NCBI GenBank assembly: GCA_038363925.1
Contig: JAQQWL010000011.1
Location: 8,556,001-8,620,000 of the forward strand
Direction: 5' to 3'
Length of the DNA stretch: 64,000 bases
Origin: Apiospora phragmitis
Lineage: Eukaryota > Ascomycota > Sordariomycetes > Amphisphaeriales > Apiosporaceae
Part shown: piece by piece, positions 1 to 64,000 of the stretch
How the letters are laid out: each line of letters opens with the position of its first letter
Numbering within the stretch: position 1 is the first letter of the stretch
The notes under the pieces: generated by a model
Seen by the model: the letters and a program-made list of their open reading frames with translations, nothing else
Told to the model about the DNA's origin: nothing
Database searches by the model: none
Position numbers and translations under genes: made by a program

Positions 1-1353
1 GCGGAAATCTCTAGTAACATATTGGATAGCCCCACGGATCGTAACAAAATGGCCAAAGCGAAACCCGCCCGGAAGTGGCTGTCGACTGCACTCCGAGATC
101 GCGACACGAGCACATTTCTTCAGCTGCTCGAGGACCAGCAGCAGACCGCGCAAAAGAGGAACACCGTCTTCATAGATAGCGTCGTTAAGAAGCAATACGA
201 CACAAGCCAGCTGATGCAGCTCGTGGCTTCGCACATCCAGCAAAACCTCGTCAAGATCGGCAAGAAGTTCTACAGGCAGAAGCGAGGCATCCCGCAGGGT
301 TCCGTCTTGTCGTCCATCCTGTGCAACTACTTCTACGCCGATCTCGAGATGCACGTCCTGAAGTTCCTCGACTCGGACGACTGCCTGCTGCTCCGCCTTA
401 TCGACGACTTCCTCCTCATCACGACGGATCGGGGCAAGGCGGCCCGCTTTGTGGAGACGATGCATCGGGGCGTGCCCGAGTATGGGGTGCAGGTCAACCC
501 GGCGAAGACACTGGTGAATTTCGACCTCGAAGTCAACCAAACCCCGGTCTCGAAAATCGGCGGAAGTAGTGGCGGGGACGCCTTCCCCTATTGTGGTACC
601 CTCATTCACAGCAAGACGTTGGACATTACCAAAGACCGAGATAGGGGTAAAGGCCCCACTACCATCACCAACAAGAAGCGCGTCGCACCTGGTCCAGATG
701 AGGAGGAGGAGGAGGAGGAGGAGGGAGTTGTCGCTAGAAAACGCAGTAAGACCAGCGAAAGCGGCGGTAGCACCAGCATATACAACTCGCTCACCGTGGA
801 GTTTACGCGCGTCCCCGGCCAGACCTTCGAGCGCAAGCTCCTCAACGCCTTCAAGATCCAGAGCCATCTCATGTTCCTCGACACGTCTCACAACGCCGCC
901 GCCACGGTCCTGTCGAACCTGTTTTCGGCCTTTGTCGAGACCGCCAACAAGGCGTGGGCCTACGCGCGCTGTCTTTCCTCTTCCTCTTCTACATCTATAG
1001 CGGCGGCCGGAAACAAAGGCAGCAACAACAACAACAAACGGCAACAGCAGCGGGGTCCCGCCGCCGCCGCTGCCGCTCCCGCCAGGCTCATGATCCGCGC
1101 CGTCGCCAAGCTCGTCGGCGTCGCCTTCCTGCTCGCCAAGAGCAAGGCCCGCCGCGCCCGCTACCCGGGCTACGTCTGCGACGTGCGCCGGAACGAGGTC
1201 GCCTGGCTCGCGCACCACGCCTTTCTGCAGGTCCTGGGCCGCAGGCAGGCCGGCTACGGCGAGGTGCTGGCATGGCTGCGGTCCGAGATCGGCAAGCTGG
1301 GCTCCCTGAAGGATATCCGCGCGGGACGCGTCCGACGTATAGTTACTTCCTAG
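1..1353 (+). CDS. TERT: Telomerase reverse transcriptase, C-terminal part (5' truncated by window edge)
   Basis: The frame is open from base 1 to the TAG at 1351-1353, so the N-terminal TEN/TRBD regions and the first RT motifs lie outside the window. TERT adds telomeric repeats using an RNA template. RT motif B' (GIPQGSV) is at 286-306. Motif C (LLRLIDDFLL) has its two catalytic aspartates at 403-408. Motif D (VNPAKTLVNFD) and the motif E/primer grip (YCGTL, near 589-603) follow. The rest is the thumb-like C-terminal extension, recognisable by blocks such as LSNLFSAFVETANKAW and a terminal YGEVLAWL segment. This extension carries low-complexity inserts: eight Glu (700-723), Ser, Asn, Gln and Ala runs at about 970-1085. 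The gene converges on the nuc-1 homologue. Family assignment is firm; only the upstream exon structure is unknown. Confidence 0.93.
   Translation, partial: AEISSNILDSPTDRNKMAKAKPARKWLSTALRDRDTSTFLQLLEDQQQTAQKRNTVFIDSVVKKQYDTSQLMQLVASHIQQNLVKIGKKFYRQKRGIPQGSVLSSILCNYFYADLEMHVLKFLDSDDCLLLRLIDDFLLITTDRGKAARFVETMHRGVPEYGVQVNPAKTLVNFDLEVNQTPVSKIGGSSGGDAFPYCGTLIHSKTLDITKDRDRGKGPTTITNKKRVAPGPDEEEEEEEEGVVARKRSKTSESGGSTSIYNSLTVEFTRVPGQTFERKLLNAFKIQSHLMFLDTSHNAAATVLSNLFSAFVETANKAWAYARCLSSSSSTSIAAAGNKGSNNNNKRQQQRGPAAAAAAPARLMIRAVAKLVGVAFLLAKSKARRARYPGYVCDVRRNEVAWLAHHAFLQVLGRRQAGYGEVLAWLRSEIGKLGSLKDIRAGRVRRIVTS
700..723 (+). repeat. (GAG)8 trinucleotide repeat inside TERT
   Basis: Eight GAG codons in a row encode eight glutamates between RT motif E and the C-terminal extension. 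They lie in a charged linker that ends in a basic KRSK patch. Confidence 0.9.
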
Positions 1354-1877
1354 TTGTGCAAATAATAGACAATAATACATAAATACGTCGTGTTTGACAA
1401 GAAAGAAAAACAGCGTTATTGAAGTCACGTCGCTAGGGGCCATTCGGATTATATAGACACAGATCATACGTGTTTCTATTAATTCATAGTCGCAAGAGAC
1501 AGACACTTGGTTTCGTTTTTACACATTAGGCTTTCGTTTGTACAGTATCATAGCCCTCCACATCAGACCCCGCGGAAGACACCAAACCTGGATCTACGCG
1601 ACTTTTATGTACACATACCAGCCCACCTACCAATAATGCAGTTAGTTCAGCCCGTCTCCCACTTACGCGCCGCGAACAGGCGTTATCGCCGGAATATATA
1701 CCTCCTGGTATAATGCATCCAGACATTCTCATCGATATATGCCTACCACCGAACGCCCAATCCCATCATCTCCACGCGCAGTCGTCCGTGGCCATTCATT
1801 CATTACCTTTTACCCCTTAATATTCGGTTCCTGCATGCTTATTGCCGGTATAGGGCGAGTTATGGGATCTAGTTAGA
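1354..1877. other. Convergent 3' intergenic region
   Basis: About 520 nt between the stops of TERT (+) and the bHLH gene (-). It is AT-rich with several AATAA/ATAAAT-like words, as expected of two facing 3' UTRs. No gene is seen. Confidence 0.7.
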
Positions 1878-4046
1878 TCATGCCACCGCCGCCAACCTTT
1901 TCTCGGCCTCCTCGGCCCTTTTGTTGGCCTCTGCTACTTCTTGTTGTAGCTGTTTGATGTACACTATCGCCATCTCCACCGTGCTCGCCTTGCTATTCGG
2001 CGTGCTGGTCGACTTGTATTCTTTCTTATTGTCCATCTTATCGCTTCCAGGACTTTCTCCTTCCTCCTCTTTTTTTTTCCGCAATGATGTTTTTTGGGAG
2101 CAATGTCGCGATCTCTTGCAGTGCCGAGTTGATGCGGTTACGTCGACCTTGCTCGGCAATCTTATGCGACGTCCGTTTCGAGGTGAGGTTGGTGGAAAGC
2201 TCGCTTGGATACGAAACGCCCGGTACCGTGTTCCCTTCAAGAATGTTCTGATAATTTGACTTCGAAGTCAATAAGCGCGACGCAGTATCTTCAGCTGATA
2301 TCCCCGAGGTGCCGGGCAGCAGTGGCTTGATGTTAGGTGATATCCGGGGCAGAAGTGCGGGTGAGACTTGCACCGAGCTGACGCTCGATCGCTTCCGGCT
2401 TGTTCTAGCGGCCAGAAGTGGTGTTTTGCGCGAGTTGGCCGACAGTTTCGGGGTTAACTGAGGACTCGCAGTTGCCGAGGATGGTTGCGATGGACGAGCA
2501 AAAACAGGTGATGGCAATGGCTGCAAAGTTGAGCTCTTACCAGCATCCAGATCAGGCGATATTGAGCCTGATTGCGTAATGATTTGCGGAAGTTGTGGTT
2601 TCGGGAAATTGACGGATTCGGGCAGTTCGAAATTCTCAATATGTTCCGAGGGTATCTGAGCGGGATTGTTGGAGTCGGCTGACTTGTTTCTGGGTGATAT
2701 CCTGAAGAGCGAAGCTGGTGTTGCAGGCGAGGCGCCGCCGTTCAATGTCGCAGGCACGGCATGAGAGGCAGCGTTATTGCTGTTCTGAGCTTGGATGTAA
2801 GGCGATTGCCGAGCGGATCTTGGTTGAGGAACTGGAGGGGGTGGCATCTCTGACAAAGCTTCCGGCGACACAGAAGCGTTCTCTGAGTCCTCCGTCGAAG
2901 CCGCGGACAGAGGAGCGGGCTTGACAGTAGTTCGCTCTGTAAGTGTTTCGGCCAACTCGCTCAGAACCTGGGCGTTCATGACTGGGGTTGAAGCCGTCTT
3001 CTTTCGATGCGGTTTCACGATTGGAGACTGTCTTACGCCCGACTTTCTTGCCTTATTCACGTTCTTCTGTTGCACCTTCTTCGAGAGGTCTACTGCACTG
3101 GGGGGGGGTGTTAGACTTCCAGGTCCATCTCCACGGGGGAATTCGTGGCCGTGGGACCAAGGTGGGTTGGATCGAAGTTCGGTATCGACTCGGGATTCTG
3201 AGCGTGTAAAGCGGGCGAAGTGAGAGGGCTGAAGTAGGCCCCGGGCACTGTGTATTGTGTTTCGACCGAGAACTGAGTGTCCAACGGCGTAACAGCCGGG
3301 GATACCAGCGGTGTGAAGGCCATCTGTTCAAAGGTTAGTAGTGATTCTTAATATTTCGGGGGAGTTGCTTGTCGTACGTCTGTTTGGTCCTTCAGCCTAG
3401 GGTAGCGATCAAACATTCCATGCGAGTGTTGGGGGGTCTGTTCGCCTGGCCGGTGTTGCTGCTGCTGCTGCTGCAAACGCTGCTGTTGTGTGTAGAAGTG
3501 GTTCGAAGGATGCATCTCAAGGCTTTGAGGAGTGGGAGGGATCATATTCCGCTGCTGCTGGGCAAAGAAGTTGATTTGCTGTTCCTCAAACTGTATGTTT
3601 TGCTCCTGAAGCTGCCTATGCTGCTCTTGCATCCGTTGATGTTGTAGAAACTGGATCTGAGCGTCAAGGTCGGAGAGAGCATCGCCAGAGTTGGGATGTT
3701 GAGAGCCAAGCATCTGAGAGGGAACGGTAGGTACTATTGATTCCGAGGTGGTCGGAATCATCTGGGTCGGCATTGGCATACTACTGCTGGCGATGATGCC
3801 TGCAGCCTCGGTACCACTCATTGCAGTATCCATATGATCATGCTGGCCCTGGTGAGGGTGCATCATCGAAGGAGGGTTCGTCGCGGAGTTGAAATCCTGA
3901 AAGTCGAATTGTAGCCCGTCGCCCATGTTAGACATTCCTCCCAACTCGAGGAACTGTTGGAAGTCATCTTCACCCGTTGGGGTCATGGTGTGATCCTGCC
4001 CGTTCCAGTTGTTCGGATCCATCATAGCCATGTGCCTGATCGACAT
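1878..4046 (-). CDS. nuc-1: NUC-1-type bHLH phosphate-starvation transcription factor (two apparent frameshifts)
   Basis: Homologue of Neurospora NUC-1 / yeast Pho4, the activator of phosphate-acquisition genes, which is restrained by a PHO80/85-like kinase. Exon 1 is 4046-3378, with a Gln-rich N-terminal domain. The start may instead be the third or fourth Met of the cluster, at 4025 or 4022. A 54-nt intron (3377-3324, branch TACTAAC) follows. Exon 2 opens with the family motif FTPLVSPAVTPLDT and the block VPGAYFSPLTSPALHA. The basic region plus helix 1 (TSHKIAEQGRRNRIN) lies at about 2195-2110. Helix 2 (ASTVEMAIVYIKQLQ) runs near 1985-1940, followed by a short coiled coil to the stop. The frame breaks twice. 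Near 3113-3120 one base appears missing just before a TAA, beside a 9-G run. At 2070-2078 a run of nine T (A on the coding strand) appears one base too long, in the loop of the HLH. With both allowed for, the product is about 704 aa. It may be intact in the organism. Confidence 0.87.
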
Positions 4047-5379
4047 CTGTGGCGCTCCTTCGCAACGAGCTTTGCGACAAGCAATTTGGAATAGATATCG
4101 TCCTGGCCGTCACAGACTAGAGCCGTCCGTCGCGTTGCTCGTCAGTCCTGGCAGAGGCCTAACACAGAGTACGTTTTCCCGCACTCTTGCCAGCTCAAGA
4201 GCCTTTGCCTTGTCCTTTTTTTTCACGGAATGGAGAACAAAGTTCGCCGTAAACTTTGCCCCCACGCAATCAGATCATCAACAAATACAGAAACTCAATC
4301 AGCAACTTCTTCGGTTCGGGTCGTCACTGTCTCGCAGTCGAGAATAGCCGATTGGAGTGCCTGTCTCGGGATCCAGGTAGTGAAGGAGCAGTTCACCGGC
4401 CGGAAGGAACAGGCCGAGGCAGGTTGGCGTAGGCGAGAGTAATGCGCTCGCTCTCGGCGGAGATGCGAGGACGAAAGGTAGAAATGATAGGTACTCGTGA
4501 ATAGGCGGCGGCGGGATTAGTTTGGCGGATGGTAGTTCGCCAGGTGAAATAGGAACACTGGAAGGGTTCAACTATTGGTCAGGAAAGCGACTGCAGAGCG
4601 AGGGGGAGAAGAGGCGCTTCGAAGCAGCCGATGGCCATCTTAGAAAAAAAAGCGACAGGCCATTCCGGTCGAGATTGTGGGTGTGGTGTGAATGGATCCC
4701 GCGTCGCATCTTCATGTGCACTAGGAAAGAGAGTGTGTGAACCGGGGGGCAGGAGGAGGGACTGCCTACCTGCAAGTGACTAGGTAACTACCCCGACCGA
4801 TGCATTTGGTGCAAGTAGCAGATGGGGCGAAGGGGGGGGGTGAGGGGAAGCCGGAGCGGTGACTGGAGGAGCGCCTCGAGAAGCGGATTAGATACATAAA
4901 GAGCAAGTTGCGACAGAGGACAATACGCCATACAACAGACTCGGTGTCAGAAAATCTAATTATAAGTGAGGCGAGTAGCTGTCAAATGCTACTGTAGGTT
5001 ATGCTATCCTGACCAGCCTACGACGTATATGCACAGGCGGGTAGAACGTAGGTAGAACGAATTGCCTTCCTTGTAGTTACCTAAGTACATACATAATGCA
5101 CGTAGGTCATGTTTCGAGGCCCTAGACATGAACGGTAATAAGCAAAGTACACACCCATATCAGGCGTATCTCGAACTCTGAGTTCTGCTCTGAGATGGGC
5201 CATAGCCACCACCACATCCCCATCACCTGCAGCACAGGGGGCTTGGGCCGGTCCCTGTTCTATGCGCCGAAGCTAAAAAGTTCAAGTCTCCATTCCTCAC
5301 TGGCAGAATGGGTCACTGCAGGGAACCAGCATCAAACCCACTCAAAGCAGCAGCTTACATACTCCGACTTCTAACTTAC

Positions 5380-5403
5380 AGCCAGCCAGCCAGCCAGCCA
5401 GCC
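5380..5403. repeat. (AGCC)6 microsatellite
   Basis: Six perfect tandem copies of the tetranucleotide AGCC in non-coding sequence upstream of nuc-1. Confidence 0.9.
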
Positions 5404-7991
5404 TCCCTCCGCTCAGTATTATGGTACATTGCGCACAGCACTGTGTTTGCATGTGACGATGGCCTCTTTTCTCTACAGTCTTGATAATTGTTCCTCTAAC
5501 CAGCTCCTTGTGTCGTACCCGTCCTACCATCGGCCCCCTAGCCCATCGACTTCGTCTACTACGATATGGAGGAGACCTCAAGACGGCATGGCTGTGTGCT
5601 CGTATACTGTTTGTATGTGGTTAATAGAACTGAGCGAGGGTCATCCAAGTTCCGTCTATCCTGTGTTCCAGCATGGCATACCCTAGAAATATCATGAACA
5701 TGGTAGAGAACAAGTACGGTGGTTTTCCACTCAATTTTCAGGGTCCTGTGGTGCGGTTGTTTCCCATGGAATCATCCGCACCTGCAACATCCCTCGACGG
5801 GAAGTTCCATTTGCTACCTACCTCTTGACAAGGGATTACCTAACTAGCAAAAAATTTTCTTGCTCACGAACAATATGCAAGTCGGAGAACATACCGACCC
5901 CCTGGAAATCGTCTTAGGCGCGACTGGCGGCGGTGCAGTTATCGAGACGATATGAGAATGAAGCCGACAGTGGGCGTCCTCGGTTCTATTACTATGTAGG
6001 TTTTGTAGAGCCCACCCAAGGAGATGGGATGTGGTCCGAGGATAAATTCGATTTGGCCGCCGCCCCCTGTTCAACCACAAGCAGACAAGGTACGATAATA
6101 TGGAGCCATCCCCGACCGTTTGGCAGAGAAAGCTTGGACTCGGATCTCATTTAATCGTGAAATGCCCCAGCCGGTTAGAGCTGTCTCGAATTCTAGGTCA
6201 ATCCCCTGTCCAGCAGTGCTCGAGGATTTTCAAGATCAGGTGTGCAACTACCGTGGTATGTTTGTAACTGTAGGTAGCATAAAAAATGTCGTAATCCCTC
6301 GACCCGACTACCTCCCTACCGAACATTGAACCGGTCGGAAAAAGAAAATTTTTAAGGTTTGAGCGAGTCACCACGGAGTATTCAGCTGGCCTATGACTAA
6401 AGTGAGTGGCTGGTGCTATAGTTAGATGGACAGACTAGCCTTACTAATACATACCTGTCAACTTGTCAACTCAATCTACAAAGCACTACTATGACCGTTG
6501 GTGTGCATTGACTATTAACCTAGGTTACTATGGAAGGGATGTCTGATTTGGGCGTAGCAGCGCAAGGATGTTGAGAAATAATTGGATATTCGTTTTGACT
6601 AGCTGAAGAGAGTCAGGACGTTGAACAGCAATCACCCATCCTGATTCGAATCTCAGCATGGTGCCAAGTCAGGACCGACATACATATGAAGCCCTGGCCG
6701 GTTCCCACTCCTGCAACCGAGCAAGATTCCTCGCATCTTAGGTTAATGGAACCGCACTCTCTCCTTCGGTCTCATGCGCTTCTCATGCCATACGCTATAC
6801 TATTCTTGATTTACCCACCTGCATAAGACCGAGATCAGCAAAAGCAAAGAATAACGGCCATACTGTCGCATCCCGACAGAAGCTTCGTAGCAGTGGGCTT
6901 TTCGGGGCAGGGTGAAGGGAGAAAGAACGAAAGAAAGAGAGACAGAGAGATAAAGAGACACAATAGGGATTCTGGATTCTCCTAGCGCCGCACGTCTAGC
7001 ACTCAGCCGAGGGTCTTCGCTTTCGGGAGGGCTTGTTGACGGACATGGCATGTGCGCCGGTCCAAATCGATGGCCATGTCATGAGATCCGGCGACGCACA
7101 ACCTCTAGGAAGGAGAGGGGATGGATGGGTTTTATGTAAAAAGAAAACCCCAGGGTTCCTCTCGCCTCCCAAAGCAGCCGACCGCATTGCGCCATGACCC
7201 GCAACCAGGTTCTGAAGTCAACAGGCCTTTCAGCTTTTGCGTGGGGGTCGACTCTTATTACCTGCCGTACTATAGCATACCTCTTACGAAATCGACGCGA
7301 GATGATGAACAAGTCCTTGTCGGTATGTCATCTCGGTATACAAGGACGGACGACTTTGCAAGGTGTGGCGCGATGGCGAAAGCGACAGTGCTATCGATCT
7401 ACCTACTACAATTGCAGTCAGTCAGAGTCACCGGTCAAGAACTTGGGGGTATTTTAGTTCCGTCCTTCAGCGCGCGCCTCGTTTCTACCAAGATGCCCGC
7501 GTGGAAGGCAAGAAGGTTTGGGGCTGACATGGGGGGGTTGGACGGCCGATGCCCTTTTTGACACCGAAAATGGCGGCACAACCCTGCCATACAAGTGTGG
7601 AGGCTTGCCCGGCTCCAATCGCGAAGAGAGTCTGACAACCTTTCCATCGGCAAGTCGCAAATGCCATGGGCCCTTTTTTCCCCGTTCGCAGCCATTGTGT
7701 CGAGGGTCGTCAGGACTCTCCAATCTACCCTGTGACTGTGGCATTTCTTGTTGGTAATCTTGTCCGTTGCTTGAGCCAGAAACCTTCCGACTGTCGTCCT
7801 GCTTGGTATTGCCAGACGCGATTTTACACTACCATGTATAACTCGCATGCATTATTAGTGATTATCTCGTGCATCGCATGGATAGGTGGCAGCATCTTCG
7901 TCTATGTATTCCGCGAGCCGTCAAGCACCATATCGACCCCAGATTAAAAAAATATGACAAGGATAAACAGCATTTTTTGCCTGATTAGACA

Positions 7992-8016
7992 ATAACATTA
8001 CCGATGGTAATGTTAT
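7992..8016. repeat. Perfect 11-bp inverted repeat (hairpin)
   Basis: Arms ATAACATTACC and GGTAATGTTAT surround a 3-nt GAT loop. A second, weaker dyad (TACTA-TTG-TAGTA) begins about 15 nt downstream. The pair sits alone in intergenic sequence about 1 kb beyond the 3' end of the sugar transporter. No U tract follows the arms, so it does not resemble an intrinsic terminator; the function is unknown. Confidence 0.75.
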
Positions 8017-9005
8017 AAGATCTAGCAGGTACTATTGTAGTATCAGCTTGCGGCCCTCTGGACCTTGCGATCCGATTCGCGAGCTAACCCGCCAGTCTTC
8101 ATCAGGGCCCCTCACGCTCGGATGGGTGCCTTCGAGTACATAGGTCTCCTGTCCTACATGCTGACTGCATCAACCGGGGTGGTATCAAGTGACTGCAATT
8201 TGTTCTTCCATCATTCTCAAACCCCATGCTGGACCCAACTTATCGCCATAGACTGCACGCGTCTCGATATTCACCTAGGTGATCTCTGTATCTTCGCTAT
8301 TCCCGAAATGTGTTGACCGCGTGTGAGCTGCATCTACATATGATGCGATGACATACAGCACGCAGTACAGCCCGAACTGCGTGGCGGAATCATGTGATGG
8401 TACTCGGTAAGCCGAAGGAGACAAGCCATTATCGCCGCCGATGGCATCTCACGATGTGGCTATCGCACTAAGCAAATGACCACGAGTCTCGGTTCAACCC
8501 CATTTCCTATCAACATAATCAAGGCCTCTCAACACACTCGATTATTCTATGTTGAAGATCGAGCACTGGGCAATGGCCAAGTAAGCGTATTTCACTTTTG
8601 TGAGTCTGGGGTGCGGGGGGTTGAGTTTTCAGGGGTAACGCCCAGACTACCGGACCCTATTTTAACAACGCATAAAGGAGTCAAGTTGAGTGGCAGAGAC
8701 CACAAACAGATGTAAAATATACGCATTAACACCATACAACTCTATTCAATACAATACAAAACCACAACAGGTATCTTGCTTAGGTTCAAGGTAATCCCAC
8801 GGAACGCCACGCCGAATTCAAAGACCATCCATCCCTATCCCATACTCTAGGGAGTCACCAAATCAACCCCAGCCGCGGCTCGATCTGTAAACATCGAGAA
8901 TAAAGAACATGCAGAACCCCCGACTCTAGGAAAACGAAATTACCAGGTCCAAGCCATGATGTACATTGTGATTCTGTCTTTCTTTCTTGTCAAAGAACCA
9001 ATAGT

Positions 9006-11086
9006 CTACAAGTACTTCAGTTTCCGAGTCGCATAGACGGACATCGTCGCGCTGACCGCCCCAATGAACATGCAAACCGCAATGGCATTCGGCCCATCCG
9101 TGGAGTGGTGCTCGTCCGGGTGAGCATCGTGCGCGAGCTCGGGACTCTTGCCCGGCTCGAGGATCGCGAAGACGATGGTGCTGATGAAGGTCCCGATGAA
9201 TTGGGGGATGGTCGTGTAGATGTTGAGGATGCCAAAGTATATACCCGAAAGTTCGCCGGAGCCGCTGGCCTTGTCCAAGCCGTCCTGGCCGTGCGTGCCG
9301 TTTTCGAGATGGCGGTCCGTCGGGCTGCCGGGACGATCCAGATTCGTCATCTCCACGGCGCCATTAGAGATCCGCTGATAAGAAGCGTTCGACTCGCTCG
9401 CGCCGCTAAGCTTGTTGACCTCGACTCCGAGAAACGTGGGAGGCGCCCACATGGTGATCGTCCAAGGTAATCCACAAATACACATGATGACCGTCGCAAA
9501 TCGGAAGCTGGTGGCAAAGGGAGCCAGGTAGAGGGCGAATGCAAATAAGCCATTGCCGAACATCCATGCCGTCAATAGACTTGGCTTGTATTTGTTAAGC
9601 TTCTCGACGTAGGAAGCGATACTTTGTGGAGGTCTAGGGGTGAAGTGATCATCCTCGGGGCTCCGGATGACCAGTGGCAACACCCAAGAACCAGCCATTG
9701 TAATGCACGAGTAGATTACCAATGCAGTGCTCCCGATCCGTCCTATGTCACCGAGAGCATCACCGCTTTTGGCATCTTCTGGAACATCGTAGCGGTAGTA
9801 AGTCTCGCCCACCCATGTGGTACCGTAGAATAGGAAAGGAAACCAGCCAATCCAAGCCCATAGTTGTACCATGCAAATCGCTCTTATCCGCGGGGGAAGA
9901 TGGAGAATTGTAGACCAGATCTGGTGGACTACTTTGAACCTCCCTCCCGGCTGATTCGGGTCATGCCTCACATCCACCAGGACTCGCTCTGTAACGGCCC
10001 AGCATGTAACAGCGGATGCACCCAGAATACTCACAGCTGCGATGATGGTCAGTTTCTTGAACTGTGTATCACCGAGGAAGCTGCCTGTGATCTTTTCCAA
10101 GTCAACTGCGCCGGCAGCGTAACCGATCAGGTGGCCGATGGAAGACATTCTACCTCCTGCATGAAAGTCAGCACAGTTGTTGGTCTAGAAGTGGGGGTTT
10201 TAGCCTACCCCAGGCAGCACCATCTTGCTGCTTAGATATGGGCAGTGTGTCGACTACCAGACTTCGTGCTGCGGACATGACTGCTATAAGTTAGTACCCA
10301 TCTTTACCATACTTGAGCTTATGGTGGAGACGTACCAGCGTTGATCGAGAAATCTACAACGTAGATCGAGAGGACAGCGACAAATATTGTTATATTTTTT
10401 GCACCTTCCCCTTCGCCGAAAAATGTCGTTATGATTTCTTTGGTGAATCCGAGCACGAGCAGCCCGAGGGCGACAATGATGGAGCCACCAGCAATAAAGG
10501 GGCGCCGGCGACCCCATTTTGACCTTGACTCGTCTGCGATCGCGCCGACAATAGGTTGGACGACGAGCCCAGACAACGGACCAGCGATCCAAACCAACGA
10601 GGTGTGCGACTTGGACAAGCCAAGGGATAGTAAGTAGGGATTGCCATATGTCATCTCTACTCCCCATGTGAATCTGTAAAGCAACAGGCGCGGTCAGTTA
10701 AGGTGGAGTCGTGACAAGAACCCAGAGGTCTAGCAGACTTACACGATACCGAGAGTGCTGAAGTTCAATAACAGCATGCGCACCGTGTCCGAGCTGCCCT
10801 TAATTGAGGGCTGCCCTGACCATTTTGACATCTCTGCCGGATTGTTCGGGTTGCGCACCCAGCCGTCGTCTTCGTCTCCGTCGTCTCGTCGGCCGTCTGT
10901 AATCTGAGACGCAGCTCGTAGATTAGTGGTGGGTACTGCGTCGACTTCGTCAAATGGCTCCCAGGCCTCGCTATCGAACTCGTTTTCGTCGTCGTTTGGT
11001 CGGTGGGCAGAAGGGGTTTTGTTCGAATTGGAAGCCTCTGGAATCGACGGTTGGACTTTCAGGCCATCTGGCATTGTCGTGGCCAT
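9006..11086 (-). CDS. Sucrose / alpha-glucoside transporter, GPH (SUC/SLC45) family
   Basis: A proton-coupled disaccharide carrier of the glycoside-pentoside-hexuronide cation symporter family, expected in the plasma membrane. Four exons join without frame problems: 11086-10743, 10673-10336, 10280-10209 and 10156-9006, giving 634 aa. After a hydrophilic acidic N-terminus (about 90 residues), TM1 begins and is followed by FTWGVEMTYG, LSKSHTSLVWIAGPLSG and the family signature DESRSKWGRRRPFI after TM3. The junction of exons 3 and 4 restores VDTLPISKQQ and HLIGYAAGAVDL, typical of fungal SUC carriers. About 12 membrane segments are visible, with a long hydrophilic loop (roughly residues 490-550) before the last two. 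It is divergent from HIS1 across about 1.5 kb. The exact substrate (sucrose, maltose or other) cannot be read from sequence. Confidence 0.9.
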
Positions 11087-12622
11087 AACAGGGCCCCGGA
11101 ATGCGGCAAGTTATGGTGAGATGAGTTGGCCGCTGACATTGAATACAGGGATTGGCAGATCCACCGTCACTTCTTGGGATGTCCAGAAATGTCTTGGGGG
11201 TCCGGGGTCTGGGGTGGCACGGAAGGGGAGATGGGTGGTACAGAGTTCGCGTCAGTGAGACATCGAGAAAGGCTCACTCTGAACAAATGGTGGTTTAAAA
11301 TGAGGATAGATGATACAGGTTTTTGCAGGAGGACGTTTTCTGTATCGATGGTTTCATCGCATCGCGTCGCATCATAAGATGAGTTCCCAAAGCAGGAAGT
11401 GCAATAGTGCTAACCTTAAGCTCTGTCTAAGTACCTCTTGCCCGTCCTAGAGCCCACGTCGTAAACGCCTACCCCAGATTAACTCTGCAGGAGATCATGA
11501 TGTCGAGAAAGTGACCGCTGGAGCTGAAAGCCTTGTTCACTGGATACCTTTGTACATACCTAATATCGTCCCACCTAGATATATCGACTGTCCTACCATC
11601 CTGCAATCATTTCGGGGTTGAATCTGATGTAAGCTCTGCTTGATGAGAGAACCTGAGTGCAACTCAGGTAGACAACTAAACAGCACATGGCATGAGGTCT
11701 AATGTTGGGATAAGTCTTGAGTAAGGAGAACTGAGTACACGTAATCAGATTTCAAGCAAGCACTTATGTACATGTATGTATGTACATTAGCTAAGTTGAT
11801 TTAATGCGTCTTGGCTGTGGGTGGCCTGCCGTAGAAGAATAAAGATAAGGGCGCATGCGTCGTATGCGTTCGTTGCATGGACCAAACTGAAGAAAGATGG
11901 TATTTTGTGTGTCCCAACAGCGAGCGATCTCTCGGTTCTCATTCCGAATGCGCGTGGGATGGGTTTTCGAATCCCATTGGAGATCTCCCTTGTCGAAATC
12001 CCTCAGCTCACATTGGGCGAGTTAATGGAGCAAGTTGACGGGCCGGGTTCCATAACCTCTTTTGCGGGACATGATTATGGAAACATGTTCGCTGTGCCTG
12101 CCCCGCCGCGCCTTGCTTACAGCTGGCCAGCTCAGCACTGGTTGGCTCCGATCTAGGAACGTGGGGTCATACTCACTTAGAGACTCGCACCATCGTCACT
12201 AGAACAAAATTTGTGACCCCTCCAAAGCAGTCATCGTGAAGAATCAATTGCTGCCCGATCGCGTCGCAAAAGATTCCCGAGTACAGCGTTGCTCTCGCTT
12301 CGAAATAATAAGGGAAGCCGATTCGTTACAACGGCATATTTCCTCCAGCCTACTGTGCATTCGCGACGACGACCCGATTTCAGTCCCCCACCTCCACTGC
12401 CGGCTTGGGCTATATCACTAACCTACAGATCGCCATAATTTCTCGGAGCAGAAGGGCCAGCGTTTCAAAGCCTGCATCCCCCCTCAACGTGTTGCAGTAG
12501 TTTCCTCGGGATCCAGTAGAGAGCCACCAGCAAGATGGATTTGGTCAACCAGTCGGTATACCCTTTGACCGCCCAACATCACAAACTGTCCCTTATACCC
12601 AAACCAACATCGATTTGGAATC
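11087..12622. other. Divergent intergenic region, sugar transporter / HIS1
   Basis: About 1.5 kb holding both promoters. I saw no perfect TGACTCA (CPC1/Gcn4-type) site within the last 600 nt before HIS1. The 111-codon open frame near 11821-12156 has no recognisable features and is probably not a gene. Confidence 0.6.
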
Positions 12623-13764
12623 ATGGCTGAACTAATTACCCTCGGAAACAGCCTGGAAGGCCGCCTACTCTTCGCCGTGCCCAAAAGTGAGTATACTCGG
12701 GTTTGCCGGCAATGACTGTTGTCTTTGCTAACTGACACCGCCTCAGAGGGACGGCTGAATAGCGCAGCGCTCAACCTGCTCGAGGGTGCCGACATACAAT
12801 TTAGGAGAGAGAACCGCCTCGACATTGCTCTCGTCAAGAACCTTCCTATTGCCCTGATCTTCCTTCCCGCCGCCGATATCCCCACATTCGTCGGAGAGGG
12901 CAGTGTCGATCTCGGCATTACTGGCTTCGATCAGGTCCAAGAGCACGATGCCGGCGTACGCGCCATCTACCGGCAAAGGAGGTTTTCTGGCGAGATCACG
13001 CCTGAAGAGGAGAGTGCCAAGACCGCGACTACCGGCTGCGAGACAGTCATGGAGCTCGGCTTCGGAGCCTGCAAGCTCCAGGTACAGGTCCCGGTGAAGG
13101 GGCCCTATTCGTCGCCCAAAGACTTGATCGGGAAGAACATTGGCACCAGCTTTGTGAAGCTTTCGGAAAAGTACTTCGCCAACCTGGAGCTCGAAGCCGG
13201 CTTCAACCCTCAGGACACCCCGAATGGCAAGCTGCGAACCCAGATCATTGAGCTGAGTGGTAGTGTTGAAGCAGCCTGCGCTCTGGGTGTTGCAGACGGC
13301 ATTGTCGACCTTGTCGGTAAGTAATACATTGATACTTTGTGCTCTTCAATGAACTTAGAAGAAAATGCTAATCATTCGGGTTCCAGAGTCGGGTGAGACT
13401 ATGAAGGCCGCCGGCCTGATGCCTATCGATACGGTCGTTGACTCGAGCGCCATTCTGATCAAGTCGCGGTCACCGCGGAGCACGGAAATGGTCGACTTGA
13501 TCGCATCCCGTATACGCGGCGTTATCACCGCTCAAAAGTTCGTCCTGTGTCAGTACAACATCGAGAGATCGTCACTGGCCTCGGCTTCCAAGATTGCGCC
13601 TGGAAAGCGTGCACCTACAATCACCACCTTGGATGAAGAAGGGATGGGTAGCCGTTTCCGTCATGGTTGAGAAGAAGAAGATTGCAACCGTCATGGATGA
13701 ACTGACCAAGGTCGGTGCGCATGATATTCTGGTACTCAATATCGCGAACACGCGAAGCGATTAA
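12623..13764 (+). CDS. HIS1: ATP phosphoribosyltransferase (histidine biosynthesis step 1), one apparent frameshift
   Basis: Catalyses ATP + PRPP to phosphoribosyl-ATP, the first and feedback-regulated step of histidine synthesis. Exons: 12623-12686, 12747-13316 and 13387-13764; both introns have good GT...AG ends and the first a GCTAAC-type branch. Exon 1 encodes MAELITLGNSLEGRLLFAVP and exon 2 continues KGRL. The catalytic half includes GEGSVDLGITGFD and the PRPP-binding stretch ESGETMKAAGL. The C-terminal ACT-like regulatory domain begins near 13630. At 13641-13643 a GGG appears to have one extra base: the current frame stops at 13668-13670, whereas the next frame continues with a conserved tail (EKKKIATVMDELTKVGAHDI) to TAA at 13762-13764. 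With that allowed for, it is about 336 aa. The break would remove the regulatory domain, so a sequencing error is likely. Confidence 0.93.
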
Positions 13765-14508
13765 ACGAGCATGCGGCGCTCGGTGGAAATATAGTAGAAC
13801 TTAGAGTAATATACGCAAGCCCGTTAACAAGCGAGCAGTACGGTTAACTGTAGTACATGTCCACAGGCCTGCGCCTAGCTGACCTGGTAATCAGGTCATC
13901 TTGCCAGTCGTCACATACATCGATGAGTGAGGACGTGTACGAATCAGCTCATTTTCACTAAGCCGGTGATAACGTTACTCATCGATATTCGGTCCGTGTG
14001 GTGTAAGCTTTGAGGCTGGGATTTAGAGAGAGGGGTCGGCTCGCTAAAACTGCCCGTTGATCTAATGAGGATAGACCCTGGCTTTTCTAGCGGAAACCGT
14101 CGAAGCCAATACGAAGCTGGAAAATCCTGTTTTGAATAAGATAAACGGGTGGACAAGGTTCAGCCGTACTCTTAACTTACAATGTATCTATCGGCTTGAC
14201 GGGCTGACGGGTTTTTGGAAACTAGACCCGTCCGGTTGGGCGAGACTAACCGACGATTTAGGCTGACACGACGTCACATCTATTTTAATGTGACGGGTTC
14301 CTGGAGGATCTGCTTACAGCCTACAGGATCAACCGGAAGGGTTCAAAGTAAAAAACCCCGAATAGGGTCTAGAAATATTGATCTTCTTTCGTAGAGTATC
14401 CATTGACTTTCATCCCGCGCGTTTCTTTTGTGCGAATCTCCCATACTACTCGAGTTTCGACTGTTTCACTGGGGTCAATGAGTCGCCTTTGTCTCGGGAC
14501 TGAGCACC
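13765..14508. other. Intergenic region downstream of HIS1
   Basis: About 740 nt containing the HIS1 3' UTR and the promoter of the small membrane-protein gene. A cluster of GACGGG/GACCCG words at 14200-14300 forms weak dyads. No gene is seen. Confidence 0.55.
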
Positions 14509-15137
14509 ATGCAATCAGCAGACCCAAAGACGAAGGCTACTGCTGCTCCGGCTCGCCCGGAACCCAAGGTGGATGGCGGAAATGAGAATGCGGAAGAGGT
14601 CGAACAGCAGTCGAAGCTGTATCGAGTAAGTCGCTACTTTTCCCCATCATCCTGGCGATGATTTTGGTTATTTCAAGTACTGCAAAATACCTTGTTTGTT
14701 TCCTCATGTAACATGACCCTGAAATCGAGGCCCCGTTGCTTATGTTATCTATATCGTATGATTTTCGTTAGAATGGAACTCTATACTAATTTTAATAGAT
14801 CGTCATGACACCCATAAACCTCATCTCCTTTATCCTCGGGCTCTGGCTCGTCGACTTGCGGAACCAGTGGCATCGAGAGCATCATCATCATTCGCATTCG
14901 CGTCCGCGTCCGCCATCCTCCGCCTCCTACCTACCGGCGTGGATCTGGCGGCCGCGCGAACCGGCGGAGGAACCTTTCTACTATCACTCCAAACAGAGGA
15001 AACTGATGCGGATGGAGGCTTCCGAGGCGTTTCTGCTGCGCAACCGCGTTATTTTCGGGCTGGTGCTGGTTGCGATGGTTGTGCTCTGGGCGACGTCGTG
15101 GATGATTCGCAGCGTAGTGGCGTGGTTGGTGGCGTAG
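14509..15137 (+). CDS. Small two-helix membrane protein of unknown function
   Basis: I do not recognise a characterised family. Exon 1 (14509-14625) encodes a 39-residue hydrophilic, Ala/Pro/Glu-rich N-terminus. A 173-nt intron (GTAAGT...TAG) is followed by exon 2 (14799-15137), for 151 aa in total. Exon 2 begins with one hydrophobic segment (INLISFILGLWLVDL), then a His-rich loop (HREHHHHSHS) and a Trp/Pro-rich stretch. It ends with a second, longer hydrophobic helix (VIFGLVLVAMVVLWATSW) almost at the C-terminus. The clean splice sites, the frame shared by both exons and two plausible membrane helices support a real gene. The helix arrangement would suit a small organelle or ER membrane protein, but location and role are not determined. 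Confidence 0.65.
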
Positions 15138-16755
15138 TGTGGCCCCCGTACTGATGCAGTCTTCATCTCCCGTCGCGTTGGACAAGCTCGGCTCTACCGC
15201 CGAAGCTCGGTTGGAAAACGCTATATCCGAGGGTTCTTGTTACTTTACTGACGATCATATGTCGCGATGAGGTTCTGTAGAAGCAGTGGTGGCTCTACCG
15301 TCTACGAAGTAATCACCGTGGGGGGAGCTTCATAACGTGGGGTGCTTTTCTGAGCAACAAGGTCATACTTGGGCAACCATAGAATGTGATAGGAATGCCG
15401 CTGGGTGGATATGTGCAAGGGTAAGACAGGGAATTATCTACCAATTTAGTGGTGTCTTGGACTTCTCGTGCACCGGGTGCTCGGATGCCTCATTCGGTAT
15501 GCTCCCGCTTCCTTAATGAAACCGGGTAGGGTTCCTACGCGGCTTCGCTATCCGAGACAAAGTAACCTACCTGTATGGTTGCTCATCTGGTAGAGCCTTC
15601 GGACCTGATCGGATGGTTCGGTAAGCTCGTGATTCGAAGCCCATCGGCGCAGGCGATACCTGCCTGACTCGGAGCCTACCGTGGCAGAGGGTTGCAACCC
15701 GAGGTTGGGTGCTGGTCGATCGTCGGTTGTGGCGCACGATGGTGGTACCAGCGCACTGGAAACCTGCATGGGTGGAAATCGCGCTGCGCTGCACGTACTC
15801 GGGGTGAGGCTCCTAAAGGCTCCTAGCTTCTCATAGCCAGATTAATCTTTCTTGAGCGTAGTACTTGGGCATGCTGTGATTTAAAATGACAATACTCGCA
15901 CAACTTGGCGCGACTTATTGCAACCGATACATATGGCGGGTTGGTTTGACGTCAGGACCCGACTCCCGCCGGTCTCGGTGGATACTTGCCTCGTCCCGTT
16001 GGACTTTGGACGATATCTAAAACCCCGTACCCAGCATCACATATGCAAGTCTGATATGGCTATCCCAACCAAAAGGCCTAGATTGATTACTGTGCATTGA
16101 CGAGGTTGGACCGAGGTGTAGACAAGCCCTAAACATACGTATGAATCCTCATCAAGAGATCTGAGACAAATTTACATGTATAACTTATGTAGGTAAGATC
16201 GGTTGTCATGAACTTGAACACTGCAAGGCTGGGAGGGCTGGTGAGTGGTGACAGAATTATGGGCTGGAAGCCCGGCACTAGTGGGAATTTGCCGCTGTGG
16301 AACAAAGACGGGATCACAGCTACAGTAATGTTACAGAGGACCAGACGAGTCGTGCTCCATACTGGGCAGCTCCGGGTGCGAACCCGACATCATCATCATC
16401 GATTGCGAAAAGAGTGCCGGTTCCAGGTTGCCTGCCCGCTAGCATACAACTCTCTCGTCTTTCGAGAGTCGCGTGTTCCATACTTACACATCTTTACTTG
16501 CCTGCATGTGCTTATGCTTTCTTATTCCTAATCTAACATCATTATTAACTACTTCTGTCGCTCCATCATTCTTTTTTATTTATTACCCTGCTCCCCCTCG
16601 CAAATCGTATCGTTGCTATTTCAGGAGTACAACGGTATAGACGAATCAAGGTTGCAACCATCTCAGACGGCTTTGAGTTAAGATCTTGGAGGGATTAGAT
16701 CATCAAGCTATACCCCCCTTGGCCGTGCATTGCATGGTACAAACCGTCGGGGAAA
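15138..16755. other. Intergenic region, no gene seen
   Basis: About 1.6 kb between two plus-strand genes. Two short stretches (15585-15650 and 16350-16395) resemble pieces of tRNA arms but do not fold into a tRNA. The last 250 nt before 16756 form a pyrimidine-rich promoter-like stretch. Confidence 0.55.
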
Positions 16756-18582
16756 ATGACCCCCCTCATCGGCGGTGCTGACTTAGCAGATACCTACCGT
16801 CAACTCTATCGCGACATGGCCCAGCAGGAGATCGATGCCGGGAATAAAATCCCCTTTCTATTTGCCTTCCACTTCCTGTCCACGCTGGTCATTCCCCCGT
16901 TATATCTGGCCATTCCCCATAAGCAGCGCCCTTGGCTTTACCATGCTCGCTGGCTGGTTCTGGCACTCTGCCTCTGCTGCAATGTGCGGATGGTCGCGTG
17001 TACCGCAAGTGGGAACCCGGCTATGGGCTATTGCTCCGGACTCATTGCTGCCTGGAGTACCATCCATGTATTCAGTATCCTGGTCTGGACGAGACCTCAA
17101 TGGGACGCCAAACGGGTGGAGAGGTACACGACGACAGCGCCCCAACCGAATGGAGTGCCGCAGGGCAACGGCTACCCAAAGCAGGCCTCGGAGACCAATG
17201 GCAATGGCGCGAAGCACCTGAACGGCCATTCTAAAGGCCATGGGCCACAGACAACTACAGAGACGAGAACAGCAAATGGTGTTGCGGCGTTTTCCAACGG
17301 ACATGCAACCAATGGACACGTACCTAACGGGCTAAGGGAAAGACACCCAGAGAAACTTGATCAATGCTCTCTCGAGCCGGTGGCCGAATCTCAGGGGGCC
17401 AATAAGGCAATCCATGGACAAGAGTATTTCTATAAATGGCAGGAGTACCCGGAAGACGCACCCTTCCTGGCACGTTTTGATTGGGCATTTGACATGGCTT
17501 GCCAGATGCGCATGACAGGTAAGCAAGTCCGTGGTCGATGCTACTAGATAATTTTTCCTGACCGCGAAACAGGCTGGAATTGGGCAATCCGTGTTATACC
17601 ACCCTACTATCCCCCTCCTATAGGGGCCGATGGCAGAACCCAGGAGCCACTCGACGTCATTCCCAACAGCACCCCGGAGGGGTATGTACGCTACCGAACG
17701 CGCACCGAGTTCATCGTGCGGTGCATCACTACCCGCATCATCCCGTGCTATCTCATTGTCGACCTTTGCGCCACGCTGATGACCCAAGATCCGTACTTCC
17801 TCTTGGGACCCGAGCACAGCGAGCCCTTGCCCGCGAACCTCGCCGCGTTGCCCCCGGCCGCCGTCGCACTCCGGCGCACCATCATCTGCTTCCCCGGCAT
17901 CCTCTTCGCCATCGACCTGTGCTTCAGCGCCGGTGCGCTCGCGCTGACTTGCTTCGGCCCGCTCGTTCTCGGCTTCCGCGCCGACCCCTGGCACCTCCCC
18001 ACCGCCAACGGTTCCTTCGTCGCTGGAGTGCTCGATCGTGGTCTCGAGGGGTTCTGGGGCCAGTGGTGGCACCAGACCTTCCGCTTCGGATTTGCGGCCC
18101 CGACGAACTGGCTGGTACGCCAGGGTTACCTGAAGAGGGGCTCGCCAGTGCACGCCCTTGTCGGCGCCCTCGTCGCCTTTGGCTTGTCGGGCGTCATTCA
18201 CGCGGCGGGGAGCTATTCGACGGTGCCCAAGTCGCGGCCTTGGGATCCCCCCATATTCTTCATGCTCGCGGGCGCGGGGGCGCAGATTCAGCGCACGCTG
18301 GCCCGGCACCTGCTCCGGGCGCCGATCCAGGCGCACGCCCCGCGCTGGCTGCGCCGTGCCGGCAACCTCGCTTTTACTTTTGCGTGGATGCACCTGATCA
18401 GCTCGTTCCTGCTCGACGACTTCGGCCGCTGCGGGCTCTGGCTGTGGGAGCCCGTGCCCTTCTCGTTTGCGCGCATGCTCGGGCTCGGGACGCCCGGCGC
18501 GGACTGGTGGCGGTGGGGGGCTTGGCTGATGCCTACGTGGCATTGGGGGAGGCATTGGTGGGATACTGGCATTGCGATGTAA
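16756..18582 (+). CDS. Wax-synthase-like membrane-bound O-acyltransferase (MBOAT_2)
   Basis: Multi-pass membrane protein of the wax-synthase-domain family. Fungal members include O-acetyltransferases acting on secondary metabolites; the acceptor here is unknown. Exon 1 is 16756-17518 and exon 2 17573-18582, joined in frame across a 54-nt intron (GTAAGC...CAG), for 590 aa. The N-terminal third has three or four hydrophobic helices, then a hydrophilic linker rich in NGxxxxNGH-type repeats (about residues 130-205). The C-terminal half contains the diagnostic FWGQWWHQTFR and a conserved His-bearing helix (LSGVIHAAGSY). The first ATG after the stop-containing leader was chosen as start. It converges on the questin-oxidase-like gene 0.8 kb away. 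GC-rich codon usage gives a 445-codon antisense frame, which is a shadow. Confidence 0.85.
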
Positions 18583-19409
18583 TACGGAGAAGAGAGAAAA
18601 AGAGAAAGAAAAACGGTGTGTAATGATGACTGATGAATTGGATAATTCGGAATGGATTGGGTTAGACACGGACGGAGCAGAAGCAAGTGAAAAAAGAACA
18701 TGTGGCAGACAAGAGTTATTAGGTTAGATCGAATCTCAAGTGCCTCTGGATATGGGAGTTTTGAGAGTTCGCTCACACACATATACCCGGGACAGACTGT
18801 TAGCTAGACCTGGAATATTCAGAAAGGGGGGAATACGGATCATAAGGAGATAATAAAAAGGCCACAGATACAAAAAATGGACAGCAATCCGGTGAGAATA
18901 GGCGTCTTAAGGGTCTCGACATTGGTCATGATTTCGACCAGCGTCTACTACATGAAAGTGTGATTACCTGCTTCAAAAGGGTAGTAGGATGTTGATAATC
19001 AACTACCGTTCTTTGTTCTAACGGGGACGATATGTGTACTATCGTTAGATTTGCCAAATTATATTCCAAAAAAGGGGGTCGCGATTCAAAGAAGGCGGGC
19101 ACCCAGGAACATCAAGTATCCAACCAGGACGCGGAAGCTAGGTAACTCACTGCGCAAGACGATATTCCTGGGTTGAAAACCAAATATATTTTTCGTCCCG
19201 AAGGGAAGGCTTTTTTGTTGATGTATGCATTGGCCCCGTCGATACCGTTGCAACGATAAGTATGTACACTCCAATCCCACGCGCCCATTAGACCAATATA
19301 TCATTATGACCAGAGCAGAGTAAACCCGGCTTCGTTGAATCCCACAGTACCTCAGTTTTGGCGCGAATCAATAATTAAACCCCAATCCGCTGGTCAAGCA
19401 TTACTCCCG
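18583..19409. other. Convergent intergenic region
   Basis: About 830 nt between the stops of the MBOAT gene (+) and the questin-oxidase-like gene (-). It is AT-rich and contains only short random frames, consistent with two 3' UTRs. Confidence 0.65.
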
Positions 19410-20788
19410 TTAGTCGAACTTCCATCCCCTGAAATCATCCACGAATCGCACGGCCGCGGCCAAATACTTTTCCTGAACATCTCCCCACGTCTCTGCTGCT
19501 TCCTTCATCGCTCTCACGGCTGTGGTGCTGTCTGTCAGTTTTATTCCCCATATCTATGCTGCGACAAATTGCGTGACGGCGGGTCTCACCTTTCACAACA
19601 TGGGCGTCCGTGCTATAGGGCCCATTGAGAGCCTTGTCCACGACGTAGTTCCACTGCTTTCCTTTCAAGTCCCCGGGGCGGACGTAGTCGTCGAAGTCGA
19701 TCTTGGGCCTGTCGAGGGACATGTAGAGGGTGACTGTCAGAAGCCACCACTGCCGCACCACGTTGATGTGGAACTTTTTCGGTGTGACGGGAGCAGGATG
19801 CGCACGGCGTGGCTCGTGGTCAAGATATGACAGATGAAGAAATTGTACGAGTGTGCCCCCGGCGGCACGGAACCGACTAGGAAAGCCACGGCTGCCTCCT
19901 GAGACTCTTGGAACTGCTTCACGGGGTCCTCAAACGTCCAGGCGTTCCAGTACTCCAGCAAGAGGTCTTCGTGCTTCTCAAACACGGCGTCGATATTGTC
20001 GGGGCCTGGGTTCTCGAACAGGCCGTCCAGTCTCTTGTCGTTCCTCATCTTCTCAAGCAGCCCGGGGGGAGAAGTAGAACTGCTGGCCGAGGGTTTGGTA
20101 TAGGACGGGTCGTCCAGATACTTGTGCAAGAAATCATACGAGACGGAGGTCATGACGAGAGCCTCCATGCCGACTTGCCTGCTGTCCAGCTCGAAGGCAT
20201 ATCCCAAGTGGATTAAGGGGTGACCAACTGCGACTCAAATTAGCCTGACTGGATTACAGATGAGCTCGAATTGTCGGCGGCGGGCCTCCAAAACTTACGA
20301 CCACTAATAAGACAGTTTACCAGCGGCTCCTCGCCCTCGAACATGAATCGTTGCACCACTTTCTTCCAGTCGTAGCTGTCCTTGTTGGCCAGGTTATCCT
20401 CGAAGAAGTCCAGGTAGGCTCGTTGGTATTCCTTGTCGCCGAGGAAGTCGCGCCAGTCGCCCTCCGTAACCTCCGCCGGTGACGGCTTCCATGGGTCCAG
20501 CTCCTTGATCTCTTCCTCGTAGATCTTATGCTGCTGGTTCTCATTGGCGCCCAGTATGTAGGCGGAGCCGAGGATGTGCGGAGTGTGGTTGTGGAAGTAG
20601 TTGGGGCCGTACGTGACGGAGTGGTTTACATGGTTTGCCTTGAGCAGGTGCTTGAGCGTTCTCGTCCGCTTCTCTGGCGACGACTCCAGCTCATGGACCT
20701 TGACGGGTGGGAGGTCAATGGATTGAACAGCCCCGCTGTTGCTAATGAACCGATTGACAATAGGAACATAGGAGAGTAGAGAAGCCAT
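19410..20788 (-). CDS. Questin-oxidase-like (AflY/GedK family) protein, one apparent frameshift
   Basis: Members of this family are cofactor-independent-looking Baeyer-Villiger-type enzymes that cleave anthraquinones in fungal polyketide pathways (questin oxidase in geodin, AflY in aflatoxin synthesis). Exons: 20788-20299, 20227-19590 and 19519-19410. Diagnostic blocks are VTYGPNYFHNHTPHILGSAY, the junction SGLGHPLIHLGYAFEL, and the third-exon tail EAAETWGDVQEKYLAAAVRF. At 19780-19790 the frame slips: LTTSHAVRILLP is followed one frame over by KKFHINVVRQWWLL, as if one base were missing. Corrected length is about 412 aa. The start ATG at 20786-20788 precedes a family-like N-terminus. No PKS gene is nearby, so the substrate is open. 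It shares a 0.5-kb divergent region with the E3-ligase gene. Confidence 0.85.
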
Positions 20789-21276
20789 TTTGGGTTGAGG
20801 GGTACGGTTCGGACCAATGGCAGCTTGTACTTGGTGATATGGCTTTGTATAGAAACAGCTCCAAGGCAATGCTGTTCTTGTATCATTCGCAGCTCATCTC
20901 CTACGGCGTAGATATGGATGAACAAGAAAATGTCCAACTGCTGTCAAGGTCGGGTCATCAGACGAATATATATGATAGCGGTAGTTGGGGAAATGTATTA
21001 CCTTCAAATGTTACTTTCCTATGATGCAAGTGTGGGCAGATGGCGAGAGCTAACTTCTATTCTTTATTTAGAGGGGTCGACGATTCAGCACCTGACTTCT
21101 AGCACCGATGAGTCCGAAATGCGACCCCCCATTGCCCCCCTAAAGCTCAAGCTCCAGCACTAGGCTAAACCCGGAAGCCGCCTAAATCCGACCAAACCTT
21201 GTTCTGTAATTGAGTTCCAATTGCTCCGCGCTACAAATATCCGCCGTCAATTCCTCAACAACAACAACTTTCCGAA
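20789..21276. promoter_or_regulatory. Shared divergent promoter region
   Basis: 488 nt between the ATGs of the questin-oxidase-like gene (-) and the HECT-like E3 gene (+). Both promoters must lie here. No specific element can be named. Confidence 0.6.
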
Positions 21277-22966
21277 ATGCTCCAGTCGGACGATATACTC
21301 ATCTACGCTGAACTTCTGTCCAACGTCGGGCGGGTATCTGTAGCATGTGATGGAGCAAACGCAATCATAGCATCCGTCTCGGCAGATAGCCTGAGCCTGA
21401 CGGTTGGTAATCATGAAACTGAAAACACGGTGAAGCTTCCTGGCCAGGTAGTATCTGCGGAAGATGCAGCGCAGTTCTTGAGAGTGCACAACAAACAAAC
21501 CCGGTGTCACCAATGGAGTCTTCCTCTCGGGCCCGCGCGCAATAGCCAGCGTCGCGAAGCACCAGATGCCCAGGCAACAACGCCTTGGTCTGCCCAAGAC
21601 CTGAGTCCGCGTTCCTCGATCTACTGTCGCGGTTGCCAGACTCCGCTCGTTGCGGAAGGGAGGATCGAGACCTGGAAGGACCTGCCGAGCGAAAACTGGG
21701 CCGAGATGATGGAGTTCTGGCATTGCCACAAACCGCACGGCCATGAGCATCACGACAACCAAGGTCTTGCATCCCGCGGCTACGGCGCCAACTCGAGGCT
21801 CTCGGGGCAAACCGGGGTTGGTCTCATGGACTTGACCTCATTATTGTTCTCCCAGAGCGACTGCTCCAATGTTACCGTAAGTTCCATTTTCCATGCTGTG
21901 ATTTTCCTTATTTACCGCTTCGTGGGTATATAGAAGGTGGCCAAGTCAGCTTCATACACATTTCAGTGGCGTGGTCACCGATACTCATACCCTAGATTGA
22001 ATGATTTGGCTCTATTTTCGGCTTGCAGTTACCGAAACCCTAGGCTCTTCGGGACTATGGGATTGGTTTCTGTTCTCTGCCACGAGTCGCCTTTGTATTT
22101 CACCGGGACTTTCTTTGGACGTGGAAAGCTTGGGATTTACCATAGGTACATTTATATACAGGTTCCTGTTCACATCCTCATGTATAATAGTACAAGTCGA
22201 GCCCTCTAATAATACAAATAATCTGGCCCACCAAGAATCATCTCTGTCCACACAGAAGCCCAGCATCTTATTATGCATGTGCTAACTACGTTGTGGACAG
22301 CCATCAACAATGCCGACTTCGAGTGACAGTCTGCAATTAGAGAACACCGAATCCAGACCCAGCAATGGCTCAACTCGCTTAGCAAACCAAGGGAATCCTA
22401 TGTCTTGTAGTAACTGCCACTGCGAGATAGGCGTCTCTCACCAGGACCAGATGTCCATCACGCTCTTCAAATGGGCCATATCGATCCAGAGCCCTACTAG
22501 CAGCAGCAGCAGCAGCACAATCTCCTCCGCAGCCCCCCAGCCCAGTCTATCGCAATGCGTGAGCGCCATGCTCCTAGCGACCCTCTCAAGCTCCGCCTGT
22601 TCCAAAACCGTCATCATTCCCTCCATTACTACTAATTCTGCCGCTGAAGAGCAGCAGCAGCAGCAACAGCTTCTTCACATCTGGCTCTTCAACCAGGACA
22701 TCACCTTCACCTCCACGAAGCAGCGCCCGGAACAGAGGCCCGTGTCTGCCGTCAAGGTCTTCTACCGCTTCGTCGGCCAGGCCGAGGCCGACAAGCTGGT
22801 CGAGTCCATGACCTCGGACGTGCAGGACATCACGTTGCCGGCGGCCGCCGCCGCACAGCTACGGAAGGAGCTGGAATTGAGTAACGGTTATCTGCCTAGC
22901 CGGGTGCGGAACTTTAACCAGTGGAGGATAGGGTTGCTGGAGAAGTGGAAGGGAGAGTGCAATTAG
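21277..22966 (+). CDS. HECT-like E3 ubiquitin ligase (UBE2C-binding / E3D-like, IPA1 family)
   Basis: Related to the E2-binding HECT_2 family (human UBE3D, yeast Ipa1), which act with ubiquitin-conjugating enzymes and have been linked to cell-cycle and mRNA 3'-end functions. Exon 1 (21277-21876, 200 codons) contains the zinc-knuckle-like CRGCQTPL followed by the hallmark WKDLPSENWAEMMEFWHCHKPH. Exon 2 (22301-22966) has a second Cys pair (CSNCHCEIG), then an LFKWAISI block and a Gln run, and ends with SRVRNFNQWRIGLLEKWKG. The intron between them (21877-22300) is 424 nt, with GTAAGT and a GCTAAC branch 15 nt before the acceptor; both sides are phase 0. Total is 421 aa. The intron length is unusual here, and an additional internal exon cannot be excluded. 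Confidence 0.82.
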
Positions 22967-23247
22967 CTTAGCATCAAGCATATTAGGCACATAGTCACCA
23001 ACGATGACCATTTAAGAATTAATCCCAATGCAGATTTTAGGAGTGACTCTCGGTATGGACATCACATTGGGGGACAGAGGCTACATATAACTGGTTTTCG
23101 ATACGGTTATGCGGTTGTATCACGCAAAGTGGCACAGCTAGTTTTATGGTGGCTCTTCTTTTGACTAATGCACAAGGTGTATATGAACACGGGTGGTGGT
23201 AACAAAGGGAATCCTTGCTCAGCTCCTGGTATTATCTAGTCCACCGT

Positions 23248-24133
23248 CTATTGGGGCTTGGCCGAGACGATTCCTATTAAGAACGATTAGTGACTGGAGA
23301 AACTGGCTATTTCCATGATAATTATAGCAACTTACGCTCGACATCGGCAACGCTCTGCTGAAGAATCTGCTGCAAGACCTTGGGGTTCTCAAGCTCCTTC
23401 TTGACCTTGGCAATGACGTTCTCAGCCAGCTCCCGCTGCTGGCGCTGCTTGACCTGGCCCTCGTAGCGCACCCACGAGTCCAGGACGGTCTTGGCCTCGG
23501 CGGCCAGGGCGGTGGTCTGCTCGAGCTCGTAGGCCTTGGCCTCGAGCTGGGCGGTCTCCTTGGAGACCTCGAAGAGAGCCTTGGTGGTGTCGATGACGCC
23601 TCCCATCTGCTGGACGTTGTCGATGCGGTCCTGGACGGCCTGGGTGTGGTCGGCACGGGCGGCGTTAAGGATGCCCTTGATCTTGGCGTTCTGCGCCACG
23701 GCCCACTCCTTGTACATGGGGCCTCCGTACTTGATGAGGGCGCCCCAGACGCTCAGCAGGCAGAAGGCGACGACGGACTCCTCGTTGACGACGTAGTACT
23801 CGCTACTGATGGCGTAGATGGACAGGCCGGCCGCGGAGGACAGGATGGCCGACTTGGACAGCAGCGAGTTGCCGGGCAGCGAGTCCAGGATGGACTGGGC
23901 CTTGGTCTTCGGGTCCGGGGTGTTGGACGGGACGTTAGAGGCATATCGGTTGGCGCTGACGGAAGAAGCGAGGGCCGGCAGTGCTCGCGAAGAGACAACT
24001 GGTCGGAGGCGGGCAGCCCCTACAGAGAAGAGAAGTGTGAGCGCGGCACCGAGACGAGGCAATTGAGGCTCCTGCGAGAAACCTCGATACGAATTGACTT
24101 ACCGAAGGCGGTTCTTGCCAAGCGGGAGGCCAT
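23248..24133 (-). CDS. ATP4: Mitochondrial F1Fo-ATP synthase subunit 4 (subunit b)
   Basis: Peripheral-stalk subunit holding the F1 head to the Fo membrane sector in the inner mitochondrial membrane. Three exons: 24133-24103 (31 nt), 24019-23336 and 23273-23248 (26 nt), for 246 aa. Exon 1 encodes MASRLARTAF, the start of the mitochondrial presequence (Arg/Ser/Ala-rich, no acidic residues). Two hydrophobic helices follow (SKSAILSSAAGLSIYAIS and VVAFCLLSVWGALIKYGG). Then comes the long charged, Gln/Glu/Lys-rich helix of the stalk. The last exon converts the misleading in-frame tail into the family-like ERIVSAKPQ end. Start, splice sites (GTAAGT each; branch CACTAATC in intron 2) and reading frame are all consistent. 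A 63-bp tandem duplication lies 200 nt upstream. Confidence 0.94.
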
Positions 24134-24824
24134 TGTGAGATGGAGAGGTGATGCGGAGGTGTACTGGCGAGGCGAGGCGATTGGTGTTGCTTGGAAAGTG
24201 AGGTTCTTTTCTCAGGATTGCTTGTGGGTCCGCTTGGGAAGCTCTGCGATTCGGATCAGGTCGGCAACCTTTTCTTCCGAGGCCTTCCTTCGAAGTTGGG
24301 GACCTGCTTGTCCGCCCGAACAAGACACTCCGGATTACAATCAGAAGAACCAGAAAAAGAAAGGCCTGGAATACCAGAGGATACGATATGAGGATGATTA
24401 CAATCAGAAGAACCAGAAAAAGAAAGGCCTGGAATACCAGAGGATACGATATGAGGATGATTACAATGAATGTGATATGAAACACTCGATTCAATTCAAG
24501 GATTGTCAATTGATGGTGCAGCTGCAGGCACTTTCAGTACGAGGAGGTTAGAGCCAGTCCAGCTGTCCGCTGATTCATCCTGTCAGGTATCGGCAGCTGC
24601 CAGCTAGGTATTCTCAGCCACAAATCACTCGTCAATTCTCCGTCGATAGAGTTCATTCAACCTTGCTCGCTCGCTACCCAATCCACTGATGCTGTAATTC
24701 CAGGCATTTCCTTATCCAGCTGATAAGAGATAACAGCCAAAAAATAATTTACTATCGCTCTTTATCGACGACTAGCCTTGCGCTCCAACTACGATTTGAG
24801 GCAACACCCATCGACGAACTGAAG
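24134..24824. promoter_or_regulatory. Divergent promoter region ATP4 / NOC4
   Basis: 690 nt between the ATGs of ATP4 (-) and NOC4 (+), including the 63-bp tandem duplication. It presumably carries both housekeeping promoters. Confidence 0.65.
24334..24467. repeat. Exact 63-bp tandem duplication
   Basis: The unit beginning ATTACAATCAGAAGAACC at 24334 is repeated without a mismatch at 24397. A third copy begins at 24460 but matches only 8 nt. The period is exactly 63. It lies in the ATP4/NOC4 divergent region, nearer to ATP4. Confidence 0.95.
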
Positions 24825-26859
24825 ATGCCGAGCAAAACGGCAGACGTACCTCTGAAGAGGAAACGCTCGAAAGGCGTGGAGAAACCTAAGAAGCGTGCGC
24901 GATCAGAAAGCGGCAGCGATGAGGAAGACAACGCGCAGGCCGAAATCCTACTCCTCGAGAACGGAATCCTCGAATCGAAGAAGAACTACAATAACATCAC
25001 GAGGTTACTAGATCTGTCAAGGCAAAAGAAAGATGGTGAATCATCTCTTATCGCTACTGTGGCGTTATGCAGGGTTTTCCTGCGTCTCCTCGCCCAGGGC
25101 ACCATGACGAAAAAGGCCGATCAATCAGAGAAGGAAACCATTGTCATCCAGTGGCTCAAGGACAGATTGGTGGATTACGAGGGTATCTTGCTGGACGCTC
25201 TAGCCGAGGAAGATACTGAATCAACTGCGCTCACGCTAGCCATGCGCGTGTTGAAGGCCGAGGGACAATACCGAGACAACAAGGATGAATACAGCTTCCC
25301 TGAGCCGTTTTTGAAGGACATCGTCCACGCGATAATCTTCAACGGATCTGAGGATCTTCGGCAAGAGTTTTGCGAAAAGCACCTCGGTGAATACTGTGAC
25401 GTTCGTTATTACGCCTTCAAGGCTATGAACGATGTCTTTGGCGCAGACGAAAGCTCTCAATCCACACGGGAGTCTCTGTTTAACAACGCTTTCGAGATAC
25501 TATCGTTCTTCGAATATGTCCCCGACACGATGGAGGAAATGGGCGAGTTCTACCTCGAGAAGCCACCGAAGAAGCACCCAGTTACGGTACTATCTCAGCA
25601 GAAAAGACTAGGCCAAGTGGCGTGGCTAGCAGCTCTGAGACTCGGCCCTAATAGGGATCAAAGAAAGCAGGTGCTTCAGATCATGACACGGTCGATCGCT
25701 CCTTGGTTCACTCAGCCTGAGTTCCTGGCCGACTTCCTCACGGACTCGTACGACGCGGGGGGCAGCATCTCAATCCTCGCCCTGTCCGGCGTCTTCTACC
25801 TTATACAACATCGGAACCTCGACTACCCGTCCTTCTATCAAAAGCTATACTCTTTGTTGGACAATGACATCTTACATTCAAAGCATCGATCTCGATTCTT
25901 GAGGCTGATGGACACATTCCTCCAATCCACGCATTTACCTGCAGTCCTCGTTAGTAGCTTTATAAAGAGGCTGGCACGGCTCGCCCTCAATGCGCCTCCT
26001 GCGGCTATCGTTGCGGTGATCCCCTGGATGTATAACACTTTCAAGGCCCATCCGTCTTGCACGTTCATGATGCATCGCGTGCCGAGAACCAAGGAGGAAA
26101 AAGCCTTAATTGAGAACGAGGGGTTCAACGACCCTTTCGACGCCAGTGAACCAGATCCGATGAAGACAAATGCGATTGATAGCTGCGTATGGGAAATAGT
26201 GCAGCTGCAGTATCATTTCCATCCCAACGTGGCAACACTGGCGAGAATACTATCAGAGCAGTTCACTAAGCAAAGCTATAACAGCGAGGATTTCCTCGAT
26301 CATTCCTATGGTAGTGTAAGTGTACCCCTAAAACCATATGCACACTTTTGTGGTCTTACTGATACTAATATTTCTTCAGCTTCTCGATGCGGAACTCTCA
26401 AAACAGGTCAGGAAGCCGCCTGTAGTAGAGTTTATGATACCCAAGAGAATCTTTCTGCCACAGGACCCAGCTTCTGGTGTCGAGGACAATCTTCTTACCA
26501 AGATCTGGGGGTTCGGAATAGGAAGCGGTCCAAGTAAGCAGCTTAAGCCGATTGCTTGGGCAGATACTAAGGACTCGATGACCTGTGAGTGGACTGGAGT
26601 ATTCTTGTGCCGCTGCTATCGCCCGGCGGGCCAAAACCAGGCAGTCCCTCCGGGCATCGCTATCGGCAGACACAACGAGTGGCGATTAGAGCATAGGTAC
26701 TGGGACCGTGAGACGATAGCAAGGGAGCAGCTACCTACCTACCTGGAACTGTGCGAGCATGTCAGGCATGGACACATGCATTGTGGCCGTGGTCCTTATC
26801 GAAACCAGTTGGGTAATACATCATCATGTGCCCAGAGTGACGTACAACCTCCCCCATGA
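24825..26859 (+). CDS. NOC4: Nucleolar complex protein 4 (CBF/Mak21 family, 40S ribosome biogenesis)
   Basis: Noc4 pairs with Nop14 in the small-subunit processome and is needed for 40S maturation and export. The N-terminus is basic (KRKRSKGVEKPKKRARS, nuclear/nucleolar targeting) and is followed by an all-helical repeat region. The CBF/Mak21 domain is marked by ALSGVFYLIQHRNLDYPSFY, SRFLRLMDTFLQSTHLP and IVAVIPWMYNTFKAHPSC (about residues 330-410). Exon 1 is 24825-26315. A 64-nt intron (GTAAGT, branch TACTAATA) leads to exon 2 at 26380, which encodes LLDAELSKQVRKPPVVEF and then LPQDPASGVEDNLLTKIWGF. Family-like sequence ends there (about 26520), but the frame stays open to the TGA ending at 26859. 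The last 110 codons are therefore doubtful; a third exon or an indel near the G5 run (about 26505) could end the protein earlier. Confidence 0.88.
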
Positions 26860-29800
26860 CTCAACTTTGTCATTCGTATCATTGAACATTGGAGGATGGG
26901 CTCCGGGATGAACTGATGACACAACGAGCAGTTGGTTGTGGCGCCCAACAACATTCCCGGCCGACAAGAAGAATGTAGGGAGCAACGTGTTACGGGATGA
27001 ATGCAAGGCACGGCACACACATGAAATCAGATCTATCAATAGCCAACACCAGTTTAATTGAAGCATCGAGATACCGGCTTGTGACACGAATTCGGGTTCA
27101 TGCTGGGCAACTATTCTACTGTTTCAGAATCGCCGCTCTTAATCGCAACGACTGGACCAGGTCGAAAGCAAAAGCTCTTCCCATCATGATGATCCATGAG
27201 TGGCTTTTCGGAATCATTACCTGTTTCGTTAGAGAATGGTGCTCGATACGGATACTGGTGACTTCTCATCCTACACCGCCATATGGATTTGCGGCCGGGC
27301 TGGAATTTTTGGAAGCAATCAGACGTCCCAACCCCGGTTATTTCGGCAAGGCTGGGGTGTCTACATAATTCCTTGTCTTGACGTCTTCTGAGCACGATCC
27401 TTTCGTATACAGCCCATATAATGGACTCCTGTTATCGAGTGGCGAGGAGTCTAAATGGACGGTTATACAAGGATAGCCTCCGATGCCTGAGGCTATACGT
27501 GATGTCACACATGCGCCCGGCACGCTCTCTGTCGTTGCCCCGGGTACCTTACTTAACTGCCACACTAATCCTGCGGGTGTCCGGGGCGCACAGGATTCTA
27601 GAATAACGCGTAAGCTGTGTGGTCAGATAACCGAACGAAGCCATCGTATCTTCCCAAGCATGGTAGTCCCACGCTCCTTCGTAGCGTCAGTCTTAGGGCG
27701 GCTCTCGCGTTTGACTTCACCCATCCTCGTAACCATCTTGGTAAGGAAGAGGCTGAGTGCCTGCGCGTTCAGAGTTCGCGTCTTGACTTGCGCCTAGCAT
27801 CTCCAAATTCAGCCGTTGGTGTTTCAGCTTGGGATACCTGCTTGGCGGTGAATGTATTTTTCGTAAGTTCTATTGGGTCTCACCGGGGAAATCTGGCAGG
27901 TGAAGATTCTAGATTGTCAATTCGACTGCATACCCCTCACTCCTTCCTCGGCCAAATCTCCTTCACGAGTATCATGAGTCTGGAAGTAGTGAGTACCTGG
28001 CACGGGTCCGAGGCAAGCCCATCGGAACTTGTGAGAGGCATGTAGGTCGTAGTAGTAGGAAGCCATCGTGCCCGTCCGTGTCCTTCTCCGCAAGCTCGTG
28101 AGAGGACCTGGACCTCTCCAGGCCCAATGACAGAGCGGTCGGCGGAGCACGGCTGGGCTACCGACTCGCCGGCACGCGTCCGCGTTTTTTTCTACGATGG
28201 AACCCCCGCCGGTCTCCCTCGCTCCTTTAACCCTGAATCGGCATGTCGTGCCCGCTAGGAACGAGTCACGATGACCTGGGTGGGCGGGCACGATGTCGTC
28301 GTTGGTCAGCGATAACAAACGATCTTGACTCCCGCTGCAAACGGGGAAAATCTACAGGGTCCAAGTTGTAAAACGCAATGGCCAACAAACCAAGCATCCA
28401 TTAATCCTTCCCTTCATCTATCCAATGCTTTCTAAGCAGAAGACGCACCTTTCGTACGCTATCTCCTGCACTCTCCACACTGGCTTGATTGCATTCGGTG
28501 TTTCTCCCAGGAGTTTCCGAAAGAACGATCATTCACTACTTGTAACGGCTAGGAAATAAGCATTAGAGAGGAAGACGGAAATAGTAACTATACGCTCATG
28601 CCTTGAAGCCCGTCGTCACGTCGTGCGTCGTCTGATATGCCGGGATAGACGATCTCTCGAGCACAGGCTACCGGGAGACAGGAAGGAACTATCTCTGCTT
28701 AGCAAATCGCCTAAGGCGTTAGTTGAACATGCAAGGCACACCGTTGGGTGCACAGTGCATAGAGAGCGTTTGATGAGAAAAGGGCTGAGTGCGGAAGGCT
28801 TCGTAATAGCGAGCAAGCCTACTGTCAGCTAGTCCAGCTACTACTAGCACCGGCAGCGCTCAGAGAGCTCAAGCCACAGGGAGCATTGTGCCAAGGCGAC
28901 GACGACTGATAATTTTTCTTGGGTCTTGGCGGGAAAGGAAACACCGCCGCAGCAACCGACGGGTTGGTGCCAAAAGTGAGCTGAGGGCATCTCATCCTAG
29001 GCCAAGATAGATTGCTTGTCCGCACGAACGAGCGAATCCCCTCGCTTTGGGTTCCAATAGACGACTCACTGATCACTCACCGCCCCATGTTCAGCGCCCA
29101 ATCTCTCGTCCAATGTCGAGTGTGCATATCGACTACGACCATTTCAGATTTCATTCGGGTCAAGCGCGCGACGGAAGAAAAAGAAAGGGAATGCAGCTGC
29201 AAACAGTTCATACAGTGCTAAGGATGGAGGGGAAAATGAAATCGTCGATTACGGTTCCTCACTTCCGTTGCCGTGGGCCAAACTGGGCAGCTGGGCATGG
29301 CCGGCCAGTCAAGACGCAAAAACGCCCTGGCACGAACGGGGGCGTCGTTTCCCAAAATGTGCAAATGTGACGGGCCGGCCTTTTATGCGACCCGTTATCA
29401 CACACATCTTGGTAGTTCGTGCCCAATGCTTCGCTGCTCAGCCAGTCGGTCCCCTTCATTCAATCCGTCCTGCTCGTTTTGGTACTTGCAAACGACCGCG
29501 ACCCTTCCTTCAGCAGGTTGCAGAGTTGTCGGTGAGTGTGAGAGCGCGAGACTGGACGGCCCAAACCCACCTTCCGCCCAGCTTCCGTCCAAACGGGAGC
29601 CGCTCCTCGAGTTCCCCGTCAGTGGGATTGTCTGGGTGCGTCATAGAAACTACACACTGTACTGGATCTCGTTTCGCACGAGCCTTACCTCATTCACCCT
29701 CCTTGTTTTGATTTGAGATTTCGCAAGTGAGAGATACAGAGACCGTTTTCTGGCCATAGCGCTTGCTATTGCTCATCCATGCAGCATGCTACATGCCTAG

Positions 29801-32800
29801 CTAACCAGCCCACCGGCATCTGAATAGCGTCATTCACGCAGTGGCCCGGCCACAATCCTGAAGAACCTATCGCCAAGGATCTGCGCCAGAATATGGCCAT
29901 TCGTCAACTCCAGGGCCGAACTCCACGGTCATGAGGAGTCTCGATCCTGCCGGGGTGCCGGGTGTCCCGCCCCCATGAGTACGAGATCTGTGAAGGAGAC
30001 GCGTTTTGTCCCTCTTCTTCGCGGTCACATGGACTGAAGATGGACGGTAATCACATCATCACCGGAAGATCCACGCTGTCCGAGTATACCGTGTAGGCGG
30101 ATTTCGCATCTTCTCCTGCCAACCAAACTCTGAAGAATAAGAGGCTGGCGCTGTTGCTGCTTATACGACCCATTTGCCCGATGCAGCATCTACAGTATAC
30201 ATTTGAGGTTTGCAGTCACAGTACGTATGCCTTTGAGGATCAGATGCATCGCGACGCGGGCATGAGCAACTGGCCCACCTTGATGGCATCTGATACGCGG
30301 TCTGGATATCGGCCATTGTTGATCAGCTCAACCCCTAAGCCTCAATGGGAACTAGAGACCCGGAATGAAGCGAGACTCGAGAGAGAGCTCCAGAGAGAAA
30401 AAACCACTCTCCTAGTTGCTTGCAAGGGCGCAGAGCAATCTGATGCCTGGTTCAAATAAGATCACGCAGATGAAGTCTGGTCGGTCTCTCCGCTACTGTT
30501 TGGCTCAAGCTCGAAATGTTTGGTCTGATGTCTAGACTCTATATGGGACGACGACTCTCCACCAGCCTCAGCCCAGCGCGGCATATGCGCATGGAGTCAA
30601 TGCGCGTAGTGTTATGTTCTGAATCTGCACCGTGGTTTTACAGCATTTAGTTCGAGACGCGGAGGCTGGAGAAAGATCGGGGTCTGCTTACTACTCCTGG
30701 GACGCGTAGTTCTCCTCCTGCCGGAAGTGTAAATAGAGGTATCAGGTTGGGATAGCCTTGGTACCCCGGAATTCTTCTTCTTCTTTTCCTTCTTTCGCTT
30801 CGTTCTTCCATTGAATAGTCGGTCAAACAAAGCAGAGCTAGCCCTGTAGCTCCCGGATACATAGCGCCACGGCCTGTAGCTCTGGCGGGGCCTTATTTTT
30901 CCAGTCCTTCCATGTCAAACAAGAGCTACACAAGTAGTGGACATTCAGGCTCCATAGTCTGTGCTCAGCTTGTTTCCGGATTCGATTCCAGCCTTCCCCA
31001 TCTAGGGAGAGATCACAGCAGAAACCGGAAGCTCGTGCTGGGATCAGCTTTCCCAGCGTTGGCAGGTTGGCAGCAGTAGTGTGGTAGGTGCATCTCGACC
31101 GTTTATGACGGAGACGGCAGACTTTTCTCTTGGCTGAACAGTTCAGCCTCCTGCTTGGAACAGTCATTAGCAAGGTCGGGGAGAAAAAGAAGAGGAGCTG
31201 GAGAAGGTTGCAATACGATAATTGATAGCTACAGTGTGCACAGTTTGTGGTGGTCGGAGATTGGGATCTAATAGCTGTGGCAGGGGTTCAGAGATCGCCT
31301 GCCAGACCTCCTGGTCTCACATCATTGATCTGACTGACAAGATAGAAAAAACAGTGTGTGATATCCCCGCCCGTCCTTCCCGAGGTTCCAAGGTAAAGGT
31401 CAGGTCAAAGAAAGGTATACCTGCCCAATGCCTTTCTGTTTCTGGAGGAGAATGGCAACCTGCTGCCGCAGGTGTGTGTCGATTCCATAGAACTAACTGA
31501 TATACCATCCCTCGGGGACCGTCAGGTGTGACGAGGTGGGATGACGCGCATCATTCTCGTAAAAGTTGTGAGAAGAGCTCTCTCCGGCCGATCACATCGG
31601 CTCTTCACACACTCGTTGGTGAGAGCCCGTTGACCGTCATCAGGCTCTGAAACACCCAGTAGAGTCATTTGGCATCTAACGAATATCATGTGACATCAGC
31701 TAGGCTTTGGGTTGAGTTGATCTGATGTTTGCAATGCGCGCATCGGCCTGTTGATTGACTGATTGATTAATGATTGATACTGCGGTCAGTCCTGCCACAG
31801 CAGCCCGCATAGTGGCCCGGATGAGTAGGCCGGCGGGCCTGTATTATTATGATTATTCATTCTCTATTTCATCCCAAGATCACACACTATCTCGCAATCA
31901 TGGCCTATCGCCGGCCAAGTCTCATCACCTCGCAACCCAAAGCCCTATCCCTCAAACTCTCCAAATGATCCCCCCCTTAAGGCCTAACAAGTGACCACTG
32001 ATGAGCAGAGGATTGCTGAGAGGCTTGGCTATCTCTCTACCTACAGCACCAAACATGGCGCTCCAGGGCGCTCCAGGGTTGAGAGCCAGTCCATGAGGCT
32101 TGTCAGCGGTCATGATGACCCCACGGAACCATTGGAACAAATAGGAACCCCCAAGACGGCTTCTAGTGGCTGTTAGTCCTCCGTAGTCCAGTGCGAGAAA
32201 AGGGTTGCATGGCCATACACAGTACATGTTACTATTTAGGTAGCAATTGGCACCACCACCACCCGAAAAGTCTAAGTATCGCGGTATCTTTGTGCGATTG
32301 ATGCCCAACGGACCATGGCGCGAGCTCTCACGCTCTCCCGGCAGGGCTGTCGCTCCGTAGGGCCTCCCTGACTGGAAAACGAGCTCCCCACCCCCCATCT
32401 TTTCCTTCTAGCTTTTGGCCGTTTCGGGAAAGCCTGCTTGCGTAGACTCCGAACCGTTCGTCTAGCGCCCGTTTCATTTCTCGAATGGCCCAGGTTCCCT
32501 ATCATCTTGGTCGCATAGTAGCATGATGGGCGTGTAAGTCTACCGTCGTTTAGGGGGTCCAGTTACTTGCCCGTTTTATCATGCCCTCGGTTTTCCTCTT
32601 CGTCTTATGCGTACGGACGGACGGACGGACGGACGGGACGGATGGGCATAATGATTATATGGTGTAAGCTTGAATCTGGGCACGCCCTACCGTTACAGAC
32701 AGAGCATCATCCAGAGAAAACACAGTGATGGATCGATCCGATGCGGTCTGTGTCTTCTCGTCTTATTCGTCTGGATGGGGTCATCTGGGAAAACAACTGG

Positions 32801-33325
32801 GCATTCTCCCCCTACGCAAAGGTAGTAGGGGTCTCACCTTTCTCCCAATCTGGGGCCTCAATGAGGTTAGTCATGGAGGAGGGAAATGCGACCGCGAGGA
32901 GATCAAGACGGACCAGTTCATTACGGTCTGGTTGGCAGTCAGTCCGTCAATAGCAAAGCAGAGCAGACGATATGCGGATTGCGGATTGCGGATGGCCTTG
33001 GGTGTGAAATCTCCCGCACCACCAGATACGGTCGAGTTACAGTTACATACCCACGCCCCTCCCACCACCCATCCCATCTAACCTACCCAAGCAAGGCCCT
33101 ACCCACCCGCGATACTAAAAAGCACGAAAAGCTCCTGTTCGTCGGTCTGAGGTCTCGCGCGCCCTCTGCTCCCCACTCAGTAGCCATGACATTGTAAAGT
33201 AAAAGTACGCAGCATAGGGTACCTCCCTCCAATCCACCCCCCAGTCCAGTCAAGGCTCGTCCTTCCCGGGTAGTAGTGGTAGTAGCCCATTACATACCCA
33301 TTTCCCTACATTAAGCAGGTAAATG
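26860..33325. other. Long gene-poor region upstream of the bZIP gene
   Basis: About 6.5 kb with no open frame I can assign. Frames of 100-148 codons (27617-28045, 29268-29711, 31952-32398, 30838-31173 minus) lack recognisable domains. Many share position with equally long antisense frames, as random moderately GC-rich DNA does. It contains an (ACGG)6 repeat, a GCGGATTG triple repeat near 32972 and a GATT-rich stretch near 31752. No tRNA, rRNA or transposon signature was seen. It may hold distal regulatory sequence or untranslated RNA. Confidence 0.5.
32613..32636. repeat. (ACGG)6 microsatellite
   Basis: Six perfect tandem ACGG units in non-coding sequence, followed directly by the imperfect copies GACG and GATG. 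Confidence 0.9.
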
Positions 33326-34254
33326 GGTTTAGTGTCGAAGGGTGACCCTTGTCCAGAAACCTGACCTGACTTCCAAGCACTCGCAAGCCGGCCCTGGGTC
33401 AGTCAGTTCAGTCAGTCATTCTTTAAGTACAAGAACTGCTGCTCCATCCCATCAAGAGAATCTGCCCCCATCTGAAAAAAAGAAGGGTAGCGAACTTATC
33501 GTTGCTACTCAACTCGACATACTTGCCGTCCATCTACATATTATTCTTACCCATCACATTCTCCCACCACATCTATCTCAGCCTGGACGACTGTGTCTGA
33601 GATCCTCTTTCGTTCTCAACGCCTGTTTTATTCTCTTCACCTTGTTCGAGTTCAGAAAGGTGAAATACTTGGAGACCATCCTCCCCCTCCTCCATTTCAT
33701 CCGAACGAAGAGTGTGTGAGTCGATCCCGTCCGTTCCTACAACATACATACATACAGTTTTCCTGTTTAAAACCCTTCCCGGCTTCCCGCCCTCCCCACC
33801 AAAAGTTACTTTCACCACCAACCTCTTTATCACTGCCTCTTATCTTGTCCTGTCTCGACGCTCTGAGAGACTACCATCCCCCTCCCCCGTTCGCACACAT
33901 AGTGAGAGCAAGACTTGCATAGTCTTAAGGAACCACCATTCCTTCTGCTTGCTTGCATAAAAATCTCACGAACGAGCTATTGGGGCCTCATTCGTTAGAG
34001 CCACGGGACGAGTTGTCTTGTTTTCTACCTTTACACTATAATCGCGTTTCTCTATTTGGGTTGCAAGTTGCGAAAACGCCCCCAAACCACGACCGAGGTT
34101 TAGACCACAACAGTGCACTAATACGGAAAGACAACAGCTTCTTATACTCTTCGACACACAGTAAAAGCGTAACCACACGCTCACAACCCAAGTTAGAGTG
34201 TTATCCTCAACTCTCGAACCATCTCCCTCGCACACACCACATCCACACCTTGCA
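33326..34254 (+). promoter_or_regulatory. 929-nt ATG-free leader of the bZIP gene
   Basis: From the ATG at 33323-33325 to the start codon at 34255 the plus strand contains no ATG at all, although about 14 would be expected by chance in this length at even composition. The sequence is pyrimidine-rich with CAAC/CACC-rich tracts, like fungal 5' UTRs. The pattern suggests that most or all of it is transcribed leader kept free of upstream start codons. Confidence 0.7.
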
Positions 34255-36108
34255 ATGGTCTCCAATTACCAGGTCCCGGCTTACTTCAAGCCCAACCCAC
34301 TCTCAGTTGACACGGCGCATGCGCAAAAGTGCTTCGACGACGAGGACCATGGCATCTTTGAGGACTCAATTATGGATCACAGCGCGATAGACTCGGGACT
34401 GGAAATGTCCCCTCCTATGGCGGGCAGCCGCAGAGATTCGTTCGCTGTCTCATCCTCATTATTCTCCCCAAAGACAGAAGACTGGCAGTCCGTGGACATG
34501 CAGTCCGTGCCATCAAACAACCCGTTTCTCCCGCCTAACAACCCCTTCATGAACGTCGACCAGAGCCAAGGATATGGCAACCAAAATCAATGGTCTCTCG
34601 GTCAAGCTTCCGGCACATGCACTCCTCTCCAGGCCTTCGACGGCATGCCCGCCGACTACGATGGCAGCGCCTCCTCTTCTCACAACGTCCCATGTCCATG
34701 CAAACGCCCTTCAGCAACCCCGGTGCTCAGGTTCCCCTCTTCCAGTCTGTCGGCCCCAACAACCACTCAATACCAACTTCCCCACAGAAGGAGTGGATGG
34801 GCAAGGATGTCAAGAACCAGCAAGCCATGATCCAGCGCATGCGCCCAGAGAGCCCCATGATCCGGTCGCACAACGACCTGCGACGAGGCGACGGCATCCG
34901 GAAAAAGAACGCCAGATTCGACATCCCCGCTGAGCGCAACCTGAGCAACATCGACTACTTGATCTCTCAATCGACAGATGAGCAGGAAATCAAGGAGCTG
35001 AAGCAGCAGAAGCGTCTCTTGAGGAATCGACAGGCAGCTCTTGACTCGAGGCAACGGAAAAAGATGCACACCGAGAGGCTCGAGGATGAGAAGAAGCAGT
35101 ACACGGTGGTCATCAGCAACCTGGAAGACGAGGTCGCCCAACTCAACCTGAGACTCGATCAACTTATGCGTGAACGCGAGTTCACCCAGAACCACGTCGA
35201 GAACCTCCAGATGGAGAAGGAAGAGCTCATTCAGAACCATACCATCGAGAGTGGTGAGCTGCGCAAGAAGGTCAGCGTCCTCACCGACCACGTCCACAGA
35301 CTCGAGGGCGCCGCCACCGTCAACAACGGCAACAACAACGACGGCTTCTCCGCTTCATTCAACGGCATGGACGGTATGACGATGGATGCATCATGGGACA
35401 ACATGAACTTCATGGGAGACTTCGCCATGGAACAGGATGTCAAGCAAGACGTCCAGATCGTTCCGGCGAAGAAGCCCGAGGTCACTCTGCCTGCCGAGGT
35501 TGAGAAGCCTTCCACCCAGAATGGCCTCCTCTTCATGCTGTTCCTTGTTGGCGCCTTCGTCATGTCCAACCGGTCTGCCCCCAGCATCCCGCGAGTGTCG
35601 GAAGACATGCGCGAGGCCTCGGCGGCCGTCTTGGAGAATGTGCTCAAGGATGCGGGTGTCTCACACGCCCCTGACGTCGTCACCGCTGCTGTTGCGCCTC
35701 AGCCCTCGGGTACTAACTGGGCCACTGCTACGCCCATGGAGCTCCAGAGTGGCATGGAGGGTGTCGCACCGTCGATGCTGAGCGAGCTCGGCGACTCTCT
35801 TACACAGCCTACCCAAGAACAAACCACGGAGCAGATCTTCTCCATGACCACTGCTCAGTACAACGGTGCCACATCACAAGACTTTATGCAAAACACCCCC
35901 GTGCGCTCGACGAGCCAGGGCCGGCGCAACCTTGCCGAGTCCCCTTGCCGCCATGCGCAACAACGACAAGCAGTCCGCTGCCGATGTCTACACCCGCTCC
36001 CTTCTGTGGGACAAAATCCCTAGAGACGTTGTGCGAAACTTTGCCCGGATGGTGGCCGAGGCGAATCCCCACAGCGATCACCATGCAAGTAACGACGCCC
36101 ACTCATGA
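34255..36108 (+). CDS. bZIP transcription factor, MeaB-like, with C-terminal hydrophobic segment (two apparent frameshifts)
   Basis: A basic-leucine-zipper regulator. The basic region RLLRNRQAALDSRQRKK (about 35015-35065) follows the lead-in ERNLSNIDYLISQSTDEQEIK and precedes a long coiled coil to about 35310. This resembles MeaB-type factors, which act in nitrogen metabolite repression; the assignment is from memory and moderate. The N-terminus (MVSNYQVPAYFKPNPLS) is Asn/Pro/Ser-rich. After an Asn/Met-rich linker there is one hydrophobic segment (GLLFMLFLVGAFVMS, 35523-35567). A C-terminal block (LLWDKIPRDVVRNFARMVAEA) closes the protein. Two offsets break the frame: near 34678-34686 one base appears missing (SASSS then RPMSMQTPFSN), and at 35941-35944 a CCCC appears one base too long. 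They cancel, giving about 617 aa. The start is the first ATG after a 929-nt ATG-free leader. Confidence 0.82.
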
Positions 36109-39100
36109 CGATTTATGACAAAATGAACGACGACAGAAAATCGAGAAGATAAATTTTTCGATCAACGCAGCGGTTTTTTCTATTCGATAGTTTCCTTATT
36201 CCTTTTTGGTATCTGGTAATACAGTCCACGACGCTCACCGCGCAACCACCACAACTCAGACCAAATGTGTGCTCACGCACAGCAACGAAATCGGCTCTTG
36301 TCTCCTTTTTGTTTGCGGTCGTGTCTCTTTTCATGTTTATGTGTCGAGAATTAGCAAGCGTGTCAGCATTTTGATTTTGTATTTGGAATTCCATTTTCCT
36401 TGTGATGTGTCCAATAGCCAGTATATTGGCAACACCATCTCCTACTCTTTGGCTTAGCATGGCGAAAACGGGCGGTTGAGGGAACACATAGGGCGGGGCC
36501 AGACCTTTCTGGCCACCAGCTTATTACTTCTGTATAACGATCCTGGAGGTCAGGCAGGGCATAGGGACAGGGGGGCTGCACAGGGAACGGTTTCACTGCA
36601 GCCTTCTGGGAGGGAAGGAAATTGGGATATCGGGATGCGCCGGGTGCACCGCTCTGCATTCAGGATCGAAAACCAGAGATCTATGAATAGCATATGCGCA
36701 CAGGCGGGGAGGAGGGGGTCTTTTTTCTTTGGATGGAAGAGCGACCGATTATGATGATTAATGTCTCACGACAGATGGATGGGTTTGACGGGGGACAAGC
36801 GAGAGCGGCGGGCTGATGCGATGGAACAGTCTACGAGGCACGAATCAGACGATATCTGAAATCGAAGCCCACAGCGATTGGCTCCTTTATTATTTTTCTT
36901 GGTTATTGGTATTCGAGAATGAGCCACAGCAGCAAAATATCGACAGCAACCGCAATCAGCGCAACAGTATGGCGACATTTGAAGGCCTGTATCAGTTCGC
37001 ATATCAAACAAACCCTCCTTTTCTCCATATACCTCTTGTGGCTAGCACAAAGTGAAACCCGTCAATGATAACGAACAACGAAGCTTCTATTCTCATACTA
37101 CAAACTTTCCCACACTTTCTGACTACGTCGCGCACATGTGACTATACTTGAACTCAATACAGTATGAAACTGGGAATTCCCACTTTACGTCAAGACACTT
37201 ACGCGCCATTATATCGCGACTGATTTCGTAATTTTGACGCAGCTCTAATCCTACAAGACCAATGTGTATACACTATGCCCTCCCCACAGGAACTCTATAA
37301 CACGAAACTTTATACCTAGCCTATCAGCTGGTTTCTCTCCCTGTCTCTCTCTGTTGAATGGATCTTGGTAACTAATATGCTCAAGATAGAAACAACAGCC
37401 AGCCGCTTCGTATATATTCGAAACATGCACCGGTTGAGTCTCCGTCCCTTACCTTCGTTCGGGTAACGTAACCCAACCTAACCATGGTCCAAAAAAGAAA
37501 AACCCCTGATATCATCCCAGCAATAGGTTAGGATACAGCAAACAAACGGTAACCGGTGAAGGGACAGAAACCAAGGAAGTAACAACGCCCCACGCCAGTC
37601 TAGTTCTACCTACCTTGTTCGCCATGTGTGCTGAGACATGCTCGTTGTGATGCCACACTTTCTTTTCTTTCTTTCTTTTCGCCTTGAGACATACAGGGGG
37701 GGCAAGCCTTTCTGGTGGTGGCGCTGGTGGAACGTCCAGGCGCTCTGCTTGGTGGATACAAATGACGATGATTGGCGACGAACTCCCCTTTGGGCGAAAG
37801 GTGAAAGAAAAATGAGAAAAAAAAACAGAACAGAATAAAAGGTTCTGCTTCACATACAGTACCCGGTCAAACGGTTCGAGAAGCTGGATGGATGGGTGGG
37901 GGGCACGAAAAAAGCGTGAGTAAGTCGAGAGAAAAAGAATAGATAGGCATGTCATGGCCACGATTAGGTATGTTGTTGCGTGCGTGACGAGACCTCGTGT
38001 CCGGAAGGATTGGTTGACTGGTCTCTTGATCCAGGCCAGAGTTACCCGTGGTTATCTTCCCAAAACATAGCATCCCCCGTCTGCTTGGTACTGGTTTTTC
38101 TCTACTTGCCTAATGCAGTAATAAAGTACGTTGGGCCTAGGCAAAGAGCTATAGTTAGCAGGTTTCGGAAAATTCCAGCGTGCCTTTGCCTTCTGTACAT
38201 ATATAGATTAAATCTCGATGTTTTATCCTATATCGTAATATACCGTTACGACAGTGACTAGCTTGAGCGTTGTTGCCATTGTTACTGGTCATGGTCCCCG
38301 GCGCAGACCCCTACCGGAGACTGAACACACGCCAGAGACTGGCATGCAACCTCCAATAGTCCCTAGGTAGCATCGATATCAACCCAAACGATGTAGGAAG
38401 TGGATGGGAAACAGGGAGCCAAGAGGGTGTGTGAACTGCATGCGCCGTGATATTTGGTGGGTGTATACGTATGTGCTCTTGGAGTCTTGGAGGTCAGGCA
38501 GGAGGGATGTGGGGGGAGGAGACATGATCGACCACCAGCAGGACAATATCGATGCGAGAGCTTGGCTCCGTCACTGCACACACACTGCGCACACTGCAGC
38601 CAAGCATCTATCTGGTCTGGGGTTTGCCCTCCTGAGCAGAAGATGGGGGACGATACAGCTGGTTGTAGTGGTGTGGTGACGGCCAGACGGGAAGCCTGGG
38701 GGTTCTCTTATTTCCCCCCTCGTTCTTCTTCTTGGGGAAAGACACGAAGAGAGTGTCCAAAAGAGACAGGATATTGTCTGTCCGATTTGGTCGACCGCAT
38801 CACGATGCAGAGTATCCCAAAGGAGGCATCAGATACGCTGTTGGGGTTCACGAGGACAAATGATCGACGACTAGGCCAGGTAGATGCAGGCTTTTGGATC
38901 TTCTTTGCTTACCACTTGACCGGGAACTCATATGCAGGCCGCTAACCTCGCTTGCCTCGGTGAAGTCATATCGCAGACACGAACACCATAATATCTTGGA
39001 GATATAGGATCATATACAATAATAGCTCACGAGTCATCATCATTCCAAAGTTAAATTAAACGATCGGTCTGCCCCTAATGTTTCATGTTGGCATCTCACC

Positions 39101-40100
39101 CTCCTCCGGCAGAGCAGCAGCAGCACTATAGCGAGCCGAAATAATAGCGACTTACATACAGCTCCATCTCGTCATTGGACCTGGGGCGTTCCTTTCAAGA
39201 ACGCATTTCCTTGGTTTTCCCAAAGTCTGACAGTTCGTGACGACGACGCGCGCCCGTAAAAGCGAGCGAATCAATTTCTCCTGCTTATCTCTCCACTTGG
39301 CTGGGGCGCAGAGAGGAATCGGACCCTTCGCGCCATGTCATCCCATGACCGTATCTCCGTCCTATCGCACTATTCGCGGACATAAAAACCGAACTGTTTT
39401 GCCGGACTGGGCCGCAAGGAACGAACGATTAGAAGGCCAAAAAGCGGAGTGGACGGAGTTGCAAATGTCGCGGACCATTTGCTGCTAACCAAACAACCCA
39501 ATTACCCCGCCATGCCGACAGAGCTCCAACAAGTGAGAAGCGCCACTTACACCGAGAATAGCACCTGTTACGTTTCTCTTCAACCTCACTCGTTCTCTCT
39601 CTATGGAGTATCCTTGGTTTCCTCCTAGCAACGAACCAAATGCGTTTATTCTCTGGGCTGCCTCCTTCGAATCCCACGCGCTGTCAATCATCGCGTGTTT
39701 CAGAATGACTAAGATTCACAGTATCCTCCCTTTCTCGGGTTACACCCCCACATTGCAAACCACTGCTTCTTATTCGTCATACTTAGGTACTCTACACTAA
39801 TCACTGCGGAGAAGAAGGAGAAGACGATGAAGAGATTCCGTCTTGTCAGACATACTGTACAGAAATCCATGTTTCCTCACGTTGCGCCCTGGCTCGCTCC
39901 CTTGTCCCTGCCAATTGTCTCAGCGACTCGTGTCGTTTCTCCTTCCCGGCCCACCAAACCCGGGAATACGGGATCTTATCGTCTCGAGCAACGGGCCGTC
40001 TCGTCCTGATGTGTGCTCTCGTCGTGGAAAAAGAGCTAACGCGAAGCAACGTCTTACCAGAGAGAGAGCGAGAAAAGGGCCTGCGCCTGCGCCTTCTTCG

Positions 40101-40133
40101 TATGTGCGTATGCGTATGCGTATGCGTATGTGT
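40101..40133. repeat. (GCGTAT)n hexanucleotide repeat
   Basis: About four to five units of GCGTAT with slightly degenerate TATGTG flanks. It creates spurious Cys-Val frames on one strand and Thr-His / Arg-rich frames on the other. Confidence 0.85.
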
Positions 40134-40890
40134 ACTACAAGCGCTAGCGGGAAGCTGCGCAACCACATCTAGATGGACGAGGACAAGGAACTGTACAGGT
40201 CTTCTTCCCTCGCCATTCTTTCTGATGTCCTGTATTATAGGTATGTAATGTTGTGTGTAGTTGTTCCCCCCATCTCGTTTTCTGATCCGAGTCGCTCTGG
40301 CCGCTGCTGTGCGCCGCCATCTCTCTCCCGTCGTAGAACCATCCACTCTTCGCCCGGCCAAGACCTCTCACGTGTAATTCGGCGAGGACGAAGAAGTTAG
40401 CTTGAAAGACTAATAAGGGAGAATTTACGCCCATTGAAAGTCACGCTTGAAGAAGAAAAATAACCGCACCCTTTTACTGCTTTCCTCCGGAGGAGAGAGA
40501 GCGTATGATCTCCCGGAGACGACATGAAGGGACCATAAAAAGTGCCGGCATGAGCATCTACTCAGCATTGCATATTTGGAGAGAGAGAAAACGAATATAT
40601 GTAAGACACTGTCAGCACTCTAGATATCCGCTCACCCCTTCCCATCTCCTCCTTCTGTCGTTGGTTGCTTGGGCTGTAGGACTTCCGAAACTGCCTATCT
40701 ATGTATGTTTGTGCCTCAGTGGTACGCACTTCGCAACTTTTTACCACCTTTTACAAATCGGGTGCTATCCGGATGGACGACGCCCTCTCGTTGAAGTGTT
40801 ACACGAAAACGCGGCCACCATCCCATATTACACGCATGCATGTTTCTTTATGGTACATGGACGACGACCCTATCGATAGACTATCGGTTC

Positions 40891-40918
40891 CCTGCCTGCC
40901 TGCCTGCCAGCCTGCCTA
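40891..40918. repeat. (CTGC)n microsatellite
   Basis: CCTGCCTGCCTGCCTGCC followed by an interrupted AGCCTGCCT extension, in non-coding sequence. Confidence 0.85.
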
Positions 40919-42099
40919 ACTCGGGGTTACTGAAGAAGGTGAGTAGTAAAACAGTGGTAGTCCCCGTTCGGACAGAAGGTATTCGTCAGCTACCAGAACA
41001 CGATGCGGCTACCGGCGTCACTTTCTTCGACGACGGGAATAACCCTGCCGGTAACACATGAAAATAGATGAGTAAAATGGAGACTTCCGGAAGAAAAAGA
41101 AAGTAAGTATGCAATGCTGTTCTAGAAGCAACAAGCCCCCCAGCCTCGACGAAGCCTGCACCGGCGGGCCGGGCTGAAACCCCCCCTCTCAAGATAGATT
41201 TGTTTCGTCACGGGGCCATGATTAAGTGCTTGCATCCGTTTCGCTGATTAGATACTACTCAAGCTGACTGGCTGGCTGACCGACCGGCAAGCTACCAAGT
41301 ATGGACGGGGAATCTTCGTATGCGTGTATGTGTGTAAGCATTGCAGGTAGCAATATATATTGACCTCACACCCACTACTTACACTCTCGAGTCCTACGAG
41401 AAAACGCGCCGATTTCCTTTCCACCCCGAGTCCACCATCATCTGTGTGCGTGTGCATGTGTATATGTACCTGTGCGCCCGTGTATCGATGACACCAACTG
41501 ATGAGGAACAAAGTATGCAAACCAGTCAGAGAGAGAGAAAGAGAAATGAATGCCGTCCCATCCAACCCTTTTTCCGTGCTCTATTACCCTACCAGAATGT
41601 TACGTTCCTCCCCCGCAAATAGGCACGCATGCATACTTATATATGCGCATATTATCTATGCATACATGCTGCTGCTTACTTACTTTACTGTACAACACCC
41701 GCCCCCCTTCGGCACAGCTGTTTCGCTCCCCGATTTGTAGATACTGTAGGCAGGTAACATTCCAGGCCGTCTGACCAACAAATAAATTCCTCTTTTGCGT
41801 CCAATGGACGGGCGCGAGCCCCCTTACGCAGCAGTAGCAGCAGCAGAAATCCCAGCCTCGATCACGATGGATGTCTCGCCGAGCATATATTGCACACACA
41901 GTCAATCGAATTGCCGGCACCGCATGTTGCTACTGCAGGAGTGTGAGTCGTAATAGTGGTGGTGATAGTGCAAGAAGCGTCAAAAGGGGAAATCCCATGA
42001 CGTGATTATTTTGATTCCTTTTGAAACTGAAAAAGTCCGTTTCGCATCTCCAAAATAGTAGTAGTAAAATCCTAGCGCCAACTGCTGTGCTGATTGCTG

Positions 42100-44894
42100 T
42101 TACTTTTTCTTGCTGTGCTTACCACTGCCACCATTGGCATCAGGGGGATTGTATTTGTCCTTCCATATCCTGCGGATCCCAAGTTTCGTAAGTAAGGCCG
42201 ACGACGGTACGAAGCAAGCAAACAATCATGAGCGGAAAGTGCAAAATCGCACAGCCTCAACTGTCAACGTATGAGGTATTAAATCAAGGGATGGAAAGAG
42301 GGTGGTCAGATGTGAGATCGCGTGCAGTGCAGTGCTCCCAAGGCAGATAGGCATCGGCTGTTAACACTGGGACAAGATAGCCCGGGGATAGGGAGAGGTG
42401 TAGTAGTGTGCGGGCTTAGGTAGATATGCGCAACGGTTTCCTCCCAAGTCCGCCAGGCTGTTTGTGTATCTGGGCCACCAATCAAGCCCTAGATGGGGGT
42501 GATGGGCAACTCGCCCGCGGAGCCAACCACAGACTATGGAAGAGGAGGAACGATGGTGAGAGTGATCCCAGGGATTGCGACGCCCCAAGAGGCCCCAAAA
42601 GGGGGTGGGAAAACAAGGCGAACGGGCCAAGAAAAGGCTGCGCCAATTGACAGCCTATCAACGCTCGCTGGCAGGTGTCATCTGCGACGGCCGTTCTGCA
42701 GGCCGCGGGCCGCGCCAATGACAATGACGAAACGCTTATGTAGGAAAAACAATAATAGAATGAAGGAATGAGGTTGAAATGCGACTTACCATGTATTCCC
42801 TAGCGTCTTGTTACCGTTTTGCTCGGCTAGCCGGTAGTACTTCGCGGCAGAATACTGCGGCAAAAGCAAAGTTGTCAGCCTCATGTGATATTATCAGTAC
42901 CAGTTGGATGCGTGCAGCCGCGGGCGTGGGGATCATGGCTTGCGCAGAGGGATCTGGAACGCTTTTGGCCATGACCAGGGGTCCCCCATGAGGCTCATTG
43001 ATGCCCAACGACGCCGTGATAAACAGGACAGCAATCCCTGGACGCCCACAGGCTCAGCCTCCCTCGGGCCCGGGCCATACGGAGGGATATCCCAAGCCAC
43101 AGACCCCGTGGGATCGAGGCTCATCGTCCACTGGGCCGCTTCCGACCACTGGACCGCTCCCAATGACGATGAATGACATCCCGTATTAGGTCACCGACTC
43201 AAACAAAACGGTCGTCGTTGCGTGATGTGAGGTTGGGTGAGGATGCTTCATGCCCAACGTACCTTGTCCTTCTTGCAGCCGAAGCCTTCAACATAGCACC
43301 AGGCAACCTCGTTCATCGCGTCTAGATCCCAACATCTCACCGTCAGCCGACTCGGGGGACTCGTAATCCAAGATCGATCGATCCTTCCTGAACCAGACTT
43401 ACCAGTGTCTCCAAGATTCGCGGCCGTCTCGTAATACTATTGTTTTTTCGACCCAACGCACGTTAGCGAGTAAAAATCCCCCTTTCCGGCAGGTATTGCC
43501 CATCGGCTGCGGGCTGCAGCCTGCTGCTACTTGCAAGGGAAGAACCCAACAAATAAGGTTGCGATGTCCACTCACCTGTTTTGCTGCGACCGAATCTTTA
43601 GGTATGCCCCATCCATGACGGAAGCAGTTGGCCAGTTCGAAGATGGCCAGAACGAGTTCGCCCTTGGCAGCGCCTCCTTTCTTCATGCCGGCTTGCAGTG
43701 CCAGGTTCTCGACCAAGGCGGCATTGGACGCCGCAGCCGAGAGGAAGGTGATGGCGCGTTCAGGGTCCGGCGTGCATCCCCAGCCGTGCCTGATGTGGTT
43801 TCAAAACAGCATGTTAGCCTTTGTCAGGCCCGAAAGTGCGCAAGGATGATAGGTCACCCCCCAATAGATAGATAGGACGCCCTAGTTTTGTAGACAGCAT
43901 CACCACCGCCATGGCCCAATGTGGGTCACGTCTACCACAACTGACACCATGCGTCCAGCTGCGCGGGCCCGTCCTGTGTACTTTCCGAGAGAGACTACTG
44001 ACCTTAATGCAAGCCCGTATAGCACTTGACTCAGGGGTTGTTAGCCCCATTGGGATCCGCCAAAATGCCAAACTTGACCGCAGACTGCTCCAGCTGCCCT
44101 TCCTCATGTAGCCGTATCGCCTCCTGAATATCGGCGTCAATCTGCTGGGACGACACCTTCCGGGCGTTGGTGGGCCTCGGATCGTTGCCGGCCGCCGCTG
44201 TCGTGCTAGCACCGAAACCCCTATCGTTGCTGTAGTCGTTGTTGCTGTACTCGCCGCCGATGTTGAGCGGCGGCAGCTCGTACGGGTTCGCCTTCTCGGC
44301 GAGCGGGCTGGGCGTGACCGACCCCGAGCGGCTGCGGGCCTGCTCGGTCTGGCGGGCCAGGACGGTGGCGCGCGCCTCCCACTCGGGCTCGGCCGCGTCG
44401 GGCGGCAGGTTGATGGTCGGCAGGTTCTCGGGCACGAACTCGGACGTGCTGGTCCGGCGCGACGACGACGAGCCGATGAGCAGGCGTTGCGACAGCCGCC
44501 GCCCCACGGTCTCCTTGGGCCGTAACGAGTCCTGCCGCTGCTGCTGGGGCTGGTTCTGTTGCGGCGATGGGAGTGGGGGAGAAGGAGAAGCGGCGGCGAT
44601 GGCAGTAGTGGTATCCTCCTTGTTGTTCGAGCTCGCCGCGCTGTTTCCGCGCGACCGGCCCTTGAAGACGTCGAGGCTGCGTCGCGGTTTGGCGGCGGGC
44701 GCGCCGGCGGCGGAGGAGTCCTTGGCCGTCAGGTATTCGTCTTGGGGGGAGGGCGGGAAGATGCGCTCCTCGGTGTGGGTGTCGGATCGGATGAAGGTAA
44801 ACTCTGGCGCCGCCAGCCTGCCCACTGTTTCGGGATCGGCTGAATAACCTTCGGCCAGCCGATCCTTCTTCTTTAGCATGTCACGTAGCCCCAT
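42100..44894 (-). CDS. Sel1-repeat (SLR) scaffold protein, six exons, one apparent frameshift
   Basis: Sel1-like repeat proteins are adaptor scaffolds; fungal relatives include Dsf2/Skt5-like proteins, but the exact orthology is not settled. Exons: 44894-44003, 43789-43576, 43436-43403, 43321-43263, 42854-42790 and 42169-42100, all with GT-AG ends. The N-terminal 250 residues are disordered (Ser/Pro/Gln-rich). Repeats start with IQEAIRLHEEGQLEQSAVKFG, then RHGWGC, FELANCFRHGWGIPKD, YYETAANLGD, NEVAWCYVEGFGC and AAKYYRLAEQNGN. The tail WIWKDKYNP plus lysines ends at TAA 42102-42100. At 44034-44037 a run of four G (C on the coding strand) appears one base short: the frame stops after NGANNP, while the next frame gives LSQVLYGLALR. 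The total would be 444 aa. Introns 1, 4 and 5 are 213, 408 and 620 nt, unusually long for this window. Confidence 0.85.
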
Positions 44895-45936
44895 GTTGCC
44901 CGGAAGTTTGTTCAGACAGTAGTAAATCGGTTTAGTTCCTGGCGAGGGAGAGCGAGCGAGAGAGAGAAGAGCGGATGGAATGACGTTGGGCGTTCTAGTC
45001 TCGTCCTTAGTCCTGAGAGGGCCAATAGATGGGTTATGGGTAAATTGGTCGCGCGCGAGAACGGGAGAGCCGGGACGAATGTATTAGATATCGGGACTGG
45101 AACGAGGCAACACTATATTAAGAATAAATTACACACTAATGACGGCGCTGCATTGAGCCGTGCTGTTGGTTGCCTTTCTGCTTGCATGACTTGCTTTTAA
45201 AGAAGGAGACGGCGCGTCCCTGTAGGTTAGTTGGGTCCTTCGCCCTGTCCCCCGCGAAGTCATTTTCAGCTCGGCATTGCTGGGAAGTCAGCTATCCCTC
45301 CCGCGAACCCCGCCTGTTGCCTGTCATTCCAAGGCCACTGGGGTCCTTTGAGGGGCACTATTGTGGCTGAGCCCACCCCCCGAGCGAGACACTTGCATCG
45401 CCCCCGCCGGCCACTAAAATGAACCGCTAGCCTTTGTGTGCCGAGTCTCAAATTTACTTTGACGCTTTCAATACATGCCGGCGCCTACAGAGTACTTGCG
45501 TCAAAATATGACCACCTACCTACATACATTGCATTGTTCTTTTGGCATTAGACGCTGTGATCGAGCTTTTCGCGAAAAGCAGGGATTAAGGTATGCCGCT
45601 AAGGCCCGGACAGAGAGATGTGACATGTCGTTTGGACAGGTAGAGAATTTCGTAGCAGGTATTGGTTAAGCCCTCGACCAGGACTGGGCGAGTGCCGTCT
45701 CCTCATAAGTAATTACACCAAATTCGATTCCCTTGGCTCTTTCCAGAAGGAACAGTCACTTGGGAAACTTTCATCACAGTGGACGTAAGAATTGACGATC
45801 GTATGGCTTGGCATGGGGTAAATTTCGCCGGTCACAGCGCATTTTTGGCTCTATGTGGGAGATGAAGGCAACCAAGATAGGGGTAAGAGCGGTTAACGAA
45901 AAAGACGAGTCGTTTTGACAATTCGCGGGTATATCC
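44895..45936. other. Intergenic region upstream of the Sel1 gene
   Basis: About 1 kb containing the promoter and leader of the Sel1 gene (reading left) and the 3' flank of the small secreted-protein gene. GCGAGAGAGAG-like purine tracts lie at 44940-44975. No gene is seen. Confidence 0.6.
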
Positions 45937-45983
45937 TCATAGTAGTGGTAACTTCTCCAGCTCCACGTCTGGTTCCTGCTGCA

Positions 45984-46014
<31 letters not shown>

Positions 46015-46563
46015 CTTGTCCGGCCTTCTCGACCTGTTCATCATAGCCCTCCATCTACTCCAGAACTCTTGAAGTAGGCACTCATTCGACGATTGCAACC
46101 CCACCCGCGTGATGTCACTCCCCGGTATGTCGACCGAGGTGCTGCCATCCGGGTTCTTCTTAGCTCCATCGACGCTCGACCCGTCCTGTCCATCGAGGAC
46201 GGCCAGGCCGCCGCCCGTGAGCTCAAAGGGCTGCCCGTCGAGGGTGATGGACTCGCTGCTGATGATCTCGTCGGCCGTCTGCAGCCCGCCGGACGCGGTC
46301 ACGACCTCGCCGCCCTCGCCGCTGATTGTCCTGTCGCCGAGGATGAGCCCGTGGCCGCTGACCGTTGTCCGCTTGTTGGCGGCGGCGGCGGCAGCGGTCT
46401 CTTGTTGGGCTATTGGGGATGTGTCCTCCAGTCCGGCTGGCGGTGGTAAGGGAGTGGCACTGATTGGGGCAATTGCGAGAGAGGTCGCGAGGAGTAGTCG
46501 TACGCAGAACAGTTCAAGGCGACAGTGGTTGCTGATGGTCGACATGATACTCGAAGGTAACAT
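45937..46563 (-). CDS. Small secreted protein with poly-lysine tail, function unknown
   Basis: Not assigned to a characterised family. The first ATG of the frame is at 46563 (another Met at 46545). A signal peptide is clear: FCVRLLLATSLAIAPISA followed by TPLPPPAG, a plausible cleavage site. The middle is Gly/Ser/Thr-rich with short beta-like phrases (SGHGLILGDRTISGEGG, ITLDGQPFELTGGG) similar in style to fungal surface proteins. The C-terminal part is different: EFWSRWRAMMNRSRRPD, then eleven lysines from an (AAG)11 microsatellite (45985-46017), then an acidic end. A TATATATATATA box about 100 nt upstream supports transcription. About 208 aa. An intron removing the basic tail is possible, so the C-terminus is uncertain. 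Confidence 0.58.
45985..46017. repeat. (CTT)11 microsatellite encoding poly-lysine
   Basis: Eleven uninterrupted CTT on the plus strand, read as AAG codons by the minus-strand secreted-protein gene. Confidence 0.92.
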
Positions 46564-46660
46564 CAACCGTAGGAGGAAGTTGACTGTGTAATGTTATCGT
46601 ACTATTATCCGTTGATTCTTCCGCTCATTATCCTAACCCTGAGAACGTGTCCAGGAGGCC

Positions 46661-46672
46661 ATATATATATAT
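46661..46672 (-). promoter_or_regulatory. TATA-like element of the secreted-protein gene
   Basis: A run of TATATATATATA about 98 nt upstream of the first ATG at 46563, at a reasonable distance for a fungal TATA box. It is self-complementary, so strand is assigned only from the adjacent gene. Confidence 0.5.
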
Positions 46673-48793
46673 GAAGTTCTGCTCTCCTTCTCAGATGTCC
46701 CCGATGTTTCGTTCCGGGACAGGGATGGAATGCCGACATGAAGCTCTTTAGCATACATCTCGATGTTTCAGCTCACCCCAGGTCGCACATGGGGCGTTTA
46801 CACTTTCTTGGCAATGATCAGTCTACTGAAGCTTCCGGCACCGAATATCCTGCCCTGGACGACATCAGATCAGATTCTGGGCAGCCTTGAGGGTCTAGAA
46901 GCTTGATGGAACGTAGGCCACTGCCAGTGGCCCCTCTACGTACTGTACTTCGGCAATGCCCATCTTTGGTTCATCCGTACTATGATGTACGGCATGCTGC
47001 TTGACCCTATTTCCCCCAGACATGTGCCGGGCGATCGTTCGAAAAGCTAAAATGCCTTGCCTCAGGACTTCCTGATAAAATGCAAATGGGTTTTTTATGC
47101 CTCGCTTGAGATATTCGGGGCAGGGTAATTCGGGTTGGCATCTGAATACTACCTGCTCGTCAAAGCCAGCTATTGGCGTAATTGCCTAAATCTTTCACGC
47201 GAGTCAAGGTGAAAGTTAGCCCCCGGCCGTCTTCCGAAACTGTGCTGCGGCTGGCTTTTCTCTTATCTTGCAAACCCTCCGAGCACAATAGGACGAAATC
47301 GTCGAATATTGATTAAGATGATATGCGGCCCAGACCTAAGACAATCCCATCCAGACGGCCAAGAAACCCAAGATAATGGAAAGCACTCGATCAGATAGGA
47401 ACCATGTTTAGCCGGGGATAGGTCAATTAGGGCTAAAATCCGCTGCGAAAGCTTATCGGACGAAACTGCGCCCTGTTGGGCAGACGTGGCCAGCCAGTCA
47501 TTCACATGTTTGACTTGTTATGACCAGTCTCAAACTGATAGGAGCATGACCTGGCGACAAGTAAGTAAGTCAGTCCGTAGTAGTACAATGACGCATAGGT
47601 AGCTTGATGTGACGAGAGTGCTATTAGTATGCAACATAAACATCTAGCTGGTGAACACTCATCTATAGAGATCTAACCTTGGGCACTCCTCCCCTTCACT
47701 CTTTGCTAGCACTTGCCCTAAATCACTACATAGTACTAGATCTACCTGAGGGAAACTTGCGATCACTCATGTCTCCCGCTTGCTTTGCTTGACTCGTCTA
47801 CTTATATAGATACCGTCAACTCCCAAACAAGGGGCAATCAGTAGATAAACACGTTATGTCCTCCGCGACTGGTGACTACCACTAACGTACTTGCTCGACC
47901 ATATAAATAAATACAAGTACCGCAGAGGGACCTCAGATCTCAGGGCAGAAACATCAGCTTTTCCATAAGGCATCACATCGAAGGCTAGTTGCTCCTACAT
48001 GACTTCCCCCAGCGCTAAAGCCAGCTGATCTTCCCCTTGCACTCTCCCCAGGCTTAAGTTATTCTAGCTAGACTTTCAGAGACAAGATGAGCCAAAATTA
48101 CGTTGCCAATGCATATCAGAGCAAAGATACAGTATATATGAAACTACGGTTAGGCGAGACAGCTCAAGGCGATGCTCAAAAACGTTGCCCAGCGGTATGC
48201 TTCTATTCGTAGAACCGGGCAGATTCACTAAAGCCTACTACTTCCACACTGCATTATTCCGTGTTTACGGTAACGACAAATCAGTATCATATATACATTT
48301 GAATAGTGGCATTTACGTCTTGCGTTTCTCAGTTGGTCATACATTGCAGTACTCAGCTAATCAGTACGTCGTGATGTGTACTCACGATATTATGGCTATC
48401 GCATGTTCCAGCCGCGGACAGTACACACTCATTATTCGTAGTTATATCAAAGCACCTTTCGCTCAGAGAATCCTATTCTACTATTAAGGTATCCATTGTT
48501 ATCTCGAAAACTGTTGGCCCGAAGTATGGTCAACTCAACAGCTGGATTGTTGCCCCGTAGCCCCTATTCAATACCTTAACCATCTAGGCAGAACAGGGCA
48601 GTACCTAAGCATATGTCCGTTTTTATAAGGTGGATGGCATGTGTACGTTAGGCGAAACAGTTACTCTGCCAGAGGCCTTGGTAGAATTATTAACTCCCTA
48701 TTGTTGCTTATTGTTTCCCAGCTCCCCCTAAGGTGTTAACAATGTGTATGGAATGTGGCAAACGACCAAAACCGTGTCAACCAGATGTGAATG
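46673..48793. other. AT-richer intergenic region, no gene seen
   Basis: About 2.1 kb of somewhat AT-rich sequence with many short TAG/TAC words and only small open frames. The largest, 48185-48487 (+), has 100 codons and no recognisable feature. The promoter of the RRM-like gene lies at its right end. Confidence 0.55.
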
Positions 48794-49049
48794 CAAAGAC
48801 CGCGTCCACTCCTACAATCAGCCAGTACATTCAATATAACTACTGCCTACTGATCCTCCCCAAAAAAAACCCTACTTAGACCTCCTTGGTCGTCAGTTCC
48901 GACTTCCAACCTTCCTCCACAAACACACAAATCTCAACAAGATTTTGCCCAACTTCCTCAACCACCAACACCACCCTTCAACACAACCACCTTTGCATTC
49001 TCGACACATTTTACAACAACCAAAGCTCACTCTTGTCCAATCTTATAAG
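48794..49049 (+). promoter_or_regulatory. Promoter/leader of the RRM-like gene
   Basis: About 256 nt without any ATG before the start at 49050, dominated by CAAC, CACC and CTTCC tracts typical of a fungal 5' UTR. An AATATAACT TATA-like word lies near 48833. Confidence 0.55.
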
Positions 49050-50096
49050 ATGGTTTCATCCTCCTCCAACCAAGCTACCACCCGCCACGAGGGCTCCGAA
49101 GAGCAACTGGTCTGGCACCCCGGCATCTGGCAGAGCCCAATTAACCCTCCTGCCCTGGACACTGTCACCGTCGTCAGAAGCGAGGCCCAGCACTACCAAG
49201 ATCGCCAAGGTCGTAGCAATTTGACCTACCAGACAGCCAGAGACAACTGGTTTTACCCGCGTTCTGAGATGGGGAACGCCGTCCACCAGCGCCCCGAGGC
49301 AACTACTGTGGTTGGCCAACACCCCGAGGTTGTCAGCTCCATCGGCCAGCGATATCAACCCATTGACACAGTTGACCGTCACCATGGATCCTTGGATGCG
49401 ACCAACCGTCTTCCGGATGCCAATTTGCGAACTGCGTACCCGCCTGCCAGAATCACAGGCCGACGCAACGGATCGCTCCCATACGATCCGAACTTCGAGT
49501 TCTCCGACAACTACCGAGGCTCGCGCAAGTCCCGAGCAAACTACTCGGCAAATGTTGAAGACACACAGAACTGCAGTGTGTTTATTCGCGGACTGCCCCC
49601 GACCTGCCGGCCATTCACGCTTCTGCAACACATCCGAGGTTGCGGAACCAAGATCAACGCGCTTCACATCAACCAGCCAGACAGGGATAACCCTCACCAC
49701 TGTGCGGCAAAACTTGTGTTCTTCCAGCGATGCGGTGTGGACTGGCTGTTCGCTCAGATTCGATCGGGACACTTCGTCATCCCTGGTGATAACGGCGTTG
49801 CTTACACACCCAACGCCGTATACAACAAGATTCGCTCGGCACCTATGCAGCCTGACGACCGCCGCTCTCGGGTCGTCATCGTTGGAGGTCCCGACTCTAT
49901 CGTATCCGTCGGAAGCATGGACGCCTTCTTCAGTTCGCACTTCTATTATGAAGCGGACACGGCCTTTGTCACACTCGAGCAGCCGGGCTGGCGAGTTATT
50001 GAATTCCACTTCTCGTCAATGCGTTGCCAGAGCGAGAACGCGGTTCAGGCTCTCGAGCGTCTGACGATCCAGGGACCAGAATCTTTCTCACTCTAG
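49050..50096 (+). CDS. RRM-like RNA-binding-domain protein with conserved sequence after its stop codon
   Basis: Intronless, 348 aa to the first stop. The start is the first ATG (49050) after a CAAC-rich leader. The N-terminal 170 residues are low-complexity, rich in His, Gln and Arg. The central part resembles an RNA-recognition motif: CSVFIRGLPPTCRPFTLLQHI matches an RNP2 strand and first helix, and AAKLVFF the RNP1 strand. A second block (SRVVIVGGPDSIVSVGSMDAF, then WRVIEFHFSSMRCQSENAVQA) looks like another half-domain. RNA binding is inferred. The TAG at 50094-50096 is followed in frame by 19 open codons (50097-50153) and TAA at 50154-50156. The same arrangement, with related residues, occurs in the decayed paralogue 540 nt downstream. 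The protein may therefore be made in a longer 368-residue form. A 317-codon antisense frame is a shadow. Confidence 0.75.
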   Translation: MVSSSSNQATTRHEGSEEQLVWHPGIWQSPINPPALDTVTVVRSEAQHYQDRQGRSNLTYQTARDNWFYPRSEMGNAVHQRPEATTVVGQHPEVVSSIGQRYQPIDTVDRHHGSLDATNRLPDANLRTAYPPARITGRRNGSLPYDPNFEFSDNYRGSRKSRANYSANVEDTQNCSVFIRGLPPTCRPFTLLQHIRGCGTKINALHINQPDRDNPHHCAAKLVFFQRCGVDWLFAQIRSGHFVIPGDNGVAYTPNAVYNKIRSAPMQPDDRRSRVVIVGGPDSIVSVGSMDAFFSSHFYYEADTAFVTLEQPGWRVIEFHFSSMRCQSENAVQALERLTIQGPESFSL

Positions 50097-50156
50097 GAGA
50101 ATGAGCAGGGCTGGAACCAGATCCGATACCAGTACGGCCGCGACCCTTGCGAGTAA
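50097..50156 (+). other. Conserved 19-codon post-stop extension of the RRM-like gene
   Basis: In frame after TAG 50094-50096 the sequence reads ENEQGWNQIRYQYGRDPCE and then TAA. The downstream paralogue reads EGTEDWHQLQFDYGHDPCQ after its own TAG, then stops. The two are the same length with no gaps. Nine of 19 residues are identical (E, W, Q, Y, G, D, P, C and stop-proximal context) and most differences are conservative (I/L, Y/F, R/H, E/Q). This matches the roughly 55-60 percent identity upstream of the stop. Confidence 0.7.
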
Positions 50157-50394
50157 GGTCGGGACGGGGATAATGGCATGACAAACGAAGGATATGATGA
50201 ATTAAGGGATTGGAGCTTCTGATAGAATGGGCGCAACATGCTCGCTCTGCAACCCTTGAAATGCATTATAAAACAATATACAACCCTCACCCAAAAAAAC
50301 CACGCCTTTATTTCATATTGTTGACCAATAAGTGTCCGTAGACGCCGTTTTCTCTTTTCCCCATCTTGTCGAAAGCCTTAATACATTCTTTCGA

Positions 50395-50699
50395 CACCAA
50401 CAACCGTCGTTCCAGCGTCATTATCGTCGCAGCCCTCATCAATAGTCTCCGTCGAAAGTCTTGACAACTTCTTTCGCCAGCACTTCTTCTTTGAGGCTGA
50501 CGATGCCTTTGTTACCAGCGAGCGTCTGGACTGGCGTGTCGTAGAGTTCCATTTCTCTTCGACTCGATGCCAGAGCGAAAATGGCATGCAGGAATTGCAA
50601 CGACTGATGGCTAGTGGACCAGGTGCATTTGTGCCTTAGGAGGGTACAGAGGACTGGCACCAGCTCCAGTTTGACTACGGCCACGACCCGTGCCAGTAG
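50395..50699 (+). pseudogene. Decayed tandem paralogue of the RRM-like gene (C-terminal remnant)
   Basis: Only the last ~85 codons remain. Upstream, NNRRSSVIIVAAL matches DDRRSRVVIVGGP of the intact gene. A small indel near 50435-50445 then shifts the frame, and from about 50446 it reads SIVSVESLDNFF, EADDAFVTSERLDWRVVEFHFSS, TRCQSENGMQELQRL to TAG at 50637-50639. A 19-codon extension follows (50640-50696), then TAG at 50697-50699. There is no start codon or RRM half, so it is a truncated copy or the end of a gene whose 5' part was lost. Divergence from the intact copy is large, so the duplication is not recent. Confidence 0.8.
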
Positions 50700-51535
50700 G
50701 GTTGACAACAAACCTCCTCGCATTATGCTGCGACACCGATCGCATCAAGTTTGTGATCCCAACAATCGAGCGCTTACCTAATTCAGATCATCTGGTACGA
50801 GGACAGCGAGAAGCGCGTGAACTGATGGCAAGAAGCGTACTGGTCATTCTCCCATCACAGACATGGTGGCTCACGGATATGAAGATATGGGAACTAGAGA
50901 AGGAGCGAGCTTATAATCATCGCGCCGAGTTAGTTGCTCATTACAAACTACAATGAATCAGAATACAACCAAACAATAATCGTGAATCCGTCCCGTAGTA
51001 ATGAAATCAAGTGACCGTTAGCGCATTATCTTACCTTCTGGGTGCATCAATCGTAATCTGACTTTCATATCACTGACTGTAGATTTTGGTGTGCCACCCC
51101 AACCAGCCTTCAGTAAGCGATGCAGTCAATGCCTTCGACCCCGCACGAACTCGACGATCTTGGACTGACTGACTGTCTCGAAGTAAATGATAACAGAACA
51201 ACTGCGGGGGATATTTCTGTGCTATTGACATGTTGTTGCGCTGATTCGCTATTGCTTCTCGTGCTGACGCAGGATGGAGGTGGAGAATGTCGGATGATTG
51301 GAGAGGCTTTGCCATCTGAAGTTGCATTCTTTAACGGTCTTATGCATACCATGCATCGTGTAACAGGGTTTCCGCCAGCTCCCTAGCCGCATCAAAATGG
51401 ATCGCGGGATCCTGCTGCCATCGAGTCAATCAAGAGCTTCGTCCGACTTGAAAAGACTGAAAGTGCCCTCCAGGCATCCGCACTTGCTACCCTTCCCCAA
51501 GCTCTACTTTCCAAAGCTGTCCCCAATCAATCGAC
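50700..51535. other. Intergenic region upstream of the P450
   Basis: About 840 nt with no gene seen. The P450 promoter and leader lie at the right end. Confidence 0.6.
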
Positions 51536-53356
51536 ATGGCTCTCCTGGACTTCGACATCGACAAGACAGGCATAGCCCTCGTCGCACTCGCGGCCTTTGT
51601 GCTGTGCTACGGCGCGCAAGCCGTGGTGACCTGGTACCGTCTGCGTCACATCCCCGGCCCGTTCCTAGCTTCCTTTTCCTATCTGTGGCTCGGCAAGGTA
51701 ACCCGGAGCACGAGGCAGTGGTACATCTACCGCGACCTGCCCGAACAGTACGGCCCCTTGGTTCGAGTTGGCCCCAACGAGCTCAGCACGGACGACCCCG
51801 AAATCATCCGGAAAATTTCGGCGGTCCGCAGTCCCTACGGCAAAGACTCCTGGTACGTGACGATTACGGATGGAATGCTGCGGGGGAAAAAACGTTGAAT
51901 GAGAGAACAAATTTGTTAATAAGCTGAGTTTTAGGTATATGGGATCGAGATTCAATCCGTACGGGGACACCATGTTCACCACCTTGGACGTGGCCGCGCA
52001 CGACAAGCAGAAAGCGAAGACGGCTTCCGCGTACTCGGGCCGCGACACGACGGCGTTGGAAGGCGGCGTGGACGAACAAGTCCGGGAGCTGATCGCGCTG
52101 ATCAGGCGAAAGTACCTCAGCAAGGACGTTGTTGCCAACGGAAGCGGCGTACAAGAGCCGAGCCGCCTGCTCGACTTTTCGAGGATCATCAGTTTCTTCA
52201 CCATGGATGTCATCACCCGTGCCGGCTTCGGCCAGGAGTTTGGCTACCTGAAAGCCGACGAAGACCTGCACGACTTCCTGCGTAGCGTGAGGGACAATTG
52301 GTCCGTGATCGCTGTCACGCTCGATGTGCCTTGGATACGAAACGTGTTGTATTCCGACTGGTTTCTGCGGTGGTTTGGGCCTCGAACAACGGACATGGCC
52401 GGCATGGGCAAAGTCATGGCGTAAGTAAAAGATCCGAGGGCGCCTACCTAGCAGCAAGGAGCCACAGCTAACGGTTGTTCGTCTTGAAGAGTAGCAGAGA
52501 AGCTTGTAGGCGACCGGTTCCGTCCCGACTCAAAGGGCCAGAAAGATATGCTGGTATGCGCTTCTTCGCTTCTCATATGGTTTGAAGTGTAACTGACCAT
52601 GATCTCAACAGGGCGCCTTTATGGCCCACGGTCTGACGCAGAAGGAGTGCGAAACAGAAGGGCTCTTCATGGTCATCGCCGGTAGCGACACAACGGCGTC
52701 CGTCGTCAGGAGCACCATGCTTCACCTGATGGCCAGCCCGAGAGTGTACAACAAGCTGAAGCGAGAGATTCGGAAAGCGGTAGAAGAAGGGAGGGCGTCA
52801 AGTCCCATCACGTTAGAAGAGGCCAACGGGATTTCCTACCTCCAAGCCGTCATCTATGAGGGTCTCCGCATACGTGCGCCAGCCCCTGGGCTCTACCCCA
52901 AGTCGGTACCAGCCGGGGGTGATTGGCTCCATGGCAAATTCATCCCAGCAGGCACGGCTATCGGCATGAACACGGCTGCCTTGACACGTTCCAAGGCCCT
53001 CTTTGGGAACGATGCAGACCTCTTCCGGCCTGAACGCTTCGAGGAGGTCGACGGGGCCACTCGTACCAAGTTAGAGCATCTAGCCGAACTGGTCTTCGGC
53101 TATGGCCGGACTATGTGTGCAGGAAAGCCCATCGCTTTCATGGAGCTCAACAAAGTATATTTTGAGGTGAGTGTGTTTGGCTTTCGTCAGAGATGTCGTG
53201 ACCGGTCTAGGAGACCCGCTGATGATGTGCCTCCAGCTACTTCGTGCTTTCGACTTTCAGCTGGCCAACCCCTCCAAGCCATGGGATAGTAAGAGCTACG
53301 CCGTGTGGGTTGAGGAGAACATGTGGGTGAGTGTAACTGAGTCTTCAAGCGAATAG
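51536..53356 (+). CDS. Cytochrome P450 monooxygenase (pisatin-demethylase / benzoate-hydroxylase-like)
   Basis: A microsomal haem-thiolate monooxygenase. Five exons join without frame problems: 51536-51852, 51935-52420, 52490-52553, 52612-53166 and 53237-53356, giving 513 aa. The N-terminus has one membrane anchor (GIALVALAAFVLCYGAQAVV) followed by the proline hinge HIPGP. Exon 2 begins with YMGSRFNPYGDTMFTTLD, completing a Trp codon across the intron. The I-helix oxygen-binding motif is AGSDTTAS, the K-helix ExxR is EGLR, and the haem-binding loop is FGYGRTMCAG with its ligand cysteine near 53119. The overall pattern resembles CYP57-type and related fungal P450s that act on aromatic plant compounds or secondary metabolites; the substrate is not known. 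No biosynthetic partner genes are adjacent. A (TG)n tract starts just after the stop. Confidence 0.92.
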
Positions 53357-53365
53357 GGTGTGCAT

Positions 53366-53370
<5 letters not shown>

Positions 53371-53401
<31 letters not shown>
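53371..53401. repeat. (TG)15 microsatellite
   Basis: About 15 perfect TG units with degenerate TGCATGTGTA flank, beginning 15 nt after the P450 stop, probably in its 3' UTR. Confidence 0.9.
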
Positions 53402-53402
<1 letters not shown>

Positions 53403-56400
53403 ATATTTTCTGGTTGTCGTGTCGTACGGTATGTACCTGCATGAGTTTGGAAATGATCATCCTTGGGTACCTAAACAAATACCGAGATCGTTGGGTTCGT
53501 GTAACACATTTTCACCGTCTTGTGTAGCCTTACGGTACACCGTCATTGCAGGATGGGCGGATGCCATGCCGAAGTAAGGATCCGAAAGAGTTGACATACC
53601 GATGAATGGGTGGTCCGTCTCTGCTGAAACGAATAGAAACACAAAACATAGATTGACATGCAAGCAAAGCCCATTTGAGAGTATAGTGGCTGAATCCTAG
53701 CGCCAACTGTTAAAGATCATGAATGCACGTGTCGAGCGGAGGTGGGAATCCGTCGTGAAGCTGGGCGATAGTAGCTGGGATGGGTATACATCGGTGGACG
53801 GTCCACGAACGGCCGGTATTGTGAGGTTGGAGCCGAACGGGCAACGAGGTCATGACATGAGCTGATCAAGGCTCGAACCAAAAGGCACACACGGCATCTC
53901 CGGTCGTCTCCAGCCGCCCGTGGTGTGCCATTCGTCGACCTAAAACCGTGGCTACTAGTAGTGGTCACCAATGTGATATGATGATGACGCGCAACGCGGT
54001 ACAGAACCATAACCCTGGAGCAGCTGAGATGGCGGATGTTTGTTTGGAACAAGATAAGACAGGCCCTGCCGTGCATATGCATGGAAGGCCTTGGCCGCCT
54101 CCTTCCAGAATTTTTCCTGTTTGGTTCTGACGTGGCATCTACAAGGATGATGCCGCACATATCCTTGTCAGGCTGACAATGAGGCCTGCGGGTGAGGATG
54201 AAGCCTTGCTGCCTTGAGCCTTCGTTTTTCTTGCACTCTCAATCATGTGGTCGTAGTCCATGTCCGTTTCCCACAATTTCAGCATATTAAGCCACGGCTT
54301 GTTACATGTGGTACATCTTCGAGTGACATAGTGGTACCACGACACGAGTCCAGGGTTCCTACTTTCTGTGGTCGCGGCCACTCTGCAGGAACTATCAGTA
54401 GGGCCAAGTAGGACTGCATACCTATAACGATATGTATACTACCCCATTTTACCTAGTCGACTCAGCGTTCGGAGATATGTGGGTAGACACACACCAATAC
54501 TTGCAGTCCCCGAGTAAGCCACGAGCCAGCCAACCAGACTGATAAGAAGCTTACCGCAAGAATGGAGGAGGCGACTAGTTACGGCTGGGCTCCCTGACGG
54601 GTGATACCAGCTATGTCGTCTCGGCAAAGAGAATATACCAGTGAATATACTAAAATGGCGAGAAAGAAAAAAGCTGGGCTGTATAGCATGTGCACAGATC
54701 GCAAGGACTCCTTCAGGAATGGTATCGGTCGTAGGCTCTCATACTTGTGTATAGATCAAGCTTTCGGAGATCCTCTTCAGAACAAACGGAGTTTGATGCC
54801 ACCATCCAAATGACGGCAGTGGGGAGTTGCAAGCAAGCAGACCAGCTCCGTCCAATGGCTTGTGTTGCTTCGCGAAGCCTCATAGACATGACAGGGCCAC
54901 ATTAGATTCCTTTGGTGTAGTCTGCCCCTTGTTTGGGAATCCCATAATTTGATCTGCACTTAACCTAGGCAGGATCATGGGAAAGAAATGCCGTTTCTTC
55001 CGGGGGTCAAACAAGGACATTGGAGACTGCATTGGACTGATTCCACGAGCATTCAGATGGAGATCAAGTCGGGAACGCCGACATGGTAAAATATGCCAGC
55101 CTTGCCGATCTTAACGTTCATGGGTGCCCGATATAAGGATTTCGGAAGGGGAAACCCTAGACCATCAAGGATATCACCACCTCATTGACAAACCAGAGTT
55201 TCCTTGTGGTATGTCTGTAGCCCAGGCTGTGTCTGTAGCGGTGAAGGTAGATGATAAATCAACAGCTGGTCAAGACACCCTCATGGATGTCCATCTGGCC
55301 AACGTCCCTGTATAACATGTGGGAAGTCTAGAATTACGGCCAATAAGAAAAAAGGTGCAAGGTTGTGAGGCACCCAGATGTTGACGTTGGAAATGGCGTA
55401 TGCAGCCACTGAAAATGCCAGCCACAACCGCAGCAGGTTGTGTGAGACTTGTGAAGAGTACCTGCGTAAGAATGGGCGCTTGCAACTAGGCTTGCTGTCA
55501 GCATTTCCATAGCCAGCCTTCTGGAGCATAAGATATACGTCGAGAGATCGAGAAATTTGCAACAGGAGACCCAGTTGCGGGACTGATAATGCCTTGTCAA
55601 GGCTGCAGACCAAGCCGGTTAAGCTGTTGAGTCCCTGGAGGGGGGGTGTGCAAGACATGTCAGCATGTGTGGCAAATATTAAGGTCCTGCAGGCACAGGC
55701 TTAGCTACATACCGCTCGTCTCGTTGTACTGCCCGATTCACCACGTGGGAATATGCTGTGCGCTTCATCGTCACCCAGTTGGTGGTGTGGTGGAGGAGAC
55801 TAGAGGAGTATCAATTAGGCGTATCATTACAACCAATTCAGCCGTCTTTTAGGTAGTTAGGAATTATCTGCCACCCTGTGGTAGCATCCTTGCTGCAACA
55901 CGCGCACAAGAATACGACAGGCCGACTCCTTAACGAAAGCAGGTCGGTGGGAAACAATGGCATGTTTGCATGCTGTGCTGCTGCGACTCCGTGGGAAAAT
56001 CATTCAAGTCATCTGCCACAAGCCCCTCCAGCCTACGAACGGTTAAGGTTCTCAACCCGTTTGACACGACAGACGCCATCCTATTCGACGACTCGATAGC
56101 CAAACTGACAGGGAGGAAGTGGGACAAATCGATATGTAAGAGTCAAGGGTAGTTGGGACCTGGCAGCCTGGACGCCCAACTTGAAAGAAAGGCTTGGTTC
56201 CCCTCAGGGTGCCGTGGTATTGCTTGATAGTTGGAAGATATGGATTTGGACTGTCCCTGCCATTGGACTTTTCTCAGTATGTATCCTAGGATGTGACGTC
56301 TTGGGTAGAGGTGGAAAGCTGCAGGAAAGTCGAACGGCAGGTGCAGCTGTGAAACAAAACTACCAGACTGCTCTTCCATTCCAGGTTGATTGCAGATCAT

Positions 56401-58430
56401 GGAGTACCGTACCTAAGCCTTAAATTACGGCAGCTTGTGTTACCGCTTTGGTAGGTACAGAAGGACCTACTTGCTGGAAGCTGCTGCACCAGAGGCCGAA
56501 ACAAGGAATCATCGAGAAATAGGAAGGGAAAAGAAACAAAAAGTGCCTAGTTAGAAAGTCCACGCACTCACGGTAGGGCTGACTAGAGACGCCTAGGTAG
56601 CACTGCTACCGGGTACTGACCCGGGGTCGATGCAATCAGCCATCCGGGGTTGGATTACCTGCAGGTTGTTATTAACAGCTAGGTACATGTAGTTAGCCGC
56701 CAGCTCCTGAAACATCCAGTCATTACGTTGAGCGAACTCGGAAATATCTGGATAAAGAATTGGGTTTCTTTACGTAACAAGTGTCAATCGGCGGCGCAGT
56801 CTCACTGCCGATCAGGTTGTCGGGCGGAAAGATCCAAGATATGTCGGATGATGGATGGCGATGATGGCGATTGCGGCACAGCACATTTCCACCCATCCAC
56901 CCACCCACACACACAGGGAGCTGCTTCCAGGGCCACCGACGCCTCATTTAGGTAATCTAATCGCTGTCAGCTCAGCAGTCCCTATCTGCAGCAGTCATAG
57001 CGGTGAAACCTTGCGTCCAAGAGCTTCCTGTGTGGCCGAAGCAAAATGACCCTACACCACGGCATCAGCGCCGCGGCCCGCTTGAATACCCTGGCTTGGT
57101 AGAGCGCCGAAGTGAGCTGGTGAAATCTGCATATTTTCTTGTGACCTTCAATGGCGTTTCTGATCCATGTTAGATGCGTCGACATACGCGATACTGGGAG
57201 AGTTTACACAGACTGACAAGCAAGCATCCATGCTGCATGTACATGCTGCAACTGACCTTGAAATATTTCTGCCTTTATTCAAGATACAGGAGTAAATCCA
57301 GGTCAACATGGAAGATTCTTCGATGGCACAAGGCCTTTTGCATCTGCTCGTGTCGTGTGTCTTCCTTTCCAGATTGAGTGTCAATGCAACACTGTCAGGT
57401 TAGTTACCGGGCATTGCTCTGCAAAGGATTTTTGTCGTCGGCCACATCCATGCTGGGAAACAAAAGTTCCATGTGCTTACCGACAGGCTAACCTATATTC
57501 TGAATACACCCGCTAGACAGCTCTGTCCAAACAGAGCTGGCCACCAGCTCGCGGTATATCATATCTCGTCAAGACGTCACGTTATGGCCCGACGAGAAAA
57601 GCTCGAGGCGTGAAGAATACCAAGTACTGGTCAAAGGGCGCATCGGTGAGATTGTTCTTATGGCCAATAGTCTATCTAGCCCCTCGACCTGAAGCTAACG
57701 TACCGTGTCTGGATGATTTGAGACAAGTGACCTTGGCAGGTTGCAGTATGAAGATGCCGCAGGCAATTCTTCAATGATACGAGTCCTGTCAAAGATATGA
57801 TATGACGACAAGGTTATGTATGTACTGGAAAGTGTCAGTCACACCCCTTTTCGCTCAATCATGCAGGGACATACGAGGAATGTCTTATAAGTGTGTACAT
57901 GCTGCAGGAGAACGAATACCTGGGAAAAACACGCCAGGATGTAGGTATTATCCATCTTTTATTTCTAAGGCCCCGGATTCAAGTATATTTGATAAAAATG
58001 GAGGTCAGCGGGCCTCTGCGGGGGAGCTTCCGGACGCATGCCCAGAAACATAAGTACCAGAAGAGTAAATGACGCAAACCAGTGAGGCGAACAGCGAGCC
58101 AGAAGTCGATCTGGAATACATAGGACTTTTGTATTCCCATACATACCCGTCATATGTAGTCAGGGTAGGACTGCTTAAGGCTGGTGCAACGTTGGATAAT
58201 TGTAGTTAGTATATCGAACGTCCTGACTTGCTACTGAGAATCTAAGCTAGACGGGGTCCTAGGACGTTAGAGCTACCGCCTGGTATTTTTCGAACAAAAA
58301 GAAAATAAAAGAGGGAGTTCCGTTGCTCAACTGACATATACCTGCCATGGACGTAGAAAGAGTCCTACGTAATCCTTGGACAGCTCAACATACCTGCTCA
58401 AGGTCAACAACATACGCCCCCCCCCCAAAT
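53402..58430. other. 5-kb gene-poor region
   Basis: No convincing gene. Frames of 60-147 codons are scattered on both strands. The minus-strand frames at 55281-55658 (one hydrophobic stretch) and 54139-54381 (a CTTCNKPW phrase) were considered and left unassigned. There is a (CCAC)n/CA-rich tract near 56890-56915. No RNA gene or transposon was recognised. Confidence 0.5.
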
Positions 58431-58431
58431 G

Positions 58432-58439
58432 ATATAAAA
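58432..58439 (+). promoter_or_regulatory. TATA box of the 58713 gene
   Basis: ATATAAAA directly after a run of nine or more C. A CT-rich leader follows and the first ATG of the long frame is about 275 nt downstream. Confidence 0.5.
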
Positions 58440-58712
58440 CCATTGCTGCCGCCGTTTCCATAATCCCTCTTTCGACGCCATCCATTCATTCTGCTCCGAA
58501 CCCTTCCAGAGATCTGCTGCAGTGTGCCGTACTTTGTGCGACGGCTCGGGACGTCTCCAAGCGCAGCAAGACTTTTCTTTTTTGCACTTGCAACTTACAC
58601 ACTGCTTGCTCCCTTTGAGACGACCTTACCCAGTACCCGTCAAATCCCCAAGCACTGCCAACCATCAACGCTCGGACAGTTCATATATCATCTCGTCTTT
58701 GAAGGACTCAAC

Positions 58713-59360
58713 ATGGCTGAATATAACACATTTTACAAGAAGCTGCCCTCGACTCGAAGCTCTCGGCACACCGTCCAGGAGAACCAGTGGACTCGAAATC
58801 GTCCTCCGCATTTCATACAAGAGAACATCCCATCAGGGCAGAGTGCGGGGTCTTCGAATGAGCCTGCTGCAGATGAACTTGCTCAAGAGCTAGAGAGCAT
58901 GGCCATGTCCGGTAAAGGAGAGGACGCGCTCCATGGCAGCCCGATGGGTTCTGACCACACTAGCACCTCCAACCTCACCCCAAGTGCCCGCCCAGACATT
59001 GCTCGGTATGCCCTTATGGGGGCGCAAGACCCTGCGAAGCTGGCTCTAACCAGTGAAACACTGAAGGTCTTCGACGACCTCGAACAAGGCGGCAATGAAC
59101 ACTACCCCCATGTCGCCAACTGGTGCACCGGCCCGTACAATCCGGGCAATGAGCCTTTTACCATCGCCACCGCCGCCGACCTAAGCGACAGCATGTGTGT
59201 AACCGGACCTGCACGGAGCCAGGCAACGGATGCATCCTGGGTGGTTGTCTCGGCTCCGGACGAGAAGCTGGACCGCATCGCCGAGAATATCAGCGGGGCC
59301 GGCAGCCTGTTTAATGATATACCCGCCGAGCCGGCCTGGGATGAGTATGATGTACGATAA
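58713..59360 (+). CDS. Hypothetical protein, 215 aa, mostly disordered
   Basis: No known family recognised. The frame is open upstream to 58524 but without an ATG, so the start is placed at the ATG at 58713 (MAEYNTFYKKLP). The sequence is intronless, acidic and rich in Ser, Pro, Ala and Gly. It has a possible short helix (ADELAQELESMAM) and an ordered-looking central part (ARYALMGAQDPAKLALTSETLKVF, then HYPHVANWCTGPYNPGN). No signal peptide or membrane helix is apparent from this start. An upstream TATA box with a CT-rich leader and balanced codon usage favour a real gene. It stands alone between two non-coding stretches. Confidence 0.6.
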   Translation: MAEYNTFYKKLPSTRSSRHTVQENQWTRNRPPHFIQENIPSGQSAGSSNEPAADELAQELESMAMSGKGEDALHGSPMGSDHTSTSNLTPSARPDIARYALMGAQDPAKLALTSETLKVFDDLEQGGNEHYPHVANWCTGPYNPGNEPFTIATAADLSDSMCVTGPARSQATDASWVVVSAPDEKLDRIAENISGAGSLFNDIPAEPAWDEYDVR

Positions 59361-60542
59361 TGTGTATGAACGAACTCGCAACCAACGACAGAAAAGCAAC
59401 GCATGGGGAAGAGCTGCTTGATTAGAGAAACCAGGCTCTTTTATAACCGGAATGTTCGGATACGTATGGGGTTAATTCGGTCTTTTCCTTTTCTTGTTTT
59501 ATTTCATTTGGCTGTTTTTATTTCGGCCAACTTGGTTACTTAGCCCAAGAATCAAAACAATCTTGAGTGACGTTACAGGGTCGGGATTGACAAGGGAAAG
59601 GGGATATTTTCGGACTCGGGATGTGTAATTAATCAGCATTTCACAAAAGATAACGACTTCATCTCGAAGGCGTAACCATTATAACGATCTGAACCATGCC
59701 AGATTTTCTTTACCCTCCACAACGCCATGTCGTCTGAACAAAAGTTGAGACTGGGTGTACTCATTCTCCACAGTTGACTGTTGTAGACCAGGCATCTCTT
59801 CCCAATCTGGCAGTAGCCGGAAAAGAAAGCACATAGAGACGCTCGAAGAATGACGAAAAGAAAAGCAACCCATCGGGAACCCTTTCTCCAACTCCCATCC
59901 CCAATTCTATCGCACTATGGGTACTATTCTTCCGTCGCTCCCCACTCCCACGATGCGATTCATGGAGTACTGGCGGAAAACAACCCTGCCGCCATTTAGG
60001 CTAATAAGCCAAGGTCGACGACCCAGCGACAGTGAATATTCGGACAGCTTGACCAGGGCATTTATGACTTGGGCATTGGAACGGCTCTGGACTTTCCCCC
60101 AATTTTACCCCAGCTTGGGGAAGACAGGGGAAGACAGGGGAAGGGGGGAGAGGGAGGGGGGCGGCGGAGTGCCACTGTACCCCAGTTTCCACCAATTGCT
60201 CGGCACAGCAATACCCGTGGTGCTAGTCGAACGGTCACAACCAGGCGAGGATGAGTGCCAACTCCCAGTCCGCAAGCTGTTCCTGGCAGATCGCCGGCTC
60301 GCTTTGTGGTGTCGCTCGTGAGGGGAAATTGTACCAAAATATGGCGGTGGGCAAAAGAAAAGACGTATAAATTCACGATGGAGGCGATTGCGCCCAAAAT
60401 TTCGATTGCCCTGAGTTGGTAGGTTACGTACAAGCTTGTTACTCGCTGCTGTGTTGTAGACACTGGCCAACTTGCGTCGATATATGATATATCTTCGTCT
60501 TCCAGCTCAGCCAATGATAGCGAAGACGGGCTGAACACCATC
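59361..60542. other. Intergenic region upstream of the SGNH esterase
   Basis: About 1.2 kb with no assigned gene. A 13-nt palindrome CCCCAGCTTGGGG at about 60112-60124 is followed immediately by two copies of AAGACAGGGG, then a purine-rich GGGGGGAGAGGG stretch. Short frames on both strands here are composition-driven. Confidence 0.55.
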
Positions 60543-62049
60543 ATGCATATCTCAAGATGCTCTACCCTCCTGCTGGCGCTGTTTCTCAACAGCGCCGCGG
60601 CACTTGCCGCCACCGACGGCCAAGTCAGCAACGAGGGCGGCAAGAAGCACTGGACTGGGATATGGGCAACGATGCCACAGCTCACTGAGCCGGCCAACCT
60701 GCCACCAGCACCATATGTGAGTGAGAATGAAGCAAAGGGAGAAAGGGAGAAACCGAGAAACCTTCGATGATGATGATGATGATGACGATAGTGTCAGACG
60801 AAGAAACAAGGGCTTATACTGACACACGCCCTCCCAGAACGCAAGCGGCCTAGTCTTCCACAACGCCACCATCCGCCAAACCATCAAAGTCGCCCTGCGC
60901 GCCCGCACGATCCGCCTGCGCCTCTCCAACGCCTTCGGCGGCGCCGACCTGCCCATCGCGGCGGCGACGATCGCGCTGCCCGCCGTCCGGAACGGCTCGA
61001 CGGGGCTGTCGGCCATCGACCCGGCCACGCTCCAGACGCTGACCTTCTCGGGCGGCAGCGCCAGCTACACGGTCCCCATGGGCGCCCTCGCCGTCACGGA
61101 CCCGGTCGAGTTCCTCTCCGGGCTGAAGGAAGGGTCCGTCGTCACCGTCTCGCTGTACCTCGCCGAGGGGCAGGCGACTAACCTCGTCACGTCGCACCCG
61201 GGCAGCCGGACGACGTCGTACTTCGCGCCTGGGAACGTCGTAAGCGCAGCTGATATCGCTACTGTCTCGCCATCAGGCAGTGACACCACCAAGAGCGCCG
61301 ACCATTGGTACTTCATCTCGGCCCTCGAAGCATGGCTGCCGCGGTCGCAAAACAGCGCCCTCGCCATCGTCGGCGACAGTATCACAGACGGCCGGGGCAG
61401 CACCACGAACCAGAACGACCGGTGGCCGGACCAGCTGCAAGCGCGCCTAAACTCTCGTTCCCATTCCTTCTCCTCCTCCTCCTCCTCCTCCTCGCACAAA
61501 ATCGCGATCCTAAACCAGGCCGCAGGCGGCAACCGCGTCCTGCACGACGGCCTCGGTCCCAACGCCCTATCGCGCATCGACCGCGACGTCCTCGCCCAAC
61601 CCGGCGTGCGCTACGCCCTACTCTTCGAAGGCGTCAACGACATCGGCACCGCCGCCACCGACCCGACCTCTCAACACGCCGTCGGGACCCAGCTGATCGC
61701 CGCGTACGAGCAGATCCTGGCCCGCCTGCACGCCGCGCGCCTGCCCGTCTTCGGCGCGACCATCACGCCCTTCTGCGGCGGCGCGCCGGGGCTGCAGCCG
61801 TACTCGGACCCGGAGCGGGAGCGGACGCGGCAGCGGGTCAACGCGTGGATCCGCGGCAGCGGCCGGTTCGACGCCGTCGTCGACTTCGACGCGCTCGTGC
61901 GCAACTCGTCGCGGCCCGACCAGCTGCGCGACGAGTACAACAGCGGCGACTACCTGCACCTGAACCCGGCCGGGTACGAGGCCATGGGCGGGGCGGTCGA
62001 TCTGGCGCTCTTTGACAAGTTTGCGGACGGCGTGGATCGCATGGTATGA
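60543..62049 (+). CDS. Secreted SGNH/GDSL hydrolase (XynE-like esterase)
   Basis: A predicted extracellular serine esterase, of the type often acting on plant-wall acetyl or feruloyl esters; the substrate is inferred only from family. Exon 1 (60543-60716) starts with a signal peptide (CSTLLLALFLNSAAALA). A 121-nt intron carrying a (GAT)7 tract leads to exon 2 (60838-62049); total 461 aa. The N-terminal beta-rich domain (WTGIWATMPQL onward, then VFHNATIRQTIKV) precedes the catalytic domain. The four SGNH blocks are visible: block I VGDSITDGRGS (nucleophile Ser), block II GGNR (Gly), block III GVNDIG (Asn) and block V DYLHLN (Asp and His). A run of eight Ser from a (TCC)n repeat (about 61470-61494) sits between blocks I and II. 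Potential N-glycosylation sites include NAS, NAT and NGS. Confidence 0.9.
60766..60785. repeat. (GAT)n repeat inside the esterase intron
   Basis: About six and a half GAT units in the single intron of the SGNH hydrolase gene. Confidence 0.88.
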
Positions 62050-62526
62050 AAGGGATGGGAGCGTCGGTTCGGATTCTTGAGGGCGAGAGCGAGGGAGAGG
62101 GCAGAATCTAGCAAAAAGAAATAGCATGTAGTATATAGATTTCCAACACCTGACAATTATACCTGTAAGGGGCTACTTGGGCTCATCCCTAAACCACCTG
62201 CGCAGAATAGGTTAGGGCTGGCGCGAAAGGATTAGCAGGTGGCAAATCAGACGTGATTGCTAGGATAGCCCATGAACGTTGGGCATCAAAGTGAGGCGAG
62301 AGTCAACATCACCGCCCTGGCATAATCCAAACCATGAGCAAAAGCATAGCAAAATGAATCCAAAAAAATCAAATCGTAAATGTTTAATGGGAAGAATCCT
62401 GAATTACATGAAGCTCGAAGGCTTTCTTCTCAATGAACGCCAAGCGCTATAACTCCGTTTTGCCCCTTTTTCTATTGGCTACATCCTATCTCTCTAGGCA
62501 GCACGAGGTACGACGGTCCGACCGTC
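62050..62526. other. Convergent 3' intergenic region
   Basis: About 480 nt between the stops of the esterase (+) and ERB1 (-). AT-rich, no gene seen. Confidence 0.65.
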
Positions 62527-64000
62527 TTATGCCCATAAGCGGCACATACCATCGGCTCCGGCAGACACCAGCCATGGGTTGGTTGGGTGCCAGTCGATAT
62601 CCATAACACCGAGATTACTAACCACCTTGTGACCCTTCAGCTGCTTCAAAGGCACCAGCGTGGGATCCGTCATCAGGTCGTTGTGGACGCGTCCATGGAA
62701 CAACTGGATTGTACCATCGTCACTAGCATCCGCGAACAACGGGAAACTACGCGAATACTTGACCTGTCTGATGGCATTGGGATGGAAACGCATTGTCTTA
62801 TACGGTCGGGCAGACAGCTCGAGATCATGCCAGAGCAGCCGACGATCGTAGGAACCAACGATCAGATGGTCTCCGGAAGCGGCGTGTATGTCGAACGAGG
62901 AAATCCAGCGAGCTCCGGGTTGTATAGCCTTCACCAACTCCTGTTTCTGCAGATCGTAAACCCTGATGGTGCGTTGCAGGGCGACGAATAGGAGGGGCCT
63001 CGAAGGATGGAACTGAGCTGACTGTGCCAAGCCCGGAAGCTTACGGAAGGGGATTTGTGTGAGGTGCTTAGACAGTGTGTGGATCGCTACCGCAGAACGC
63101 TGACCGGTAGGCGATACAGTACAGAAGAAGTCGCCGCGTCTGTGCCAGTTAATGACCTTGACATCGGCGCGTACTGTGATCTTCAGAAGCACTCCTTGGT
63201 CCTCGAGTCGGGCTCCCGGACGAGCCCAAGTTCCAGGCGGGTCTTTGCGAGCTCCGTTGCTGGTCAGGGTGGCCTGCTTTCCATTGGTTGCGTATCCGAA
63301 ACCTGTGTCAAGTGCGGCCCGGTTCGCTTGCTGTACCTCTTGGTCCAGCATAGGCGGGATAATGAAGTAGACGTCTTGGCCTGCAGCAGCAGTAAGAATA
63401 GCACTTCCAGGGCGCCATCGGACCGCGTTTACAGGCTCGTCAGCGCTAATACGGATGCTGGCCATTTGCTTGCCACTGCGAAGCTCCCAGAATTTCACAG
63501 CACCATCATCACCTCCACTGGCCACCCATTCGCCGGTAGGGTCAATCGCCACAGAGCGAACTCTGGTGCCATGGTTGTACTCCACAGCACCAACCGTAGG
63601 AATGGCCTCAACTCTTCGGCACGGGGAAGTTTTGGAAGTAGCGAGTTTGGATCGATATTCAAGCGTGTTCTCCTGACACGAGGGGCGAGGTAGAGATCGA
63701 GACAACTGCAGAAATTAGTGAGTATTGGCTTTCGTTTTGTAATGGTAGAGACACATACCGTTCGAAGGTTTCCTTCACGAATATGTCGTAAGCAGGTACT
63801 TTGCGCAAAGCATCGTAGCCTTGAGGCAGATATGGCTTCTCCCTCTCCTCAGGGTCTGTCTCTTCCCATTTCTTCTTCTCATCTTTGTTCGGGAGATACT
63901 CAGGGGGAGGACTGGCAATGATCGTTAGTTACGCGTACGGAGTCAGAAAGCGAAAAGAGGAGTGCATACTTGTATGACAGGTCAAATCCTGGTGGCGCCA
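62527..64000 (-). CDS. ERB1: Ribosome biogenesis protein ERB1 (BOP1), C-terminal part, one apparent frameshift
   Basis: Erb1 forms the PeBoW complex with Nop7 and Ytm1 and is required for 60S maturation in the nucleolus. The window contains three exons: beyond 64000 to 63970, 63911-63759 and 63705-62527. The BOP1-type N-terminal domain ends with [37 protein letters not shown] and [19 protein letters not shown]. The WD40 propeller begins at [31 protein letters not shown] and runs to the conserved last blade [23 protein letters not shown] and TAA at 62529-62527. Near 63599-63602 one base seems missing: the linker reads EELRPF in one frame and [11 protein letters not shown] in the next. The gene is essential in yeast, so a sequencing error is likely. 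The 5' end is outside the window. Confidence 0.93.

Follow-up and report, generated by a model that had tools for sequence, protein, structure and literature searches.

The window, that is, the entire 64,000-nucleotide stretch of Apiospora phragmitis DNA that we analyzed, is located on contig C11 of the genome searched in this work (52.67 Mb, 19 contigs). It contains a gene that encodes a tandem-RRM protein (gene A) and, downstream, a paralogous fragment (fragment B), with the following features (coordinates are those of the window):

49050..50093, + strand: gene A, a single open frame of 348 aa for a tandem-RRM protein (assigned from the frame, AlphaFold2 with Foldseek, and homologues)
49575..49823, + strand: RRM1 of gene A, residues 176–258 (strands and helices of the model)
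49872..50072, + strand: RRM2 of gene A as far as the second helix, residues 275–341 (model)
50085..50107, + strand: predicted RNA hairpin of A with UAG at the tip, 8 of 10 pairs
50094..50096, + strand: in-frame TAG, candidate UAG-to-UGG editing site
50097..50153, + strand: 19-codon continuation, the last strand of RRM2 (residues 359–362) and the D-P-C end
50154..50156, + strand: TAA, second stop of gene A
50382..50636, + strand: fragment B, a paralogous RRM2 half, frame-shifted at its start
50628..50650, + strand: predicted RNA hairpin of B with UAG at the tip, 10 of 10 pairs
50637..50639, + strand: in-frame TAG of B, aligned with the gene A TAG
50640..50696, + strand: 19-codon continuation of B
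50697..50699, + strand: TAG, second stop of B

The frame of gene A starts at ATG 49050, and its first stop is TAG 50094–50096. For the product that includes the tail encoded after the TAG, AlphaFold2 (29 aligned sequences) predicts two β-α-β-β-α-β folds; the fourth strand of RRM2 is supplied by the continuation, in a block with a pLDDT of 72–77 as compared with mostly 88–95 in the cores. The Foldseek matches are tandem-RRM proteins (e.g., HuD, PABP, and NONO/SFPQ; best E-value 1.9e-6), with TM-scores that are low because much of the chain is disordered. Pfam assigns no family to gene A, with no RRM_1 match above the cut-off; in the family described below, P0041 passes for RRM_1 (30.0 bits) and P0030 is under the cut-off (18.9 vs 20.7). 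The gene A protein is classed as RRM by its predicted fold, not by Pfam. When the 348-aa form is modeled without the tail (AlphaFold2), the strand is missing and the rest of the fold is equally confident; the models thus do not show the short form to be unstable.

Fragment B with its continuation and second stop spans 50382–50699. It aligns with the second half of gene A only and has a 2-nt gap near 50432; an earlier sequence-only reading of this DNA was correct in describing it as decayed. Acceptor-like CAG sites are found at the start of B (50415–50445), and the one at 50432 would bring the RRM2 of B in frame; via this CAG, A could use B as an alternative last exon, and no consensus donor for such an exon is found at 49850–49930 in A. 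An intron-containing gene, recognized as a cytochrome P450 by eye only, is located 3′ of B (51537 onwards).

The similarity of A and B extends to the second stop

The sequence-only reading had placed the TAGs of A and B at the same aligned position (50094–50096 and 50637–50639), with both frames running on for 19 codons to TAA 50154–50156 and TAG 50697–50699; we reproduced these coordinates. As it also stated, the continuation is about as similar as the protein upstream, that is, 8 of 19 residues are identical as compared with 9 of 20 just before the TAG and 36 of 61 over 61 upstream codons. At the DNA level, in an ungapped register, the identities are 62/90 and 59/99 upstream, 39/57 in the continuation, and 16/60, 16/60, and 12/60 past the second stop; overall, A and B are 68% identical as far as the second stop and 20–27% past it. 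The similarity continues past the TAG and ceases at the second stop. When the 18 nucleotide differences between the continuations were randomly repositioned 5000 times, 24 of the arrangements equaled the observed amino acid similarity; the 18 differences are distributed 7, 6, and 5 over the codon positions (NG86 dN 0.38 and dS 0.60, a weak measure over 19 codons). Sites that resemble 5′ splice sites overlap both second stops (GTAAGG at 50153 with the TAA of gene A; GTAGGG at 50696 with the last TAG of B).

The proposal of the sequence-only reading that the TAG is recoded, by editing or by readthrough, is supported by conservation that reaches the second stop and ends there; as judged from these sequences, recoding is well supported. 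That the tail is as conserved as the sequence upstream, and only to the second stop, argues against a different explanation, namely that the TAG is the true end of the protein, or a product of decay, and the conserved tail a relic; in favor of a relic, B is decayed, as are several of the family copies on contig C15 (L007, L003, and L004; vide infra).

The continuation encodes the ancestral C-terminus

Three protein searches (the third restricted to the best 7998 candidates) identified 52 family proteins (P0004–P0055), of which 13 models form a single clade with gene A (support 100/100). Among the matches listed, 31 of the 39 models outside this clade have a D-P-C (30) or D-P-L (1) end, which is missing in P0036, P0037, P0040, P0044, P0048, P0049, P0050, and P0055; among the same matches, none of the 13 gene A-clade models has it. 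Nine of these 13 end exactly 21 residues past an R-x-Q motif; P0017 ends at 20, P0012 at 25, and P0016 at 28 residues, and P0013 continues (the script found no anchor in P0006 and P0011, so their ends were read by hand). Ancestrally, the protein ended with the sequence that these 19 codons encode, the last strand of RRM2 with the D-P-C signature, and the TAG is therefore premature relative to the family; the stop appears to be fixed in gene A's Apiospora clade. Thus, the "extension" of the sequence-only reading is conserved coding sequence, as it claimed, but it is not an add-on, because most of the other models just counted have it as their normal end; similarly, the pair of paralogues on which its case was built is confirmed, but the basis for the case is the whole gene family rather than two copies alone.

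A conserved tail, together with a stop at the same place in most orthologue models, would also be expected from translational readthrough, in which a near-cognate tRNA decodes the UAG and a short and a long isoform are produced from unchanged RNA; the evidence from other members of the family (next section) bears on this explanation.

The stop site in gene A is located in a linker, and relatives outside the clade lack about 14 residues there. This difference is compatible with splicing, that is, with the TAG as the 3′ end of an intron, or inside an intron, that is removed in some transcripts; the sequences CTCTAG and CCTTAG are acceptor-like, and CTGAC 30 nt upstream in A is branch-point-like. 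However, the orthologues conserve the protein sequence that precedes the TAG, and no pair of a GT[AG]NG donor and a YAG acceptor that would remove the TAG was found in A or B (consensus donors only, within 330 nt upstream, and acceptors within 120 nt downstream; length 40–400); donors further upstream (49702 and 49735) would cost most of both RRMs. We regard splicing as highly improbable.

The model that continues, P0013 (A. arundinis PG987_002174), has the same frame as P0015 as far as SFAP, where P0015 stops; one extra base just before the site, either real or an assembly error, places the tail out of frame in the model. When shifted by one base, P0013 allows T-N-G (TAG, TGG, TCG, or TTG) at the stop position, followed by W, [KR], an aromatic-compatible residue, G, D-P-C-compatible residues, and [KR], with a possible stop at the position of the gene A TAA. 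Shuffled P0013 tails match the continuation of B equally well in 13 of 2000 cases and that of A in 115 of 2000. The tail DNA survives in A. arundinis but is out of frame in P0013; this counts against a strictly kept device in that species, and the frameshift at the site is a point in favor of a relic. Two other family proteins, the orthologues P0007 (A. hydei) and P0010 (A. aurea), are publicly named 'Enoyl reductase LovC'; the sequences are those of the RRM family, and the name is likely wrong.

Other family copies have TAG where relatives have Trp

Using five protein queries, family copies besides A and B were located in the genome on C15 (three, in tandem), C8 (two), C10 (two), C17, and C5. 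All three C15 copies (L003, L004, and L007) have a TAG at one site inside RRM1 (AxK[VI]xL-TAG-D). At this site, the neighboring clade, which joins the C15 clade at support 93/94, has Trp in six of six sequences; in other relatives, the residue is F, W, Y, or H. The C8 copy L008 has a TAG where all five of its clade mates (P0018, P0024, P0028, P0031, and P0033) have Trp. Wherever the DNA was seen, the Trp of the relatives is genomic TGG. Trp is found among relatives at these two sites; the gene A site falls in a linker confined to its clade.

The three C15 copies (C15:669000–671800) are partly rearranged, and published annotation merges or shortens them: L007 is truncated at both ends and holds one more TAG and a TAA, L004 has a rearranged end with an inserted duplicate of its own end, and L003 has a frameshift near its end, before a glycine-arginine repeat. 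L005 (1866–2397; C8:2576394) is another member of the family and has Trp (TGG) at the C15 site; a one-base frameshift next to a G run separates its RRMs, and its D-P-C end is in the other frame. In the search tables, only TGA and TAA are found in the decayed copies on C17 and at 261 kb on C10. A weak match is located at C11:1414423.

The C15 clade includes 19 annotated models among the matches listed (nine in the tree, ten placed by similarity) from nine named species and one further source; P0036 and P0040 are models of A. phragmitis's own copies. None of the 19 reads across the C15 site: five end just before it (P0036, P0037, P0040, P0048, and P0049), two start past it (P0047 and P0051), P0050 ends earlier, and 11 skip it (read by hand). 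Most retain the downstream RRM2 and the D-P-C end. The TAG as the stop of the C15 clade was seen in the A. phragmitis genome only, and the gene A orthologues are known as protein models; in the two main clades together (13 + 19), none of the 32 models reads across its own clade's site in frame.

These observations bear on both remaining alternatives. TGG to TAG is a favored change under RIP, and one index classes L003 as RIP-like (0.90) whereas the other places L007 at the borderline (0.89), as a relic would allow. RIP decay as the origin of the TAGs was nevertheless rejected: A, B, L004, and L008 are not RIP-like, and L003 and L007 are borderline, on one index each. In nine named species, moreover, the C15-clade models are interrupted at a single site, and most retain the downstream RRM2 and the D-P-C end, so we consider a relic quite improbable. 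With respect to readthrough, the Trp of the relatives at two other family sites is the exact product of UAG-to-UGG editing, and Trp is seldom the outcome of UAG readthrough; in addition, the C15 stop is inside RRM1, so steady low readthrough would yield little whole protein. UAG-GAG is not known as a high-readthrough context, unlike UGA-CUA. A stem near a stop, as predicted here (next section), can also promote readthrough; on balance, we judge readthrough to be unlikely.

Five of the six UAGs share a predicted hairpin tip

The UAGs of A and B are each predicted at the tip of a hairpin. If the loop is read as having seven bases, A 50095 is at position 3, as is A34 in a tRNA anticodon arm. The tip sequence UAGGA is common to five of the six TAGs (A, B, L003, L004, and L007), all of which have U at −1 (given by the TAG) and purines at +1 and +3; L008 (UAGUU) does not have the purine at +3, and its hairpin is ordinary.

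As background we used all 1309 TAG triplets on both strands of the window. Out of five stem pairs, B, L003, and L007 have 5, A and L004 have 4, and L008 has 3; in the background, 5 are found in 7, at least 4 in 77, and at least 3 in 375 of 1309. With 30-nt flanks, the hairpin energy is reached by 56 (A), 13 (B), 14 (L003), 158 (L004), 3 (L007), and 494 (L008) of 1308 background triplets; with 15-nt flanks, the numbers in the same order are 197, 30, 49, 159, 43, and 484 of 1309. When ranked against TAGGA occurrences alone, A is at 17/93 and L004 at 12/93. The candidate edited A is in the predicted loop at all four flank lengths for A and B, with a modest rank for A; for L004, it is outside the loop of the best fold at two of the four.

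The arms of the A and B hairpins differ at 12 of 20 bases and still form 8/10 and 10/10 pairs, with four pairs changed on both sides; of 20,000 random placements, 187 equaled the number of pairs and 396 the number of double changes. When the register is slid, no more than 7/10 pairs form, and L004 and L007 have 7/10 both in register and slid by two bases. We also performed synonymous shuffles in which the protein was fixed (5, 7, and 10 codons; n = 2000 each). For A, 837, 834, and 211 shuffles fold as well, and for B, 529, 465, and 419; for L003, 28, 4, and 3 are as stable, and for L007, 372, 140, and 32. As proof of selection on the hairpin, the shuffle holds for L003 and partly for L007 and fails for A, B, L004, and L008; because synonymous shuffles match the hairpins of A and B, selection on these two hairpins beyond that on the protein they encode is not demonstrated. 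The A/B pair offers a means of asking whether the candidate editing hairpin is itself under selection.

UAG-to-UGG editing as the probable explanation for the premature stops

By analogy with other fungi, we consider A-to-I editing of UAG to UGG (premature-stop correction) the best explanation for gene A and its family, with a probability of about three in four. The sequence-only reading had suggested editing to UGG, and this suggestion is favored because two other clades have TAG where relatives have Trp and because five of the six TAGs have one hairpin tip in common (U at −1, purines at +1 and +3). The absence, over the range searched, of a consensus intron that would take out the TAG is a third reason. 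In the conserved sense sequence past its UAG, its flanking bases, and its predicted loop, gene A fits the features of editing.

The gene A mRNA would need to be recoded at UAG 50094–50096 for production of the whole 368-aa protein; the unedited mRNA is predicted to give the 348-aa product without the last strand of RRM2. The UAG lies in the loop of a predicted anticodon-arm-like hairpin; its A is preceded by U and followed by G, and the base at +3 is A. From Fusarium and Neurospora we infer that A 50095 would most likely be converted to inosine by the tRNA deaminase Tad2-Tad3 with the Sordariomycete cofactor Ame1, probably mainly in sexual tissue; the codon would then be read as UGG (Trp), and translation would proceed 19 codons further to the TAA. 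Editing, its stage, its enzyme, and a deficiency of the short form are all proposed. From their sequences, two further clades seem to rely on this device as well, at different positions.

DUF726, the domain of Ame1, has seven matches on four contigs, none of which is singled out as Ame1. For a PUK1-type control, a kinase search gave 139 matches; in the seven regions with internal TAGs that were read, no PUK1 was recognized, and the TAGTAG found in two of them is not in the kinase frame in either. A far more speculative scenario, which we think very unlikely, is that the fixed UAGs, whose place in the RRMs varies from clade to clade, keep the RRM family off in vegetative cells until sexual-stage editing turns it on. 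Some of the products might then, like the two-RRM editing cofactor FIP5, themselves act in editing or sexual-stage RNA metabolism, a feed-forward loop in which editing would generate RNA-binding proteins that assist it.

The editing process is already known; what would be new is an Apiospora case with several sites in one family. If confirmed, premature-stop-correction editing reaches Apiospora, and one gene family has stops at three places in the RRMs in its different clades, two of these in an anticodon-arm-like RNA loop; also, the annotation would be mended for the 32 models of the two main clades.

Comparison with known systems

In the literature search, which is thin on subscription journals, no report of RNA editing in Apiospora was found; in titles and abstracts on fungal A-to-I editing (stop codons and hairpins), with subscription journals sparsely covered, no such RRM family was found.

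According to published work, A-to-I editing in Sordariomycetes is catalyzed by Tad2-Tad3 with Ame1 in sexual tissue, with preferences for U at −1, A or G at +1 and +3, and hairpin loops; PUK1 and another 70 genes in F. graminearum need UAG-to-UGG correction (PMC11156358; PMC4817773; PMC9600606; PMC11087585). The sequence and loop at the gene A site match the preferences reported for F. graminearum (PMC11156358; PMC9600606; PMC4817773). FIP5 of F. graminearum, which is reported to facilitate sexual-stage editing, likewise has two RRMs (PMC11156358); no Fusarium name is found among the named matches of the three protein searches (the third restricted to the best 7998 candidates).

The F. graminearum PSC genes (PUK1, AMD1, FgAMA1, FgRID, and others) resemble the genes discussed here in having an in-frame UAG, U at position −1, a purine at both +1 and +3, a hairpin loop (predicted here), sense sequence past the stop, and gene models broken at the stop (PMC11156358; PMC4817773). 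They differ in that Apiospora belongs to another order of Sordariomycetes and its candidate editing sites are at three positions in an RRM family.

Fusarium CHE1 has an editing site that was demonstrated by RNA-seq, is conserved among related species, and is located in a predicted hairpin loop; it shares three annotation errors with the C15 clade, namely models that terminate at the stop, begin past it, or contain a false intron. CHE1 is, however, a zinc-finger gene that is edited in hyphae (PMC11169179). Finally, stop-loss editing in F. graminearum, which gives a C-terminal extension, also involves a UAG at the annotated end and an in-frame continuation to a second stop; in contrast, the continuation of gene A is the domain's ancestral end, and its TAG is premature as compared with the family.
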